Source: a virus. From it: a stretch of 38,870 nt of DNA. This document shows positions 1 through 38,870 of this stretch, piece after piece (within the stretch, counting starts at the first letter, position 1; each line of letters opens with the position of its first letter). Location: the IMG/VR virus record IMGVR_UViG_3300008996_000017, positions 1 to 38,870 of that record, one strand, 5' to 3'. The translations under genes were made by a program, and so were the position numbers. The notes under the pieces are model-generated. The model saw nothing but the letters and a program-made list of their open reading frames with translations. It was not told the DNA's origin and searched no databases.

Positions 1-239
1 GTTGTCAACAAACCTTGGTGCATTGTTTCATGATCCTCTTTCCGTGGCACCCGATGGTGCTTATTTCTTTTCACTCCCACCGGGATTGTATTTTTACAAC
101 GGTACACAGTTGATTGACGTGTTTTCTAACTTGAAGTCAATGTATCCGGAAGGATTTATTAACTCTACTGAAGATGACCAAATACATGTGTCGTACGCAA
201 ATGACCGTGTTTGGCTGGCAATGCCTTTTTCAAGAACTA
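1..239. repeat. Left copy of the terminal overlap
   Basis: Positions 1-239 align without gaps to 38632-38870 with 12 mismatches (8, 11, 13, 34, 36, 38, 41, 46, 60, 75, 81, 188). Eleven of the twelve lie in the first 81 bases. Both copies are in the same frame of the tail nozzle gene, so this is the closing overlap of a circular map rather than a separate repeat within the genome. Confidence 0.9.
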
Positions 240-853
240 CATCTGTGAATTATCCATCGATTTGTTTTGTTTATGACCCAACAATTAATGATGGTTCTTG
301 GACTGCTTTTCAGATTGCTGATGGTTATGCACCAATTAGTGGAACCGATTGGACGAACTCTTCTGGTGTATCTAATCCATACATGATTCACCCTAATATT
401 CCTCGTGTTCTTCAAGTTGATGTTTATACAGAGGAAAAAGATTTGCTTGCAACCGTTGAAACAAACTTTAGTTCATATTATAGAACTGGTTGGGTTGATG
501 GTCGTTCTTATTCGATGAAGAAGATGTGGCGTAGACCAGACATTGTTGTTAAGCAGGTTGATACTGCAAGAACAATTAACGTCAAAGTGTTTCACAACTT
601 TGAAGAAGCAAATGGTAACGAACGCAAAACGTTTAATATTTCACTTGATTCATCTGCGAGCGGAATGCTTTGGGGTGAAGGTCGTTGGGGTACTGGCAAA
701 TGGGGTGTCCAAGCAGCGGGAGCACAGGTTCTTCGTGGTTCTAATCTTGGTCTTGCACGTTCTGTGCAATTGTTGTTTACTGGTCCAGGTGGCTTGTATT
801 GGGGTATTGACAGCATTGCATACAAATTTAATACACGAAAGGTTACTGGATAA
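2..853 (+). CDS. Tail nozzle (tail tubular B-like) protein, C-terminal part
   Basis: The reading frame is open from the first base and has no start signal, so this is the 3' part of a gene cut by the window edge; its 5' part is at 37871-38870. Joining 38870 to 240 keeps the frame and gives about 537 residues. The fragment is rich in aromatic beta-strand segments (YFFS, YFYNG) followed by a WGEGRWGTGKWG stretch and a basic C-terminus, as expected for the beta-propeller-like nozzle that ends podovirus tails (T7 gp12-like). The stop TAA overlaps the ATG of the next gene. The first 27 residues differ at ten positions from the copy at the other end and may be less reliable. The nozzle assignment rests on position after the adaptor gene and overall look, not on a motif unique to the family. 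Confidence 0.75.
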   Translation: MSTNLGALFHDPLSVAPDGAYFFSLPPGLYFYNGTQLIDVFSNLKSMYPEGFINSTEDDQIHVSYANDRVWLAMPFSRTTSVNYPSICFVYDPTINDGSWTAFQIADGYAPISGTDWTNSSGVSNPYMIHPNIPRVLQVDVYTEEKDLLATVETNFSSYYRTGWVDGRSYSMKKMWRRPDIVVKQVDTARTINVKVFHNFEEANGNERKTFNISLDSSASGMLWGEGRWGTGKWGVQAAGAQVLRGSNLGLARSVQLLFTGPGGLYWGIDSIAYKFNTRKVTG

Positions 854-1131
854 TGGCTATTACTATTCCACACAGTTTTACTAGCGGAGCAATCGCTTCA
901 GCGTCAGAAATGAATGCAAACTTTAATGCCGTTAAAGCATATGTTGACGACATATCTGATGGTACAAATATTGATTCTGCTGCAATCACTAACGCAAAAC
1001 TTGCTACTAATGCTGTTACTACATTAAAGATTGCTGATGCTTCTGTGACTTTTGCAAAACTTGACTCAGGAGCACTTACGAGTATTGTAGAAAATGACCA
1101 GACCATTTTGGCAAGTCAGGTATTTGGCTGA
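853..1131 (+). CDS. Short tail-fibre-like protein
   Basis: A 92-residue protein. After an N-terminal SGAIASASEMNANF segment it carries repeated short units of the type AITNAKLA, TTLKIAD and SVTFAKLD. This spacing of I/L-x-x-x-K-L/I-A repeats is typical of triple-helical or beta-helical shafts in phage fibres and tail spikes. It has no recognisable receptor-binding head, so it is either a short fibre or an anchor for one. The start ATG overlaps the stop of the nozzle gene (TAATG), which suggests translational coupling, and the stop overlaps the next start by one base. Function as fibre is inference from composition and location. Confidence 0.65.
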   Translation: MAITIPHSFTSGAIASASEMNANFNAVKAYVDDISDGTNIDSAAITNAKLATNAVTTLKIADASVTFAKLDSGALTSIVENDQTILASQVFG

Positions 1132-1298
1132 TGGAATACATTGTTGTTCCAGCAATCAATACTCTTAAGTCGACTGATGCTGTAGCAATTCGTGAAATTA
1201 CTTTTACTTTAATCAAAGAAATAACGAAACTAAGAAAAGAATTAGAAGACATGAAAAACATGCAAAGAGAAACATCAAGAAGGAGTGCTAACAGATAA
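1131..1298 (+). CDS. Small coiled-coil protein (55 aa)
   Basis: A 55-codon reading frame that fills the gap between the fibre-like gene and the next internal virion gene exactly, with one-base overlaps at both ends (TGATG and TAATG). The first half is moderately hydrophobic (MEYIVVPAINTL). The second half, about residues 20-48, is a charged amphipathic helix with a heptad look (EITKLRKELEDMKNM). No family recognised. Precise fitting between coupled neighbours is the main evidence that it is real; it may be a small virion or chaperone-like protein. Confidence 0.7.
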   Translation: MEYIVVPAINTLKSTDAVAIREITFTLIKEITKLRKELEDMKNMQRETSRRSANR

Positions 1299-1729
1299 TG
1301 GCTTACAATCCAGCACTTTTTGAACAGCAACGCCGTGGGTTGATGGATAACTATTCTGCCACTGGTGCAATGCAGGCTTATGCTAATTTTATTTCAAACC
1401 AACGTGGAGCACGTGGTTTGCAAGACCTTCGTGAAGGTTATCAGAAACAACAGCAACCTTTGGTTGCGTCGTTTGGTCGTCGTGGACTACAAGGACCCAA
1501 TGTTCGTTCCGGTGCTTTTAGAAAAGCAATGGCTGATTTTGGAAAGAATCAAACACGTGAAACTGCTGATTTTCAGCGTTCATTGGATGAACAGAACCAA
1601 CAGTTTGGTTTTAACAACAGGCAGCGAGAAGCACAATACCAATCAGATTTGGCGAATCTTGAAAGTGATAAGGCTTCACAAATAGAACAAGATGCTTTGG
1701 CATTGATGCAGATGAGAGCAGGAGTTTAA
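1298..1729 (+). CDS. Internal virion protein A-like, Gln/Arg-rich
   Basis: A 143-residue, Gln-, Arg- and Asn-rich, largely helical protein preceded by AGGAG seven bases before the overlapped start. Its position after the tail nozzle and before two larger Gln/Ala-rich proteins and a giant protein matches the internal (ejection) protein block of T7-like and related podoviruses. No catalytic motif is visible. The next gene begins two bases after its stop region and is preceded by AGGAG at its own 3' end. The family assignment is by context and composition only. Confidence 0.55.
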   Translation: MAYNPALFEQQRRGLMDNYSATGAMQAYANFISNQRGARGLQDLREGYQKQQQPLVASFGRRGLQGPNVRSGAFRKAMADFGKNQTRETADFQRSLDEQNQQFGFNNRQREAQYQSDLANLESDKASQIEQDALALMQMRAGV

Positions 1730-1730
1730 T

Positions 1731-2945
1731 ATGGCAGCAGATAGAGGGACTAATCAGCAGGGCAAGAAAGTTGTTGCTACATCTCCTGGTGTAACTACTT
1801 GGCCAACACCAACGAGAGACTTTCAACCAACTACTGCAATAAGCGATTACGGTACAAATGCTGACCGTCTTTCACGTACTGCTTGGTTGGATTCTACCAA
1901 CAGGATTAACAATGACCCGTTCAATTATGATGCCGCTACTCCTGAACAACGTGCTGCTTACAACATGAAGCATTATGGAGATGAAAGTGCACCAACTGTT
2001 GGTTCCGTTGATATCAAAAATCCAAATGCTGGTCTTGCTGCTGCTTTGGGTGCTGGTGGTGGTGGAACTTCTGCTTCGGGTCTTGAAATGCTTAAGTATC
2101 AAGACGCACAGCGTCAAGCAGTACTTGACAAAGTTAAGGAACAAGCACGCTACAAAGCCTTGCAAGATTATTACCAGACTGGTGACTGGCGTGAACTGTA
2201 TAAGAATCTTGGTTCACAACTAGACGCAATGCAGACTCAGGGAACTGGTCAGATTGATGATATTTACAATCAGTCTTTGGCAAATATTGGTGCGGGCTAC
2301 GCTGACGCTAGCCGCATGACTGGACAGGGTTACAATGCGTTGAACCAGTATCTTGCACAAAACAATTTGAATCCATACGCTGGTGCATCGTTTACTCCGA
2401 CCACAGTCCAGGATGGTTCACAGCAGTTTATGCAGGCTTATGGTGTTGACGCACCAGAGGTTGCACAACAGGCGGCCACAGAGAATGCTTATAACCAACA
2501 AGGTGCACAGGGCTTTAACACTATGTATGACCTTTTGAGTCGTGCAGCACAGCAGTCACAACAGTCAAGAATGAATGAATCTCAGATGGCACAGAACTTT
2601 GCTAATCAGGGTTTGTCGTCGACTCGTGCTGCTTATGAAGCAATGGCTGCTAAAAGCAGGCAGGAATCGCTTTCTGATTTGCTCAATAAGATATCGTCTA
2701 GTCGTTTTGACCTTTCTCAACAAGAAGGAGAAAAGGGTCAGACCCTTCAAGAGCAGATTCTTGCCAATACTGGTAATGATGCTCCGCTTACAAAGCAGGA
2801 GCAGATTACAAAGCTTGCTGCACAAGCACCGAACTTTAAGGCAGCGATTGCCCAGTTTGCTCCTGACTATATTGCCAAGAACCCTAAGGCTTCTGTGGCC
2901 GAACTTAAGAAGAAGTTTCCTGAGTTGGCTAAAGCCTTCAAGTAA
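1731..2945 (+). CDS. Internal virion / DNA-ejection protein (404 aa)
   Basis: A 404-residue protein with a disordered N-terminus (Thr/Pro/Asn), a glycine-rich hinge near residues 105-113, and a long helical Gln/Ala/Ser-rich body (AAQQSQQ, MAQNFANQGLSSTRAAYEAM). The C-terminus carries an amphipathic segment and a Lys-rich end (AELKKKFPELAKAFK). Such composition is usual for proteins stored in the capsid and ejected with the DNA. The SD sequence AGGAG lies upstream of the ATG. Its stop codon TAA at 2943 is the first part of a recurrent TAACGAA element that precedes the next gene. No enzymatic domain recognised. Confidence 0.6.
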   Translation: MAADRGTNQQGKKVVATSPGVTTWPTPTRDFQPTTAISDYGTNADRLSRTAWLDSTNRINNDPFNYDAATPEQRAAYNMKHYGDESAPTVGSVDIKNPNAGLAAALGAGGGGTSASGLEMLKYQDAQRQAVLDKVKEQARYKALQDYYQTGDWRELYKNLGSQLDAMQTQGTGQIDDIYNQSLANIGAGYADASRMTGQGYNALNQYLAQNNLNPYAGASFTPTTVQDGSQQFMQAYGVDAPEVAQQAATENAYNQQGAQGFNTMYDLLSRAAQQSQQSRMNESQMAQNFANQGLSSTRAAYEAMAAKSRQESLSDLLNKISSSRFDLSQQEGEKGQTLQEQILANTGNDAPLTKQEQITKLAAQAPNFKAAIAQFAPDYIAKNPKASVAELKKKFPELAKAFK

Positions 2946-2963
2946 CGAAAGGGCTTATTGAGT
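2943..2963 (+). promoter_or_regulatory. TAACRAA start-proximal element, copy 1
   Basis: TAACGAA at 2943-2949, then GGGCTTATTG, then the ATG at 2964 (14-base gap). This is the same arrangement as at 25214, 28886, 30919 and 36948. This copy also holds AAAGGG, which could serve as a weak SD. Role unknown. Confidence 0.5.
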
Positions 2964-3944
2964 ATGGACGAGCAGACACTTGCGCTTATTGCGGCGATGC
3001 AATCTGGGAAATTAACAGACTATTCCTCGGCAACAATGGACCCTGTGCTGTCTTATTTGATGGGGACTTATCGCCCTAAGCCACAGTTTGATGAGACGCA
3101 GATGTGGGAGCGTTATGCTCCCAACACTCTGCTGGCCGCACAGGGAGACCCTAAGGACCCATACACAATTGCTGCAGCAAAGATTCGTGCTGGTGCAGCA
3201 CCTTGGAGTCTTTATGATGAGATTCCAAAAGATGTTAAACGTGGTTCTTGGACAAAGTTTGTTGACTCAATTGCCAATGAACAGCAGATTGTTAAATCGA
3301 AGATGATGGAACAGGCATTAGAACAAGACCCATTTGAGAAGCAGGGTCTTCCACGTGCTGATGCAAAGTATCAGCTTGAAGACATGTACAAGTACAACCC
3401 AGATGCTTTCAGCAAAATCATGGAAGGTTTTGATGCAGCATCTGCTGCTGAAAACAAGAAGAGGTCTGAAATTCGTGGCATGTACGGTGATGTTTTTGCA
3501 ACAAATGAAGCAGACAAAATGAAAATGGCAATGGAAATTCAAAAACAAAATGCTCGTGATAATAAAAAGAAAGAATCAAGCGATTCCGTTTTAAGCACTA
3601 TTCGTACTGGATTCGGTAAAGGAATGAGAATATTTCCGATGGTTGTTAGTCAGTATTATGGTGACGAATTTGACCAAAAGAAAAGAGCAACAGAGGCACT
3701 TGGTAAAGACGAATTCAAAGGACCCATTAAAGATTTAGGTAAGTCAGCAATGAATGATGCTTATGCAACTTTTCTTGAATCAATGCTTGCTCGCAAACCA
3801 GGAACTGCAAGTCGAAAGGTGTCTGACGCCGAGAGACTTGCTGGTGTAATACAAACAGAACTTGAATCACGAGGTGGTAGTCCATTAAAAGATGCACTTA
3901 TACAAGCCGCAATGATGAAGGCTGTATTGAAGCGTGGTAAGTAA
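2964..3944 (+). CDS. Internal virion protein (326 aa)
   Basis: Mostly helical, Lys/Glu/Met-rich protein lying between two other probable ejection proteins. The frame is open upstream to a TTG at 2958, but the ATG at 2964 fits the spacing of the recurrent TAACGAA element and is preferred. Residues 150-205 are highly charged with coiled-coil character. A short hydrophobic patch follows (GKGMRIFPMVVSQYYG). The C-terminus overlaps the start of the giant gene by 11 bases. No enzyme motif seen; assignment to the ejection apparatus is by synteny. Confidence 0.55.
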   Translation: MDEQTLALIAAMQSGKLTDYSSATMDPVLSYLMGTYRPKPQFDETQMWERYAPNTLLAAQGDPKDPYTIAAAKIRAGAAPWSLYDEIPKDVKRGSWTKFVDSIANEQQIVKSKMMEQALEQDPFEKQGLPRADAKYQLEDMYKYNPDAFSKIMEGFDAASAAENKKRSEIRGMYGDVFATNEADKMKMAMEIQKQNARDNKKKESSDSVLSTIRTGFGKGMRIFPMVVSQYYGDEFDQKKRATEALGKDEFKGPIKDLGKSAMNDAYATFLESMLARKPGTASRKVSDAERLAGVIQTELESRGGSPLKDALIQAAMMKAVLKRGK

Positions 3945-6900
3945 AAACCAAGATTCCAACGAAGTTCTTAATGCCCTAAAGCAAATTACTGCTAGCAAGG
4001 CACCAAAGAGACAGAGTGTTTTGCCAGATATTGGTAGACCCATTGTTCGTGAATCTTCTCTAACCGAGAATCTCCTCAAGCAACTTGATTCGAATCCATA
4101 CAGGAAACCCGGTACGTTTTTTCCCAAGACACTAGAGTCTTCTGATAATTCAAAACTAGAAAATGCTCTTACTAACGCTAAGAATGCGAGTAGTATTCTT
4201 GGCACTTTGGGCAATATTATGAATGTTGCTGACATACCTAAGCGTGCTGTTATTTCTTCTTTGAGAGAAACTATAGATGCTCTGGATGGTAATGAAGAAA
4301 CCAAAGCATCTTTTTCTGATTGGAAAGAACAAGTTGGAGATAGGGAATACGGTTTTGGTAAAGCATTTCCGATGAAGGGTTGGGCTGGACGTGCAATGGG
4401 TTTGACTGGTGACTTGTTGTTTGACCCGGTTAACTGGGCAACATTTGGTGGTTCTATTCCTTTTAAGGCTGTTATTAAAATGAGTGCTAGGGAGTTTATT
4501 GAACTGTCAGCAAAAGAACTTGCTGAAGGTTCTACAAGGAAATTTATTGTTAAGAAGACTCTTGAAAATGGCGATGTGTTGGTTAAAGCAAGAAGCGTTC
4601 TTGGCAAGAATGTTATTGGACGAGATGGTCGTGCTGCTCTTGGTAGGTTTACCAAGAAGAGATTAACTTTCTTGCGTGATGCTGGTGAAGATGGTTACAA
4701 ACATCTTACCGATGATATGATTACTAGAATTTCTGGTGAAGTTTACGCAGATGGTAAGCGTGTGTTTTTTAGAAATCCTAACCTTCCCGCTGGATTTGCG
4801 GAATCCATCGGTGTTCGGGGTCCAGGTATTTATTATTTTGGTAGTCGATTTAAGGTTCCTGGAACAACAGGTATTGGTCGTTTGGGCGAAGATGTATTGA
4901 CTGAACTGCGTTTGTATGTGTCGACCACAAAAGCGGGTAAGGCTATTCGTACGGCTACAACTGGGCAAGGTGTTGGTCGTATTATGCGGATGGGTGTCAA
5001 GGGTGTTGACAAGAAAACTGGTGAAGACATAATTCTCAACGCATTGGTGCGGGCGAGAGTGAATCTTGCCGATGGTTCTTTGTTGTCCCCAGCGGAAATA
5101 AACCAAGCAATGGCCGTTATAGAGATGCATGATTTTGCACGTATACGTCGTGTTGTCCACGTGGAATCTGAAAGCAACAATATGTCTCCACTTGCAGATG
5201 AGCTTGCTGCTGTTGAAAATGGTTATAGGTATTTGGACCAGGTTCCTACAGCAGAAATACAAGCACGTGCTGCGTCTGGAGATACTGGTTCTGTGGTCGC
5301 CTTGAAGGTTAGACAGTACATGGACTATTTGTGGTCAAGGGCTAATGCTCGTTCAAAGGCTGTTGGTGGAACGGAAATTCCATACAACGATGGATACTTT
5401 CCACACATGGAAACAGCACAGGCAAAACAAGACAGACTCTTAAAGGGTAATGACGCATTCGACGCCATGTTATATGGCGACGATGCGATGGACCCTTTGG
5501 CAAGGAACCAGATTCCAAAGTCAGACCGTAGAACAGTCTTTAATGAACGTCAGTTGGAAGAGGGTGACAAATGGTTTGGTGTAACTCTTAGACAAGCAGA
5601 TTTGACCGCTGACAGACTAAATGAAATTGCACGTGCAAGTGGCAGGGTTAATTTTGACATGTTTGAAACAAACACAACAAAAGTTCTTGCAGAATACTTG
5701 CAACAGTTCTCAGACCAAATGAGTTGGTATGACGCTTTGGAGTATGGAGCTAAAGAGTTTCCAGACCTTTTGAGTTTTGGAGAAATGTTGATGAAGATTT
5801 CTCCAACGTATTCAAATGAAATTATGAAGAAGCGACCTAACCAGATGTTTAGGGCTCTTGAAACAGCGATTCGTAAGCATTCGTTGTTTTTGGACAACTC
5901 GCTTACGAGTGTTAGAAATGAGTTGATTTCTAAGCATGGTTCATTTGAAGCAGCATTGATTGCAATGCGTGAGGGCACAATGTCGGCCACAGAACTTGAC
6001 AGTTTGTTGAAAGCATTGAATGAGCAGATGGCTGTTGCCGAAGGTCTTGATGCGCAATATAAGCAGATGCTTGCAGATATTTCTGCACAATTTGAAAATC
6101 GTGATGGAATCAGTGGTTTTAGTTTGTTTCTTGAGGGTACAAGAAGTGTTCAAGCATCTCAGAAGTTTGAGGAACTGAAAGCTTTGGTGAAAGAATTTTC
6201 TGGTTTTTCTTATGTTGACATGACTCCAGAAAGATTACAACAACTTGAACCATTGTTTAGGGCTTACGAACAGTACACAGAGGCTGTTGGCGTGTTGTCA
6301 CGAGACATTGAGTTTTCTTCATTAGTGTCTGACGTATTTCCTGGTTTGAATAATCTTGGTGAGTACGGAGCGGCACAACAGTATGACATATTTGCAAAGA
6401 TTATTGATGAACTTGGTGAACCCAGCATGAGTACTACTGCTCGCCAGTTGTCTTCTCTATGGGGCCCAAAGAATCCAATTGAATTTAGGACTCTTGGTGT
6501 TAGTCGGGAAGCAATTGATGCTGTTTCACGCATGACTATTGATGATATTAACTCATTTCTTGATGAAGTAAGACTGATGGATGTTGACCAACTTGCGGTA
6601 CTTGGTGATGGTGTGAAATCTGGTACTGGTAGGGGCAACAACTTTGCACTTTGGTTGCAGGCTCTTATTGTTGAGAATGAAAAGCTTGCTAGTGGTGGGT
6701 TTGAATCTAGTTTTCTTGATGATGCGAAAACTTTTCTCGATATTAAAGTTCGCAAGAGAATGAACCCGTACGATTTTAACGCAGTTGACACAACTAAAGC
6801 TGATGGAACTTTTAATCAGTGGAAGTCTGCTGTTAAGAGACTTCTTGTTGGTGATGTTGAGGGTTTTGAGGATTTGTTGATTCAACAAAAAGCATTGTCA

Positions 6901-9900
6901 ACGATTTACAAATGGCAAGAAATGTATGCTCCATTTGGAATTCAGATTGGTGATGATGTTATTGATGAAATAGTTCAACGTGAAGCAAGGGATTATGCGT
7001 TGATTGCTTTACGTAATGGTGATGAGAAAAGGTTTGCCGACCTCACCTCTGCAAAGTTTGGTCGAAATGGCGGTACTGGCCCACTTGGTACACATCGTCT
7101 GATTGAGCGTCAGCGTCAGATATTTGAAGACATGATGGACTTGCATGGCTTTGATGTTAGGACTGGCACTTTTGCGGATGGCAAACCCCTTCCGGTTGCA
7201 ACTAGGAAGCTTCCAGGCTCTCAATCACCTCGTGTTGAAAGCGTTATTAAAAACCTGTCCGAAGAACAGCAAAGACAATGGGCTCGTGTTTCTCAAGAAA
7301 ACAAACAAGTACTTGATTATGTTGATAGTCGTATTGAATTTATAAAGAATGCAAGAAACAACATGCAGTCAGGTAGTGAACTGCAAACGATTTGGGACTC
7401 TATATCCGAAAGATTTGTTAATTCATTAAAGTCGATTGAGTCTGGTGAGTTGTTCAATATTGTGGACGACTCAGCATCTGGTGGAAAGATTTTATTTGAT
7501 GATTTGATTACAGAAATGTATGAGGTTGCCAAGCAGATAGGTGACGCTGCACGATTGAGTCAAGACCCAATTGCGGCTAGAACTATTGAAGATAACTGGA
7601 ACAGTTTTATTGATGAAATGGCAAATCAAATTGAACGCACTAGGTTTATCTTGCAGAATTATAGTCCTGAAAGCCAGATGTATAAGCAACAAAAATTCCA
7701 AATTAGAATGATTATTTCTAATAAGATGTTGCAAGAATTTGATGCAACTAAGACAATTTTCTTCAATGGGTTTAACTCTAATCTTGATTCAATGTCTGAT
7801 GAGATGCTACGTCTTGTGCGTATGCGTAGGCAGGCTTCAAATGTTTTGAATAACCCAGAGGATTATTTTAGGACTGGGCCTGGCAGATTCGATACCAGCA
7901 ATGTGGACGAATCAATACTTGCCGCACCTCGTTCTTTAGACGAGGGCGGAAGAGTTGTTGACACTAGAACTGGTGAACTTGTTCCGCCTACAGAGCAGGA
8001 GCTTGATGTGATAATTGCAAATTATCGCAACAGCGACCAGATGCCGATTGCACGGTCTGCTGAGAATAATGCCAACCGTGCCCACAGTCTTGTGCATGTT
8101 GATTTGAGTAAGATGCCTGCAGACCAGATGCCTGGTGGTGTTGTGTTTACTCCAGACGAATGGGACAACATTGTTCTTGGTGGCGCACTTGAAACTGGTA
8201 GTCCTAAGTTTGATGCTTTCTTGACAGCATTGCGTAGTCAACGTGGTGGCGATGTTTCTGACGACAGGTTGATTGATGGGTTTGTTGATTTTGTTCTTAC
8301 TAACTTTAGGGATACGGATGCAGTTGTCAAGAACAGTAAGGTTATTGCTTATCGTCGTAAACAGATTCGTTTGAACTGGAAAAAATCTGAGCATTACTCA
8401 TGGTTGGAGAATTATAGGACTTACGAGCAAAGGAAGTTTGCTAAGGCTTTTGCAGCGAATGCTTCTGATGAAGTCAGACAGCTTGATGCTGCCTCGAATG
8501 CAATTACTTATGTTAGAGAAGCGAGTAAGGAAGCAGTTGTTGATGTTCCTGCTTTTACGGTATCAAGAAGACAGTTGTTGATAAAAGCGTTTGATAATTT
8601 TATTGAGACTATGGAAAAAGTTCAGAAGACTATTCCCAAGAAAGAAACAAGAGTTGCTTTTATCGAAGAAGCAACTCCAAGTATTGACAAATCTTTTAAC
8701 CCTGGTGCAAAAGAAGTTGCTGATGAGTTTGATGATTCTGTTGAGACAATCATTAATGATGCTCTTGGTATTGGAGAGGGTACATCCAAAAGCCCAAAGG
8801 TTAGCCAAGTTGAATCACGCACTTTTCTTGGCAGAGATGGTGAAGGAATGGAGGTTGCTGATTTTGAAGCGCTTCCAATAACTGGTCTTTCTGGTTCTGA
8901 TGAGGTTCTTCTTTTGAGGAACAGGGAAAATGCAAGGGTTGTTGACTCATTTCTTAAAGGTTCTAATGTTGAGAAATCAACACAGCAACTTGAAAGAGAA
9001 GTTCGTATTCTTGAAACCTTGATAAATAACAAGATGGATACTCCATGGACTACGGGTAAGAGTAAGCGAGTTTTGGTTCGTTTACGTAAAGCAGAAATAG
9101 CAAAGCGTGAAGGATTTGTTGTTACTCCTGCGGGTTCAAGACTTAAGGGCAATTGGACTTATGGGCCATTACCATTTGATGATTTTGAAAGTGCAATTGA
9201 ATATGCAAAAAGAATAGTCAGGGAAGAAAAACTCGTTCTTGCAAAACCCAAGGATGTTGAACGTTTGAAGAAATTTCTCGAACAGGCTGCGTACAGGACG
9301 AAGTACAACATGACTCCCGAACTGCAAACAGCAGTAAATATTGTTAGTGGTCCTTCTGAAACTCAGATTGACAAGATGCTGTTTTCGGTTAATAGTTTTA
9401 TTGATAATGCTTTGAAAAAGCGTAATGGCAAATACAATCGTAGTTTGGCTGTCACACCCGAAGATGTTGATTATTACATGTCAAAATTGAGAGAACCAGA
9501 TTTTGATTATGAGGTTGCTGAATTAGCAGAACTTGATGATTTGCGTAATGCAATCAACTTGAAGAAACTTCCAGAAACCGAAATGGTTTCAGTCCCAAAG
9601 GATATGTCTCCTGTTGCTACGGACGTCCCAATGGACGCCGCAGCCAAACTGCAAGCAGAGTTGGAATTACTTGGTAAGAGTTCGACCACAGAGGTGGAGC
9701 GATTGGGCAAAGATGTTGCTGAAGCCCGTTCTGTGGCCGACAGGTTGCAAGCAAAGTACGACTTGGGTGTTGCATCTAATGAGGCTGTTGATGAGGACCA
9801 GGTTAAATTTCTGCAGAACCGCATTGAGGTTTTGCAGAAATTGGTTGATGATTCACAGATTGAAGTTCGTGCCGGACGTGGTAAGCAGGCAACCCTTGAT

Positions 9901-11337
9901 TACTCAGATGGTATTTCATTTGAATACACGAAACATCAAGAAGCCAAGAAGTTTTTGGAGCATGCGAATGAGGTGTTGTCTTTGCTTGGTGCTAAGACGA
10001 ATGGTGACTTTGATTCTTTGGATTCGATTCTTCGTGCGCAGATTGCATCTGAACTTGAAGTGCATCTTGCTGTTGCCGGCATGAAGTCTGCACAACATGA
10101 CAGGCTTATTCTTGAAGGTGTACAGAAAATGATTGACGACGGTGGAAGGCTGTTACCAGATGGACGTGTTCAAATGGCTGATGGTTTGATAGTTGATGGT
10201 GTTTCTGTTGATGCTGTTGTTGAAGCTGGTAAGGGCATTAGGGCTGGATGGGATTCTATTAGTAAGAACTTCCCTGAACTTTATGGTTCACCTGAGATGG
10301 TTGAACTATTGAATAATGCAGCACGTTTTGAAGACCCTGAGTTTATTAGGAAGATGGCTTACTACATTGGGCCGTACACAAAGTTGTTCAAAGCCTTTGC
10401 TGTTCTGTCACCTGGTTTCCATGTGAGAAACGGATTGGGCAATGCAATTCAACTTGCATTGGCTGGTGTTGAAATGGACAATGCAATTCTTGGCACAAAG
10501 ATGTTTAAGCGATGGATGGACGCATCCAAACAGGGCAAGAGTTGGAACGAGTTTATTGTCACTCTTGAACCACAGATGCAGGAAATAATGAAGACTGCAA
10601 GGAATGGTTCTATTGGTTCTGGTGGTGGTATCTACACAGAAGTAATGAAAGAAGCTTCTGGCAATAGGATTATGGATTGGTGGTTGATTAGGAAGAACTA
10701 TTCCTTTGGACAGGCATCCGACAATTACAGCCGATTTGTATTGTCTTTTGACTCTGCAATGAAAGGCAATGACGTGTTCATGGCAGCAGCACGAGTGAAG
10801 CGTTTTTATTTTGACTATGAAGACCTGAGTACTGTTGACAAATTCATGAAGCAAATCATGCCGTTCTGGTTGTTCTATTCACGCAACTTGCATACGCAGA
10901 TAACGAACATGTGGTTGAACCCACGCCCATACCGTATTTATTACAACATTAAAAACAACATTGCGGATAGGGAAACTCCGAATCCACCATTTGTTGAGGA
11001 GATGGGTGGATTTAGATTGCCATTTGGCGATGGCTTGTATGCCATGCCAGATTTTGGATTTACACGTGTTAATAAAGAACTTTCAGATTTAGCCAATCCG
11101 ATAAGAATGGTACCTAGATTAAATCCTTTGTTTGTTGTTCCATTTGAACAGTTGACCGGACGTGACTCTTACAGTGGTACTAAGTTTACTGATGCTAATG
11201 ACAGGTTGTTGAATGCTTTGACAAGCATTGCACCACCTGCACAGCAATTTGACAAATTGATTACAAACGATAACCCAATGTCACAGCTCAACGCTTGGCT
11301 TGGTTATCTTGGTTCGCCAGTAAGAAAATACAACTAA
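3934..11337 (+). CDS. Giant internal virion / DNA-ejection protein (2467 aa)
   Basis: This single frame takes up about 19 percent of the genome. It starts with GTG at 3934, overlapping the previous gene by 11 bases; no better start is visible downstream. Near the N-terminus is a Gly/aromatic amphipathic segment (GLTGDLLFDPVNWATFGG), and at about nt 5383-5410 a YNDGYFPHM motif. The middle 1,500 residues are long charged helices (many E/D/K/R, MDD, LEEQ patterns). The last 300 residues are more hydrophobic, with AFAVLSPGFHVRNGLGNAI (about nt 10390-10450) and FMKQIMPFWLFYSRNLH (about nt 10840-10910), which could be membrane-active. Large C-terminal proteins of this kind form the ejection conduit in podoviruses. 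No transglycosylase or polymerase motif was recognised. Confidence 0.65.
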   Translation: MVSKNQDSNEVLNALKQITASKAPKRQSVLPDIGRPIVRESSLTENLLKQLDSNPYRKPGTFFPKTLESSDNSKLENALTNAKNASSILGTLGNIMNVADIPKRAVISSLRETIDALDGNEETKASFSDWKEQVGDREYGFGKAFPMKGWAGRAMGLTGDLLFDPVNWATFGGSIPFKAVIKMSAREFIELSAKELAEGSTRKFIVKKTLENGDVLVKARSVLGKNVIGRDGRAALGRFTKKRLTFLRDAGEDGYKHLTDDMITRISGEVYADGKRVFFRNPNLPAGFAESIGVRGPGIYYFGSRFKVPGTTGIGRLGEDVLTELRLYVSTTKAGKAIRTATTGQGVGRIMRMGVKGVDKKTGEDIILNALVRARVNLADGSLLSPAEINQAMAVIEMHDFARIRRVVHVESESNNMSPLADELAAVENGYRYLDQVPTAEIQARAASGDTGSVVALKVRQYMDYLWSRANARSKAVGGTEIPYNDGYFPHMETAQAKQDRLLKGNDAFDAMLYGDDAMDPLARNQIPKSDRRTVFNERQLEEGDKWFGVTLRQADLTADRLNEIARASGRVNFDMFETNTTKVLAEYLQQFSDQMSWYDALEYGAKEFPDLLSFGEMLMKISPTYSNEIMKKRPNQMFRALETAIRKHSLFLDNSLTSVRNELISKHGSFEAALIAMREGTMSATELDSLLKALNEQMAVAEGLDAQYKQMLADISAQFENRDGISGFSLFLEGTRSVQASQKFEELKALVKEFSGFSYVDMTPERLQQLEPLFRAYEQYTEAVGVLSRDIEFSSLVSDVFPGLNNLGEYGAAQQYDIFAKIIDELGEPSMSTTARQLSSLWGPKNPIEFRTLGVSREAIDAVSRMTIDDINSFLDEVRLMDVDQLAVLGDGVKSGTGRGNNFALWLQALIVENEKLASGGFESSFLDDAKTFLDIKVRKRMNPYDFNAVDTTKADGTFNQWKSAVKRLLVGDVEGFEDLLIQQKALSTIYKWQEMYAPFGIQIGDDVIDEIVQREARDYALIALRNGDEKRFADLTSAKFGRNGGTGPLGTHRLIERQRQIFEDMMDLHGFDVRTGTFADGKPLPVATRKLPGSQSPRVESVIKNLSEEQQRQWARVSQENKQVLDYVDSRIEFIKNARNNMQSGSELQTIWDSISERFVNSLKSIESGELFNIVDDSASGGKILFDDLITEMYEVAKQIGDAARLSQDPIAARTIEDNWNSFIDEMANQIERTRFILQNYSPESQMYKQQKFQIRMIISNKMLQEFDATKTIFFNGFNSNLDSMSDEMLRLVRMRRQASNVLNNPEDYFRTGPGRFDTSNVDESILAAPRSLDEGGRVVDTRTGELVPPTEQELDVIIANYRNSDQMPIARSAENNANRAHSLVHVDLSKMPADQMPGGVVFTPDEWDNIVLGGALETGSPKFDAFLTALRSQRGGDVSDDRLIDGFVDFVLTNFRDTDAVVKNSKVIAYRRKQIRLNWKKSEHYSWLENYRTYEQRKFAKAFAANASDEVRQLDAASNAITYVREASKEAVVDVPAFTVSRRQLLIKAFDNFIETMEKVQKTIPKKETRVAFIEEATPSIDKSFNPGAKEVADEFDDSVETIINDALGIGEGTSKSPKVSQVESRTFLGRDGEGMEVADFEALPITGLSGSDEVLLLRNRENARVVDSFLKGSNVEKSTQQLEREVRILETLINNKMDTPWTTGKSKRVLVRLRKAEIAKREGFVVTPAGSRLKGNWTYGPLPFDDFESAIEYAKRIVREEKLVLAKPKDVERLKKFLEQAAYRTKYNMTPELQTAVNIVSGPSETQIDKMLFSVNSFIDNALKKRNGKYNRSLAVTPEDVDYYMSKLREPDFDYEVAELAELDDLRNAINLKKLPETEMVSVPKDMSPVATDVPMDAAAKLQAELELLGKSSTTEVERLGKDVAEARSVADRLQAKYDLGVASNEAVDEDQVKFLQNRIEVLQKLVDDSQIEVRAGRGKQATLDYSDGISFEYTKHQEAKKFLEHANEVLSLLGAKTNGDFDSLDSILRAQIASELEVHLAVAGMKSAQHDRLILEGVQKMIDDGGRLLPDGRVQMADGLIVDGVSVDAVVEAGKGIRAGWDSISKNFPELYGSPEMVELLNNAARFEDPEFIRKMAYYIGPYTKLFKAFAVLSPGFHVRNGLGNAIQLALAGVEMDNAILGTKMFKRWMDASKQGKSWNEFIVTLEPQMQEIMKTARNGSIGSGGGIYTEVMKEASGNRIMDWWLIRKNYSFGQASDNYSRFVLSFDSAMKGNDVFMAAARVKRFYFDYEDLSTVDKFMKQIMPFWLFYSRNLHTQITNMWLNPRPYRIYYNIKNNIADRETPNPPFVEEMGGFRLPFGDGLYAMPDFGFTRVNKELSDLANPIRMVPRLNPLFVVPFEQLTGRDSYSGTKFTDANDRLLNALTSIAPPAQQFDKLITNDNPMSQLNAWLGYLGSPVRKYN

Positions 11338-11346
11338 GGAGAAACA

Positions 11347-11871
11347 ATGACAAAGAAGCGAGTTTACACAGGTAATAAGGATGGGGCAGCCAAAGGCTTG
11401 CGTCCTGGCATGAAAGTATTTATCAACGAGGTAATCAAGTTATCTAACGGTGCCCTCTGGAATAATGGTGACTGGGGCGTTCGCCCAATGCGTGGAAAAG
11501 AGTCCCTTTCTGTTCATGCAACAGGACGAGCAGTTGACCTGTCGTATCGACACATGCCACCAAGTAAGGGCATTAAGAATGGTCGCATTGAAGCATTGCG
11601 AGTTTTGAAGATTGTGGAAGCCAACGCTGAAGCGTTAGGCGTTGAAGCAATTTTTGATTACATTGTCAAGCCGCACGGACGTGCATGGATGTGCGACCGC
11701 AATGCATGGTTGAACTACAAGAAGGAAACTATTCACGGTGGGGGTTCGGGGGACTGGCTTCACTTTGAGATTTCGCCAGAAATGGCTGATGACCCGGCAA
11801 AAATGAAGGAAGCGTTTGCGAACTTGGTGATTCCTGCGGAGAGTCCGAAGAGTCCTGAAGAGCAACTCTAG
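11347..11871 (+). CDS. Endolysin, M15-type peptidase (VanY/L-Ala-D-Glu-like)
   Basis: A 174-residue protein that probably cuts the peptide part of peptidoglycan. The zinc site of the M15/VanY-like fold is visible: SVHATGRAVD with H57 and D64, and DWLHFE with H139. Length suits a single-domain phage lysin. The start is set by GGAGAAACA right before the ATG. It is the last gene of the + strand late arm, directly after the ejection proteins, and converges on the - strand arm. There is no signal peptide, so it should need a holin; two holin-like genes lie at 28906-29335. A virion-associated role is also possible given its place after internal virion genes. Confidence 0.8.
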   Translation: MTKKRVYTGNKDGAAKGLRPGMKVFINEVIKLSNGALWNNGDWGVRPMRGKESLSVHATGRAVDLSYRHMPPSKGIKNGRIEALRVLKIVEANAEALGVEAIFDYIVKPHGRAWMCDRNAWLNYKKETIHGGGSGDWLHFEISPEMADDPAKMKEAFANLVIPAESPKSPEEQL

Positions 11872-12145
11872 GTTGTTCTAAAACAACTGTCCTGATAACC
11901 ATTCCAGTTGGTATGTGAATTGGCATACCGACTGTTTTGGGGTCATCAACTTCATCTGGGAAGTATGAGTTAACAACTGTTATATAACCAGCGAGCATGT
12001 CGGGTACGAGCCATCCGACAGTAACTACTGTTGTGTCTTCTGGTGTGTACTTCTCTAGGTCTGTCCAGCCGTTTTCACCATCAAAGGCGTCACGCCAATG
12101 AATAACAATTAGTGGCCACTCTGATTTTACGTGTTTACTTGTCAT
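11729..12145 (-). CDS. Unknown small protein, last gene of the - strand arm
   Basis: 138 codons, no recognised family. The N-terminal 90 residues look like a folded domain (PLIVIHWRDAFDGE, VVTVGWLVPDMLAGY, MPIHIPTGMVIRTVV). The last 47 or so residues are Ser/Pro/Gln-rich and are antisense to the end of the endolysin gene: the two coding regions converge and overlap by 143 bases. The tail may be an accidental extension because a stop is lacking. The ATG overlaps the end of the upstream gene by 11 bases, with GAAGG as SD. Confidence 0.55.
   Translation of the reverse strand: MTSKHVKSEWPLIVIHWRDAFDGENGWTDLEKYTPEDTTVVTVGWLVPDMLAGYITVVNSYFPDEVDDPKTVGMPIHIPTGMVIRTVVLEQPRVALQDSSDSPQESPSSQTLPSFLPGHQPFLAKSQSEASPPNPHRE
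11872..11887. terminator. Weak inverted repeat between convergent arms
   Basis: GTTGTT-CTAA-AACAAC, a perfect 6-bp stem just after the endolysin stop, at the meeting point of the two arms. It is AT-rich and lacks a following T run, so termination is only a guess. Confidence 0.25.
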
Positions 12146-12407
12146 AAGGGTTTATACCTTCTTCGAATAGGTGTTCTTCTATTGTTTCAATTATTCCTGC
12201 CATGAACGATGATATCCTAATCCACGCTGTTGCGTCACCAGATAGAGCGTGTTGCCAGTATTGGCACAAATCTATTGCAGATTGATTATCTGCACCAAGC
12301 ATGATTGTTAACCCACCCGACATATTGCTGATTGTTTTATCTGCGTTCCTGTTTATTGAATCTATTTGTTCCTTGGGAACAATGTCGTAAATCCAGTCAT
12401 CCGACAT
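12135..12407 (-). CDS. Unknown small protein (90 aa)
   Basis: The frame is open upstream to 12545, but the start is placed at the ATG at 12407, which has AGAGGAAG six bases before it; the upstream extension would overlap another small gene. The protein has an amphipathic helical look (NRNADKTISNMSGGLTIMLG, SFMAGIIETIEEHLFEEG). No family recognised. It ends by overlapping the start of the next gene (ATGACAAGTAA) and its start overlaps the end of the 58-codon gene upstream, so it belongs to the same tightly packed operon as the sigma-like gene. Confidence 0.65.
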   Translation of the reverse strand: MSDDWIYDIVPKEQIDSINRNADKTISNMSGGLTIMLGADNQSAIDLCQYWQHALSGDATAWIRISSFMAGIIETIEEHLFEEGINPYDK

Positions 12408-12573
12408 TTTTCTTCCTCTTCTTATTAGCAACATGTATACACCCGAACGGCAAACCGTTTTCCTGTATTCCTTGACCCACATCAATGTGGCCGTAATACG
12501 ATGCAAGAATTTTGGCAACCTCATTAATATTGACCGCACTGTCAAATCCCACTGTTACCTGATTCGTTTTCAT
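12397..12573 (-). CDS. Unknown small protein (58 aa)
   Basis: A 58-codon frame with ATG at 12573 and GAAAGG upstream. It overlaps the end of the sigma-like gene by 32 bases and the start of the next gene by 11. The protein has regular hydrophobic spacing (VTVGFDSAVNINEVAKILA, SYYGHIDVGQGI) and a basic C-terminus (NKKRKK). It accounts for the region that would otherwise need an implausible N-terminal extension of the 90-residue gene. No family recognised. Confidence 0.6.
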   Translation of the reverse strand: MKTNQVTVGFDSAVNINEVAKILASYYGHIDVGQGIQENGLPFGCIHVANKKRKKNVG

Positions 12574-12841
12574 CTAAGTTAAACCTTTCTTGAATATATG
12601 GATGACTGCGGAGATGCAATGCTAGTCTCTCATATGCTGCATTTCGTAACCGCCAAGCGTGTGGCTTGGATACGCCCATTCTTTCTCCTAGTTTTTGTAG
12701 GGAAATCATTTCCGAGTTTAGGGCGTTGACAATAAACTGGTCTTGTTCTGACAGTTTCTCAATACAGTCTGCCACTGCTTCACGTAATGGTTGTAGTTCT
12801 TGAATTGATTCTGCGATTGGTTCTAATGCGCCCGCCATCAT
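12542..12841 (-). CDS. Sigma factor region 4-like HTH protein
   Basis: About 99 residues. The central part matches the form of sigma-70 region 4: an acidic helix ending in LSEQDQFIVNAL, then SLQKLGERMGVSKPHAWRLR, a helix-turn-helix with the usual G-V-S turn, then AAYERLALHLR. Regions 1-3 are missing, so it cannot replace a full sigma factor. It may be an adapter that redirects host RNA polymerase, or a small sigma-like activator of the late arm. Two ATG codons (12841, 12838) follow a TTG; GAGG five bases before 12841 favours the first ATG. The start lies next to an inverted repeat that covers part of the SD. Confidence 0.75.
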   Translation of the reverse strand: MMAGALEPIAESIQELQPLREAVADCIEKLSEQDQFIVNALNSEMISLQKLGERMGVSKPHAWRLRNAAYERLALHLRSHPYIQERFNLDENESGNSGI

Positions 12842-12842
12842 C

Positions 12843-12860
12843 AACGCCTCTATTGGCGTT
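12843..12860 (-). promoter_or_regulatory. Hairpin over the ribosome binding site of the sigma-like gene
   Basis: On the - strand, AACGCC-AATAGA-GGCGTT forms a perfect 6-bp stem. The SD bases GAGG of the sigma-like gene sit half in the loop and half in the stem, directly before the ATG. Folding would limit ribosome access. Confidence 0.45.
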
Positions 12861-12917
12861 TCTGGTCTCCTGCCCCCTTTAAGCGTTGCTTGAAGGGATG
12901 GAGAAAGATGTACGTCT

Positions 12918-13352
12918 CTATTCCTCAGAGTCGTATTCTGGGTTTATCATCATGTCCATCACTTCTTCTGGTAGAAGCAAGAAACCTTTTGCTGGATTGG
13001 CAGAGTTCCAAGCAAATGTTTTCATTCTACTTTTAGGAAGTGTTGCAATGTATCGCTTTAGTCTTTCAACTGAAACGGCAAGCATTGCACCATCAAGACA
13101 ATAAATATACACCCACCATTTTGCTTCTGTAACTTCAAGACCACTTGGCTTCCAACCATTACCTCTTGGGTTTTGTTCAGTTTCAACGACCATTCGACCA
13201 TTGCGGTAGCGGTCTGTCTTGACTTCAAATGAACCATCAGCAATTGATTGAAGGAAATCACGGGTGAGTTCTTCACCTTTCTTTCCAAACTTCAAGTCGT
13301 CAGAGAAGTTGTACCTGCGTTCTGCTGGGAAGTCCCAGCGTGACTCTTTCAC
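12918..13352 (-). CDS. Putative PD-(D/E)XK-type nuclease
   Basis: 144 residues. After GKKGEELTRDF comes DGSFEVKTDRYRNG with D39, E43 and K45 spaced as in the PD-(D/E)XK core, then a further acidic residue in VVETEQN (E58) and an aromatic strand (AKWWVYIY). This supports a restriction-endonuclease fold, perhaps a resolvase or end-processing nuclease acting with RusA and the Cas4-like enzyme. The start is GTG at 13352, overlapping by GTGA the stop of a 19-codon frame, which itself is coupled to rusA. Specific activity is not known; the motif is short, so confidence is moderate. Confidence 0.55.
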   Translation of the reverse strand: MKESRWDFPAERRYNFSDDLKFGKKGEELTRDFLQSIADGSFEVKTDRYRNGRMVVETEQNPRGNGWKPSGLEVTEAKWWVYIYCLDGAMLAVSVERLKRYIATLPKSRMKTFAWNSANPAKGFLLLPEEVMDMMINPEYDSEE

Positions 13353-13408
13353 GAAAACAACACAGTTGCAATTATTAGAGTGCCAATAAGAAACATTATT
13401 TTTATCAT
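13349..13408 (-). CDS. Candidate 19-residue membrane micropeptide
   Basis: The frame starts with ATG overlapping the rusA stop (ATGA) and ends with TGA overlapping the GTG of the nuclease gene (GTGA). The peptide is nearly all hydrophobic (MIKIMFLIGTLIIATVLFS), enough for one membrane helix. It could be a true membrane micropeptide or merely a coupling frame that carries ribosomes from rusA to the nuclease gene. Confidence 0.4.
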   Translation of the reverse strand: MIKIMFLIGTLIIATVLFS

Positions 13409-13758
13409 ATCTTCTCCAAATAGAGACAAACGATTTGCTTGTCGTCTGTATACGCTACACCGTTGAGTGCATCAAGTACTGACTTTGCATAGTTGTCAAT
13501 ATCTCCAGTAAGTCTGCCTTTTACAACTGGGGCATCCGGGTCTCTTTCAACTTTTTCTATAAAGAGTTCAGTGCCTTCTTTGGTGAAACGAAGTTTCATG
13601 GACAGTAACCCATCCTCGAAACATGGGCCAACATATGCGTTGGCAATTGCACGTTCGTATTCAACTGTTTCTTTTGGCGTGAACGCACGACCTCTGCGGG
13701 TCATGCGTGGTCGCCCTTTTGACCTTGGTCTGATGTTGAATACCTGTGAATATTTCAT
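13405..13758 (-). CDS. rusA: RusA-type Holliday junction resolvase
   Basis: 117 residues, the usual RusA length. Family marks: RPRSKGRPRMTRRGRAFTP near the N-terminus, then GDIDNYAKSVLDALNG with acidic residues D86, D88 and D96 and K92, then YTDDKQI. RusA dimers cut four-way junctions and so resolve branched replication intermediates, which would help make packageable DNA. The start overlaps the primase stop (ATGA), with AGGAG four bases upstream. It lies between primase and two small genes in the replication block. Confidence 0.9.
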   Translation of the reverse strand: MKYSQVFNIRPRSKGRPRMTRRGRAFTPKETVEYERAIANAYVGPCFEDGLLSMKLRFTKEGTELFIEKVERDPDAPVVKGRLTGDIDNYAKSVLDALNGVAYTDDKQIVCLYLEKI

Positions 13759-14645
13759 TGGTCTCCTGTCATGGCTTTGCCATAAGCGTCTTCAATTATC
13801 TTGGTCAAATGTACCACCGCATCTTCTCGGTCACGGAACTTACCCCATCTTTTATCTGCGTCCACAAGGATGATGTAAGCGTAGTTGATTGGTACTTCAA
13901 ACTCACGCATGAAGTGACACATACGAATGAGGGTGCTTGACCTGTCCGAGTTTGGCAGCGGGCCTTCACGCCACATGCGTTCAATGTATCCATTGGCATG
14001 TTGTAGTGCTTCTGCAACAGATGTTGAAGTTGGTAAATCTAGGACTGCACGTTGTTTTGGACGATGCATCTTTGCCAGCGGTGCCAACAAGTTGACGCTG
14101 ACACGATTGTCTATTGCTTCATCAAGGAACTGCTTGAGAGTCATTGGTTCGTCGCTGTCTTGGAACATGATGTAGCGAACTTCTGGTAGTTCGTTGAATC
14201 CATTTGGATACGGCAAGCGGACATAGTTTCCCATCCCGGATGTTTCTTCTTGCTTGGGATTTATTTCTTTGGGTGGCAACCCAATAACTTCATGAGCGCT
14301 GAGCAAGGCTCTGCGCATCATGACTCCAGGAACCCAGTCGTTAGCGAATACCCACACATGGTAGCCTTTGCGGGTTTTCTCAACGAATGAATGAACGCCC
14401 TTGACTTTGAGGGCGGTCTGTAGGTTGCGAGCTGAGTCAATGTCATCAACATCGATATCCGAACAGCCCCACTTGACTGTGTTGCCTTGAGTCAAAGGAT
14501 AGATGCCAATAAGTTCTTCACCATATAGGTGGCGGGCAAAGGTTTCGTAAGTGACACTTGAACGGATGCAAGCACCTTCCCACGCACCGTATGCATCTGA
14601 ACGTCCCAAGAACAGGGACATGAATGTTTCTACACCATCATTCAT
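13755..14645 (-). CDS. Primase-polymerase (archaeo-eukaryotic primase fold)
   Basis: About 296 residues, numbered from the ATG at 14645, chosen because GAAAGG lies upstream and overlap with the helicase is only 8 bases (the frame is open to 14684). Visible motifs of the AEP catalytic domain: SDIDVDDID with the metal-binding D63/D65, KGYHVWVF with H96, and EINPKQEETSGMGNYVRLP, the usual basic/GN-x-x-RLP motif. The remaining C-terminal part is helical. It follows a DnaB-like helicase, so it probably primes, and perhaps extends, DNA at the phage fork. No other DNA polymerase was found in the genome. Confidence 0.8.
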   Translation of the reverse strand: MNDGVETFMSLFLGRSDAYGAWEGACIRSSVTYETFARHLYGEELIGIYPLTQGNTVKWGCSDIDVDDIDSARNLQTALKVKGVHSFVEKTRKGYHVWVFANDWVPGVMMRRALLSAHEVIGLPPKEINPKQEETSGMGNYVRLPYPNGFNELPEVRYIMFQDSDEPMTLKQFLDEAIDNRVSVNLLAPLAKMHRPKQRAVLDLPTSTSVAEALQHANGYIERMWREGPLPNSDRSSTLIRMCHFMREFEVPINYAYIILVDADKRWGKFRDREDAVVHLTKIIEDAYGKAMTGDQ

Positions 14646-15663
14646 ACAGCCCTTTCTGCTGGTATTGGATTGGTAATTTGCCATCTAGGTAAGTGAGACG
14701 ACCTGTGGCCGAATCAAGTTCAAAGTCAATGTCATCAACAAGTTGACCAGCAGGTCGCTTGTTTTTGAGCAAAGAGACACTAAGGGTGTGTTCGTGAATC
14801 AATGCCTCATGCCTGAGGTATTCGATTCTGTCTTGAGTCCGTTCCGAGTGAGACCTGTCGTTTTTCTCAATGAGTTCATGCAACTCTGCAGCAATTTGAT
14901 ACTTTTTGCGACGTACACCGATAACGCTGGTGGCCTGTTGCTCACCACCGTAAGCACCTGAAGACATGGTTAGTTTTGCTCCGTCTGCACCAGCGTTTCT
15001 TGACGCTTGGTGCAAGACCAGCATTGGTATGTCATGTCTGCGACCAAAGCCTTTTAGGAATGTTGCTTTGTCCGGAACAGTTTCACCTGCTTCTAGTAGG
15101 TCAAGATAGTCGACCACAATGAGTTCTGGTGCTTGTCCCCATACATCACACACTTCGTCGTATGCCCGTTCCATATCGGAACCGTTGAGTGGTTGGTCAA
15201 AGACTGCGAGGTTAGGGAAGTACTCTTCTGCTGTTTGACGCATGAGCTTTATTGCTTGTTCATCATTGGAAGCGATTTTGGCTTCTAGTTCACGTGCGTC
15301 AATTCGATGCAGGATGCATGTGAGTTTGAGTAGGACTAATTGCTTTGGTTCATCAGGGATGAACATGACAATATGTTTGTCCATGTTTTTTTGTAATGTA
15401 TTTAGTAAGACCAATGTCTTACCGCCATGTGCGAATCCCAGCATCATGCAAATTTCGCCAGGTGCAATACCTCGTAGTTCTTCGTCAATCCGAGGGATAC
15501 CTAAGTGGACTCTATCTTGAGGTGATTGTGCCCATCTAATAAAAGAATCCGCTGCATCTGCAAGCGGACTATACATTCTGTACTCGGAATTGGGGGAGAC
15601 CAATTGATTTGGTCTCCCCACATTTTCCCAGCCAGCAGATATTTCTTCTGCCGACAGTCGCAT
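14638..15663 (-). CDS. DnaB-like replicative helicase (RecA-fold ATPase)
   Basis: 341 residues with a RecA-type core. Walker A GFAHGGKT at 76-83, Walker B LIVVDYLDLL at 181-190, and the DnaB-like LVLHQASRN at 216-223 with the sensor Gln219. The N-terminal hairpin domain of bacterial DnaB is missing, as in many phage forms. It unwinds the fork and should act with the adjacent primase. The start ATG overlaps the stop of the upstream gene (TAATG). Part of a chain of coupled genes from the Cas4-like nuclease to the nuclease/sigma-like genes. Confidence 0.85.
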   Translation of the reverse strand: MRLSAEEISAGWENVGRPNQLVSPNSEYRMYSPLADAADSFIRWAQSPQDRVHLGIPRIDEELRGIAPGEICMMLGFAHGGKTLVLLNTLQKNMDKHIVMFIPDEPKQLVLLKLTCILHRIDARELEAKIASNDEQAIKLMRQTAEEYFPNLAVFDQPLNGSDMERAYDEVCDVWGQAPELIVVDYLDLLEAGETVPDKATFLKGFGRRHDIPMLVLHQASRNAGADGAKLTMSSGAYGGEQQATSVIGVRRKKYQIAAELHELIEKNDRSHSERTQDRIEYLRHEALIHEHTLSVSLLKNKRPAGQLVDDIDFELDSATGRLTYLDGKLPIQYQQKGLYE

Positions 15664-16091
15664 TAGCGACCTCGTGGTGGCCAGTAAGCCTTCTCGGCAT
15701 CAACTGCCTTGAACGACGGACGCTTTGGATTTGCAGCCAAACCGTCACGGTTGTCGTAAACAGTTGTTACACCGTCACGCTTACATGCTTTGATGAGCCA
15801 CTCTGGCAAAGGTCCATGCTGTAGTCCCTTGACAGTCACAGTTCCACTTGAACCACTCATTGGCGTATTTACTTCATCTGCGTTGAAAGTGTCTTTTGCC
15901 ATCTGAATGATGTTGTTGTTTTGTGTCTGTGATTCTTCGCCACCATAGATTTGTTCCATGATGATTTCTGTAATTGATGAGAACAACGTGGTGAATTCGC
16001 CAAGTCGTTCGTCAACTCCAGTTGATTTATCTGTTAGGTCTGCTGCAATTTTTGCACAGACTTGGGTGATTATTGCCCTGTCCTTATCCAT
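15663..16091 (-). CDS. Conserved-looking replication-block protein, unknown
   Basis: 142 residues. The N-terminal half is helical with an Asn/Gln-rich joint; a Gly/Ser linker (PMSGSSGT) leads to a C-terminal segment rich in Trp, basic and aromatic residues (PLPEWLIKACKRDGVTTV, ENPKRP-like ANPKRPSFKAV, YWPPRGR). That tail looks like a small folded module and is of a type seen near phage helicases. Start and stop overlap both neighbours by one base, so it is co-translated with the Cas4-like nuclease and helicase. A DNA-binding or helicase-loading role is a guess. Confidence 0.6.
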   Translation of the reverse strand: MDKDRAIITQVCAKIAADLTDKSTGVDERLGEFTTLFSSITEIIMEQIYGGEESQTQNNNIIQMAKDTFNADEVNTPMSGSSGTVTVKGLQHGPLPEWLIKACKRDGVTTVYDNRDGLAANPKRPSFKAVDAEKAYWPPRGR

Positions 16092-16927
16092 TATGCCTCC
16101 TCGGCATTGTTAGTTTCGCCCGTGATGTACGAGCCTTTGCATTTATCCCACACTGGACACCATCTCTGTGAACAGAGAAAGTGTTGGTCATTGGCAAGCC
16201 ATCGACCACCCGATGTGTTGTTATTGTACATTAGCACTGTTCGTGCTAATGCTGTTGCTTGTTCAACAATCCAGTTGCCATGGGCTTCTGTTCTGTTGAC
16301 ACTCACAATTTGTCCAGTACTGGACGCATTGCGAATCATGACACCAAACTTGAATGTGGCTGGGTAATCAATTAGCCCCATTTCAACTGCTGCTTTGGTG
16401 TAAATAGATGATTGGATATTTTGTGATTGTTTTTCTGCTTCGTAATATTTACGTGCAGCAGTTTTCCAGTCCCAAATACTTTCTTGATGAAAGTAATCCA
16501 TAGTTCCTTCAAAGTGAAGTTCGTAATCGTCAATCATTCCGACTTGAGTAGAGAACTTGAATTCAGGTTCTCCACCTAAAGGTACATGAGGGTAGATATC
16601 TCTAGCCCATGCTTCTGCCATAGATGCAATGTGTTTGTCCCAGTTTCTAGGTTCGGTGTTGGTGATGTTGATTTTTTTGCCTTCAGCAAGTAAATGTTGT
16701 TCGCTCGAACGAAAAGCCCACACTGAGCGTTCTGCAATGTCTTGTGTACCAATTTCTTCACGCAGGACATTTTCAATACCAGCGTGTACTGCCGTGCCCA
16801 TCATGGCAGAGTCATTTTCTCTACGAGATTCCGGGTGTAACGCTGAAAGTCGTGCACGCTCAGGACACATAAGTGCATCCCCAAGCCAGCTTTGACGGAT
16901 AAATATTTTATTGTCTTCTATTCTCAT
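16091..16927 (-). CDS. Cas4/RecB-like PD-(D/E)XK exonuclease with Fe-S cysteines
   Basis: 278 residues from the ATG at 16927, which has GGAG five bases before it (the frame extends to 17035 but covers G/C-run non-coding sequence). Features of the Cas4/AddB-type fold: a first cysteine in MCPERARL (C21), AVHAGIE with H48, EGTMDYFH (D144), WDWKTA (D153, K155), and Q168/Q172/Y176 of the QxxxY-type motif, then three closing cysteines C252, C257 and C263. Such enzymes bind a 4Fe-4S cluster and resect DNA ends. As first gene of the replication block it may drive recombination-dependent replication. A sigma-70-like promoter lies upstream. Confidence 0.8.
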   Translation of the reverse strand: MRIEDNKIFIRQSWLGDALMCPERARLSALHPESRRENDSAMMGTAVHAGIENVLREEIGTQDIAERSVWAFRSSEQHLLAEGKKINITNTEPRNWDKHIASMAEAWARDIYPHVPLGGEPEFKFSTQVGMIDDYELHFEGTMDYFHQESIWDWKTAARKYYEAEKQSQNIQSSIYTKAAVEMGLIDYPATFKFGVMIRNASSTGQIVSVNRTEAHGNWIVEQATALARTVLMYNNNTSGGRWLANDQHFLCSQRWCPVWDKCKGSYITGETNNAEEA

Positions 16928-16960
16928 TTTTCTCCGTTGTGATTTGTGGACGAACTTGTT

Positions 16961-16992
16961 TGCACCCCAAACCCTTTGGGGTTTTGGGTGCA
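16961..16992 (-). promoter_or_regulatory. Imperfect hairpin in the leader of the replication block
   Basis: TGCACCC at 16961-16967 pairs with GGGTGCA at 16986-16992, and the inner AAACCC pairs with GGGTTT with small bulges. It lies between the lysozyme stop and the Cas4-like start. No T run follows on either side. It could end upstream transcripts weakly or structure the leader. Confidence 0.45.
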
Positions 16993-17007
16993 CATGCTTT
17001 GCTTGTG

Positions 17008-17026
17008 CCCCCCCCTTACCCCCCCC
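17008..17026 (-). other. Paired G8 tracts (G8-TAA-G8)
   Basis: On the - strand two runs of eight G are separated by TAA, just downstream of a predicted -10 box. Such tracts can form G-quadruplex structures and are prone to slippage and sequencing errors. Confidence 0.6.
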
Positions 17027-17054
17027 ATTGTACACATTGTGTGTGAACTGTCAG
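17027..17054 (-). promoter_or_regulatory. Predicted sigma-70-type promoter of the replication block
   Basis: On the - strand, -35 CTGACA (17054-17049) and -10 TACAAT (17032-17027) are 16 bases apart; each matches the consensus at five of six positions. It lies between the lysozyme gene and the Cas4-like gene. The predicted start of transcription falls within the G8 tracts. Confidence 0.55.
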
Positions 17055-17071
17055 GTATTAGGTGGAGATAC

Positions 17072-17524
17072 TTATTCCTCGCCCCAAGGGCCCCATCCGT
17101 TGTCATACCTGGCATCGGCATAGTTATAGATTGCTAAGGCAGACCTGAGGTTGATTGATGGGTCTTGAAGGTCTGTCAGACGCTCCAGGATGCCCCTAGA
17201 CGAGAGATACTTGACCCAGAAGCCATTTACTTGCATGAGCCCCCAAGAGCCTTTATTTGGGTCATCTTTGTTGATTGCATAGAGACTGCATTTTGATTCT
17301 CGCCACATGATTTTGTCTAATTTGTCTAGCAGGCTACGTGACCAGCCTTCCTGAACGGCAAGATGCCACCATTGAGGACATTTGGCGTCCACAGGTGGGC
17401 GAACCATGGCTCCTTCTGGGGCTCGCAGGTTTCTGACTAGCAAAGACCCTTCCGAAGTGGGGTTTGTTGGGGGCAAAACACCCCCAAGAATTAGGCTAAG
17501 TGTGACTGTTATTTGTGCTATCAA
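17072..17524 (-). CDS. Lysozyme-like lytic transglycosylase with signal segment
   Basis: 150 residues. The N-terminus (IAQITVTLSLILGGV) looks like a signal peptide or anchor. The catalytic region has WRESKC with the probable catalytic E76, then GSWGLMQVN (92-100), and LRSALAIYNYADARY with a WGPW end, the usual order of SLT/transglycosylase-like folds; C49 and C79 may form a disulfide outside the cell. It would cut glycan strands. The start is TTG overlapping the previous stop (TTGA). It is unusual that a lysis-type enzyme lies in the - strand arm, away from the M15 endolysin. Possible roles: signal-arrest-release lysin, or wall remodelling early in infection. Confidence 0.75.
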   Translation of the reverse strand: MIAQITVTLSLILGGVLPPTNPTSEGSLLVRNLRAPEGAMVRPPVDAKCPQWWHLAVQEGWSRSLLDKLDKIMWRESKCSLYAINKDDPNKGSWGLMQVNGFWVKYLSSRGILERLTDLQDPSINLRSALAIYNYADARYDNGWGPWGEE

Positions 17525-17745
17525 GTAGAATCTCCTTGTAGTGCGAGGGACATGACAGTTTCCATTTCATGCTTTGCGGACAAAAGCTCTGTCAATTCTG
17601 TATGCACGGATTCTACTCTTTCATCCATTGCATGCCTCATGACTTTTTTGGCTAGTTGGTCCACTCCAATTGCGAGTGATTTGATAACTGTTCGCAATTC
17701 TGACAGCGTGAGTGAAACTTCGATTGTTGGTTCTTGTTTCCTCAC
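17521..17745 (-). CDS. Unknown helical small protein (74 aa)
   Basis: A charged helical protein, likely coiled-coil over residues 14-60 (TLSELRTVIKSLAIGVDQLA, HTELTELLSAKHEME). It overlaps the upstream gene by four bases and the lysozyme gene by TTGA, so the three are co-translated. No family recognised. Confidence 0.6.
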   Translation of the reverse strand: MRKQEPTIEVSLTLSELRTVIKSLAIGVDQLAKKVMRHAMDERVESVHTELTELLSAKHEMETVMSLALQGDST

Positions 17746-18266
17746 GGTAGTTGCATAACTGTTTTTGCTGTCGACATTGCCTTCACAAAGTCGTAGAATA
17801 TTTCAAGTGCTGTCTTAAGAGAGCCTTGAGCGTTACCTGTGTCGTAGGTGATTTCTTCTTTGCCCTTGAAATGGATTGCTGAACCCATTTTGCCGTTATG
17901 TAACAAAGTTACAAGGCGTACACGCACACGTTCCGGATGTTGTGATGGTGCTACATCATCATCATAATCTCCATCTTTGTCGATTGGTGCAGCCCAACCG
18001 CATGTGCTGACTGCAAAACTTTTGAATCCAGAATCAACAAGTGCTGCCACATTGCCCATGTCAGCGAGCATCTCATAAATGTCGCTGTCTTCTGCCACAA
18101 CTTTGCACCATGGGATTTCACCGTGGATGTAGTCGAACCCGAACAATGTTGCTTTTGGTAATTGGAATTCATCATCGTGTAGTTCCACGATTTTTTCTGT
18201 GATAGCACGGTCAATTTCTTTGATTGTTGTCTCAAACTTTTCCGTGTAGTTGATTGCCTTTGTCAT
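17742..18266 (-). CDS. Unknown protein (174 aa)
   Basis: The protein has a helical N-terminus, then a mixed alpha/beta body (ATLFGFDYIHGEIPWCKVV, FAVSTCGWAAPIDKDG) with an acidic loop (DYDDDV), strands with basic residues (RVRVRLVTLLHNG) and a helical C-terminus. It starts with ATG overlapping the whiB stop (ATGA). No catalytic motif recognised. It resembles host-type regulatory or immunity-evasion accessory proteins only in size; no function is claimed. Confidence 0.65.
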   Translation of the reverse strand: MTKAINYTEKFETTIKEIDRAITEKIVELHDDEFQLPKATLFGFDYIHGEIPWCKVVAEDSDIYEMLADMGNVAALVDSGFKSFAVSTCGWAAPIDKDGDYDDDVAPSQHPERVRVRLVTLLHNGKMGSAIHFKGKEEITYDTGNAQGSLKTALEIFYDFVKAMSTAKTVMQLP

Positions 18267-18529
18267 GCTGGTATCTCCTGTTTCTGTTTCTGTTTGGATT
18301 TTCTGTATTGTGTTTTGCCGTCATACAGGGTCACTCCCCCCCATATGCCGAATGATTGCGTTGCAACTCCATAGTCAAAACATTTTTTTTTGATTGAACA
18401 TGTTTTGCATATTTCTTTTGCTTTTTTTGTTGTGACGATTGCCTGTTTGTTCATAGGCCATACAGGAAACCACCACTTGGTTGGTTGGTTTTTACAGTTT
18501 GCTTTACTGAAGTCTGGTGCTTTATGCAT
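18263..18529 (-). CDS. whiB: WhiB-like Fe-S transcription factor
   Basis: 88 residues, the usual length for a Wbl protein. The four cluster ligands are C12, C41, C44 and C50 (C-x28-C-x2-C-x5-C), followed by the family signature GIWGG at 61-65 and a basic C-terminus (YRKSKQKQK) that would contact DNA. Wbl proteins bind the principal sigma factor region 4 of actinobacteria; phage copies such as that of mycobacteriophage TM4 can repress host whiB. Here it probably turns host transcription towards the phage or represses septation genes. It is coupled to genes on both sides by short overlaps. This gene is the main evidence for the host group. Confidence 0.9.
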   Translation of the reverse strand: MHKAPDFSKANCKNQPTKWWFPVWPMNKQAIVTTKKAKEICKTCSIKKKCFDYGVATQSFGIWGGVTLYDGKTQYRKSKQKQKQEIPA

Positions 18530-19046
18530 CGAGCTTTGTTATTAGTCGATTGCCGAGAGTGTTTAGGATTTGTTCAATGATTCGGTTCTCCATGTTTATT
18601 GCCATCTCCGTAATTTTGTCGTCGACACGTGTAGCGATATCCATGTTTTCTATGTAGGTTTGCATTGCGTTGTTCATTTGTGTTCTGAATCGGTTATTTG
18701 AAACAATTGCAAAAGTCAATGTTTCTGAGATGTTTTCGCTACCAAGTATTTCTGAACTTATTTCTGAGTAGTCAAGATTGTCCCTGATATCTGTAGTGAT
18801 TGAGTCGTAGTCAATTGACTCCATAACCCAGTCACGAATCTTGCGACAGAAGTCTCGGTCATTTCTGATTAAGTCTGAAACATTGTCTGCAACATCAGAT
18901 GCTGTTGGGATGCGACCATTTACATGTCGCTCTACTTGGTCAATAATGGTTGTTTCCATTGACTGATTGAATAGTGATGGCATTGATGCGCTGTCCAAAG
19001 ACACATCGAATTCCATAACTGATGGGATGAGTTTGATTGTTGTCAT
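18522..19046 (-). CDS. Unknown helical protein (174 aa)
   Basis: An acidic, mainly helical protein with repeated D-x-I/V-x-x-x-I patterns (NVSDLIRNDRDF, YDSITTDIRDNLDYSEISS, ATRVDDKITEMAINMENRI), suggestive of a long coiled coil or an oligomer. It overlaps whiB by eight bases and starts by ATGA overlap with the upstream gene. No family recognised. Confidence 0.65.
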   Translation of the reverse strand: MTTIKLIPSVMEFDVSLDSASMPSLFNQSMETTIIDQVERHVNGRIPTASDVADNVSDLIRNDRDFCRKIRDWVMESIDYDSITTDIRDNLDYSEISSEILGSENISETLTFAIVSNNRFRTQMNNAMQTYIENMDIATRVDDKITEMAINMENRIIEQILNTLGNRLITKLDA

Positions 19047-19303
19047 TTTGTTTCCAACTTTCTTACGATGATTGAGTAACCGGTTTCACCCTCATGGATT
19101 GCCCATTCGAGTGGGTACTTTGCATAGATGTTTTTTCTTTGAGCAACTTTTTGTTGAGTTGCCATCAACTCTTTCCTTGTTTTTGTTTCTGAAGTGAATT
19201 CGATTATCCACTTGTTTGGTTCTGCTGTCATCATGATTTCTTTGACAAGCGCTTTTGTTTTTTGTTGTCTGATTACTGGGTTTTCGATGTATTGAAGTTC
19301 CAT
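19043..19303 (-). CDS. Unknown small protein (86 aa)
   Basis: A basic alpha/beta protein (PVIRQQKTKALVKEIMM, KWIIEFTSET, AIHEGETGYSIIVRKL). Its start follows AAGGAG five bases upstream, in the nine-base gap after the amidotransferase gene. It ends by ATGA overlap with the next gene. Being directly downstream of the amidoligase/amidotransferase pair, it may belong to that module, but nothing in its sequence shows a role. Confidence 0.65.
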   Translation of the reverse strand: MELQYIENPVIRQQKTKALVKEIMMTAEPNKWIIEFTSETKTRKELMATQQKVAQRKNIYAKYPLEWAIHEGETGYSIIVRKLETK

Positions 19304-19312
19304 GATTTCTCC

Positions 19313-20293
19313 TTAGTAGTAACTTGGGTGTGTGTTTGTACCGGTTGGTGTTTCCCAACCGTGTTCTATCAATGTTGTATCTGATTCAATCCATAGTGCG
19401 TCCCAACAATCGCAAGCATCCATTGCACATAGCAAGCATGCACTACATGTTGCACAGTTTGTACGAAGCTCGTCATTGGGAACAATGTCTTGGATTCCAC
19501 ATCTTTGACAATCAACCATGTTGCGTGTTGCGTCATAGACGGTTGTGTACAACTCTGCTGCTTCGTAGCATTCCTCGGCGCTCAATGCGCCGATTGGAAT
19601 CAATGCTTCATCGTCATCGTCATACATTGTTGTTGCTTTGTCCCACGATGATGCATACGACGTTGTTTTGTAACCGTAGTCCCAATCATTCCAACCACCG
19701 CCGTACATACCTGTGTGTCGCCTGTATGTAATTGCTGCTGGTTTGTATGACTCATTTGACCACCACACATCAGAATCCCAGTGACCATCTTTTTCGTTGA
19801 GGATGTACCAGTCATACTTTGCATCGTCATTGACGGTTAGGAACGCAAGCTTCGAACCCTTAGCCCACGTTGCCATCTGCTGGAAGTATTCACCATCATC
19901 AAGAGACGAGATGCCACCGATTGCCGGCATAATGTCTTCAGCGAACACTCTGGTATCAGAGCGTGTCTCATTCTTTTCCATTTTGACAGGCAAGATACCG
20001 TTGTGGCCGAGCACGGTGTTTTTGTCTTCACCAAGTAGGAAAGGATGACAGTTGTCAACTGTGTTTGTACCGTGAGTAGTCCAACGGAAGTGGAAGATTG
20101 CAGGCCCTTGCATCTTTTTGCGAGCGTCCACAAACTTGTTTGCAACTTCTTCAAAGTCCATACTGCGAACAATGTGAAGTTTTTTACCTGTTGAAATAGC
20201 AAAGCCGAACCCATCAGGGTTGGCTTTAGCGGCGACACGGAACCTGTCCATGTCTGGTGTTACGTAGTCTGGTATCAGTGTGAGTAAACACAT
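19313..20293 (-). CDS. Class II glutamine amidotransferase-like protein
   Basis: 326 residues with an N-terminal nucleophile fold. Cys2 becomes the nucleophile after Met removal (MCLLTL); IFHFRWTTHGT holds the Arg70/His74-Gly75 pair, then NCHPF and GHNGIL (96-101), all in GATase II order. It would free ammonia from glutamine. The C-terminal third is different: an aromatic Gly/Asp/Tyr region, then a dense cysteine cluster (CQRCG, CATCSACLLCAMDACDC) likely to bind zinc. It follows the amidoligase with a two-base gap, with GGGAG in the upstream gene as SD. Together they suggest amide-bond formation on a peptide, cell-wall or nucleobase substrate. The target is unknown. Confidence 0.8.
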   Translation of the reverse strand: MCLLTLIPDYVTPDMDRFRVAAKANPDGFGFAISTGKKLHIVRSMDFEEVANKFVDARKKMQGPAIFHFRWTTHGTNTVDNCHPFLLGEDKNTVLGHNGILPVKMEKNETRSDTRVFAEDIMPAIGGISSLDDGEYFQQMATWAKGSKLAFLTVNDDAKYDWYILNEKDGHWDSDVWWSNESYKPAAITYRRHTGMYGGGWNDWDYGYKTTSYASSWDKATTMYDDDDEALIPIGALSAEECYEAAELYTTVYDATRNMVDCQRCGIQDIVPNDELRTNCATCSACLLCAMDACDCWDALWIESDTTLIEHGWETPTGTNTHPSYY

Positions 20294-20294
20294 A

Positions 20295-21311
20295 TTAAAC
20301 TAACTCCCTTTCTTTTACTCTTTCTGAAATTCTTTGGTTGAGGATGTGGAACTTTGAGCGTTCGATTGTCCATTTGTTGAATGAATCGAACATCAATCCA
20401 CCTGATACGGCTTCTTTTATGTTCACATCTTTTGTGTACTCAAATAGTGCTTGAGCAAATTGAATTGCTGCTAGCACCGTGTCTGTGTTGAGTGATGGAC
20501 GGAAGAACCGTAACTCAATTGTTTTTGTGTTTTGCAAATTGACCGCCATGAACCGTTCCGAGTTCATCACATGTCCCTTTGCCATTTGAGTCAAGGTGTT
20601 GCCCTTGATTGTCTTTTCCTCGTAGTGGTCGTATCGAGCATTGAGGAACATGTTCATGTCAAATCGTGCATAACGAGTTGACTCACGACCAGCGAATTGC
20701 ACAAGTGGAATGCGATTTTTATAGATGAAGTAAATGAATTTCATCAAGTGTGAATCGTTGATGAATGCATTGCGTGACAAGTGCAAATGCAATCCACATG
20801 TGCTTGCATTCCAGGCATGAAATCCACGAGACTTCAAACCAGAAATTGCTTTCCAGTTGAAATCTTGCATGAAGAATTCCATTGTGCCGGGATGTGAAAC
20901 AATTTCGAAGCCATGGTCAAGTGAACCATCAGATTTGAGGTAAACAGTTTCCATTCCGCTGATTACAGTGTTTGCTTTTACAAACCTTGCACCGTTCATT
21001 CTGTCACCAGAAACACATTCTGTTTCCAATTCGACTCCGATATACAACTCAGGGCTCATTTTGTCCCCGTTGTATTTTGTTACTGAACGATATGCCGAAC
21101 GGAAGTCACCGTTTTCATGCATGAAGATTGGACGTTTCTTGAATGCCCACGGAAGGATGAGACCTTCATCATTGTCATCACTGTTGTGGTTTGTGTATGA
21201 TTCATAGCAATCTTCACCACACCACCAATCGCCACCGATATCGACCATGTCCTCGATTTCGTATGTTTCTTCACAGTTTGGGCATGTGATTTCTTCATTA
21301 TTTCTTGGCAC
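20295..21311 (-). CDS. Amidoligase-family enzyme (glutamine synthetase-like fold)
   Basis: 338 residues. An N-terminal zinc ribbon (C10, C13, C31, C35) precedes the catalytic core: YIGVELETE (E95, E97), YLKSDGSLDHGFEIVS (E136), CGLHLHLSR (H175, H177) and TIELRFFRPSLN, the order typical of amidoligase_2 enzymes, which join carboxyl and amino groups using ATP. The start is GTG with GGAG six bases upstream, overlapping the end of a 54-codon gene by 14 bases. Pairing with a GATase II gene is a known theme for this family in phages and bacteria. The substrate is not shown by the sequence. Confidence 0.85.
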   Translation of the reverse strand: MPRNNEEITCPNCEETYEIEDMVDIGGDWWCGEDCYESYTNHNSDDNDEGLILPWAFKKRPIFMHENGDFRSAYRSVTKYNGDKMSPELYIGVELETECVSGDRMNGARFVKANTVISGMETVYLKSDGSLDHGFEIVSHPGTMEFFMQDFNWKAISGLKSRGFHAWNASTCGLHLHLSRNAFINDSHLMKFIYFIYKNRIPLVQFAGRESTRYARFDMNMFLNARYDHYEEKTIKGNTLTQMAKGHVMNSERFMAVNLQNTKTIELRFFRPSLNTDTVLAAIQFAQALFEYTKDVNIKEAVSGGLMFDSFNKWTIERSKFHILNQRISERVKERELV

Positions 21312-21462
21312 TGACTTCTCCTTTTTGGATGGAAAAACCCATCATTTGCTGGAGTTTTTCGTTTTCTTTTCTGAGGTAGGTGATTTCTTCTTGTGCAGCC
21401 CTCATTAGGTTGGTGGCTTGTTCCAATGCTTCGTTGATTTCATTGATGGTTGGTATTGACAT
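21298..21462 (-). CDS. Small coiled-coil protein upstream of the amidoligase (54 aa)
   Basis: The 54-codon frame has the strongest SD in this arm (AGGAGG five bases before the ATG). The protein is helical and charged (INEALEQATNLMRAAQ, EITYLRKENEKLQQMM) with a basic end. Its stop lies inside the amidoligase start region (14-base overlap). Similar in kind to the 52-codon gene just upstream. It may be a partner or even a substrate of the amidoligase; this is a guess from position. Confidence 0.7.
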   Translation of the reverse strand: MSIPTINEINEALEQATNLMRAAQEEITYLRKENEKLQQMMGFSIQKGEVSAKK

Positions 21463-21470
21463 GTGCCCTC

Positions 21471-21629
21471 CTAGTAGGACTGTTCTTTTTGCGGCGAACC
21501 CGACTTGATAAGAGTTATATCAAGCAAGTTGTTTAGTTTTTTGTTTTCGATGATGAGTTTTTCGTTTTCTTGCATAAGCATGATTACGACCTCATTCATG
21601 TATTTGATTTGCTTGCGTTTAGTAATCAT
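21471..21629 (-). CDS. Small coiled-coil protein (52 aa)
   Basis: Start set at the ATG at 21629, with GAAAGG six bases upstream; the frame continues upstream to 21695 but through a large hairpin. The protein is a basic helix followed by a charged coil (MNEVVIMLMQENEKLIIEN) and ends in a Lys/Gln-rich tail. Its TAG stop lies within the SD of the next gene. It shares the QEN/KEN-EKL pattern with that next gene, suggesting the two may be related. Confidence 0.65.
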   Translation of the reverse strand: MITKRKQIKYMNEVVIMLMQENEKLIIENKKLNNLLDITLIKSGSPQKEQSY

Positions 21630-21650
21630 TACTAACCTTTCGTGAGAGGG

Positions 21651-21686
21651 TGTTTGTGCGCCACCCACCAAGGGGGCGCACAAACA
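21651..21686 (-). terminator. 12-bp perfect hairpin between small genes
   Basis: TGTTTGTGCGCC (21651-21662) pairs fully with GGCGCACAAACA (21675-21686), with a 12-base loop that can extend the stem by CCC/GGG. It sits between the 97-residue gene and the 52-residue gene. No T run follows on the - strand, so it may be a processing or stability element rather than a true terminator. Confidence 0.5.
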
Positions 21687-21698
21687 GACGAACACAAT

Positions 21699-21992
21699 TC
21701 ACAAATTCAACTCACGTTGCAGGTTGACCCAACTTGCAACGATTTCTGCTGCTTCCACAAATGGTGGCACATCAATGTTTTCCCACATTTTGTTGACAAT
21801 AGTTATGTCATGATTAGTGAAGAACAATGCATACTCCTCGTCGTACGTGTACTTGTTGAACACGCTTGTTAGTAGATGGAATTGCCAATCATGGTCAAAC
21901 ATGGTTTTGATAGTTATCAAATATGTTTTGTTTTCAACGATTGGGTCGCCCACCCGCCAATCAACGAGTAGTTTTGAAAATTCAGCACTCAT
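21699..21992 (-). CDS. Unknown acidic protein (97 aa)
   Basis: An acidic protein with aromatic residues (YLITIKTMFDHDWQFHLL, YALFFTNHDITIVNKMW). It is flanked by non-coding hairpins on both sides, so it is probably a small independent cistron. A GGATGG stretch upstream of the ATG may act as a weak SD. No family recognised. Confidence 0.6.
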   Translation of the reverse strand: MSAEFSKLLVDWRVGDPIVENKTYLITIKTMFDHDWQFHLLTSVFNKYTYDEEYALFFTNHDITIVNKMWENIDVPPFVEAAEIVASWVNLQRELNL

Positions 21993-22027
21993 TTAGACCC
22001 ATCCGAGACTTTCCCCCTCTGTGTTGA

Positions 22028-22247
22028 AAACCGATTTCGACTGACCCCCTTGCGGGGTCATGTCGGAATCGGTTCGTGTTTTGACCTGAACCATTACGCA
22101 CTGTTTTGTGCGTAATGATGTAATCGGCAATTTTGTGTTTCGCTAACGAACAGTTAGCGAATACACGAAATAGTGCGTAGCACGGTGCACGATGCCCTTC
22201 ACACACAAAGGGCCGGGCAGCTTGCTGCCCAGCCCCTTTCGTGTGTG
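22028..22247 (-). other. Run of four hairpins in a 269-base gap (possible structured RNA)
   Basis: Four inverted repeats stand one after another: 22028-22073 (about 20 bp, one mismatch and one bulge; on the - strand capped by a GCAA tetraloop), 22092-22117 (10-bp perfect), 22131-22170 (9-bp core, longer with a bulge) and 22200-22247 (about 19 bp with bulges). The stretch 21993-22261 has no convincing gene; a 106-codon frame through it is rejected. It could be a processed leader, a small RNA, or stacked stability elements. Confidence 0.6.
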
Positions 22248-22261
22248 TATGACAAACACAC

Positions 22262-22720
22262 TTATCGTGGGTCGAATGCCCCACGAGCCTGTGCTTCACC
22301 AATGTTTGGGTTCGGCTTGTTGCTGATTACCTTGAGACCAATGTCCAAGGTGCCCTTGCCGTACTTGTACTTGACTTCCTCGCCTGCGGAATTCACATAA
22401 CCGTAGACGATTGGCGCAAGAACTGGCTTGCCTTCAGCGTCAACAACCGTGCTTCGGGTCGTTGCGTCGTAGGCGTAAGCATGCCTGATTGACGATGCCT
22501 TCATCGTCAACTCGGAACCCTCATTGATGTTGAACGAGGCAATTTTTGCGTAGGTCATGTATACCTGCCACTGAATTCCCTTGCTGTTGGCAACGAAGCG
22601 TACGAATGCGCCGTTTTTTGCCCCTTCATCAATGCTTGCCACCGTCATTGTCACGGTGTCGCTTTGTGGCACGGTCGAGGCTGGAGCCTTCGCCGTGTTG
22701 GTCTTTTTTGATGTGGTCAT
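22262..22720 (-). CDS. Unknown beta-rich protein (152 aa), strong SD
   Basis: A disordered Thr/Ser/Lys/Ala N-terminus of about 20 residues leads to a probable beta domain (DTVTMTVASIDEGAKNG, AFVRFVANSKGIQWQVYM) and a Gly/Lys-rich C-terminus. AGAAAGG lies seven bases before the ATG and the coding sequence is GC-richer than its neighbours, which suggests high expression. An OB-fold single-strand binding role is possible, but no diagnostic residue pattern is seen. Flanked by hairpins on both sides. Confidence 0.65.
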   Translation of the reverse strand: MTTSKKTNTAKAPASTVPQSDTVTMTVASIDEGAKNGAFVRFVANSKGIQWQVYMTYAKIASFNINEGSELTMKASSIRHAYAYDATTRSTVVDAEGKPVLAPIVYGYVNSAGEEVKYKYGKGTLDIGLKVISNKPNPNIGEAQARGAFDPR

Positions 22721-22739
22721 GATGACCTTTCTGTCCCGT

Positions 22740-22819
22740 AGGACTTTGTTTATTTATTTTTTTATTTTTTTGTTTGTGAGCTTCTCGACCCACGCAAAAG
22801 CGGGGGCGAGAAGCGAACA
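22740..22819 (-). promoter_or_regulatory. Hairpin and A-rich leader upstream of the 152-residue gene
   Basis: On the - strand a hairpin (22780-22787 GCTTCTCG with its partner CGAGAAGC, inner CGC-AAAA-GCG) is followed by about 35 bases of nearly pure A/T, mostly A, then the SD and ATG. Because the tract is A rather than T it is not an intrinsic terminator. It resembles translation-enhancing A-rich leaders. Confidence 0.5.
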
Positions 22820-22822
22820 ACA

Positions 22823-23116
22823 TCAATCTGCCCAACCTTGACTTTCGTTGAGTTGCTCGAAACGGTCATCGTCTCGCCAATCAACATCTGTGGTCGGAAG
22901 GGCCAAGTCATTGTCAGACGGTTCTTGCGAGGCTTCAAAGTCTCGCAACATGTCCAAACGGTGAAGCCGAATCTCAGGGTCGTCCTCGTCGTCAACTCCG
23001 TCAATCTCGTCCTGAACGGACTGATAGGCAGAGCCGTAGTGTTTGTCAAGCACATAACGAGTAATGCGTGGTTCGTCCACAAAGTCTCCAATCTGTAGGT
23101 AAGTGAAGTTTCTCAC
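22823..23116 (-). CDS. Unknown acidic protein (85-97 aa)
   Basis: A strongly acidic protein (EIDGVDDEDDPEIRLHRLDM, DVDWRDDDRFEQ). The longest frame starts with GTG at 23116, which lies inside a 14-bp hairpin stem with no good SD. A second GTG at 23080 has GGAG five bases upstream and would give 85 residues; it may be the true start. Acidic phage proteins of this size sometimes mimic DNA, but no such claim can be shown here. Confidence 0.6.
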   Translation of the reverse strand: MRNFTYLQIGDFVDEPRITRYVLDKHYGSAYQSVQDEIDGVDDEDDPEIRLHRLDMLRDFEASQEPSDNDLALPTTDVDWRDDDRFEQLNESQGWAD

Positions 23117-23142
23117 GGGGGCGAAAAACCCCCGTGAGAAAC
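23108..23142 (-). terminator. 14-bp perfect hairpin
   Basis: GTTTCTCACGGGGG (23108-23121) pairs fully with CCCCCGTGAGAAAC (23129-23142) over a 7-base loop. It lies just after the 44-residue gene and covers the upstream GTG candidate of the acidic gene. On the - strand the loop is TTTTTCG, but no T run follows the stem, so it is a strong structure of uncertain role. Confidence 0.55.
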
Positions 23143-23146
23143 GAAC

Positions 23147-23281
23147 TCAGTGTTTTTTCAAACACCAATTACGGCTGACTGAAATGTCCTCAACAGCCTT
23201 GTCATAACCAAGCTCGTAAACGATACGACCAAAGATTGTCAAGGCGATTGAAGCGCAGGTGAACAAGCCAAACCAGTTCAT
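23147..23281 (-). CDS. Small membrane protein (44 aa)
   Basis: The 44-codon frame starts by ATGA overlap with the upstream coiled-coil gene. Residues 2-22 form one probable membrane helix (NWFGLFTCASIALTIFG) followed by a short charged tail. No family recognised. The pairing of a soluble coiled-coil gene with a small membrane gene by translational coupling supports both being real. Confidence 0.6.
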   Translation of the reverse strand: MNWFGLFTCASIALTIFGRIVYELGYDKAVEDISVSRNWCLKKH

Positions 23282-23436
23282 GACGCAATCCCACGAGTGA
23301 GAGCGAAATGAGTGTTCAACAAGTTGACCAACCCATCGTTTTTCATTTCAAGGTCAGCAATCACATCGGCCTGACGCTCCATTTTGGACTGAAGCTCCTC
23401 AACCTTTTTGTACAACAGATGTTCTGTGTATGTCAT
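23278..23436 (-). CDS. Small coiled-coil protein (52 aa)
   Basis: A 52-codon frame that starts by ATGA overlap with the stop of a 23-codon leader frame and ends by ATGA overlap with the membrane gene. The protein is a charged amphipathic helix (YKKVEELQSKMERQADVIAD, LEMKNDGLVNLL). The SD is poor, so translation may depend on the leader frame. Confidence 0.65.
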   Translation of the reverse strand: MTYTEHLLYKKVEELQSKMERQADVIADLEMKNDGLVNLLNTHFALTRGIAS

Positions 23437-23504
23437 AAAACCCAACTTTCAGATAGTAGGAATAAAGCCCAATGTTGACCTGCCAGGGCAATCGCAGGGT
23501 TCAT
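23433..23504 (-). CDS. Leader-peptide frame 1 (23 aa)
   Basis: Begins MNPAIALA and ends with a TGA overlapping the ATG of the 52-residue gene. It lies in repeat copy 1, downstream of the GTCCA/TGGAC hairpin. The start MN-x-AIALA is shared with leader frame 2. It is probably a coupling or regulatory leader rather than a stable protein. Confidence 0.45.
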   Translation of the reverse strand: MNPAIALAGQHWALFLLSESWVL

Positions 23505-23528
23505 GTTGTTTTGTGTCCACCAATGGAC
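23463..23528 (-). repeat. Intergenic cassette repeat, copy 1
   Basis: 66 bases matching 23765-23831. The outer 14 bases (TAAAGCCCAATGTT) are identical, a four- to five-base middle stretch differs, and the remaining 48 bases differ at five positions. It includes the inverted repeat GTCCA-CCAA-TGGAC and the start of a leader frame. Confidence 0.85.
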
Positions 23529-23538
23529 AAAGCATGTA

Positions 23539-23736
23539 TTAGATGTTCTCCCACTCAATGAGTGACGAAGGAACAACATTTACATCCTCTTTACAGATGC
23601 GAGTCTCGATTTGAACAATGTCACCGAATTGTTGTAGCAAAGCGAGTTCACGACCCAACTCTGACTGTGCGTTCGCAATCTGGTTACGAAGTTCATAGAC
23701 CCTGTTGTTTACTTGCTCAAAAGTTTTATTTTTCAC
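23539..23736 (-). CDS. Small coiled-coil protein (65 aa)
   Basis: 65 residues, GTG start at 23736 with GGGAG six bases upstream and a GTGA overlap with leader frame 2. The N-terminal 35 residues are a likely coiled coil (FEQVNNRVYELRNQIANAQ, SELGRELALLQQFG). The end is a mixed segment (VNVVPSSLIEWENI). It stands between the two copies of the cassette repeat, in the same relation to copy 2 as the 52-residue gene to copy 1. Confidence 0.65.
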   Translation of the reverse strand: MKNKTFEQVNNRVYELRNQIANAQSELGRELALLQQFGDIVQIETRICKEDVNVVPSSLIEWENI

Positions 23737-23807
23737 GATAATCTCCCAAAGTAGTTGTGGTTAGTAAAGCCCAATGTTTTGCTTGCTAGGGCTATCGCAA
23801 GGTTCAT
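23733..23807 (-). CDS. Leader-peptide frame 2 (24 aa)
   Basis: Begins MNLAIALA and ends with a TGA overlapping the GTG of the 65-residue gene. It lies in repeat copy 2, downstream of the GTCCA/TGGAC hairpin. Only the first eight residues resemble leader frame 1. Confidence 0.45.
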   Translation of the reverse strand: MNLAIALASKTLGFTNHNYFGRLS

Positions 23808-23831
23808 GTTGTTTAGAGTCCACCAATGGAC
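23765..23831 (-). repeat. Intergenic cassette repeat, copy 2
   Basis: 67 bases, partner of the copy at 23463-23528. It carries the same hairpin GTCCA-CCAA-TGGAC and the same leader start context (AACAACATGAACC on the - strand). Confidence 0.85.
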
Positions 23832-23842
23832 GATGCTGAAAA

Positions 23843-24064
23843 TCAGCGAGCAATCAACCACTCAAGGTTGACAGTAGGGTCAAGAATCGCCTCAACGACG
23901 GTTCCAATGTTGACGCCATGCTCCTCGACGAAGCCCAAGCCATAGGTATTGACAACATCGTCAATGTCTAAGCCTGTCAACTCGGTCAGAGCCTGAACAG
24001 AGCGCCACGAGTCATCAGACTCATCAACCCAGACCTCACGGTCATAATCATGTAATACGGACAT
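23843..24064 (-). CDS. Unknown acidic protein (73 aa)
   Basis: Start placed at the ATG at 24064 (a TTG lies two codons upstream). The protein is acidic and likely folded (REVWVDESDDSWRSVQALTE, LTGLDIDDVVNTYGLGFVEE). It is the first gene after the non-coding control region in the - strand arm and precedes repeat copy 2, so it is probably expressed very early. No family recognised. Confidence 0.6.
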   Translation of the reverse strand: MSVLHDYDREVWVDESDDSWRSVQALTELTGLDIDDVVNTYGLGFVEEHGVNIGTVVEAILDPTVNLEWLIAR

Positions 24065-24140
24065 AACCAACCTGCTTTCATGTGAAGTGAATACAACAAC
24101 CGACCCAATGAGTGAGAGTCAGGATGAGAGGGGGAAATTA

Positions 24141-24177
24141 GCAACCCCCCCCACCAAAATCCCTTTGGGGGGGGTGC
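24141..24177. promoter_or_regulatory. C8/G8 hairpin
   Basis: C8 at 24145-24152 pairs with G8 at 24167-24174, flanked by GCA and TGC, with a loop holding CCCTTT. The same CCCTTTGGGG core occurs in the other non-coding hairpin at 16961-16992. Confidence 0.55.
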
Positions 24178-24425
24178 AAGAAAGGTGAACAGTCATAGGG
24201 GGGCGGAAAAAGAATGGGTTGACCTTGACACGGCTGACCACACTGGTGCTGAACTGGTTGTGTGCCTGTATGACACGACGGGGGGGGTGGGGGTGTGCGC
24301 CCGTCAGGCTACCAAGGGACGGGCACTGGTCATGTCCGTAGCATCGATTTCCCCCAATCCGAGCAGGGTTTTTGCGACACGTGGGGGTACTAACTTTTAA
24401 GTACCAGCACCCTAAAATTGACACG

Positions 24426-24461
24426 AAATTTGGTACAAAATTTGGTGCAATGCACGTGCAT
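24426..24461. repeat. Tandem 12-base repeat plus palindrome
   Basis: AAATTTGGTACA (24426-24437) and AAATTTGGTGCA (24438-24449) are adjacent direct repeats with one difference, followed at once by the perfect palindrome ATGCACGTGCAT (24450-24461). The arrangement resembles iterons or a paired protein-binding site. Confidence 0.6.
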
Positions 24462-24488
24462 CTTTTTGGCACCCGGTGCATTGGTTTT

Positions 24489-24500
24489 GTGGTTGACCAC
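24489..24500. promoter_or_regulatory. Candidate operator GTGGTTGACCAC
   Basis: A nearly perfect 12-base palindrome, related to the one at 24575-24586. Half sites GACCAC also occur at 24236 and 24715. Confidence 0.4.
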
Positions 24501-24574
24501 GGTGAGCAGTTTTGTGGTTTGGTTGGCGGTGGTTTTTGCCGCACCGCATAGGTTGGGTTAGTGTGGTCTCCCTT

Positions 24575-24586
24575 GTGGTCGACCAG
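24575..24586. promoter_or_regulatory. Candidate operator GTGGTCGACCAG
   Basis: Contains the perfect palindrome TGGTCGACCA at 24576-24585. It is 86 bases from the related site at 24489. Confidence 0.4.
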
Positions 24587-24593
24587 TGTTCTG

Positions 24594-24624
24594 CGGTTTG
24601 TCAGCCTGAGGGGCTGACAAACCG
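24594..24624. terminator. 13-bp perfect hairpin in the control region
   Basis: CGGTTTGTCAGCC (24594-24606) pairs fully with GGCTGACAAACCG (24612-24624) over a 5-base loop. It lies downstream of the 42-residue gene on the - strand. No T run follows; it may separate the first two small genes from the rest of the arm. Confidence 0.45.
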
Positions 24625-24743
24625 AACATGTCTTGAGACAGTTCTGTTCTTCCCCCCATCCCTACCCTTCCCCCCAAGTGTTACATATCTGTGAGTGTTT
24701 GTTCGACCACAGGCGGTGGGGGTTGTTTTGTAAGTACTGGCGC

Positions 24744-24872
24744 CTATTTTTGACGTGCTGTTTTTCTAGCCTTTTTGGTCGAAACTGGAACACAGTTAGG
24801 GACTTTTTTGCCGTTTTTAATCTTGTAACCCTTTTGAACGTACCCTGTCCAACATGGTCCTTTGGTTGCCAT
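24744..24872 (-). CDS. Small conserved-looking basic protein (42 aa)
   Basis: The frame starts with an ATG overlapping by one base the stop of the upstream gene (TGATG). The protein begins MATKGPCWTGYVQKGYKIKN and continues to KKVPNCVPV and a Lys/Arg tail. The CW-x-GY ... NGKKVPNCVP pattern is, from memory, that of a short protein common in marine and freshwater phages. Two cysteines and a basic tail could bind nucleic acid, but function is unknown. Confidence 0.75.
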   Translation of the reverse strand: MATKGPCWTGYVQKGYKIKNGKKVPNCVPVSTKKARKTARQK

Positions 24873-25189
24873 CAGGAACCTTTAACCCATTTTTTGTTTT
24901 TTGGTTGGGCTGTCTTGGATGGGGACCATTTGACTTTGTCTGCCCAGTATGCAGCAGACATTGGCCCACGAGCAATGTTGCTGCGATGACGGGATTTGAA
25001 AGCTTCACGCTGTCCAGCGGTCTGATTGGTTCTGACACCTTGTTGACCGAATCGAATCGTTTTGACTTGACCACCACTTTTAGCTACAACGATGTGTGAC
25101 TTGGTTGGGTGTCCTGGGGTTGCTTTTGGTTTGTTGTAACCAGAAACACCTGCACGTGCGAGTCTTGGGTCTTTTTTGCTTGTTGCCAT
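24872..25189 (-). CDS. Conserved-looking basic phage protein (105 aa)
   Basis: A very basic, Gly-rich protein: KKDPRLARAGVSGYNKPK at the start, then HPTKSHIVVAK, VKTIRFGQQG, and a C-terminal AFKSRHRSNIARGPMSAAYW segment. From memory, proteins of this form occur widely in tailed phages of aquatic bacteria with no known function. A nucleic-acid-binding role fits the charge. AAAGGG lies eleven bases before the ATG. It is the first gene of the - strand arm, divergent from the small terminase gene 45 bases away. Confidence 0.75.
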   Translation of the reverse strand: MATSKKDPRLARAGVSGYNKPKATPGHPTKSHIVVAKSGGQVKTIRFGQQGVRTNQTAGQREAFKSRHRSNIARGPMSAAYWADKVKWSPSKTAQPKNKKWVKGS

Positions 25190-25213
25190 ATAGTATTTAC
25201 CCTTTGTTACCTG

Positions 25214-25234
25214 TAACGAATTGCCTTATTAGCA
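25214..25234 (+). promoter_or_regulatory. TAACRAA start-proximal element, copy 2
   Basis: TAACGAA at 25214-25220, then CTTATTAG, then the ATG at 25235 (14-base gap). No + strand gene ends here, so the element is not simply a stop codon context. GTTAC-CT-GTAAC also forms a small inverted repeat. TTGTTA (25204-25209) and TATTAG (25227-25232) are 17 bases apart and could be a weak promoter. Confidence 0.5.
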
Positions 25235-25669
25235 ATGAAGCATAATGAAGAACTAACGCTTACACAGCAACAACAGGTTTATGTTGAGTGGTTGTGCACT
25301 GCTCCAAGCGAGCGTTTGCCGGCCACAAAGAAGGCAATGGCATTAGAACTTGGTGTTGATATTACAACACTACGTCGCTGGGAAAAGAAAGAAGTGTTTC
25401 GCAATGTCTGGAAGGACACTGTGGACGAAGTACAAGGTTCGCCAGAGCGAACTCAGCGCTTGCTGGACACTTTGTACAGCAAAGCGCTTGATGGTGATAC
25501 TAAGTCTGCACAGTTGTATTTGCAGGCTACGAACCGTATGGCTCCGCCTACGGTAACGGTTCAGACTAATAAGAAAGCAGCAGAACTTTCTGATGCTGAG
25601 TTGGATTCTTTGATTGCTGCGGTAGCGGAGCGAGAGAAGGCTCAACGTACACACTTGAAGGCATTGTGA
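25235..25669 (+). CDS. terS: Small terminase subunit (putative)
   Basis: 144 residues. The N-terminus has TLTQQQQVYVEWL, then a helix-turn-helix (ATKKAMALELGVDITTLRRW), then a helical segment (GSPERTQRLLDTLYSKALDG) and a short charged tail, as in many phage small terminases that recognise the packaging site and oligomerise. It is the first gene of the late arm, but the large terminase gene is 3.7 kb downstream, with small structural genes between. There is no clear SD; a TAACGAA element precedes it. Confidence 0.7.
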   Translation: MKHNEELTLTQQQQVYVEWLCTAPSERLPATKKAMALELGVDITTLRRWEKKEVFRNVWKDTVDEVQGSPERTQRLLDTLYSKALDGDTKSAQLYLQATNRMAPPTVTVQTNKKAAELSDAELDSLIAAVAEREKAQRTHLKAL

Positions 25670-25671
25670 AT

Positions 25672-25806
25672 ATGGTCGAATGTCCTGAGTGTGGCGAGGA
25701 GTATCCACCTGTGGCAACACATTGGATTTGTCCAGCGTGCGGGATTGATGACAGGGCACAGCCAAAGATGGCGGTGTTTGAATTGAGGGATTATGGCGAC
25801 AACTAA
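25672..25806 (+). CDS. Small zinc-ribbon protein (44 aa)
   Basis: 44 codons, starting two bases after the small terminase stop and overlapping the next gene by 14 bases. Two CxxC knuckles (C4-x2-C7 and C20-x2-C23) form a compact zinc ribbon: VECPECGEEYPPV and HWICPACG. The remainder is charged. It could bind DNA or RNA; no specific family name is given. Confidence 0.7.
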   Translation: MVECPECGEEYPPVATHWICPACGIDDRAQPKMAVFELRDYGDN

Positions 25807-26098
25807 CGATGCGATGTTTACGGCCCTTTCGGGCTCGTATCCATCTGCCGGTCAGACCCTTGGCGACTTGTTGTATGCGTTCTGGTCTGAGAAGGGTTTG
25901 CAGTATCGTGGCACGCTAGAGCGTGATTGGTATATTAGCGAGGGTGCTGTTGGCACAACTCTTGGTGATTTGGCTAACGATTACTTTTCAAACCTGTATG
26001 ACGTTGTGATTTTTAATTACTCTGAACCAGATGAGTGGTTGGAGTTGCAAGTGTTTGACCGTTTTGACACGGTTGAACAGCAAGTATTTTTTATTTAG
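25793..26098 (+). CDS. Probable small virion protein (101 aa)
   Basis: A soluble alpha/beta protein with many Gly, Asp, Tyr and Phe (SAGQTLGDLLYAFWSEKG, VGTTLGDLANDYFSN). GAGGG lies five bases upstream of the ATG. The two TLGDL units (near residues 22 and 56) hint at an internal repeat. It stands between zinc-ribbon and beta-rich structural genes; a virion role is inferred by context only. Confidence 0.6.
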   Translation: MATTNDAMFTALSGSYPSAGQTLGDLLYAFWSEKGLQYRGTLERDWYISEGAVGTTLGDLANDYFSNLYDVVIFNYSEPDEWLELQVFDRFDTVEQQVFFI

Positions 26099-26099
26099 G

Positions 26100-26120
26100 T
26101 AACGATTCAGGAGAACATAT
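26100..26120 (+). promoter_or_regulatory. TAACRAA-like element with SD, copy 3
   Basis: TAACGAT at 26100-26106, then the SD AGGAGA, then the ATG at 26121 with the same 14-base gap. It lacks the TATTAG-like part of the other copies. Confidence 0.35.
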
Positions 26121-26501
26121 ATGGCAACTTTCACAAAAATAGCATTCAACCCTGCTGGCGGTACTCCTGCTGGAACAGGTTTGGGTATTCCGGTCACAGC
26201 AACAACAGTTGGCACCGTGGGAACAGTTATTCACACTGCTTCGACAACACCTGCAACTATTGACGAAGTGTGGATTTACGCACAGAACTACGACACTACA
26301 GACCGTAAACTCACCATTCAGTGGGGTGCGGCAACTGCTGGAACACACGAAATTGAATACACCGTTAAAGCGGAAAGTGGTTTGTATCTAGTTTGTCCGG
26401 GTCTTATTATGCAGGGCAACGCTACAGCAAAGGTTATTTCTGCTATTGCCGCAACTGCAACTGCGATTGTTTTGTACGGGTACGTTAACCGTATTGCCTA
26501 A
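26121..26501 (+). CDS. Probable beta-rich virion protein (126 aa)
   Basis: A Thr/Ala/Gly-rich beta protein (TATTVGTVGTVIHTASTTPA, TIDEVWIYAQNYDTTDRKLT) without a charged core, in the manner of capsid decoration or tail accessory proteins. AGGAG gives a good SD. The strand pattern with a hydrophobic end (TAIVLYGYVNRIA) suggests a jelly-roll or Ig-type fold. No specific family recognised. Confidence 0.6.
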   Translation: MATFTKIAFNPAGGTPAGTGLGIPVTATTVGTVGTVIHTASTTPATIDEVWIYAQNYDTTDRKLTIQWGAATAGTHEIEYTVKAESGLYLVCPGLIMQGNATAKVISAIAATATAIVLYGYVNRIA

Positions 26502-26511
26502 GGGGTACTAA

Positions 26512-27060
26512 GTGCCTTCATATCTAAGAACAACAGCAGGTGGTAAAGCCATCAGTGGTGGTTCATTGGCTCCACGCACGAATAGATACAGTGCTGGTTC
26601 GGTTGCAACAAATGCTCTTGGAGTTCTAACTCTTGACCTTCCTATTTTGGCAACAGCAACAGCAGCAAATGCTGGTTTTACTGTTGTTATTAGCAACTAT
26701 GATGCAACAGTTACATACACGTTGTCAACAACTTCTGGTACTGTTGCCAGGTCAACAAATACAATTACACAAAGTGGTTTGGCTGCTAGCGCTTCTGCAA
26801 CAGTTACTGTAACTGCTAGTAAAACTGGATTTACATCTGCTGCACCAGTAACAAGGTCTGGAACCGCAGCCGCTTCTTGTTCTTGTGTGTTCCAATACTC
26901 GCAAACAGAAGGTGGAAACTGTTGTTGTACTGGAATGTGCGGAGCAGCAAACCAAGTATGCTGTTACGACATTTATGTTTATGCACCAGCATCATCACCT
27001 TGCACTGGAAGTTGCAGTAACAGCGTTGGTGGATGGTACGCTTGTGACGGAACCTGTTAA
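26512..27060 (+). CDS. Virion protein with Ig-like region and cysteine-rich C-terminus
   Basis: 182 residues, GTG start with AGGGG upstream. Residues 1-120 are Thr/Ala/Ser-rich beta strands with an Ig-like look (AGFTVVISNYDATVTYTLST, ATVTVTASKTGFTSAAPV). The last 60 residues hold 12 cysteines (CSC, NCCC, GMC, VCC, PC, SC, AC, TC), unlike anything else in this genome. Such knots are usual in secreted or surface adhesive domains and need an oxidising environment or a metal. It may be a virion surface adhesin or decoration protein. No family recognised. Confidence 0.6.
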   Translation: MPSYLRTTAGGKAISGGSLAPRTNRYSAGSVATNALGVLTLDLPILATATAANAGFTVVISNYDATVTYTLSTTSGTVARSTNTITQSGLAASASATVTVTASKTGFTSAAPVTRSGTAAASCSCVFQYSQTEGGNCCCTGMCGAANQVCCYDIYVYAPASSPCTGSCSNSVGGWYACDGTC

Positions 27061-27079
27061 ATAAAATTCAAGGAGAATT

Positions 27080-27337
27080 ATGTCAAACACTGAAGAATAT
27101 GTAAGTCCAGATGGATACCCACAATCACCGTTTAATAGAAATGCACCTGTAAACTGGTATGCTTTTGTAATTGATGGTGAAGTTGTTTGGATGCAAACAT
27201 GTCAAGTTTCTTTGGAGTTCTTGAACATTGTATTGAAATCTGACCCAAAGATTATTCCTGTGCCAGATTCTTTGGCTGGTGAAGTTCTTTCTGGTTGGAC
27301 TTGGGATGGATTTGAGTTCCATGAGCCAACAGCCTAA
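27080..27337 (+). CDS. Small conserved-looking phage protein (85 aa)
   Basis: AAGGAGAATT precedes the ATG. After a Pro/Asn-rich start the protein has YAFVIDGEVVWMQTCQVS, a helix (LEFLNIVLKSDPKII) and GWTWDGFEF. From memory this order resembles a small protein found in many aquatic myo- and podoviruses, of unknown function. Its end overlaps the next gene by 17 bases. Confidence 0.65.
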   Translation: MSNTEEYVSPDGYPQSPFNRNAPVNWYAFVIDGEVVWMQTCQVSLEFLNIVLKSDPKIIPVPDSLAGEVLSGWTWDGFEFHEPTA

Positions 27338-27566
27338 AGAACTAACACCGTTTCAAATACATAAACAACGCTTTGGTGCTGCCAAACCGTGGCACGCAAT
27401 ACAGCGTGAACACAGGGTTGACACTGAAGTATCTATGAGTAGATATTCTATTTGTGAGGGTTGTCCTTCGTTTTTGAATATTACAAAACAGTGTAAAGAG
27501 TGTGGTTGTTTTATGAAAATTAAAACAAAAATTGATACCGCTGTTTGCCCAATTGGGAAATGGTAA
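27321..27566 (+). CDS. Small cysteine-cluster (zinc-binding) protein
   Basis: About 81 residues from the ATG at 27321 (the frame is open from 27279, but that stretch overlaps the previous gene heavily). The C-terminal half has ICEGCPSFLNITKQCKECGC followed by FMKIKTK and AVCPIGKW, so about five cysteines suited to one or two zinc sites. Related proteins are, from memory, common in aquatic phages and have no known function. It ends by overlapping the start of the secreted protein gene by seven bases. Confidence 0.65.
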   Translation: MSQQPKELTPFQIHKQRFGAAKPWHAIQREHRVDTEVSMSRYSICEGCPSFLNITKQCKECGCFMKIKTKIDTAVCPIGKW

Positions 27567-28888
27567 AATCTCGCTGGATTATTTTTGCTCCAGTAGCTTT
27601 ATTAGCATTGTGGTCTACCGTAGCAAAAGCAGACGGACTTGGAGATTGGACAGCATCTCAGTCTTGTGTCAACTCAGGTTCTGTTGAGGTTGTAGAGAAC
27701 TCGATTCTTATTACTGGTCCAAATTATGGTGGTTGTTCTGGCGCAGCACATTGGACAAAAATTGAAACCACAATTCCAAAAGGTGTAAATAGTATTTCAT
27801 TTAATTGGTCTTACTGGACTAATGACGGTGCTTACTATGACCCACCACAATATGCAGTCAATGATGTTTATACACAATTGACACAACAAAATACCGCCTC
27901 GGGTTCATTGACTGTGCCGGTAGTTGCTGGGGATATATTTACATTTAGGCAATATTCAATTGACACGTGTTGCGGACCGGGTCACTTACAGATAAGCAAT
28001 CTTTCACTATGGGAATTTACAACAACATCCACAACCCTAACGACGACGACAACTACTACTATTGCCCCGTCAACGACTGTCCCTGTCACGAGCACTACTA
28101 CTACGACGCTTCCAGAAACCTCAAGTACGAGTACAACGACGAGCACGACGTCTACTTCAACTACGACAACCACGACGACTACAACATCGTCAACGACGAG
28201 TACTACAACAACAAGTTCAACTCCTTCAGCACCCGTTGAAATTTACGTTCCCGAAGAGCCTGAAGAAACAACGACAAGCACCACAGAGCCAGTAGAAGAG
28301 GAACCCATTCCAGAGGAGACGCTTCCAGAAGAAACAACCACAACAGTTGAAGAAGAGACCACAACAACTGAGGAAGTGACCACAACATCTGAAGCACCTG
28401 AAGAAACTACCACAACGGTAGAACCAGATTTGGAGCCATTGGCTGAAGAAGAAATAGATGCCCTCATTGCTGAAGCCACAACTGTGGAAGAACTTCAGGA
28501 AGCACTAGAGGAGTTAACCCCTGAACAGGTTGAGCAGGTTGTTGACCAGATTCTGGCACAGGAAGAACCACCCACCCAAGAGCAGGCTGTCGCTTTGGCG
28601 ACTAGCCCAGAGGTGCTGTCAGTTGTCACGCCACAGCAGGCGGTTGAAATCTTTGAGTCTTTGGATGTGGCCGAACTGAGTATCGAGGAAAAAGATGCGG
28701 TCACAGAAGCTGTCCAGTCTGCATCCGTAGAGGTGCGACAGGCGTTTGAAGAAACCATTGACATATTCTCCGACGACTTCGGTGACTACGTTCCTTTGGG
28801 TTCTGCTGTGCCAGTAAATACTCGCCGTACCCTGATTGCCGTAGCGGCTGGTGCTACAGCCATTGCTGTGTCTTCACGAAAGCAGTAA
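27560..28888 (+). CDS. Secreted Thr-rich (mucin-like) surface protein
   Basis: About 442 residues from the ATG at 27560. Parts in order: signal peptide (IIFAPVALLALWSTVAKADG); an N-terminal domain to about residue 150 with five or so cysteines and many aromatics; a Thr/Ser stalk of about 75 residues; an acidic Glu/Thr/Pro-rich stretch of about 75 residues; a helical part with repeated motifs (TPEQVEQVVDQIL, SPEVLSVVTPQQAVEIFES); and a hydrophobic C-terminal helix (TLIAVAAGATAIAV). This is the plan of exported, membrane-held proteins of actinobacteria, not of a usual virion protein. It may be displayed on the infected cell. Host origin is possible. The stop TAA begins a TAACGAA element. Confidence 0.65.
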   Translation: MVKSRWIIFAPVALLALWSTVAKADGLGDWTASQSCVNSGSVEVVENSILITGPNYGGCSGAAHWTKIETTIPKGVNSISFNWSYWTNDGAYYDPPQYAVNDVYTQLTQQNTASGSLTVPVVAGDIFTFRQYSIDTCCGPGHLQISNLSLWEFTTTSTTLTTTTTTTIAPSTTVPVTSTTTTTLPETSSTSTTTSTTSTSTTTTTTTTTSSTTSTTTTSSTPSAPVEIYVPEEPEETTTSTTEPVEEEPIPEETLPEETTTTVEEETTTTEEVTTTSEAPEETTTTVEPDLEPLAEEEIDALIAEATTVEELQEALEELTPEQVEQVVDQILAQEEPPTQEQAVALATSPEVLSVVTPQQAVEIFESLDVAELSIEEKDAVTEAVQSASVEVRQAFEETIDIFSDDFGDYVPLGSAVPVNTRRTLIAVAAGATAIAVSSRKQ

Positions 28889-28905
28889 CGAACTGGGCTA
28901 TTAGC
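28886..28905 (+). promoter_or_regulatory. TAACRAA start-proximal element, copy 4
   Basis: TAACGAA at 28886-28892, then GGGCTATTAG, then the GTG at 28906 (13-base gap). No SD is present. The element uses the stop codon of the secreted protein gene as its first bases. Confidence 0.5.
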
Positions 28906-29073
28906 GTGAAGAAACTCTTATCCGAAATCCATGCTTTGACTTGGACACTTGCAGGTACTGGTATGGTGCTTATTACGTTGTCTGGGCAAACGAAGGTTTT
29001 GGGTTGGGGAATCACCGTAATAGCCGTGATAATCCATTTACTCGGCGTAATGTTCAAGGAGAACAATGAATAA
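28906..29073 (+). CDS. Holin-like two-helix membrane protein (55 aa)
   Basis: A 55-codon frame with GTG start. Two hydrophobic helices at about 9-27 (HALTWTLAGTGMVLITLSG) and 31-50 (LGWGITVIAVIIHLLGVMF) with a short charged end; this is the plan of small class II holins. It ends by an 8-base overlap with a second membrane protein. The two may be holin and antiholin for the endolysin at 11347. No residue is diagnostic, so the call is by topology. Confidence 0.6.
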   Translation: MKKLLSEIHALTWTLAGTGMVLITLSGQTKVLGWGITVIAVIIHLLGVMFKENNE

Positions 29074-29335
29074 GGCAAAAGATATTGCAGGCAGAATTGT
29101 TGCACTTTTTCTCACCAACGCCCTCGGCGTTGTGACTGGTGCTGCAATTATTGCTCCAGACCTAGAAGTATGGAAGTCGGCTCTTATCGCTGGCGCAGTA
29201 TCCATTTTCAAGGTTGCAGAACAACTTGCAAAGGCAAGCATTGATGGTGTTCTTACCAAAGATGAAATTGATGCAGCATTTGGTGCAAGTCCTAAAAAGA
29301 TTGCAGCCAAGAAGGTAGCCGCTAAGAAGGCATAA
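29066..29335 (+). CDS. Second holin-like membrane protein (89 aa)
   Basis: 89 residues. Helix one at about 10-30 (RIVALFLTNALGVVTGAAII), a second hydrophobic helix at about 37-50 (KSALIAGAVSIFKV), then a helical part (LTKDEIDAAFG) and a Lys/Ala-rich tail (KKIAAKKVAAKKA). AAGGAG precedes the ATG. The basic tail and two-helix plan suit a holin or a pore regulator. It is directly followed by the large terminase gene (one-base overlap). Confidence 0.65.
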   Translation: MNKAKDIAGRIVALFLTNALGVVTGAAIIAPDLEVWKSALIAGAVSIFKVAEQLAKASIDGVLTKDEIDAAFGASPKKIAAKKVAAKKA

Positions 29336-30921
29336 TGGAACTCACTGACCTTCTCAATGAGAAGGAGTGGAGGAAATGCAAGGGTAGTGAAGGTGCGACC
29401 ACAGATGAACTTGTGGCTGCATTTTCACACTTTTGTGCTACCCATTGGATGATTCGACACCCTGAGCGGGGTCGTATCAAGTTTGTCTTGCGTGAAGCTC
29501 AAGAGGAAACTGTAAGAGTCTGGATTGACTCTCGCTACAGTATTGTTCTGAAAGCACGACAGATTGGGTTCTCTACTCTGGCTGCTGCATTTACATTCTG
29601 GGAAACATTCTTTTGGGCTGACCGATTTACGGTCATGCTTTCACGTACAGAACGTGAAGCATCCAAGTTATTACAGAAGACCAAGTACGGCTACAAGATG
29701 ATGCCTGCATGGATGCGCATGCGTGGACCAGACTTGCTTTCAGACAACCAGTTGAAGATGGTGTTTGCTAATGACTCCTCTATTGAGTCTTTGCCATCTG
29801 GCAATGACCCTGCTCGTGGTGAGTCTGTGTATCGAGTAATCATTGACGAAATGGCGTTCTTGCCCAACGCCGAAGAAGCATGGGCATCTATTGAACCTAT
29901 TGCCGACGTTGGTGGTCGTGTTATTTGTTTGAGCACAGCCAATGGTGAGGGTAATATCTTTCATCAACTGTGGGTTGGTTCACAAACTGGCAACAACCGA
30001 TTTACTGGTGTCTTTTTTCCGTGGTCTGCTGGAGACCGTGATGAAGACTGGTACGAGGCCAAGAAGCGTGACCTTCCAGACTGGCAGTTAGCACAGGAAT
30101 ATCCAGATAATGCTGAAGAAGCTTTTATCCGTTCTGGTCGTCCTGTATTTGACCTGGAATCCTTAAGAGATATTGAACCAGTAGAACCAGACCGTGGTTA
30201 TTTAAAAAACCAAATGGGCAGGAATAACTACACATTTATCAATGATGGTGGAGCTTTAGCAATATATGAGTTTCCAGATATTGGGGAAACATATGTTATT
30301 GGCGCTGACGTTGCAGAAGGTCTAGGCCACGGTGACTATTCCTCAGCACATGTTATTTCTGCAAACACTGGATTGGTGGTTGCCCACTGGCACGGACATG
30401 TGGACGCAGATTTGTTTGGCGAGGAAATACTTCATGCAATTGGGTTTTTTTACAATTACGCATTGGTCGGGATTGAATCCAACAACCACGGTCTTACAAC
30501 CATTAAGGGTCTACAAAGAACTGGATACAAGAACATTTACCGTTCTAGGAAGTTGGGTCAAAGAAACCCAACAATCACCGAGACGATGGGTTGGAGAACG
30601 ACTTCGGTCTCCAAGCCATTGGCGATTGACGAACTAAATGCCTCGATAAGAGACCAGGCACTCTGGCTCTACGACTACAACACAATTGCAGAATTAAGAA
30701 CATTTGTTCGTGAAGCAAACGGTAAGATGCACGGTTCACCGCATGATGACCGTGTTATGTCTTTAGCAATTACCAACCAGATGTTGAAATACGTTTGGCT
30801 TCCTGAATATAGGCATGATGCATCTCCGGTAAAGAACACTTTGGGTTGGTGGGAAAAGTTCATAATGAAGCCAGAAGTTGAAAAAGAAATGCACATTGGT
30901 GCATTTAATTCCAGAGAGTAA
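29335..30921 (+). CDS. terL: Terminase large subunit
   Basis: 528 residues. The ATPase shows a deviant Walker A, KARQIGFST (73-81), Walker B VIIDEMAF with D171/E172, and the coupling motif CLSTAN (198-203). The nuclease (RNase H fold) shows D325 in GADVAEG, E381 in GIESNNHG and D471/D472 in SPHDDRVMSLA. It pumps DNA into the procapsid and cuts it. The ATG overlaps the previous stop. Its TAA stop starts a TAACGAA element. Confidence 0.95.
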   Translation: MELTDLLNEKEWRKCKGSEGATTDELVAAFSHFCATHWMIRHPERGRIKFVLREAQEETVRVWIDSRYSIVLKARQIGFSTLAAAFTFWETFFWADRFTVMLSRTEREASKLLQKTKYGYKMMPAWMRMRGPDLLSDNQLKMVFANDSSIESLPSGNDPARGESVYRVIIDEMAFLPNAEEAWASIEPIADVGGRVICLSTANGEGNIFHQLWVGSQTGNNRFTGVFFPWSAGDRDEDWYEAKKRDLPDWQLAQEYPDNAEEAFIRSGRPVFDLESLRDIEPVEPDRGYLKNQMGRNNYTFINDGGALAIYEFPDIGETYVIGADVAEGLGHGDYSSAHVISANTGLVVAHWHGHVDADLFGEEILHAIGFFYNYALVGIESNNHGLTTIKGLQRTGYKNIYRSRKLGQRNPTITETMGWRTTSVSKPLAIDELNASIRDQALWLYDYNTIAELRTFVREANGKMHGSPHDDRVMSLAITNQMLKYVWLPEYRHDASPVKNTLGWWEKFIMKPEVEKEMHIGAFNSRE

Positions 30922-30939
30922 CGAAGTATGTCTATAGTT
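30919..30939 (+). promoter_or_regulatory. TAACRAA start-proximal element, copy 5
   Basis: TAACGAA at 30919-30925, CTATAG at 30932-30937, then the ATG at 30940 (14-base gap). No SD near this ATG. Confidence 0.45.
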
Positions 30940-31167
30940 ATGAAAGAATTCCGATGTTTAGAGTGTCTAAATGTGTTTATGGACTCAGAATTGCCACGTC
31001 GTGGCTCTATCTGCTTTAAGTGCCATATTAAGTCAGTCCGTCTTGGATTTACTTACGGACAAGAAGATTTCCACGGCCCAACCGTAAAGGAACGGGCAGA
31101 TGAGCAGGTTCGTGTAGCCAAAGAGGCCGGCATTACTGCCGAGCCAGTAGGTAGTCGTTGGGTTTGA
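30940..31167 (+). CDS. Small zinc-ribbon protein (75 aa)
   Basis: An ATG at 30928 lies in frame, but the ATG at 30940 fits the spacing of the TAACGAA element and starts right at the zinc ribbon. Two pairs of cysteines (FRCLECLNVF and ICFKCH) form the ribbon; then VRLGFTYGQEDFHGPTVKER and a helical end (AKEAGITAEPVGSRWV). From memory, similar proteins occur next to terminase or portal genes in aquatic phages. Function unknown; DNA binding during packaging is possible. Confidence 0.7.
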   Translation: MKEFRCLECLNVFMDSELPRRGSICFKCHIKSVRLGFTYGQEDFHGPTVKERADEQVRVAKEAGITAEPVGSRWV

Positions 31168-31168
31168 G

Positions 31169-31369
31169 ATGGAGATGGTCTGGGTTCCAATTATTGTCGC
31201 AATCATCTCAGGACCGCTCGTTGTGGTATTACAAAAACTTAGGAAAGAAAACACCAATCAACATGCTGAAGGACAAATCCTTCTTCGCATGGTTGGCACA
31301 AAAGTTGACAAAATAGCTAGCAAGCTTGACAACCATATTGGTTGGCATGAAGGTAAGAAGGAAGACTAA
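31169..31369 (+). CDS. Small membrane-anchored coiled-coil protein (66 aa)
   Basis: An N-terminal membrane helix (VWVPIIVAIISGPLVVVLQ, residues 4-22) is followed by a charged helix (GTKVDKIASKLDNHIGWHEG). The arrangement, facing the cell interior or exterior, is that of small phage membrane proteins near holin genes and may be part of lysis. It ends by sharing one base with the portal start. No family recognised with certainty. Confidence 0.65.
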   Translation: MEMVWVPIIVAIISGPLVVVLQKLRKENTNQHAEGQILLRMVGTKVDKIASKLDNHIGWHEGKKED

Positions 31370-33222
31370 TGGCACGAACTTCTAATCAGGAACTCATTAC
31401 CAAATACCGTGGCAAGATAGAGCAATCACGACGTTGGCGTCGTGAAGAACGATACGACGACCTTTGGGGTCGCATGGTTGACATGTATCGTGGCAAACAC
31501 TACAAGACACAAATGCCAGAAGACCGTTTGCTTGTCAACATGGCTTTTGCGACAATTAACGTTATTGCACCAAGCGTTTCTGTTAACTATCCAAAGATTG
31601 TTGTTAATGCAAAGAATGTCGAAGATGCACCAAAAGCGGTAATCACAGAAGAGATTGTGAACTATTGGTGGAGGCATTTTGAGTGCCAACGTGAGTTTCG
31701 TCGTTCAGTAAAAGACATGCTTATCTGCGGACATGGATGGTTGAAAACTGGTTATCGTTTTGTCGAAAAAGGTGTTGAAGATTATGACACTGCAGACGAA
31801 ATGGCTACTGCTGAATCAATAACGGAATCTGAACTTATTATTACAGAAGACCGACCATTTGTTGAGCGTATTTCACCATTTGACGTTTTTGTAGATGCAG
31901 ATGCAACATCAATGTCTGATGTTCGCTGGATTGCTCAACGCATTCGTCGCCCTTTGAAAGATGTGAAAAAGGACAAGCGTTATAACTCTGCTGCTCGAAA
32001 CGAAGCATCACCATCACACTATTCAAAGTGGAGTGTTGATGAATGGCGTGGAAGTTTGCGACCACGACGTGGGGATAACCCAGATGATTCATATGTTGAA
32101 ATTTGGGAATACTACGACATTGACCGTGACACTATTTCGGTATTCTGTGACGGTGGAGACAAGTTCTTGATTGCTCCAACCAAGATTCCATTTGCATTTG
32201 GTCATCCATTTGTAATGTTGCGAAACTATGACATTCCAGACCATTTCTACCCAATGGGTGAATTAGAGGCAATTGAACCATTGCAAATGGAATTGAACCA
32301 AACTCGTACACAAATGATGAATCATCGCAAGCGATTCTCACGCAAGTGGCTTTACCGTGAATCTTCTTTTGATGCAGATGGTCGTGCAGCTCTAGAATCC
32401 GATGAAGACAACGTACTTGTACCTGTTATTTCAGAAGACGGATTGAGCAACGCAGTTGTTCCAATGCCGGCAGTTATTAGTCCACCAGAGTTTTACAACC
32501 AGTCAGAATTGATTTCAAACGATATCAACCAGATATCTGGTGTTTCCGAATACATGCGTGGTGCTTTGCCAGAAATTAGGCGAACAGCAACCGAGGCTGG
32601 AATTGTTCAGGACGCAGCAAATGCTCGTGCATCAGACAAGCTTGCAGCAATCGAGCGTACTATTGCCGATTGTGGTCGAAGATTGGTGATGCTGGCACAG
32701 CAATATATGACTGGTGAACAAGCAATTCGTGTTGTTGGGGCAGGGGAAAAGCGAGCTTGGGTTCGCTTTGACCGTGACTACATTCAAGGTGAATTTGATT
32801 TTGAGGTAGAAGGTGGTTCTACTCAACCAACAAACGAATCTTTCCGTCGTCAATCTGCAATGCAGATTATGGATGCAATGGCTCCGTTTATTCAGAGTGG
32901 AATTATTAATATCCAGAAATTGGCAGAATACGTTTTGCAATACGGTTTTGGTGTAAAGCAACCATCAATGTTTATTGCTGCCCCTGAACCTCCTCCAGCG
33001 CCTGAGCCACCTGCTCCGCCGATGGAGCAAATGCCACCACAAGGCATGCCACCACAAGGTCTTCCACCAGAAGCAATGATGCAAGGGGGGCCACCTATGG
33101 GTGGACCACCACCAGGATTACCTCCTGAACTTGCACAACTTCCGCCTGAGTTGTTAATGCAACTCATGCAAGGTGGAGGAATGCAAGGTGGAATGCCGCC
33201 AGGTATGCCACCAGGCATGTAA
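31369..33222 (+). CDS. Portal protein
   Basis: 617 residues. Position between terminase and scaffold, length, and segments such as WRREERYDDLWGRMVDMYRG, LVNMAFATINVIAPSVSVNY, CGHGWLKTGYRF, a long helix (EPLQMELNQTRTQMMNHRKR) and GVSEYMRGALPEIRRTATEA fit phage portals, which form the ring through which DNA is packaged and leaves. The C-terminal 80 residues or so are Pro/Met/Gly/Gln-rich with PPQGMPPQG-type repeats, likely disordered, inside the capsid; this extension is unusual for portals. Confidence 0.9.
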   Translation: MARTSNQELITKYRGKIEQSRRWRREERYDDLWGRMVDMYRGKHYKTQMPEDRLLVNMAFATINVIAPSVSVNYPKIVVNAKNVEDAPKAVITEEIVNYWWRHFECQREFRRSVKDMLICGHGWLKTGYRFVEKGVEDYDTADEMATAESITESELIITEDRPFVERISPFDVFVDADATSMSDVRWIAQRIRRPLKDVKKDKRYNSAARNEASPSHYSKWSVDEWRGSLRPRRGDNPDDSYVEIWEYYDIDRDTISVFCDGGDKFLIAPTKIPFAFGHPFVMLRNYDIPDHFYPMGELEAIEPLQMELNQTRTQMMNHRKRFSRKWLYRESSFDADGRAALESDEDNVLVPVISEDGLSNAVVPMPAVISPPEFYNQSELISNDINQISGVSEYMRGALPEIRRTATEAGIVQDAANARASDKLAAIERTIADCGRRLVMLAQQYMTGEQAIRVVGAGEKRAWVRFDRDYIQGEFDFEVEGGSTQPTNESFRRQSAMQIMDAMAPFIQSGIINIQKLAEYVLQYGFGVKQPSMFIAAPEPPPAPEPPAPPMEQMPPQGMPPQGLPPEAMMQGGPPMGGPPPGLPPELAQLPPELLMQLMQGGGMQGGMPPGMPPGM

Positions 33223-33267
33223 CGATAAATCCTTACATATAGAGCAACCCTTGGAGGACTCAAAGCA

Positions 33268-34053
33268 ATGAGCGAAATAACTGGCAATGAAGTCGAGACT
33301 GAATCGGCCCCTTTAGAGGGACAACCGCAGGAAGTTGTAGATGTAGTTGAAAACCTTAGCGAAGCGGAAATTCAACTGCTTCCTGTTGACGAGTACGGTG
33401 ACAAATATGTTTCCGTTCAGGTCAATGGTGAAGAAATAAAAGTTCCACTCAAAGAGGCGCTTTCTGGGTACCAGCGTCAGGCGGATTACACCCGCAAGAC
33501 ACAGGAACTTAGTGAGCAACGACGTCAAGTTCAATTTGGTACAGCCTTGCAGGAAGCCTTGCAAAGCAATCCCAAAGAGACTTTGGAACTACTGAGTAAG
33601 CATTACGGACTAAACGAGTCAACCCTTTCGGAAGAAGAGGAACTCCTGTTAGACCCGGTTGAAAAGCAGTACCGACAGTTGGAACAACGAGTCCAAGCTT
33701 TTGAACAACAAAAAGCGATGGAGGAGTTGGACAGGACTGTTGCGACGTTGCAGAGCCGATACGGTTCTGATTTTGATGCAAACGAAGTTGTATCAAAGGC
33801 TTTGGCCATTGGTTCAACAGATTTGGAAGCGGTTTACAAGCAGATGAAGTTTGACAGTATTTACGAAGACGCACAAGTTGTTCGTGGATTACGTGCTAAG
33901 AAAGCTCAGGAGACTGAGCAACTTACACAAGCCAAACGGAGTTCTGGTGTTGTAAGCAGTGGAACATCATCTGTCAGTGCCGATGTATCAGCAAAACCTA
34001 TTACATCATTGCGAGACGCTTTTGAAGCCGCCAAACGGCAACTAAACGTCTAG
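33268..34053 (+). CDS. Capsid scaffold protein
   Basis: 261 residues, acidic N-terminus, a helical, Gln/Glu-rich core (SGYQRQADYTRKTQELSEQR, EKQYRQLEQRVQAFEQQ) and a short basic C-terminus (AFEAAKRQLNV) that would bind the capsid protein. Placed directly before the major capsid gene, with GGAGG ten bases upstream of the ATG. Scaffolds of this type guide procapsid assembly and are then lost. A TAACGAT sequence occurs at 33220 in the gap upstream but is not near the start. Confidence 0.85.
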   Translation: MSEITGNEVETESAPLEGQPQEVVDVVENLSEAEIQLLPVDEYGDKYVSVQVNGEEIKVPLKEALSGYQRQADYTRKTQELSEQRRQVQFGTALQEALQSNPKETLELLSKHYGLNESTLSEEEELLLDPVEKQYRQLEQRVQAFEQQKAMEELDRTVATLQSRYGSDFDANEVVSKALAIGSTDLEAVYKQMKFDSIYEDAQVVRGLRAKKAQETEQLTQAKRSSGVVSSGTSSVSADVSAKPITSLRDAFEAAKRQLNV

Positions 34054-34076
34054 CGTTCAATTAAGGAGAAATCAAT

Positions 34077-35021
34077 ATGCCATCGGCAAATAGTAACTTT
34101 GATAACTTGCTCACAACTACGCTTGCGAACTATCGCAGCCAGTTGACTGACAACGTTTTCACCGCACGCCCACTCACCTACCAACTCATGGACAAGGGTC
34201 GCATTCGTATGCTTAACGGCGGTACGAAGATTGTTGAACCTCTTATCTACGGCAAGAACTCAACTGTCGGTTCATATAGCGGATACGATTCGCTTGCTTT
34301 GACCCCGCAGGAAGGTATCTCGGCTGCTGAGTACGAATGGAAGCAGTATGCTGCATCCATTTCAATCAGCGGTATTGAAGAAGCCAAGAACAACGGTGAA
34401 CAAGAAATCATCAACTTGCTCGAAGCCAAGATTATGCAGGCTGAAGAGTCAATGCGTGAGTCTTTCAACCAGATGTTCTTCGCTGACGGAACTGGCAACA
34501 GTTCAAAGGACTGGAACGGTCTTGGTAACTTGGTTGAATCCGGCAACACCGTTGGTGGAATCAACTCGTCAACTTCAGGCAACGAATTCTGGCGTTCGTA
34601 CGAGGAAAACACCGCAACTGCGTTGACTCTTGCACAAATGGCAACTGCTTACAACACGACTTCGGTTGGTAATGACCACCCAGACGTCATTTTGAGCACC
34701 CAGACTTTGTTTGAGAAGTATGAAGCATTGCTTCAACCAAACCTTCGTTTCACGGACACTAAGACTGCAGATGCTGGATTCCAGAACCTGTTGTTCAAGG
34801 CTGCTCCGATTATGTACGACGTACATTGCACCGCTGGTGTTATGTACTTCCTCAACACGAAGTACCTCACACTTGTCGGCCACAGTGACAAGTGGTTTGC
34901 TCAGACGGACTTTGTCAAGCCAGAAGACACAGATGCTCGCTATGCGCTCATCATGTGCTACGGAAACCTCACCTGCCGCAACCGTGCGAAGCAGGGCAAA
35001 CTCACGGCAAAGACCGCCTAA
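34077..35021 (+). CDS. Major capsid protein (HK97 fold)
   Basis: 314 residues with the form of HK97-type capsid proteins of podoviruses: an N-arm, a long helix (QEIINLLEAKIMQAEESMRE), an E-loop-like Gly/Ser region, VGNDHPDVILSTQTLFEKYE, and a C-terminal MYDVHCTAGVMYFLNTKYLT with a beta end. Strong SD (AAGGAGAAATCAAT). The gene uses more C-ending codons than its neighbours, as expected of the most abundant protein. It follows the scaffold by 23 bases. No protease gene is seen, so maturation is probably by shell expansion only. Confidence 0.92.
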   Translation: MPSANSNFDNLLTTTLANYRSQLTDNVFTARPLTYQLMDKGRIRMLNGGTKIVEPLIYGKNSTVGSYSGYDSLALTPQEGISAAEYEWKQYAASISISGIEEAKNNGEQEIINLLEAKIMQAEESMRESFNQMFFADGTGNSSKDWNGLGNLVESGNTVGGINSSTSGNEFWRSYEENTATALTLAQMATAYNTTSVGNDHPDVILSTQTLFEKYEALLQPNLRFTDTKTADAGFQNLLFKAAPIMYDVHCTAGVMYFLNTKYLTLVGHSDKWFAQTDFVKPEDTDARYALIMCYGNLTCRNRAKQGKLTAKTA

Positions 35022-35049
35022 GACCACTAACCAATAAGGAGAAATCAAA

Positions 35050-35463
35050 ATGCCATTAGTAGCAACTGACACAGCGGGTGCGGTAACACGCAAGCGTCTT
35101 GAAGCATGGGTAGCAAAAGAAGAAAAGGTAACTGTTGTTGCCGCTTCTGATGCTGCAACAACAATTACAGCAGCAACTCTTGCTGGTGCAGGTCGTGTGG
35201 TTTACACGATGACACCAACAGCAGCACGTACCTTGACCACACCAACTGGTGCGGAACTTGGTGCAGCATTCACCGACGAAGCAGTAGGGTCCTCATTTCA
35301 GGTCACTATTATTAACCTCGCTGGTGCAACGCATGCTGTGACTTTCACCGCCGGTGCATCTGGTGTAACAATTGTTGGTGGAGGTTCTGTTGCGGCAGCA
35401 TCATCAGCAACATTTGTTGGTGTATTCACTGCAGCAGACACGGTATCTTTTTACCGAGAGTAA
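35050..35463 (+). CDS. Probable capsid decoration protein (137 aa)
   Basis: An Ala/Thr/Val/Gly-rich beta protein (DAATTITAATLAGAGRVVYT, TPTAARTLTTPTGAEL, GASGVTIVGGGSVAAASS). SD AAGGAGAAATCAA as for the capsid gene. Position right after the major capsid gene and composition suit a head decoration or head-fibre protein. No family signature is visible. Confidence 0.6.
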   Translation: MPLVATDTAGAVTRKRLEAWVAKEEKVTVVAASDAATTITAATLAGAGRVVYTMTPTAARTLTTPTGAELGAAFTDEAVGSSFQVTIINLAGATHAVTFTAGASGVTIVGGGSVAAASSATFVGVFTAADTVSFYRE

Positions 35464-35476
35464 GTAATTGAATCTG

Positions 35477-35502
35477 GGGGGGTGGGCAGAAACCCACTCC
35501 CC
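35477..35502 (+). terminator. GC-rich hairpin after the capsid operon part
   Basis: GGGG-G-GTGGG pairs with CCCAC-T-CCCC over a 6-base loop in the gap between the decoration-like gene and the next gene. The downstream TATTTC is only partly T-rich. It could be a weak terminator or protect capsid transcripts from decay. Confidence 0.5.
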
Positions 35503-35521
35503 TATTTCAAAAGGAGCAATA

Positions 35522-35677
35522 ATGCCTTACAAGTATTCAATTCTTTCCAACCATGCGGATGCAACTCCTAAGGCTGGAACAAAGACTTCTAACTATCCTC
35601 CAAAAAAGGAAGGCAAGAAGCATGAGAAAACCGAATCAAAAGCAGAGCGTAAAGCAGAATATGGGAGTATGAGTTAA
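35522..35677 (+). CDS. Small basic protein (51 aa)
   Basis: Start at the ATG at 35522 with AAAGGAG six bases upstream (the frame is open from 35468 through the hairpin). After MPYKYSILSNHADATPKAGT the protein is Lys/Glu/Pro-rich and likely disordered. It stands before two longer, very basic proteins and may act with them. No family recognised. Confidence 0.6.
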   Translation: MPYKYSILSNHADATPKAGTKTSNYPPKKEGKKHEKTESKAERKAEYGSMS

Positions 35678-35678
35678 C

Positions 35679-36350
35679 ATGGCAAGCAAGAAGTCTGGTT
35701 ATAACAAATCTGGTGGAAAAAAGAACGACCCAAATCGTGCAAAGTTTGTTGACAAGTATGTTAAACAAAACACGAAATCAGCTGACCGTCCTGCAACAAA
35801 GAAGCAAGCACGTAATGCTTACTATTTGACTTCTGTGGATGACAAAAAGGGTACTCGTGGGGCAAAGAGCACTGGTGCAAAAGCAAAGACACCTTCTGGT
35901 TTAATGTCAAGTGCTCGTGCAGATGGCAGGAAGCCTGGAACTCGTTCTGGTTCAATTTCTGGAACTCGTGCAGATGGCAATAAGCCAGGCGCACGTGTTC
36001 GTGGTATGGATAATGCTGGTCCGAATGTTCGTGCTGGTGTAGGTCGCAAAGCAACTTATCCTCCTAAGTCGGCCGGTATGGCTGGTGCAAGCAAGGAAAA
36101 GCGTGTTGCTGGAAAGCCAACACGAAACCCTTCAACAATTCGTGAAGGTGGTCCAAGTCAGTATTCCAACATGGATGCAGCAATAGAACTTGGTAGATAC
36201 CTTATTGGAAGCAAGCCCGGAAAAGTTAAGGGTCGTGACATGCGTGCAAAAGAAGGTATGGGTTCAACTCGTGCAAAGACTTCAAGCAAGGCTCCACGTT
36301 CAAAGCCAAAGGCAACTGGTCGTCGAGACAAGAATCGTCGTACCTACTAA
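35679..36350 (+). CDS. Very basic, low-complexity protein (223 aa)
   Basis: Lys, Arg, Gly, Ser and Ala make up most of the protein, so it is probably disordered and DNA-binding. It has an internal repeat, (S/G)(A/T)RADG(R/N)KPG(T/A)R, near residues 78-105, and the motif TKKQARNAYY near residues 40-49 that returns in the next gene. Such proteins could condense DNA inside the head or coat it for ejection. No signal or enzyme motif. The position between head and tail genes suggests virion content. Confidence 0.65.
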   Translation: MASKKSGYNKSGGKKNDPNRAKFVDKYVKQNTKSADRPATKKQARNAYYLTSVDDKKGTRGAKSTGAKAKTPSGLMSSARADGRKPGTRSGSISGTRADGNKPGARVRGMDNAGPNVRAGVGRKATYPPKSAGMAGASKEKRVAGKPTRNPSTIREGGPSQYSNMDAAIELGRYLIGSKPGKVKGRDMRAKEGMGSTRAKTSSKAPRSKPKATGRRDKNRRTY

Positions 36351-36352
36351 TC

Positions 36353-36946
36353 ATGGCTACTAAGAAGCAGAAACCTGCTGTAGCAAAACGTGTTGCTGAC
36401 CGCAAAGCGTTTGTTAAAGACAAGGTTGCTTCAAAGGGTATTACTGCTAAGCAGGCTCGTCAGCGGTTTTATGTTCAGACTCGAATGGCTGAACTTAAGG
36501 CCGCTGGTAAGACTGTTACTCCTGAGATGCGTAAGCAGCTTCAGCAGAAGTTTCAGTCTGGCAATGTAAGTCGTCAGGGTTTTGCTGCACCAAAGAAGAA
36601 GACTGGTACAACTAAAAAGGTTGTTCCACTAAAGAGTGCTGTCAGGACTCCTAGTAGTTCATATATGGACCCGAAGAAACGACCTGCTGCTAAAATCCCT
36701 AATAGTTCATACATGAATCCAAAGAAGACTGGTAAATCTGCAGCGAATATTTCCTCAACTCGTACTGGTGTGAATGCTAATCATTCGCAACGTAGTGCCA
36801 CACAGGTTATTCGAAATCAAGATGCTCTTTTGCCTAGAAGGACTAACCCATCAACTAGATATGCTCCGACCTATTCAATTGGGCAGTATGTTCGTCGTGC
36901 TGAAGCGTACACCCCAGGCAAAAAGGCAGTAGCAAAAAAGAAATAG
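36353..36946 (+). CDS. Very basic protein (197 aa), relative of the previous gene
   Basis: Lys/Arg/Ser/Ala-rich with motif TAKQARQRFY near residues 31-40, matching TKKQARNAYY in the previous protein, and an internal repeat P(S/N)SSYM(D/N)PKK. The C-terminus is again Lys-rich. The two genes are separated by only two bases and no SD is clear, so this one is probably translated by coupling. It may have come from duplication of an ancestral basic protein. Confidence 0.65.
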   Translation: MATKKQKPAVAKRVADRKAFVKDKVASKGITAKQARQRFYVQTRMAELKAAGKTVTPEMRKQLQQKFQSGNVSRQGFAAPKKKTGTTKKVVPLKSAVRTPSSSYMDPKKRPAAKIPNSSYMNPKKTGKSAANISSTRTGVNANHSQRSATQVIRNQDALLPRRTNPSTRYAPTYSIGQYVRRAEAYTPGKKAVAKKK

Positions 36947-36947
36947 G

Positions 36948-36969
36948 TAACAAATCGGGCTAGTTGTAT
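36948..36969 (+). promoter_or_regulatory. TAACRAA start-proximal element, copy 6
   Basis: TAACAAA at 36948-36954, then GGGCTAGTTG, then the ATG at 36970 (15-base gap). No SD is present. The upstream stop is TAG, just before the element, so the TAAC part is not a stop codon here. Confidence 0.45.
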
Positions 36970-37182
36970 ATGAAAAACGCCGTACCTGCCCATTCTTACT
37001 ACGGACAGCCAGTATTTGGTATCCGCCTAGCCCCGACAGCGGGAGCAAAGATTGCTGCTCCGTCTGCGCCCTATGTGGGTCGCAACCGCTGTATAGCCAA
37101 TGAGGACTCTTGCGAGGGTCCGAAGGCACGGGGTACGGATTATTGCATTGGACATTTGAGGTCACAAGGACGGGCTAAATGA
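36970..37182 (+). CDS. Small cysteine-containing protein (70 aa)
   Basis: Start at the ATG at 36970 (a TTG two codons upstream is less likely). The N-terminus AVPAHSYYGQPVFGIRLAP is followed by a cysteine-containing part (RNRCIANEDSCEGPKARGTD and YCIGHLRS) with three cysteines and a histidine that could bind zinc. It shares ATGA with the adaptor gene. From memory, similar proteins are found near the tail adaptor in aquatic phages. Function unknown. Confidence 0.7.
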   Translation: MKNAVPAHSYYGQPVFGIRLAPTAGAKIAAPSAPYVGRNRCIANEDSCEGPKARGTDYCIGHLRSQGRAK

Positions 37183-37874
37183 GTATTAGTTTGAACACTC
37201 TTCGCTCACAGGTTCGCACAATGGCTGACCTTGATGAAGTGGACTTGCCAAACACAATTGTTGACCAGTTTGCTCGTGAAGGCTTCCAACGCATTTATGC
37301 GCTGGAACGCCGCTGGCCATACCTACAAGAAACCTACACATTCAACACGGTTGTCAATCAACGAGAATACACCATTTCAACTATTGGTGACATTCGAGAA
37401 ATCATTTCGGTTCTTGACACAAGTTCTTCTGGTGCACGTTTGACACTTATCCCTTACGACAATGCTGAAGAGATTTGGCTTGGCAATACCGATGTTCCAT
37501 CACGACCTTATTTTTATTCGTTCTGGGACAAGAAGCTTCAACTGTGGGCGAAACCAGACGCTGTGTACCCAATGACGGTTCGTGCTTTTAGGAACCCTGT
37601 TTATACTTGGTTGTCAAATCCCGATGAAACCATCGACCTTGACGAATGGTTTCATGCTTTGCTTCCGTACTTTGTACTTGGAAGAGTTTACCAAAGGCAA
37701 GAAGATGCACAGTTGTCTCAAATGTATTTGAATTCATTTGAACAAGGTGTTGGTCTTGCACGTCGTGACTTGATGAAAGCATCAAGTGCACAGCCAGTTG
37801 TTATGTCTGGTGGTCGTCAGTATCCAACTATGCGTCGTTGGTTGCAGACGCTTGGGGCGACTATTGGCCAATGA
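37179..37874 (+). CDS. Tail adaptor (tail tubular A / head-tail connector-like)
   Basis: 231 residues. An N-terminal helical part (LNTLRSQVRTMADLDEVDLP, DQFAREGFQRIYALERRWPY), then beta strands (QREYTISTIGDIREIISVLD), a middle beta region (KKLQLWAKPDAVYPMTVRAF) and long C-terminal helices (LSQMYLNSFEQGVGLARRDL). This is the form of podovirus adaptors that sit between portal and nozzle (T7 gp11-like). ATGA overlaps at both ends, the second with the nozzle gene, which is the expected gene order. Confidence 0.82.
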   Translation: MSISLNTLRSQVRTMADLDEVDLPNTIVDQFAREGFQRIYALERRWPYLQETYTFNTVVNQREYTISTIGDIREIISVLDTSSSGARLTLIPYDNAEEIWLGNTDVPSRPYFYSFWDKKLQLWAKPDAVYPMTVRAFRNPVYTWLSNPDETIDLDEWFHALLPYFVLGRVYQRQEDAQLSQMYLNSFEQGVGLARRDLMKASSAQPVVMSGGRQYPTMRRWLQTLGATIGQ

Positions 37875-38870
37875 GCAATGTATCCGTTGAACGCTACGAC
37901 GACTTTACTGGTGGTCTGAATCTTAGGGCTGACCAATTCCAGTTAAAGCGTAATGAGTCACCCGACATGCTAAATGTCGAGGTTGACCCTCGTGGTGGTT
38001 TGTTTGCTCGTGGCGGTATGCGTGAAATAAATAGTACTGCTATTACGGGTACATGGGCTCCACACAAGTTGTATCCATTTGCTGGTGCAATACCATACTT
38101 GATGTTGGCTAACGGTACAAAAGTTTTGAAATCTACGGGTGGCAACTTTACTACTCTGCAATACTCTGCTGGCAATGATGTGGTCGCAACTGCTGCACAT
38201 GGTGCCTGCATGACTACTTGGGGTAAGACTCTGTATATGACTACTGGTACTTCTGGTAGTGGTGGTTATTCTTGGGCAAGTACCGATACGTATGCGACTG
38301 CGTTGACTGCTTCTGGCACGAATCCTAAAGATTGGCAAACAACAGCAGATGCCTCCGCCCACAAGATGCCTACTGCGGAACATATTACGATTCATGCAAA
38401 CAAAATGGTTGTTGCCAACACCATTGAAAATGGTGTGGCTTTTCCGAATCGTGTTCGTTGGTCTTTGGAATCAATTCCAGACAACTGGGACAAAGATGAT
38501 TGTATTGATTTTGAGGGTGGTGGAGACGGCATAACGGCTTTAGCCGTTGTTGCCGGTCAGCTTGTTGTTTTCAAACCAACCGCAGTTTATGTTGTTTATG
38601 GATATGACTTTGCAGATTTTCAAGTTGTCCAGTTGTCACCACAACTTGGTGCATTGTTTCATGAACATGTTGCCGTAGCACCCGATGGTGTTTATTTCTT
38701 TTCACACCCACAGGGATTGTATTTTTACAACGGTACACAGTTGATTGACGTGTTTTCTAACTTGAAGTCAATGTATCCGGAAGGATTTATTAACTCTACT
38801 GAAGATGACCAAATACATATGTCGTACGCAAATGACCGTGTTTGGCTGGCAATGCCTTTTTCAAGAACTA
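37871..38870 (+). CDS. Tail nozzle (tail tubular B-like) protein, N-terminal part
   Basis: The frame starts with ATG overlapping the adaptor stop and stays open to the window end: 333 codons. The first residues, ERYDDFTGGLNLRADQFQL and MLNVEVDPRGGLFARGG, are the usual N-terminus of podovirus nozzle proteins (F-x-GG-L-N ... G-L-x-x-R-G-G). Repeated beta-blade-like parts follow (LYPFAGAIPYLMLANGTKVL, KTLYMTTGTSGSGGYSW, AVVAGQLVVFKPTAVYVVYG). The gene continues at 240-853 when the window is closed into a circle. The start is certain by coupling; the end lies in the left part of the window. Confidence 0.8.
   Translation, partial: MSNVSVERYDDFTGGLNLRADQFQLKRNESPDMLNVEVDPRGGLFARGGMREINSTAITGTWAPHKLYPFAGAIPYLMLANGTKVLKSTGGNFTTLQYSAGNDVVATAAHGACMTTWGKTLYMTTGTSGSGGYSWASTDTYATALTASGTNPKDWQTTADASAHKMPTAEHITIHANKMVVANTIENGVAFPNRVRWSLESIPDNWDKDDCIDFEGGGDGITALAVVAGQLVVFKPTAVYVVYGYDFADFQVVQLSPQLGALFHEHVAVAPDGVYFFSHPQGLYFYNGTQLIDVFSNLKSMYPEGFINSTEDDQIHMSYANDRVWLAMPFSRT
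38632..38870. repeat. Right copy of the terminal overlap
   Basis: Matches 1-239 without gaps at 227 of 239 positions and in the same gene frame. This copy continues smoothly from the upstream gene and is likely to be the correct version where the two differ. Confidence 0.9.

Follow-up and report, generated by a model that had tools for sequence, protein, structure and literature searches.

The window, meaning the whole stretch of DNA analysed here, is a 38.87-kb phage record from IMG/VR; its terminase shares 52% identity with the terminase of an unclassified Manatee Spring podovirus. Two copies of a short repeat lie among small genes on its minus strand. A 75-aa gene (23843..24070, minus), with homologs at the same place in G008, L131, L005, L133, L136, and L138, stops 11 nt ahead of the first stem, P1, of the first copy, E1 (23763..23831, minus; 5' end at 23831). 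The 65-aa coiled-coil-like gene after E1 (23539..23736, minus) has its GTG start codon 95 nt past the beginning of P1 and the Shine-Dalgarno (SD) sequence GGGAG, and it ends 10 nt ahead of P1 of the second copy, E2 (23461..23528, minus; 5' end at 23528). It has a 63% identical homolog at the same place in L005 and no family match in Pfam or PHROG. E2 is followed by a 52-aa gene (23278..23436, minus) with an ATG start 92 nt from the P1 start, weakly similar to the gene behind the single element of L131.

The original prediction described two copies of a 66-67-base sequence, and the repeat proved to be real, running on the minus strand from 23831 to 23765 and from 23528 to 23463. E1 and E2 share 53 bp at 87% identity and, across a 1-nt indel, an exact 14-mer, and a pattern of their shared features matches only these two sites in the window, with 0 matches expected in shuffles. 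Each copy holds the inverted repeat GTCCA/TGGAC and opens a short frame beginning MN-x-AIALA, both as had been noted: MNLAIALASKTLGFTNHNYFGRLS, of 24 codons, within E1 (23733..23807, minus) and MNPAIALAGQHWALFLLSESWVL, of 23 codons, within E2 (23433..23504, minus). The ends of these frames do overlap the start of the next gene in the window, as GTGA and ATGA, respectively. The two peptides were also correctly said to diverge after residue 8, and they do so because the 1-nt indel shifts the frame of a nucleotide repeat that continues beyond it. AACATTGGGCTTTA is retained in both window copies, in another frame past the indel, a sign that nucleotides rather than a peptide may be what is conserved.

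A search of relatives for further copies, proposed in the same prediction as a check, recovered 17 distinct element sequences across 15 IMG/VR phage records by exact-pattern scans and a covariance model, with two copies per record in 8 of the 15. The covariance model, R1, was built from 8 copies; E1 was among these training sequences, so its score (91.7 bits, E 1.5e-14) is not independent, and E2, from outside the training set, scored 82.7 bits (E 6.8e-13). Second copies missed by the first patterns came to light through the model and scans at L005:2973, L135:455, L108:8039, L002:4447, and L004:8748.

The element begins with P1 (5 bp, with a UUGG loop), continues through a 15-16 nt linker ending in CAU(G/A)ANC, and closes with an H-type pseudoknot (PK). 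The stem P2 has 5 bp, of which the outer and inner C-G pairs are constant; its loop consists of G(A/U)U, the pseudoknot strand, and 2-3 nt, and an A-rich strand of 8-9 nt (18 in L109) lies between P2' and the pseudoknot partner. On the minus strand, E1 comprises P1 GUCCA/UGGAC with its UUGG loop (23818..23831), P2 CUUGC/GCAAG with a 10-nt loop (23782..23801), and a pseudoknot (23768..23793) pairing AGCCC (23793-23789) with GGGCU (23772-23768). E2 has the same P1 and loop (23515..23528), identified by the joint pattern match and covariation; its P2, CCUGC/GCAGG (23479..23498), is compensatory relative to that of E1, and its pseudoknot (23466..23490), placed by PK covariation, pairs GCCC (23489-23486) with GGGC (23470-23467). 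With the variant segments placed by hand, P1 occurs among the copies as GUCCA/UGGAC, CACGA/UCGUG, or GUCUA/UAGAC, and P2 in five variants that are 100% paired (CUUGC/GCAAG, CCUGC/GCAGG, CAUAC/GUAUG, CAACC/GGUUG, and CCACC/GGUGG). The pseudoknot core has seven 4-nt variants, namely GCCC/GGGC, GCUC/GAGC, ACUC/GAGU, ACCC/GGGU, AUUC/GAAU, AUCA/UGGU, and GCCA/GGGC, the last with one mismatch.

These substitutions preserve pairing far beyond what the controls show. In alignment A5, 94.5% of the cells in P1, P2, and PK are paired and 11 of the 15 pairs are altered on both sides, counts that are inflated in that the rows are related; P1 and P2 were included in the aligning model. The covariation score for the three helices is 0.517, compared with 0.156 +/- 0.025 in shuffles (0 of 500 reached the observed value) and at most 0.157 in slid controls. 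The pseudoknot was not included in the covariance model that made the alignment, and taken alone it scores 0.642 against 0.310 +/- 0.050 in shuffles and at most 0.246 in slides. Conservation of the UUGG loop and of P1 is in part a product of the search patterns, several of which contained the loop; all copies recovered with a P1-free pattern carry UUGG too, and those that the model found without a condition on P1 have compensated P1 stems. The strand is supported by one U-G pair (L002b) and by gene direction. Compensatory changes well above controls are the mark of a structured RNA family, and they strongly support an RNA fold made of a hairpin and an H-type pseudoknot. Minimum free energy folding of single copies gave no significant z-score and chose P2 or PK alternately, as expected when a folder has no means of representing a pseudoknot, and we did not count this against the structure. 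Rfam 15 had no match in the window, and the best matches at lax thresholds lay far below gathering and off the element.

The conserved structure bears directly on the idea, central to the original prediction, of a leader-peptide switch, with translation of a short peptide whose stop codon overlaps the start of the next gene. An MN-x-A frame whose stop falls on the next start codon occurs only in the two window copies (w1 and w2) and in L005a, the ortholog of w1. Frame length varies among the copies (9, 10, 13, 14, 15, 18, 21, 23, or 24 codons), and in L002, L003, L005b, L108, L109, L110, L131, L133, L135, and L244 the RNA structure is kept while frames of 9-21 codons end away from the next start, an outcome that the prediction itself had named as refuting it. 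Nor is the start codon kept: the element AUG is replaced by AUA (ATA in the DNA) in three distinct copies, L135b, L136 (identical to L138), and L108b. Compensatory changes in P2 and PK alter the peptide freely, and neither the start codon nor the reading frame is conserved in relatives in the way expected of a leader peptide. We find such a coupling switch very improbable. Given the AUA starts and the varied frame lengths and ends, the short peptide is most plausibly incidental to conservation of the CAUGAACC strand; an AUG within a conserved RNA structure can mimic a conserved small open reading frame, a caution that may apply elsewhere. The notion of a modular translational switch survives in part, in that the module is reused before many different genes in two groups of phages, and the leader-peptide and coupling component finds no support.

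The placement of the element is tightly constrained. In 17 of the 19 listed copies, P1 starts 7-16 nt past the upstream stop, and the next likely start lies ~85-104 nt from the P1 start in most copies and 120-156 nt in three. The element and its flanking genes are always on the same strand in the listed copies, and the SD region is located past the pseudoknot. What follows is varied and includes a LysM protein (L002b), small membrane proteins, coiled coils, and unknowns. A compact pseudoknotted RNA with invariant unpaired letters that always sits between two co-directional genes, indifferent to what comes next, could also serve to separate them on the polycistronic message, as a small self-cleaving ribozyme or as a processing site for a nuclease; with no match to an Rfam ribozyme family, lax thresholds included, we regard this as unlikely.

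Small riboswitch folds such as preQ1-I and SAM-II resemble an H-type pseudoknot with an A-rich third loop, and the element might on these grounds be taken for a metabolite-sensing riboswitch. The genes downstream are unrelated to one another and to metabolism, however, and two copies with different stems occur in one genome. No expression platform, whether SD masking or a terminator, was found: secondary-structure ensembles, which ignore the pseudoknot, gave no consistent element-dependent change in SD accessibility, and searches found no terminator, anti-SD pairing, or other alternative pairing after the element and no sigma-70-like promoter or terminator inside it. The lack of a platform together with the unrelated downstream genes argues against a metabolite riboswitch, which we consider decidedly unlikely.

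The carriers fall into two groups. Group A is syntenic with the window (G008, G011, L005, L131, L133, L136, and L138), and group B comprises longer records (G001 at 204 kb, G003 at 177 kb, G005, G006, G002, G007, and G013) that have no structural gene in common with the window at E 1e-4 and a terminase that is at best a very distant relative of the window's. WhiB genes are present in the window, G008, G011, and G001 and were not found in four other group B records searched; where present, they point to hosts that are likely actinobacterial. The isolate-phage collection yielded no match covering half of the element, MW202803, the nearest named relative, lacks it, and a scan of 84,980 species genomes, bacterial and archaeal, found no element with the GTCCA stem. 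Among the candidates rejected as copies are two GTDB pattern matches (L139 and L140), in which P2 and PK are missing, and a covariance-model match, L288, of only 17 bits with non-standard pairs in P1. Matches to TAAACAACATGAACC / TAAATAACATGAACC without P1 (>150 loci) look like chance, with no P2 or PK seen, and the covariance model found no element in the 99 searched loci of the first such set. The P1-free pattern recovered only known copies and chance matches. With carriers limited to 15 IMG/VR records, the role could be a very specialised one.

Group A shares other features around the element. A strong perfect hairpin of 10-14 bp lies downstream of it in 7 of 7 group A records, against a background of ~0.03 per kb, at 23108-23142 (minus) in the window and, counted from the first element, at +406 in G008, +764 in G011, +819 in L005, +425 in L131, and +376 in L133/L138. 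Its loop, AGCARGTKTGT, is conserved in six, with a variable stem, and the window's loop differs. The lack of a U-tract behind it sets it apart from ordinary terminators, and it could be another conserved RNA element. A further hairpin, CTCGCCCCCGC...GCGGGGCGAG, is common to L005 (+1242) and L131 (+840 from the element) and is followed directly by ATGAAGCC, in which it abuts a possible start codon. Elsewhere in the window, two adjoining genes kept in relatives (20295-21311 and 19313-20293, minus) gave an amidoligase match (PF12224) and a weak match, below the cut-off, to a class-II glutamine amidotransferase (PF13230), and may act as a pair in peptide ligation or amidation. A 2467-aa open frame at 3934-11337, which has homologs in G008 and G011, apparently encodes a virion protein of very large size.

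The element is located early in the replication-side operon in both groups; in records that show the divergent gene junction, the distance to it is ~1.3-5 kb. In the window, positions 24071-24871 form a stretch of ~800 nt without a clear gene, rich in G/C runs, that likely holds the promoter of the leftward operon. Inside it, ~0.8 kb upstream of E1, is a perfect hairpin of 13 bp (CGGTTTGTCAGCC...). A siting in the first kilobases of such an operon, with indifference to the following gene, a length of ~70 nt, and the presence of two copies in 8 of the 15 records, recalls the put RNAs of HK022, which are ~70 nt long, occur twice per genome, and lie in early operons (PMC9378689). By this analogy, the folded nascent RNA would modify the passing RNA polymerase, as an antitermination or anti-pausing signal, and promote read-through of the early operon. 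The structures differ, however: put consists of two long stem-loops (putL/putR), with no described pseudoknot of this type, and the element of one short hairpin and a pseudoknot. Its two copies sit 300-900 nt apart in a single operon and are not divided between two, and a tight siting directly before ribosome-binding sites is not needed by put. The very few terminator-like sites on the operon strand also count mildly against this mechanism, which we judge rather unlikely.

In group B, the element coincides with mosaic joints. L002a and L108a are 93% identical over 300 nt upstream and the element, and their similarity is lost soon past the pseudoknot. Between L002a and L003a, and likewise L004a, identity begins at P1 and the upstream sequence is unrelated. 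L002b and L003b are 97% identical up to P1, beyond which the element helices and the following gene differ. These joints at the ends of the element mark it as a boundary at which genes are exchanged.

We propose that E1 and E2 probably belong to a new family of ~70-nt structured cis-acting mRNA elements that set the expression of the next gene. Within an early polycistronic transcript, presumably of one operon, each copy would fold right behind the stop codon of the upstream gene, forming a hairpin capped by UUGG and then an H-type pseudoknot, ending ~20-30 nt before the next start and leaving the SD region free. A host or phage factor, perhaps an RNA-binding protein, the ribosome, or RNA polymerase, would recognise the invariant unpaired letters of the UUGG loop, the CAU(G/A)ANC strand, and the A-rich loop, and its binding would set the translation or stability of the downstream message. 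As the same RNA could serve any gene, element and gene would be exchangeable as a cassette, with the ends of the element acting as recombination joints. More tentatively, and with considerable doubt, the element may represent a new phage RNA class, serving as a plug-in leader in two unrelated lineages of actinobacterial phages and exchanged along with genes; it would then be a small ribozyme or would modify RNA polymerase or the ribosome without needing a factor.

A small pseudoknot RNA repeated in phage genomes could also act in trans, as a decoy that is located in operons incidentally. ToxN, for example, is countered by ToxI, a pseudoknot RNA that is co-transcribed (PMC5772629), and mimicry of a CRISPR repeat would be another version of this idea. 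The fixed position ahead of the ribosome-binding sites of coding genes speaks against it, as do the freely varying stems, which do not suit the imitation of a fixed host repeat, and the lack of a recognisable adjoining toxin gene or an Rfam match. We give a type III antitoxin or CRISPR-repeat mimic very little credence.

The element adds a strongly supported new RNA fold to environmental phages, where gene regulation is almost unstudied, and the cis-acting reading would make it a leader RNA that works as a plug-and-play unit common to unrelated phages, moving with short unknown genes. The natural variants are ready-made compensatory mutants for direct tests of mechanism. The motif was not found in the open-licence papers searched, and several known systems resemble it in part. 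The manA and wcaG motifs are cyanophage structured RNAs that precede metabolic genes (PMC2864571); like the element, they are phage 5' UTR structures from comparative genomics, mostly environmental, but their fold, sequence, and metabolic downstream genes are different. The STAXI motif (RF01728) consists of pseudoknots in tandem ahead of DNA-handling genes (PMC2864571) and resembles the element as a pseudoknot RNA that recurs beside small genes of mobile DNA; the element, however, has no Rfam match, carries an additional UUGG hairpin, and occurs before separate genes rather than in tandem before one. The PeSL cassettes of T4-like phages, as described in PMC4503421 (citing Arbiol 2010 and Comeau 2014), are short intergenic regulatory stem-loop sequences reused before small early genes, with gene exchange reported at the unit. 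Mosaic exchange at the ends is likewise seen in L002a/L108a, L002a/L003a, L002a/L004a, and L002b/L003b. As described there, PeSL joins a simple stem-loop to an early promoter, whereas the element has a covarying pseudoknot and no visible early promoter of the sigma-70-like kind searched for, and its carriers are not T4-like phages. As a kind, structured leader RNA in phages has precedents in manA, wcaG, STAXI, and put; what appears to be new is the family itself and its use as a shuffled hairpin-pseudoknot cassette common to unrelated phages.
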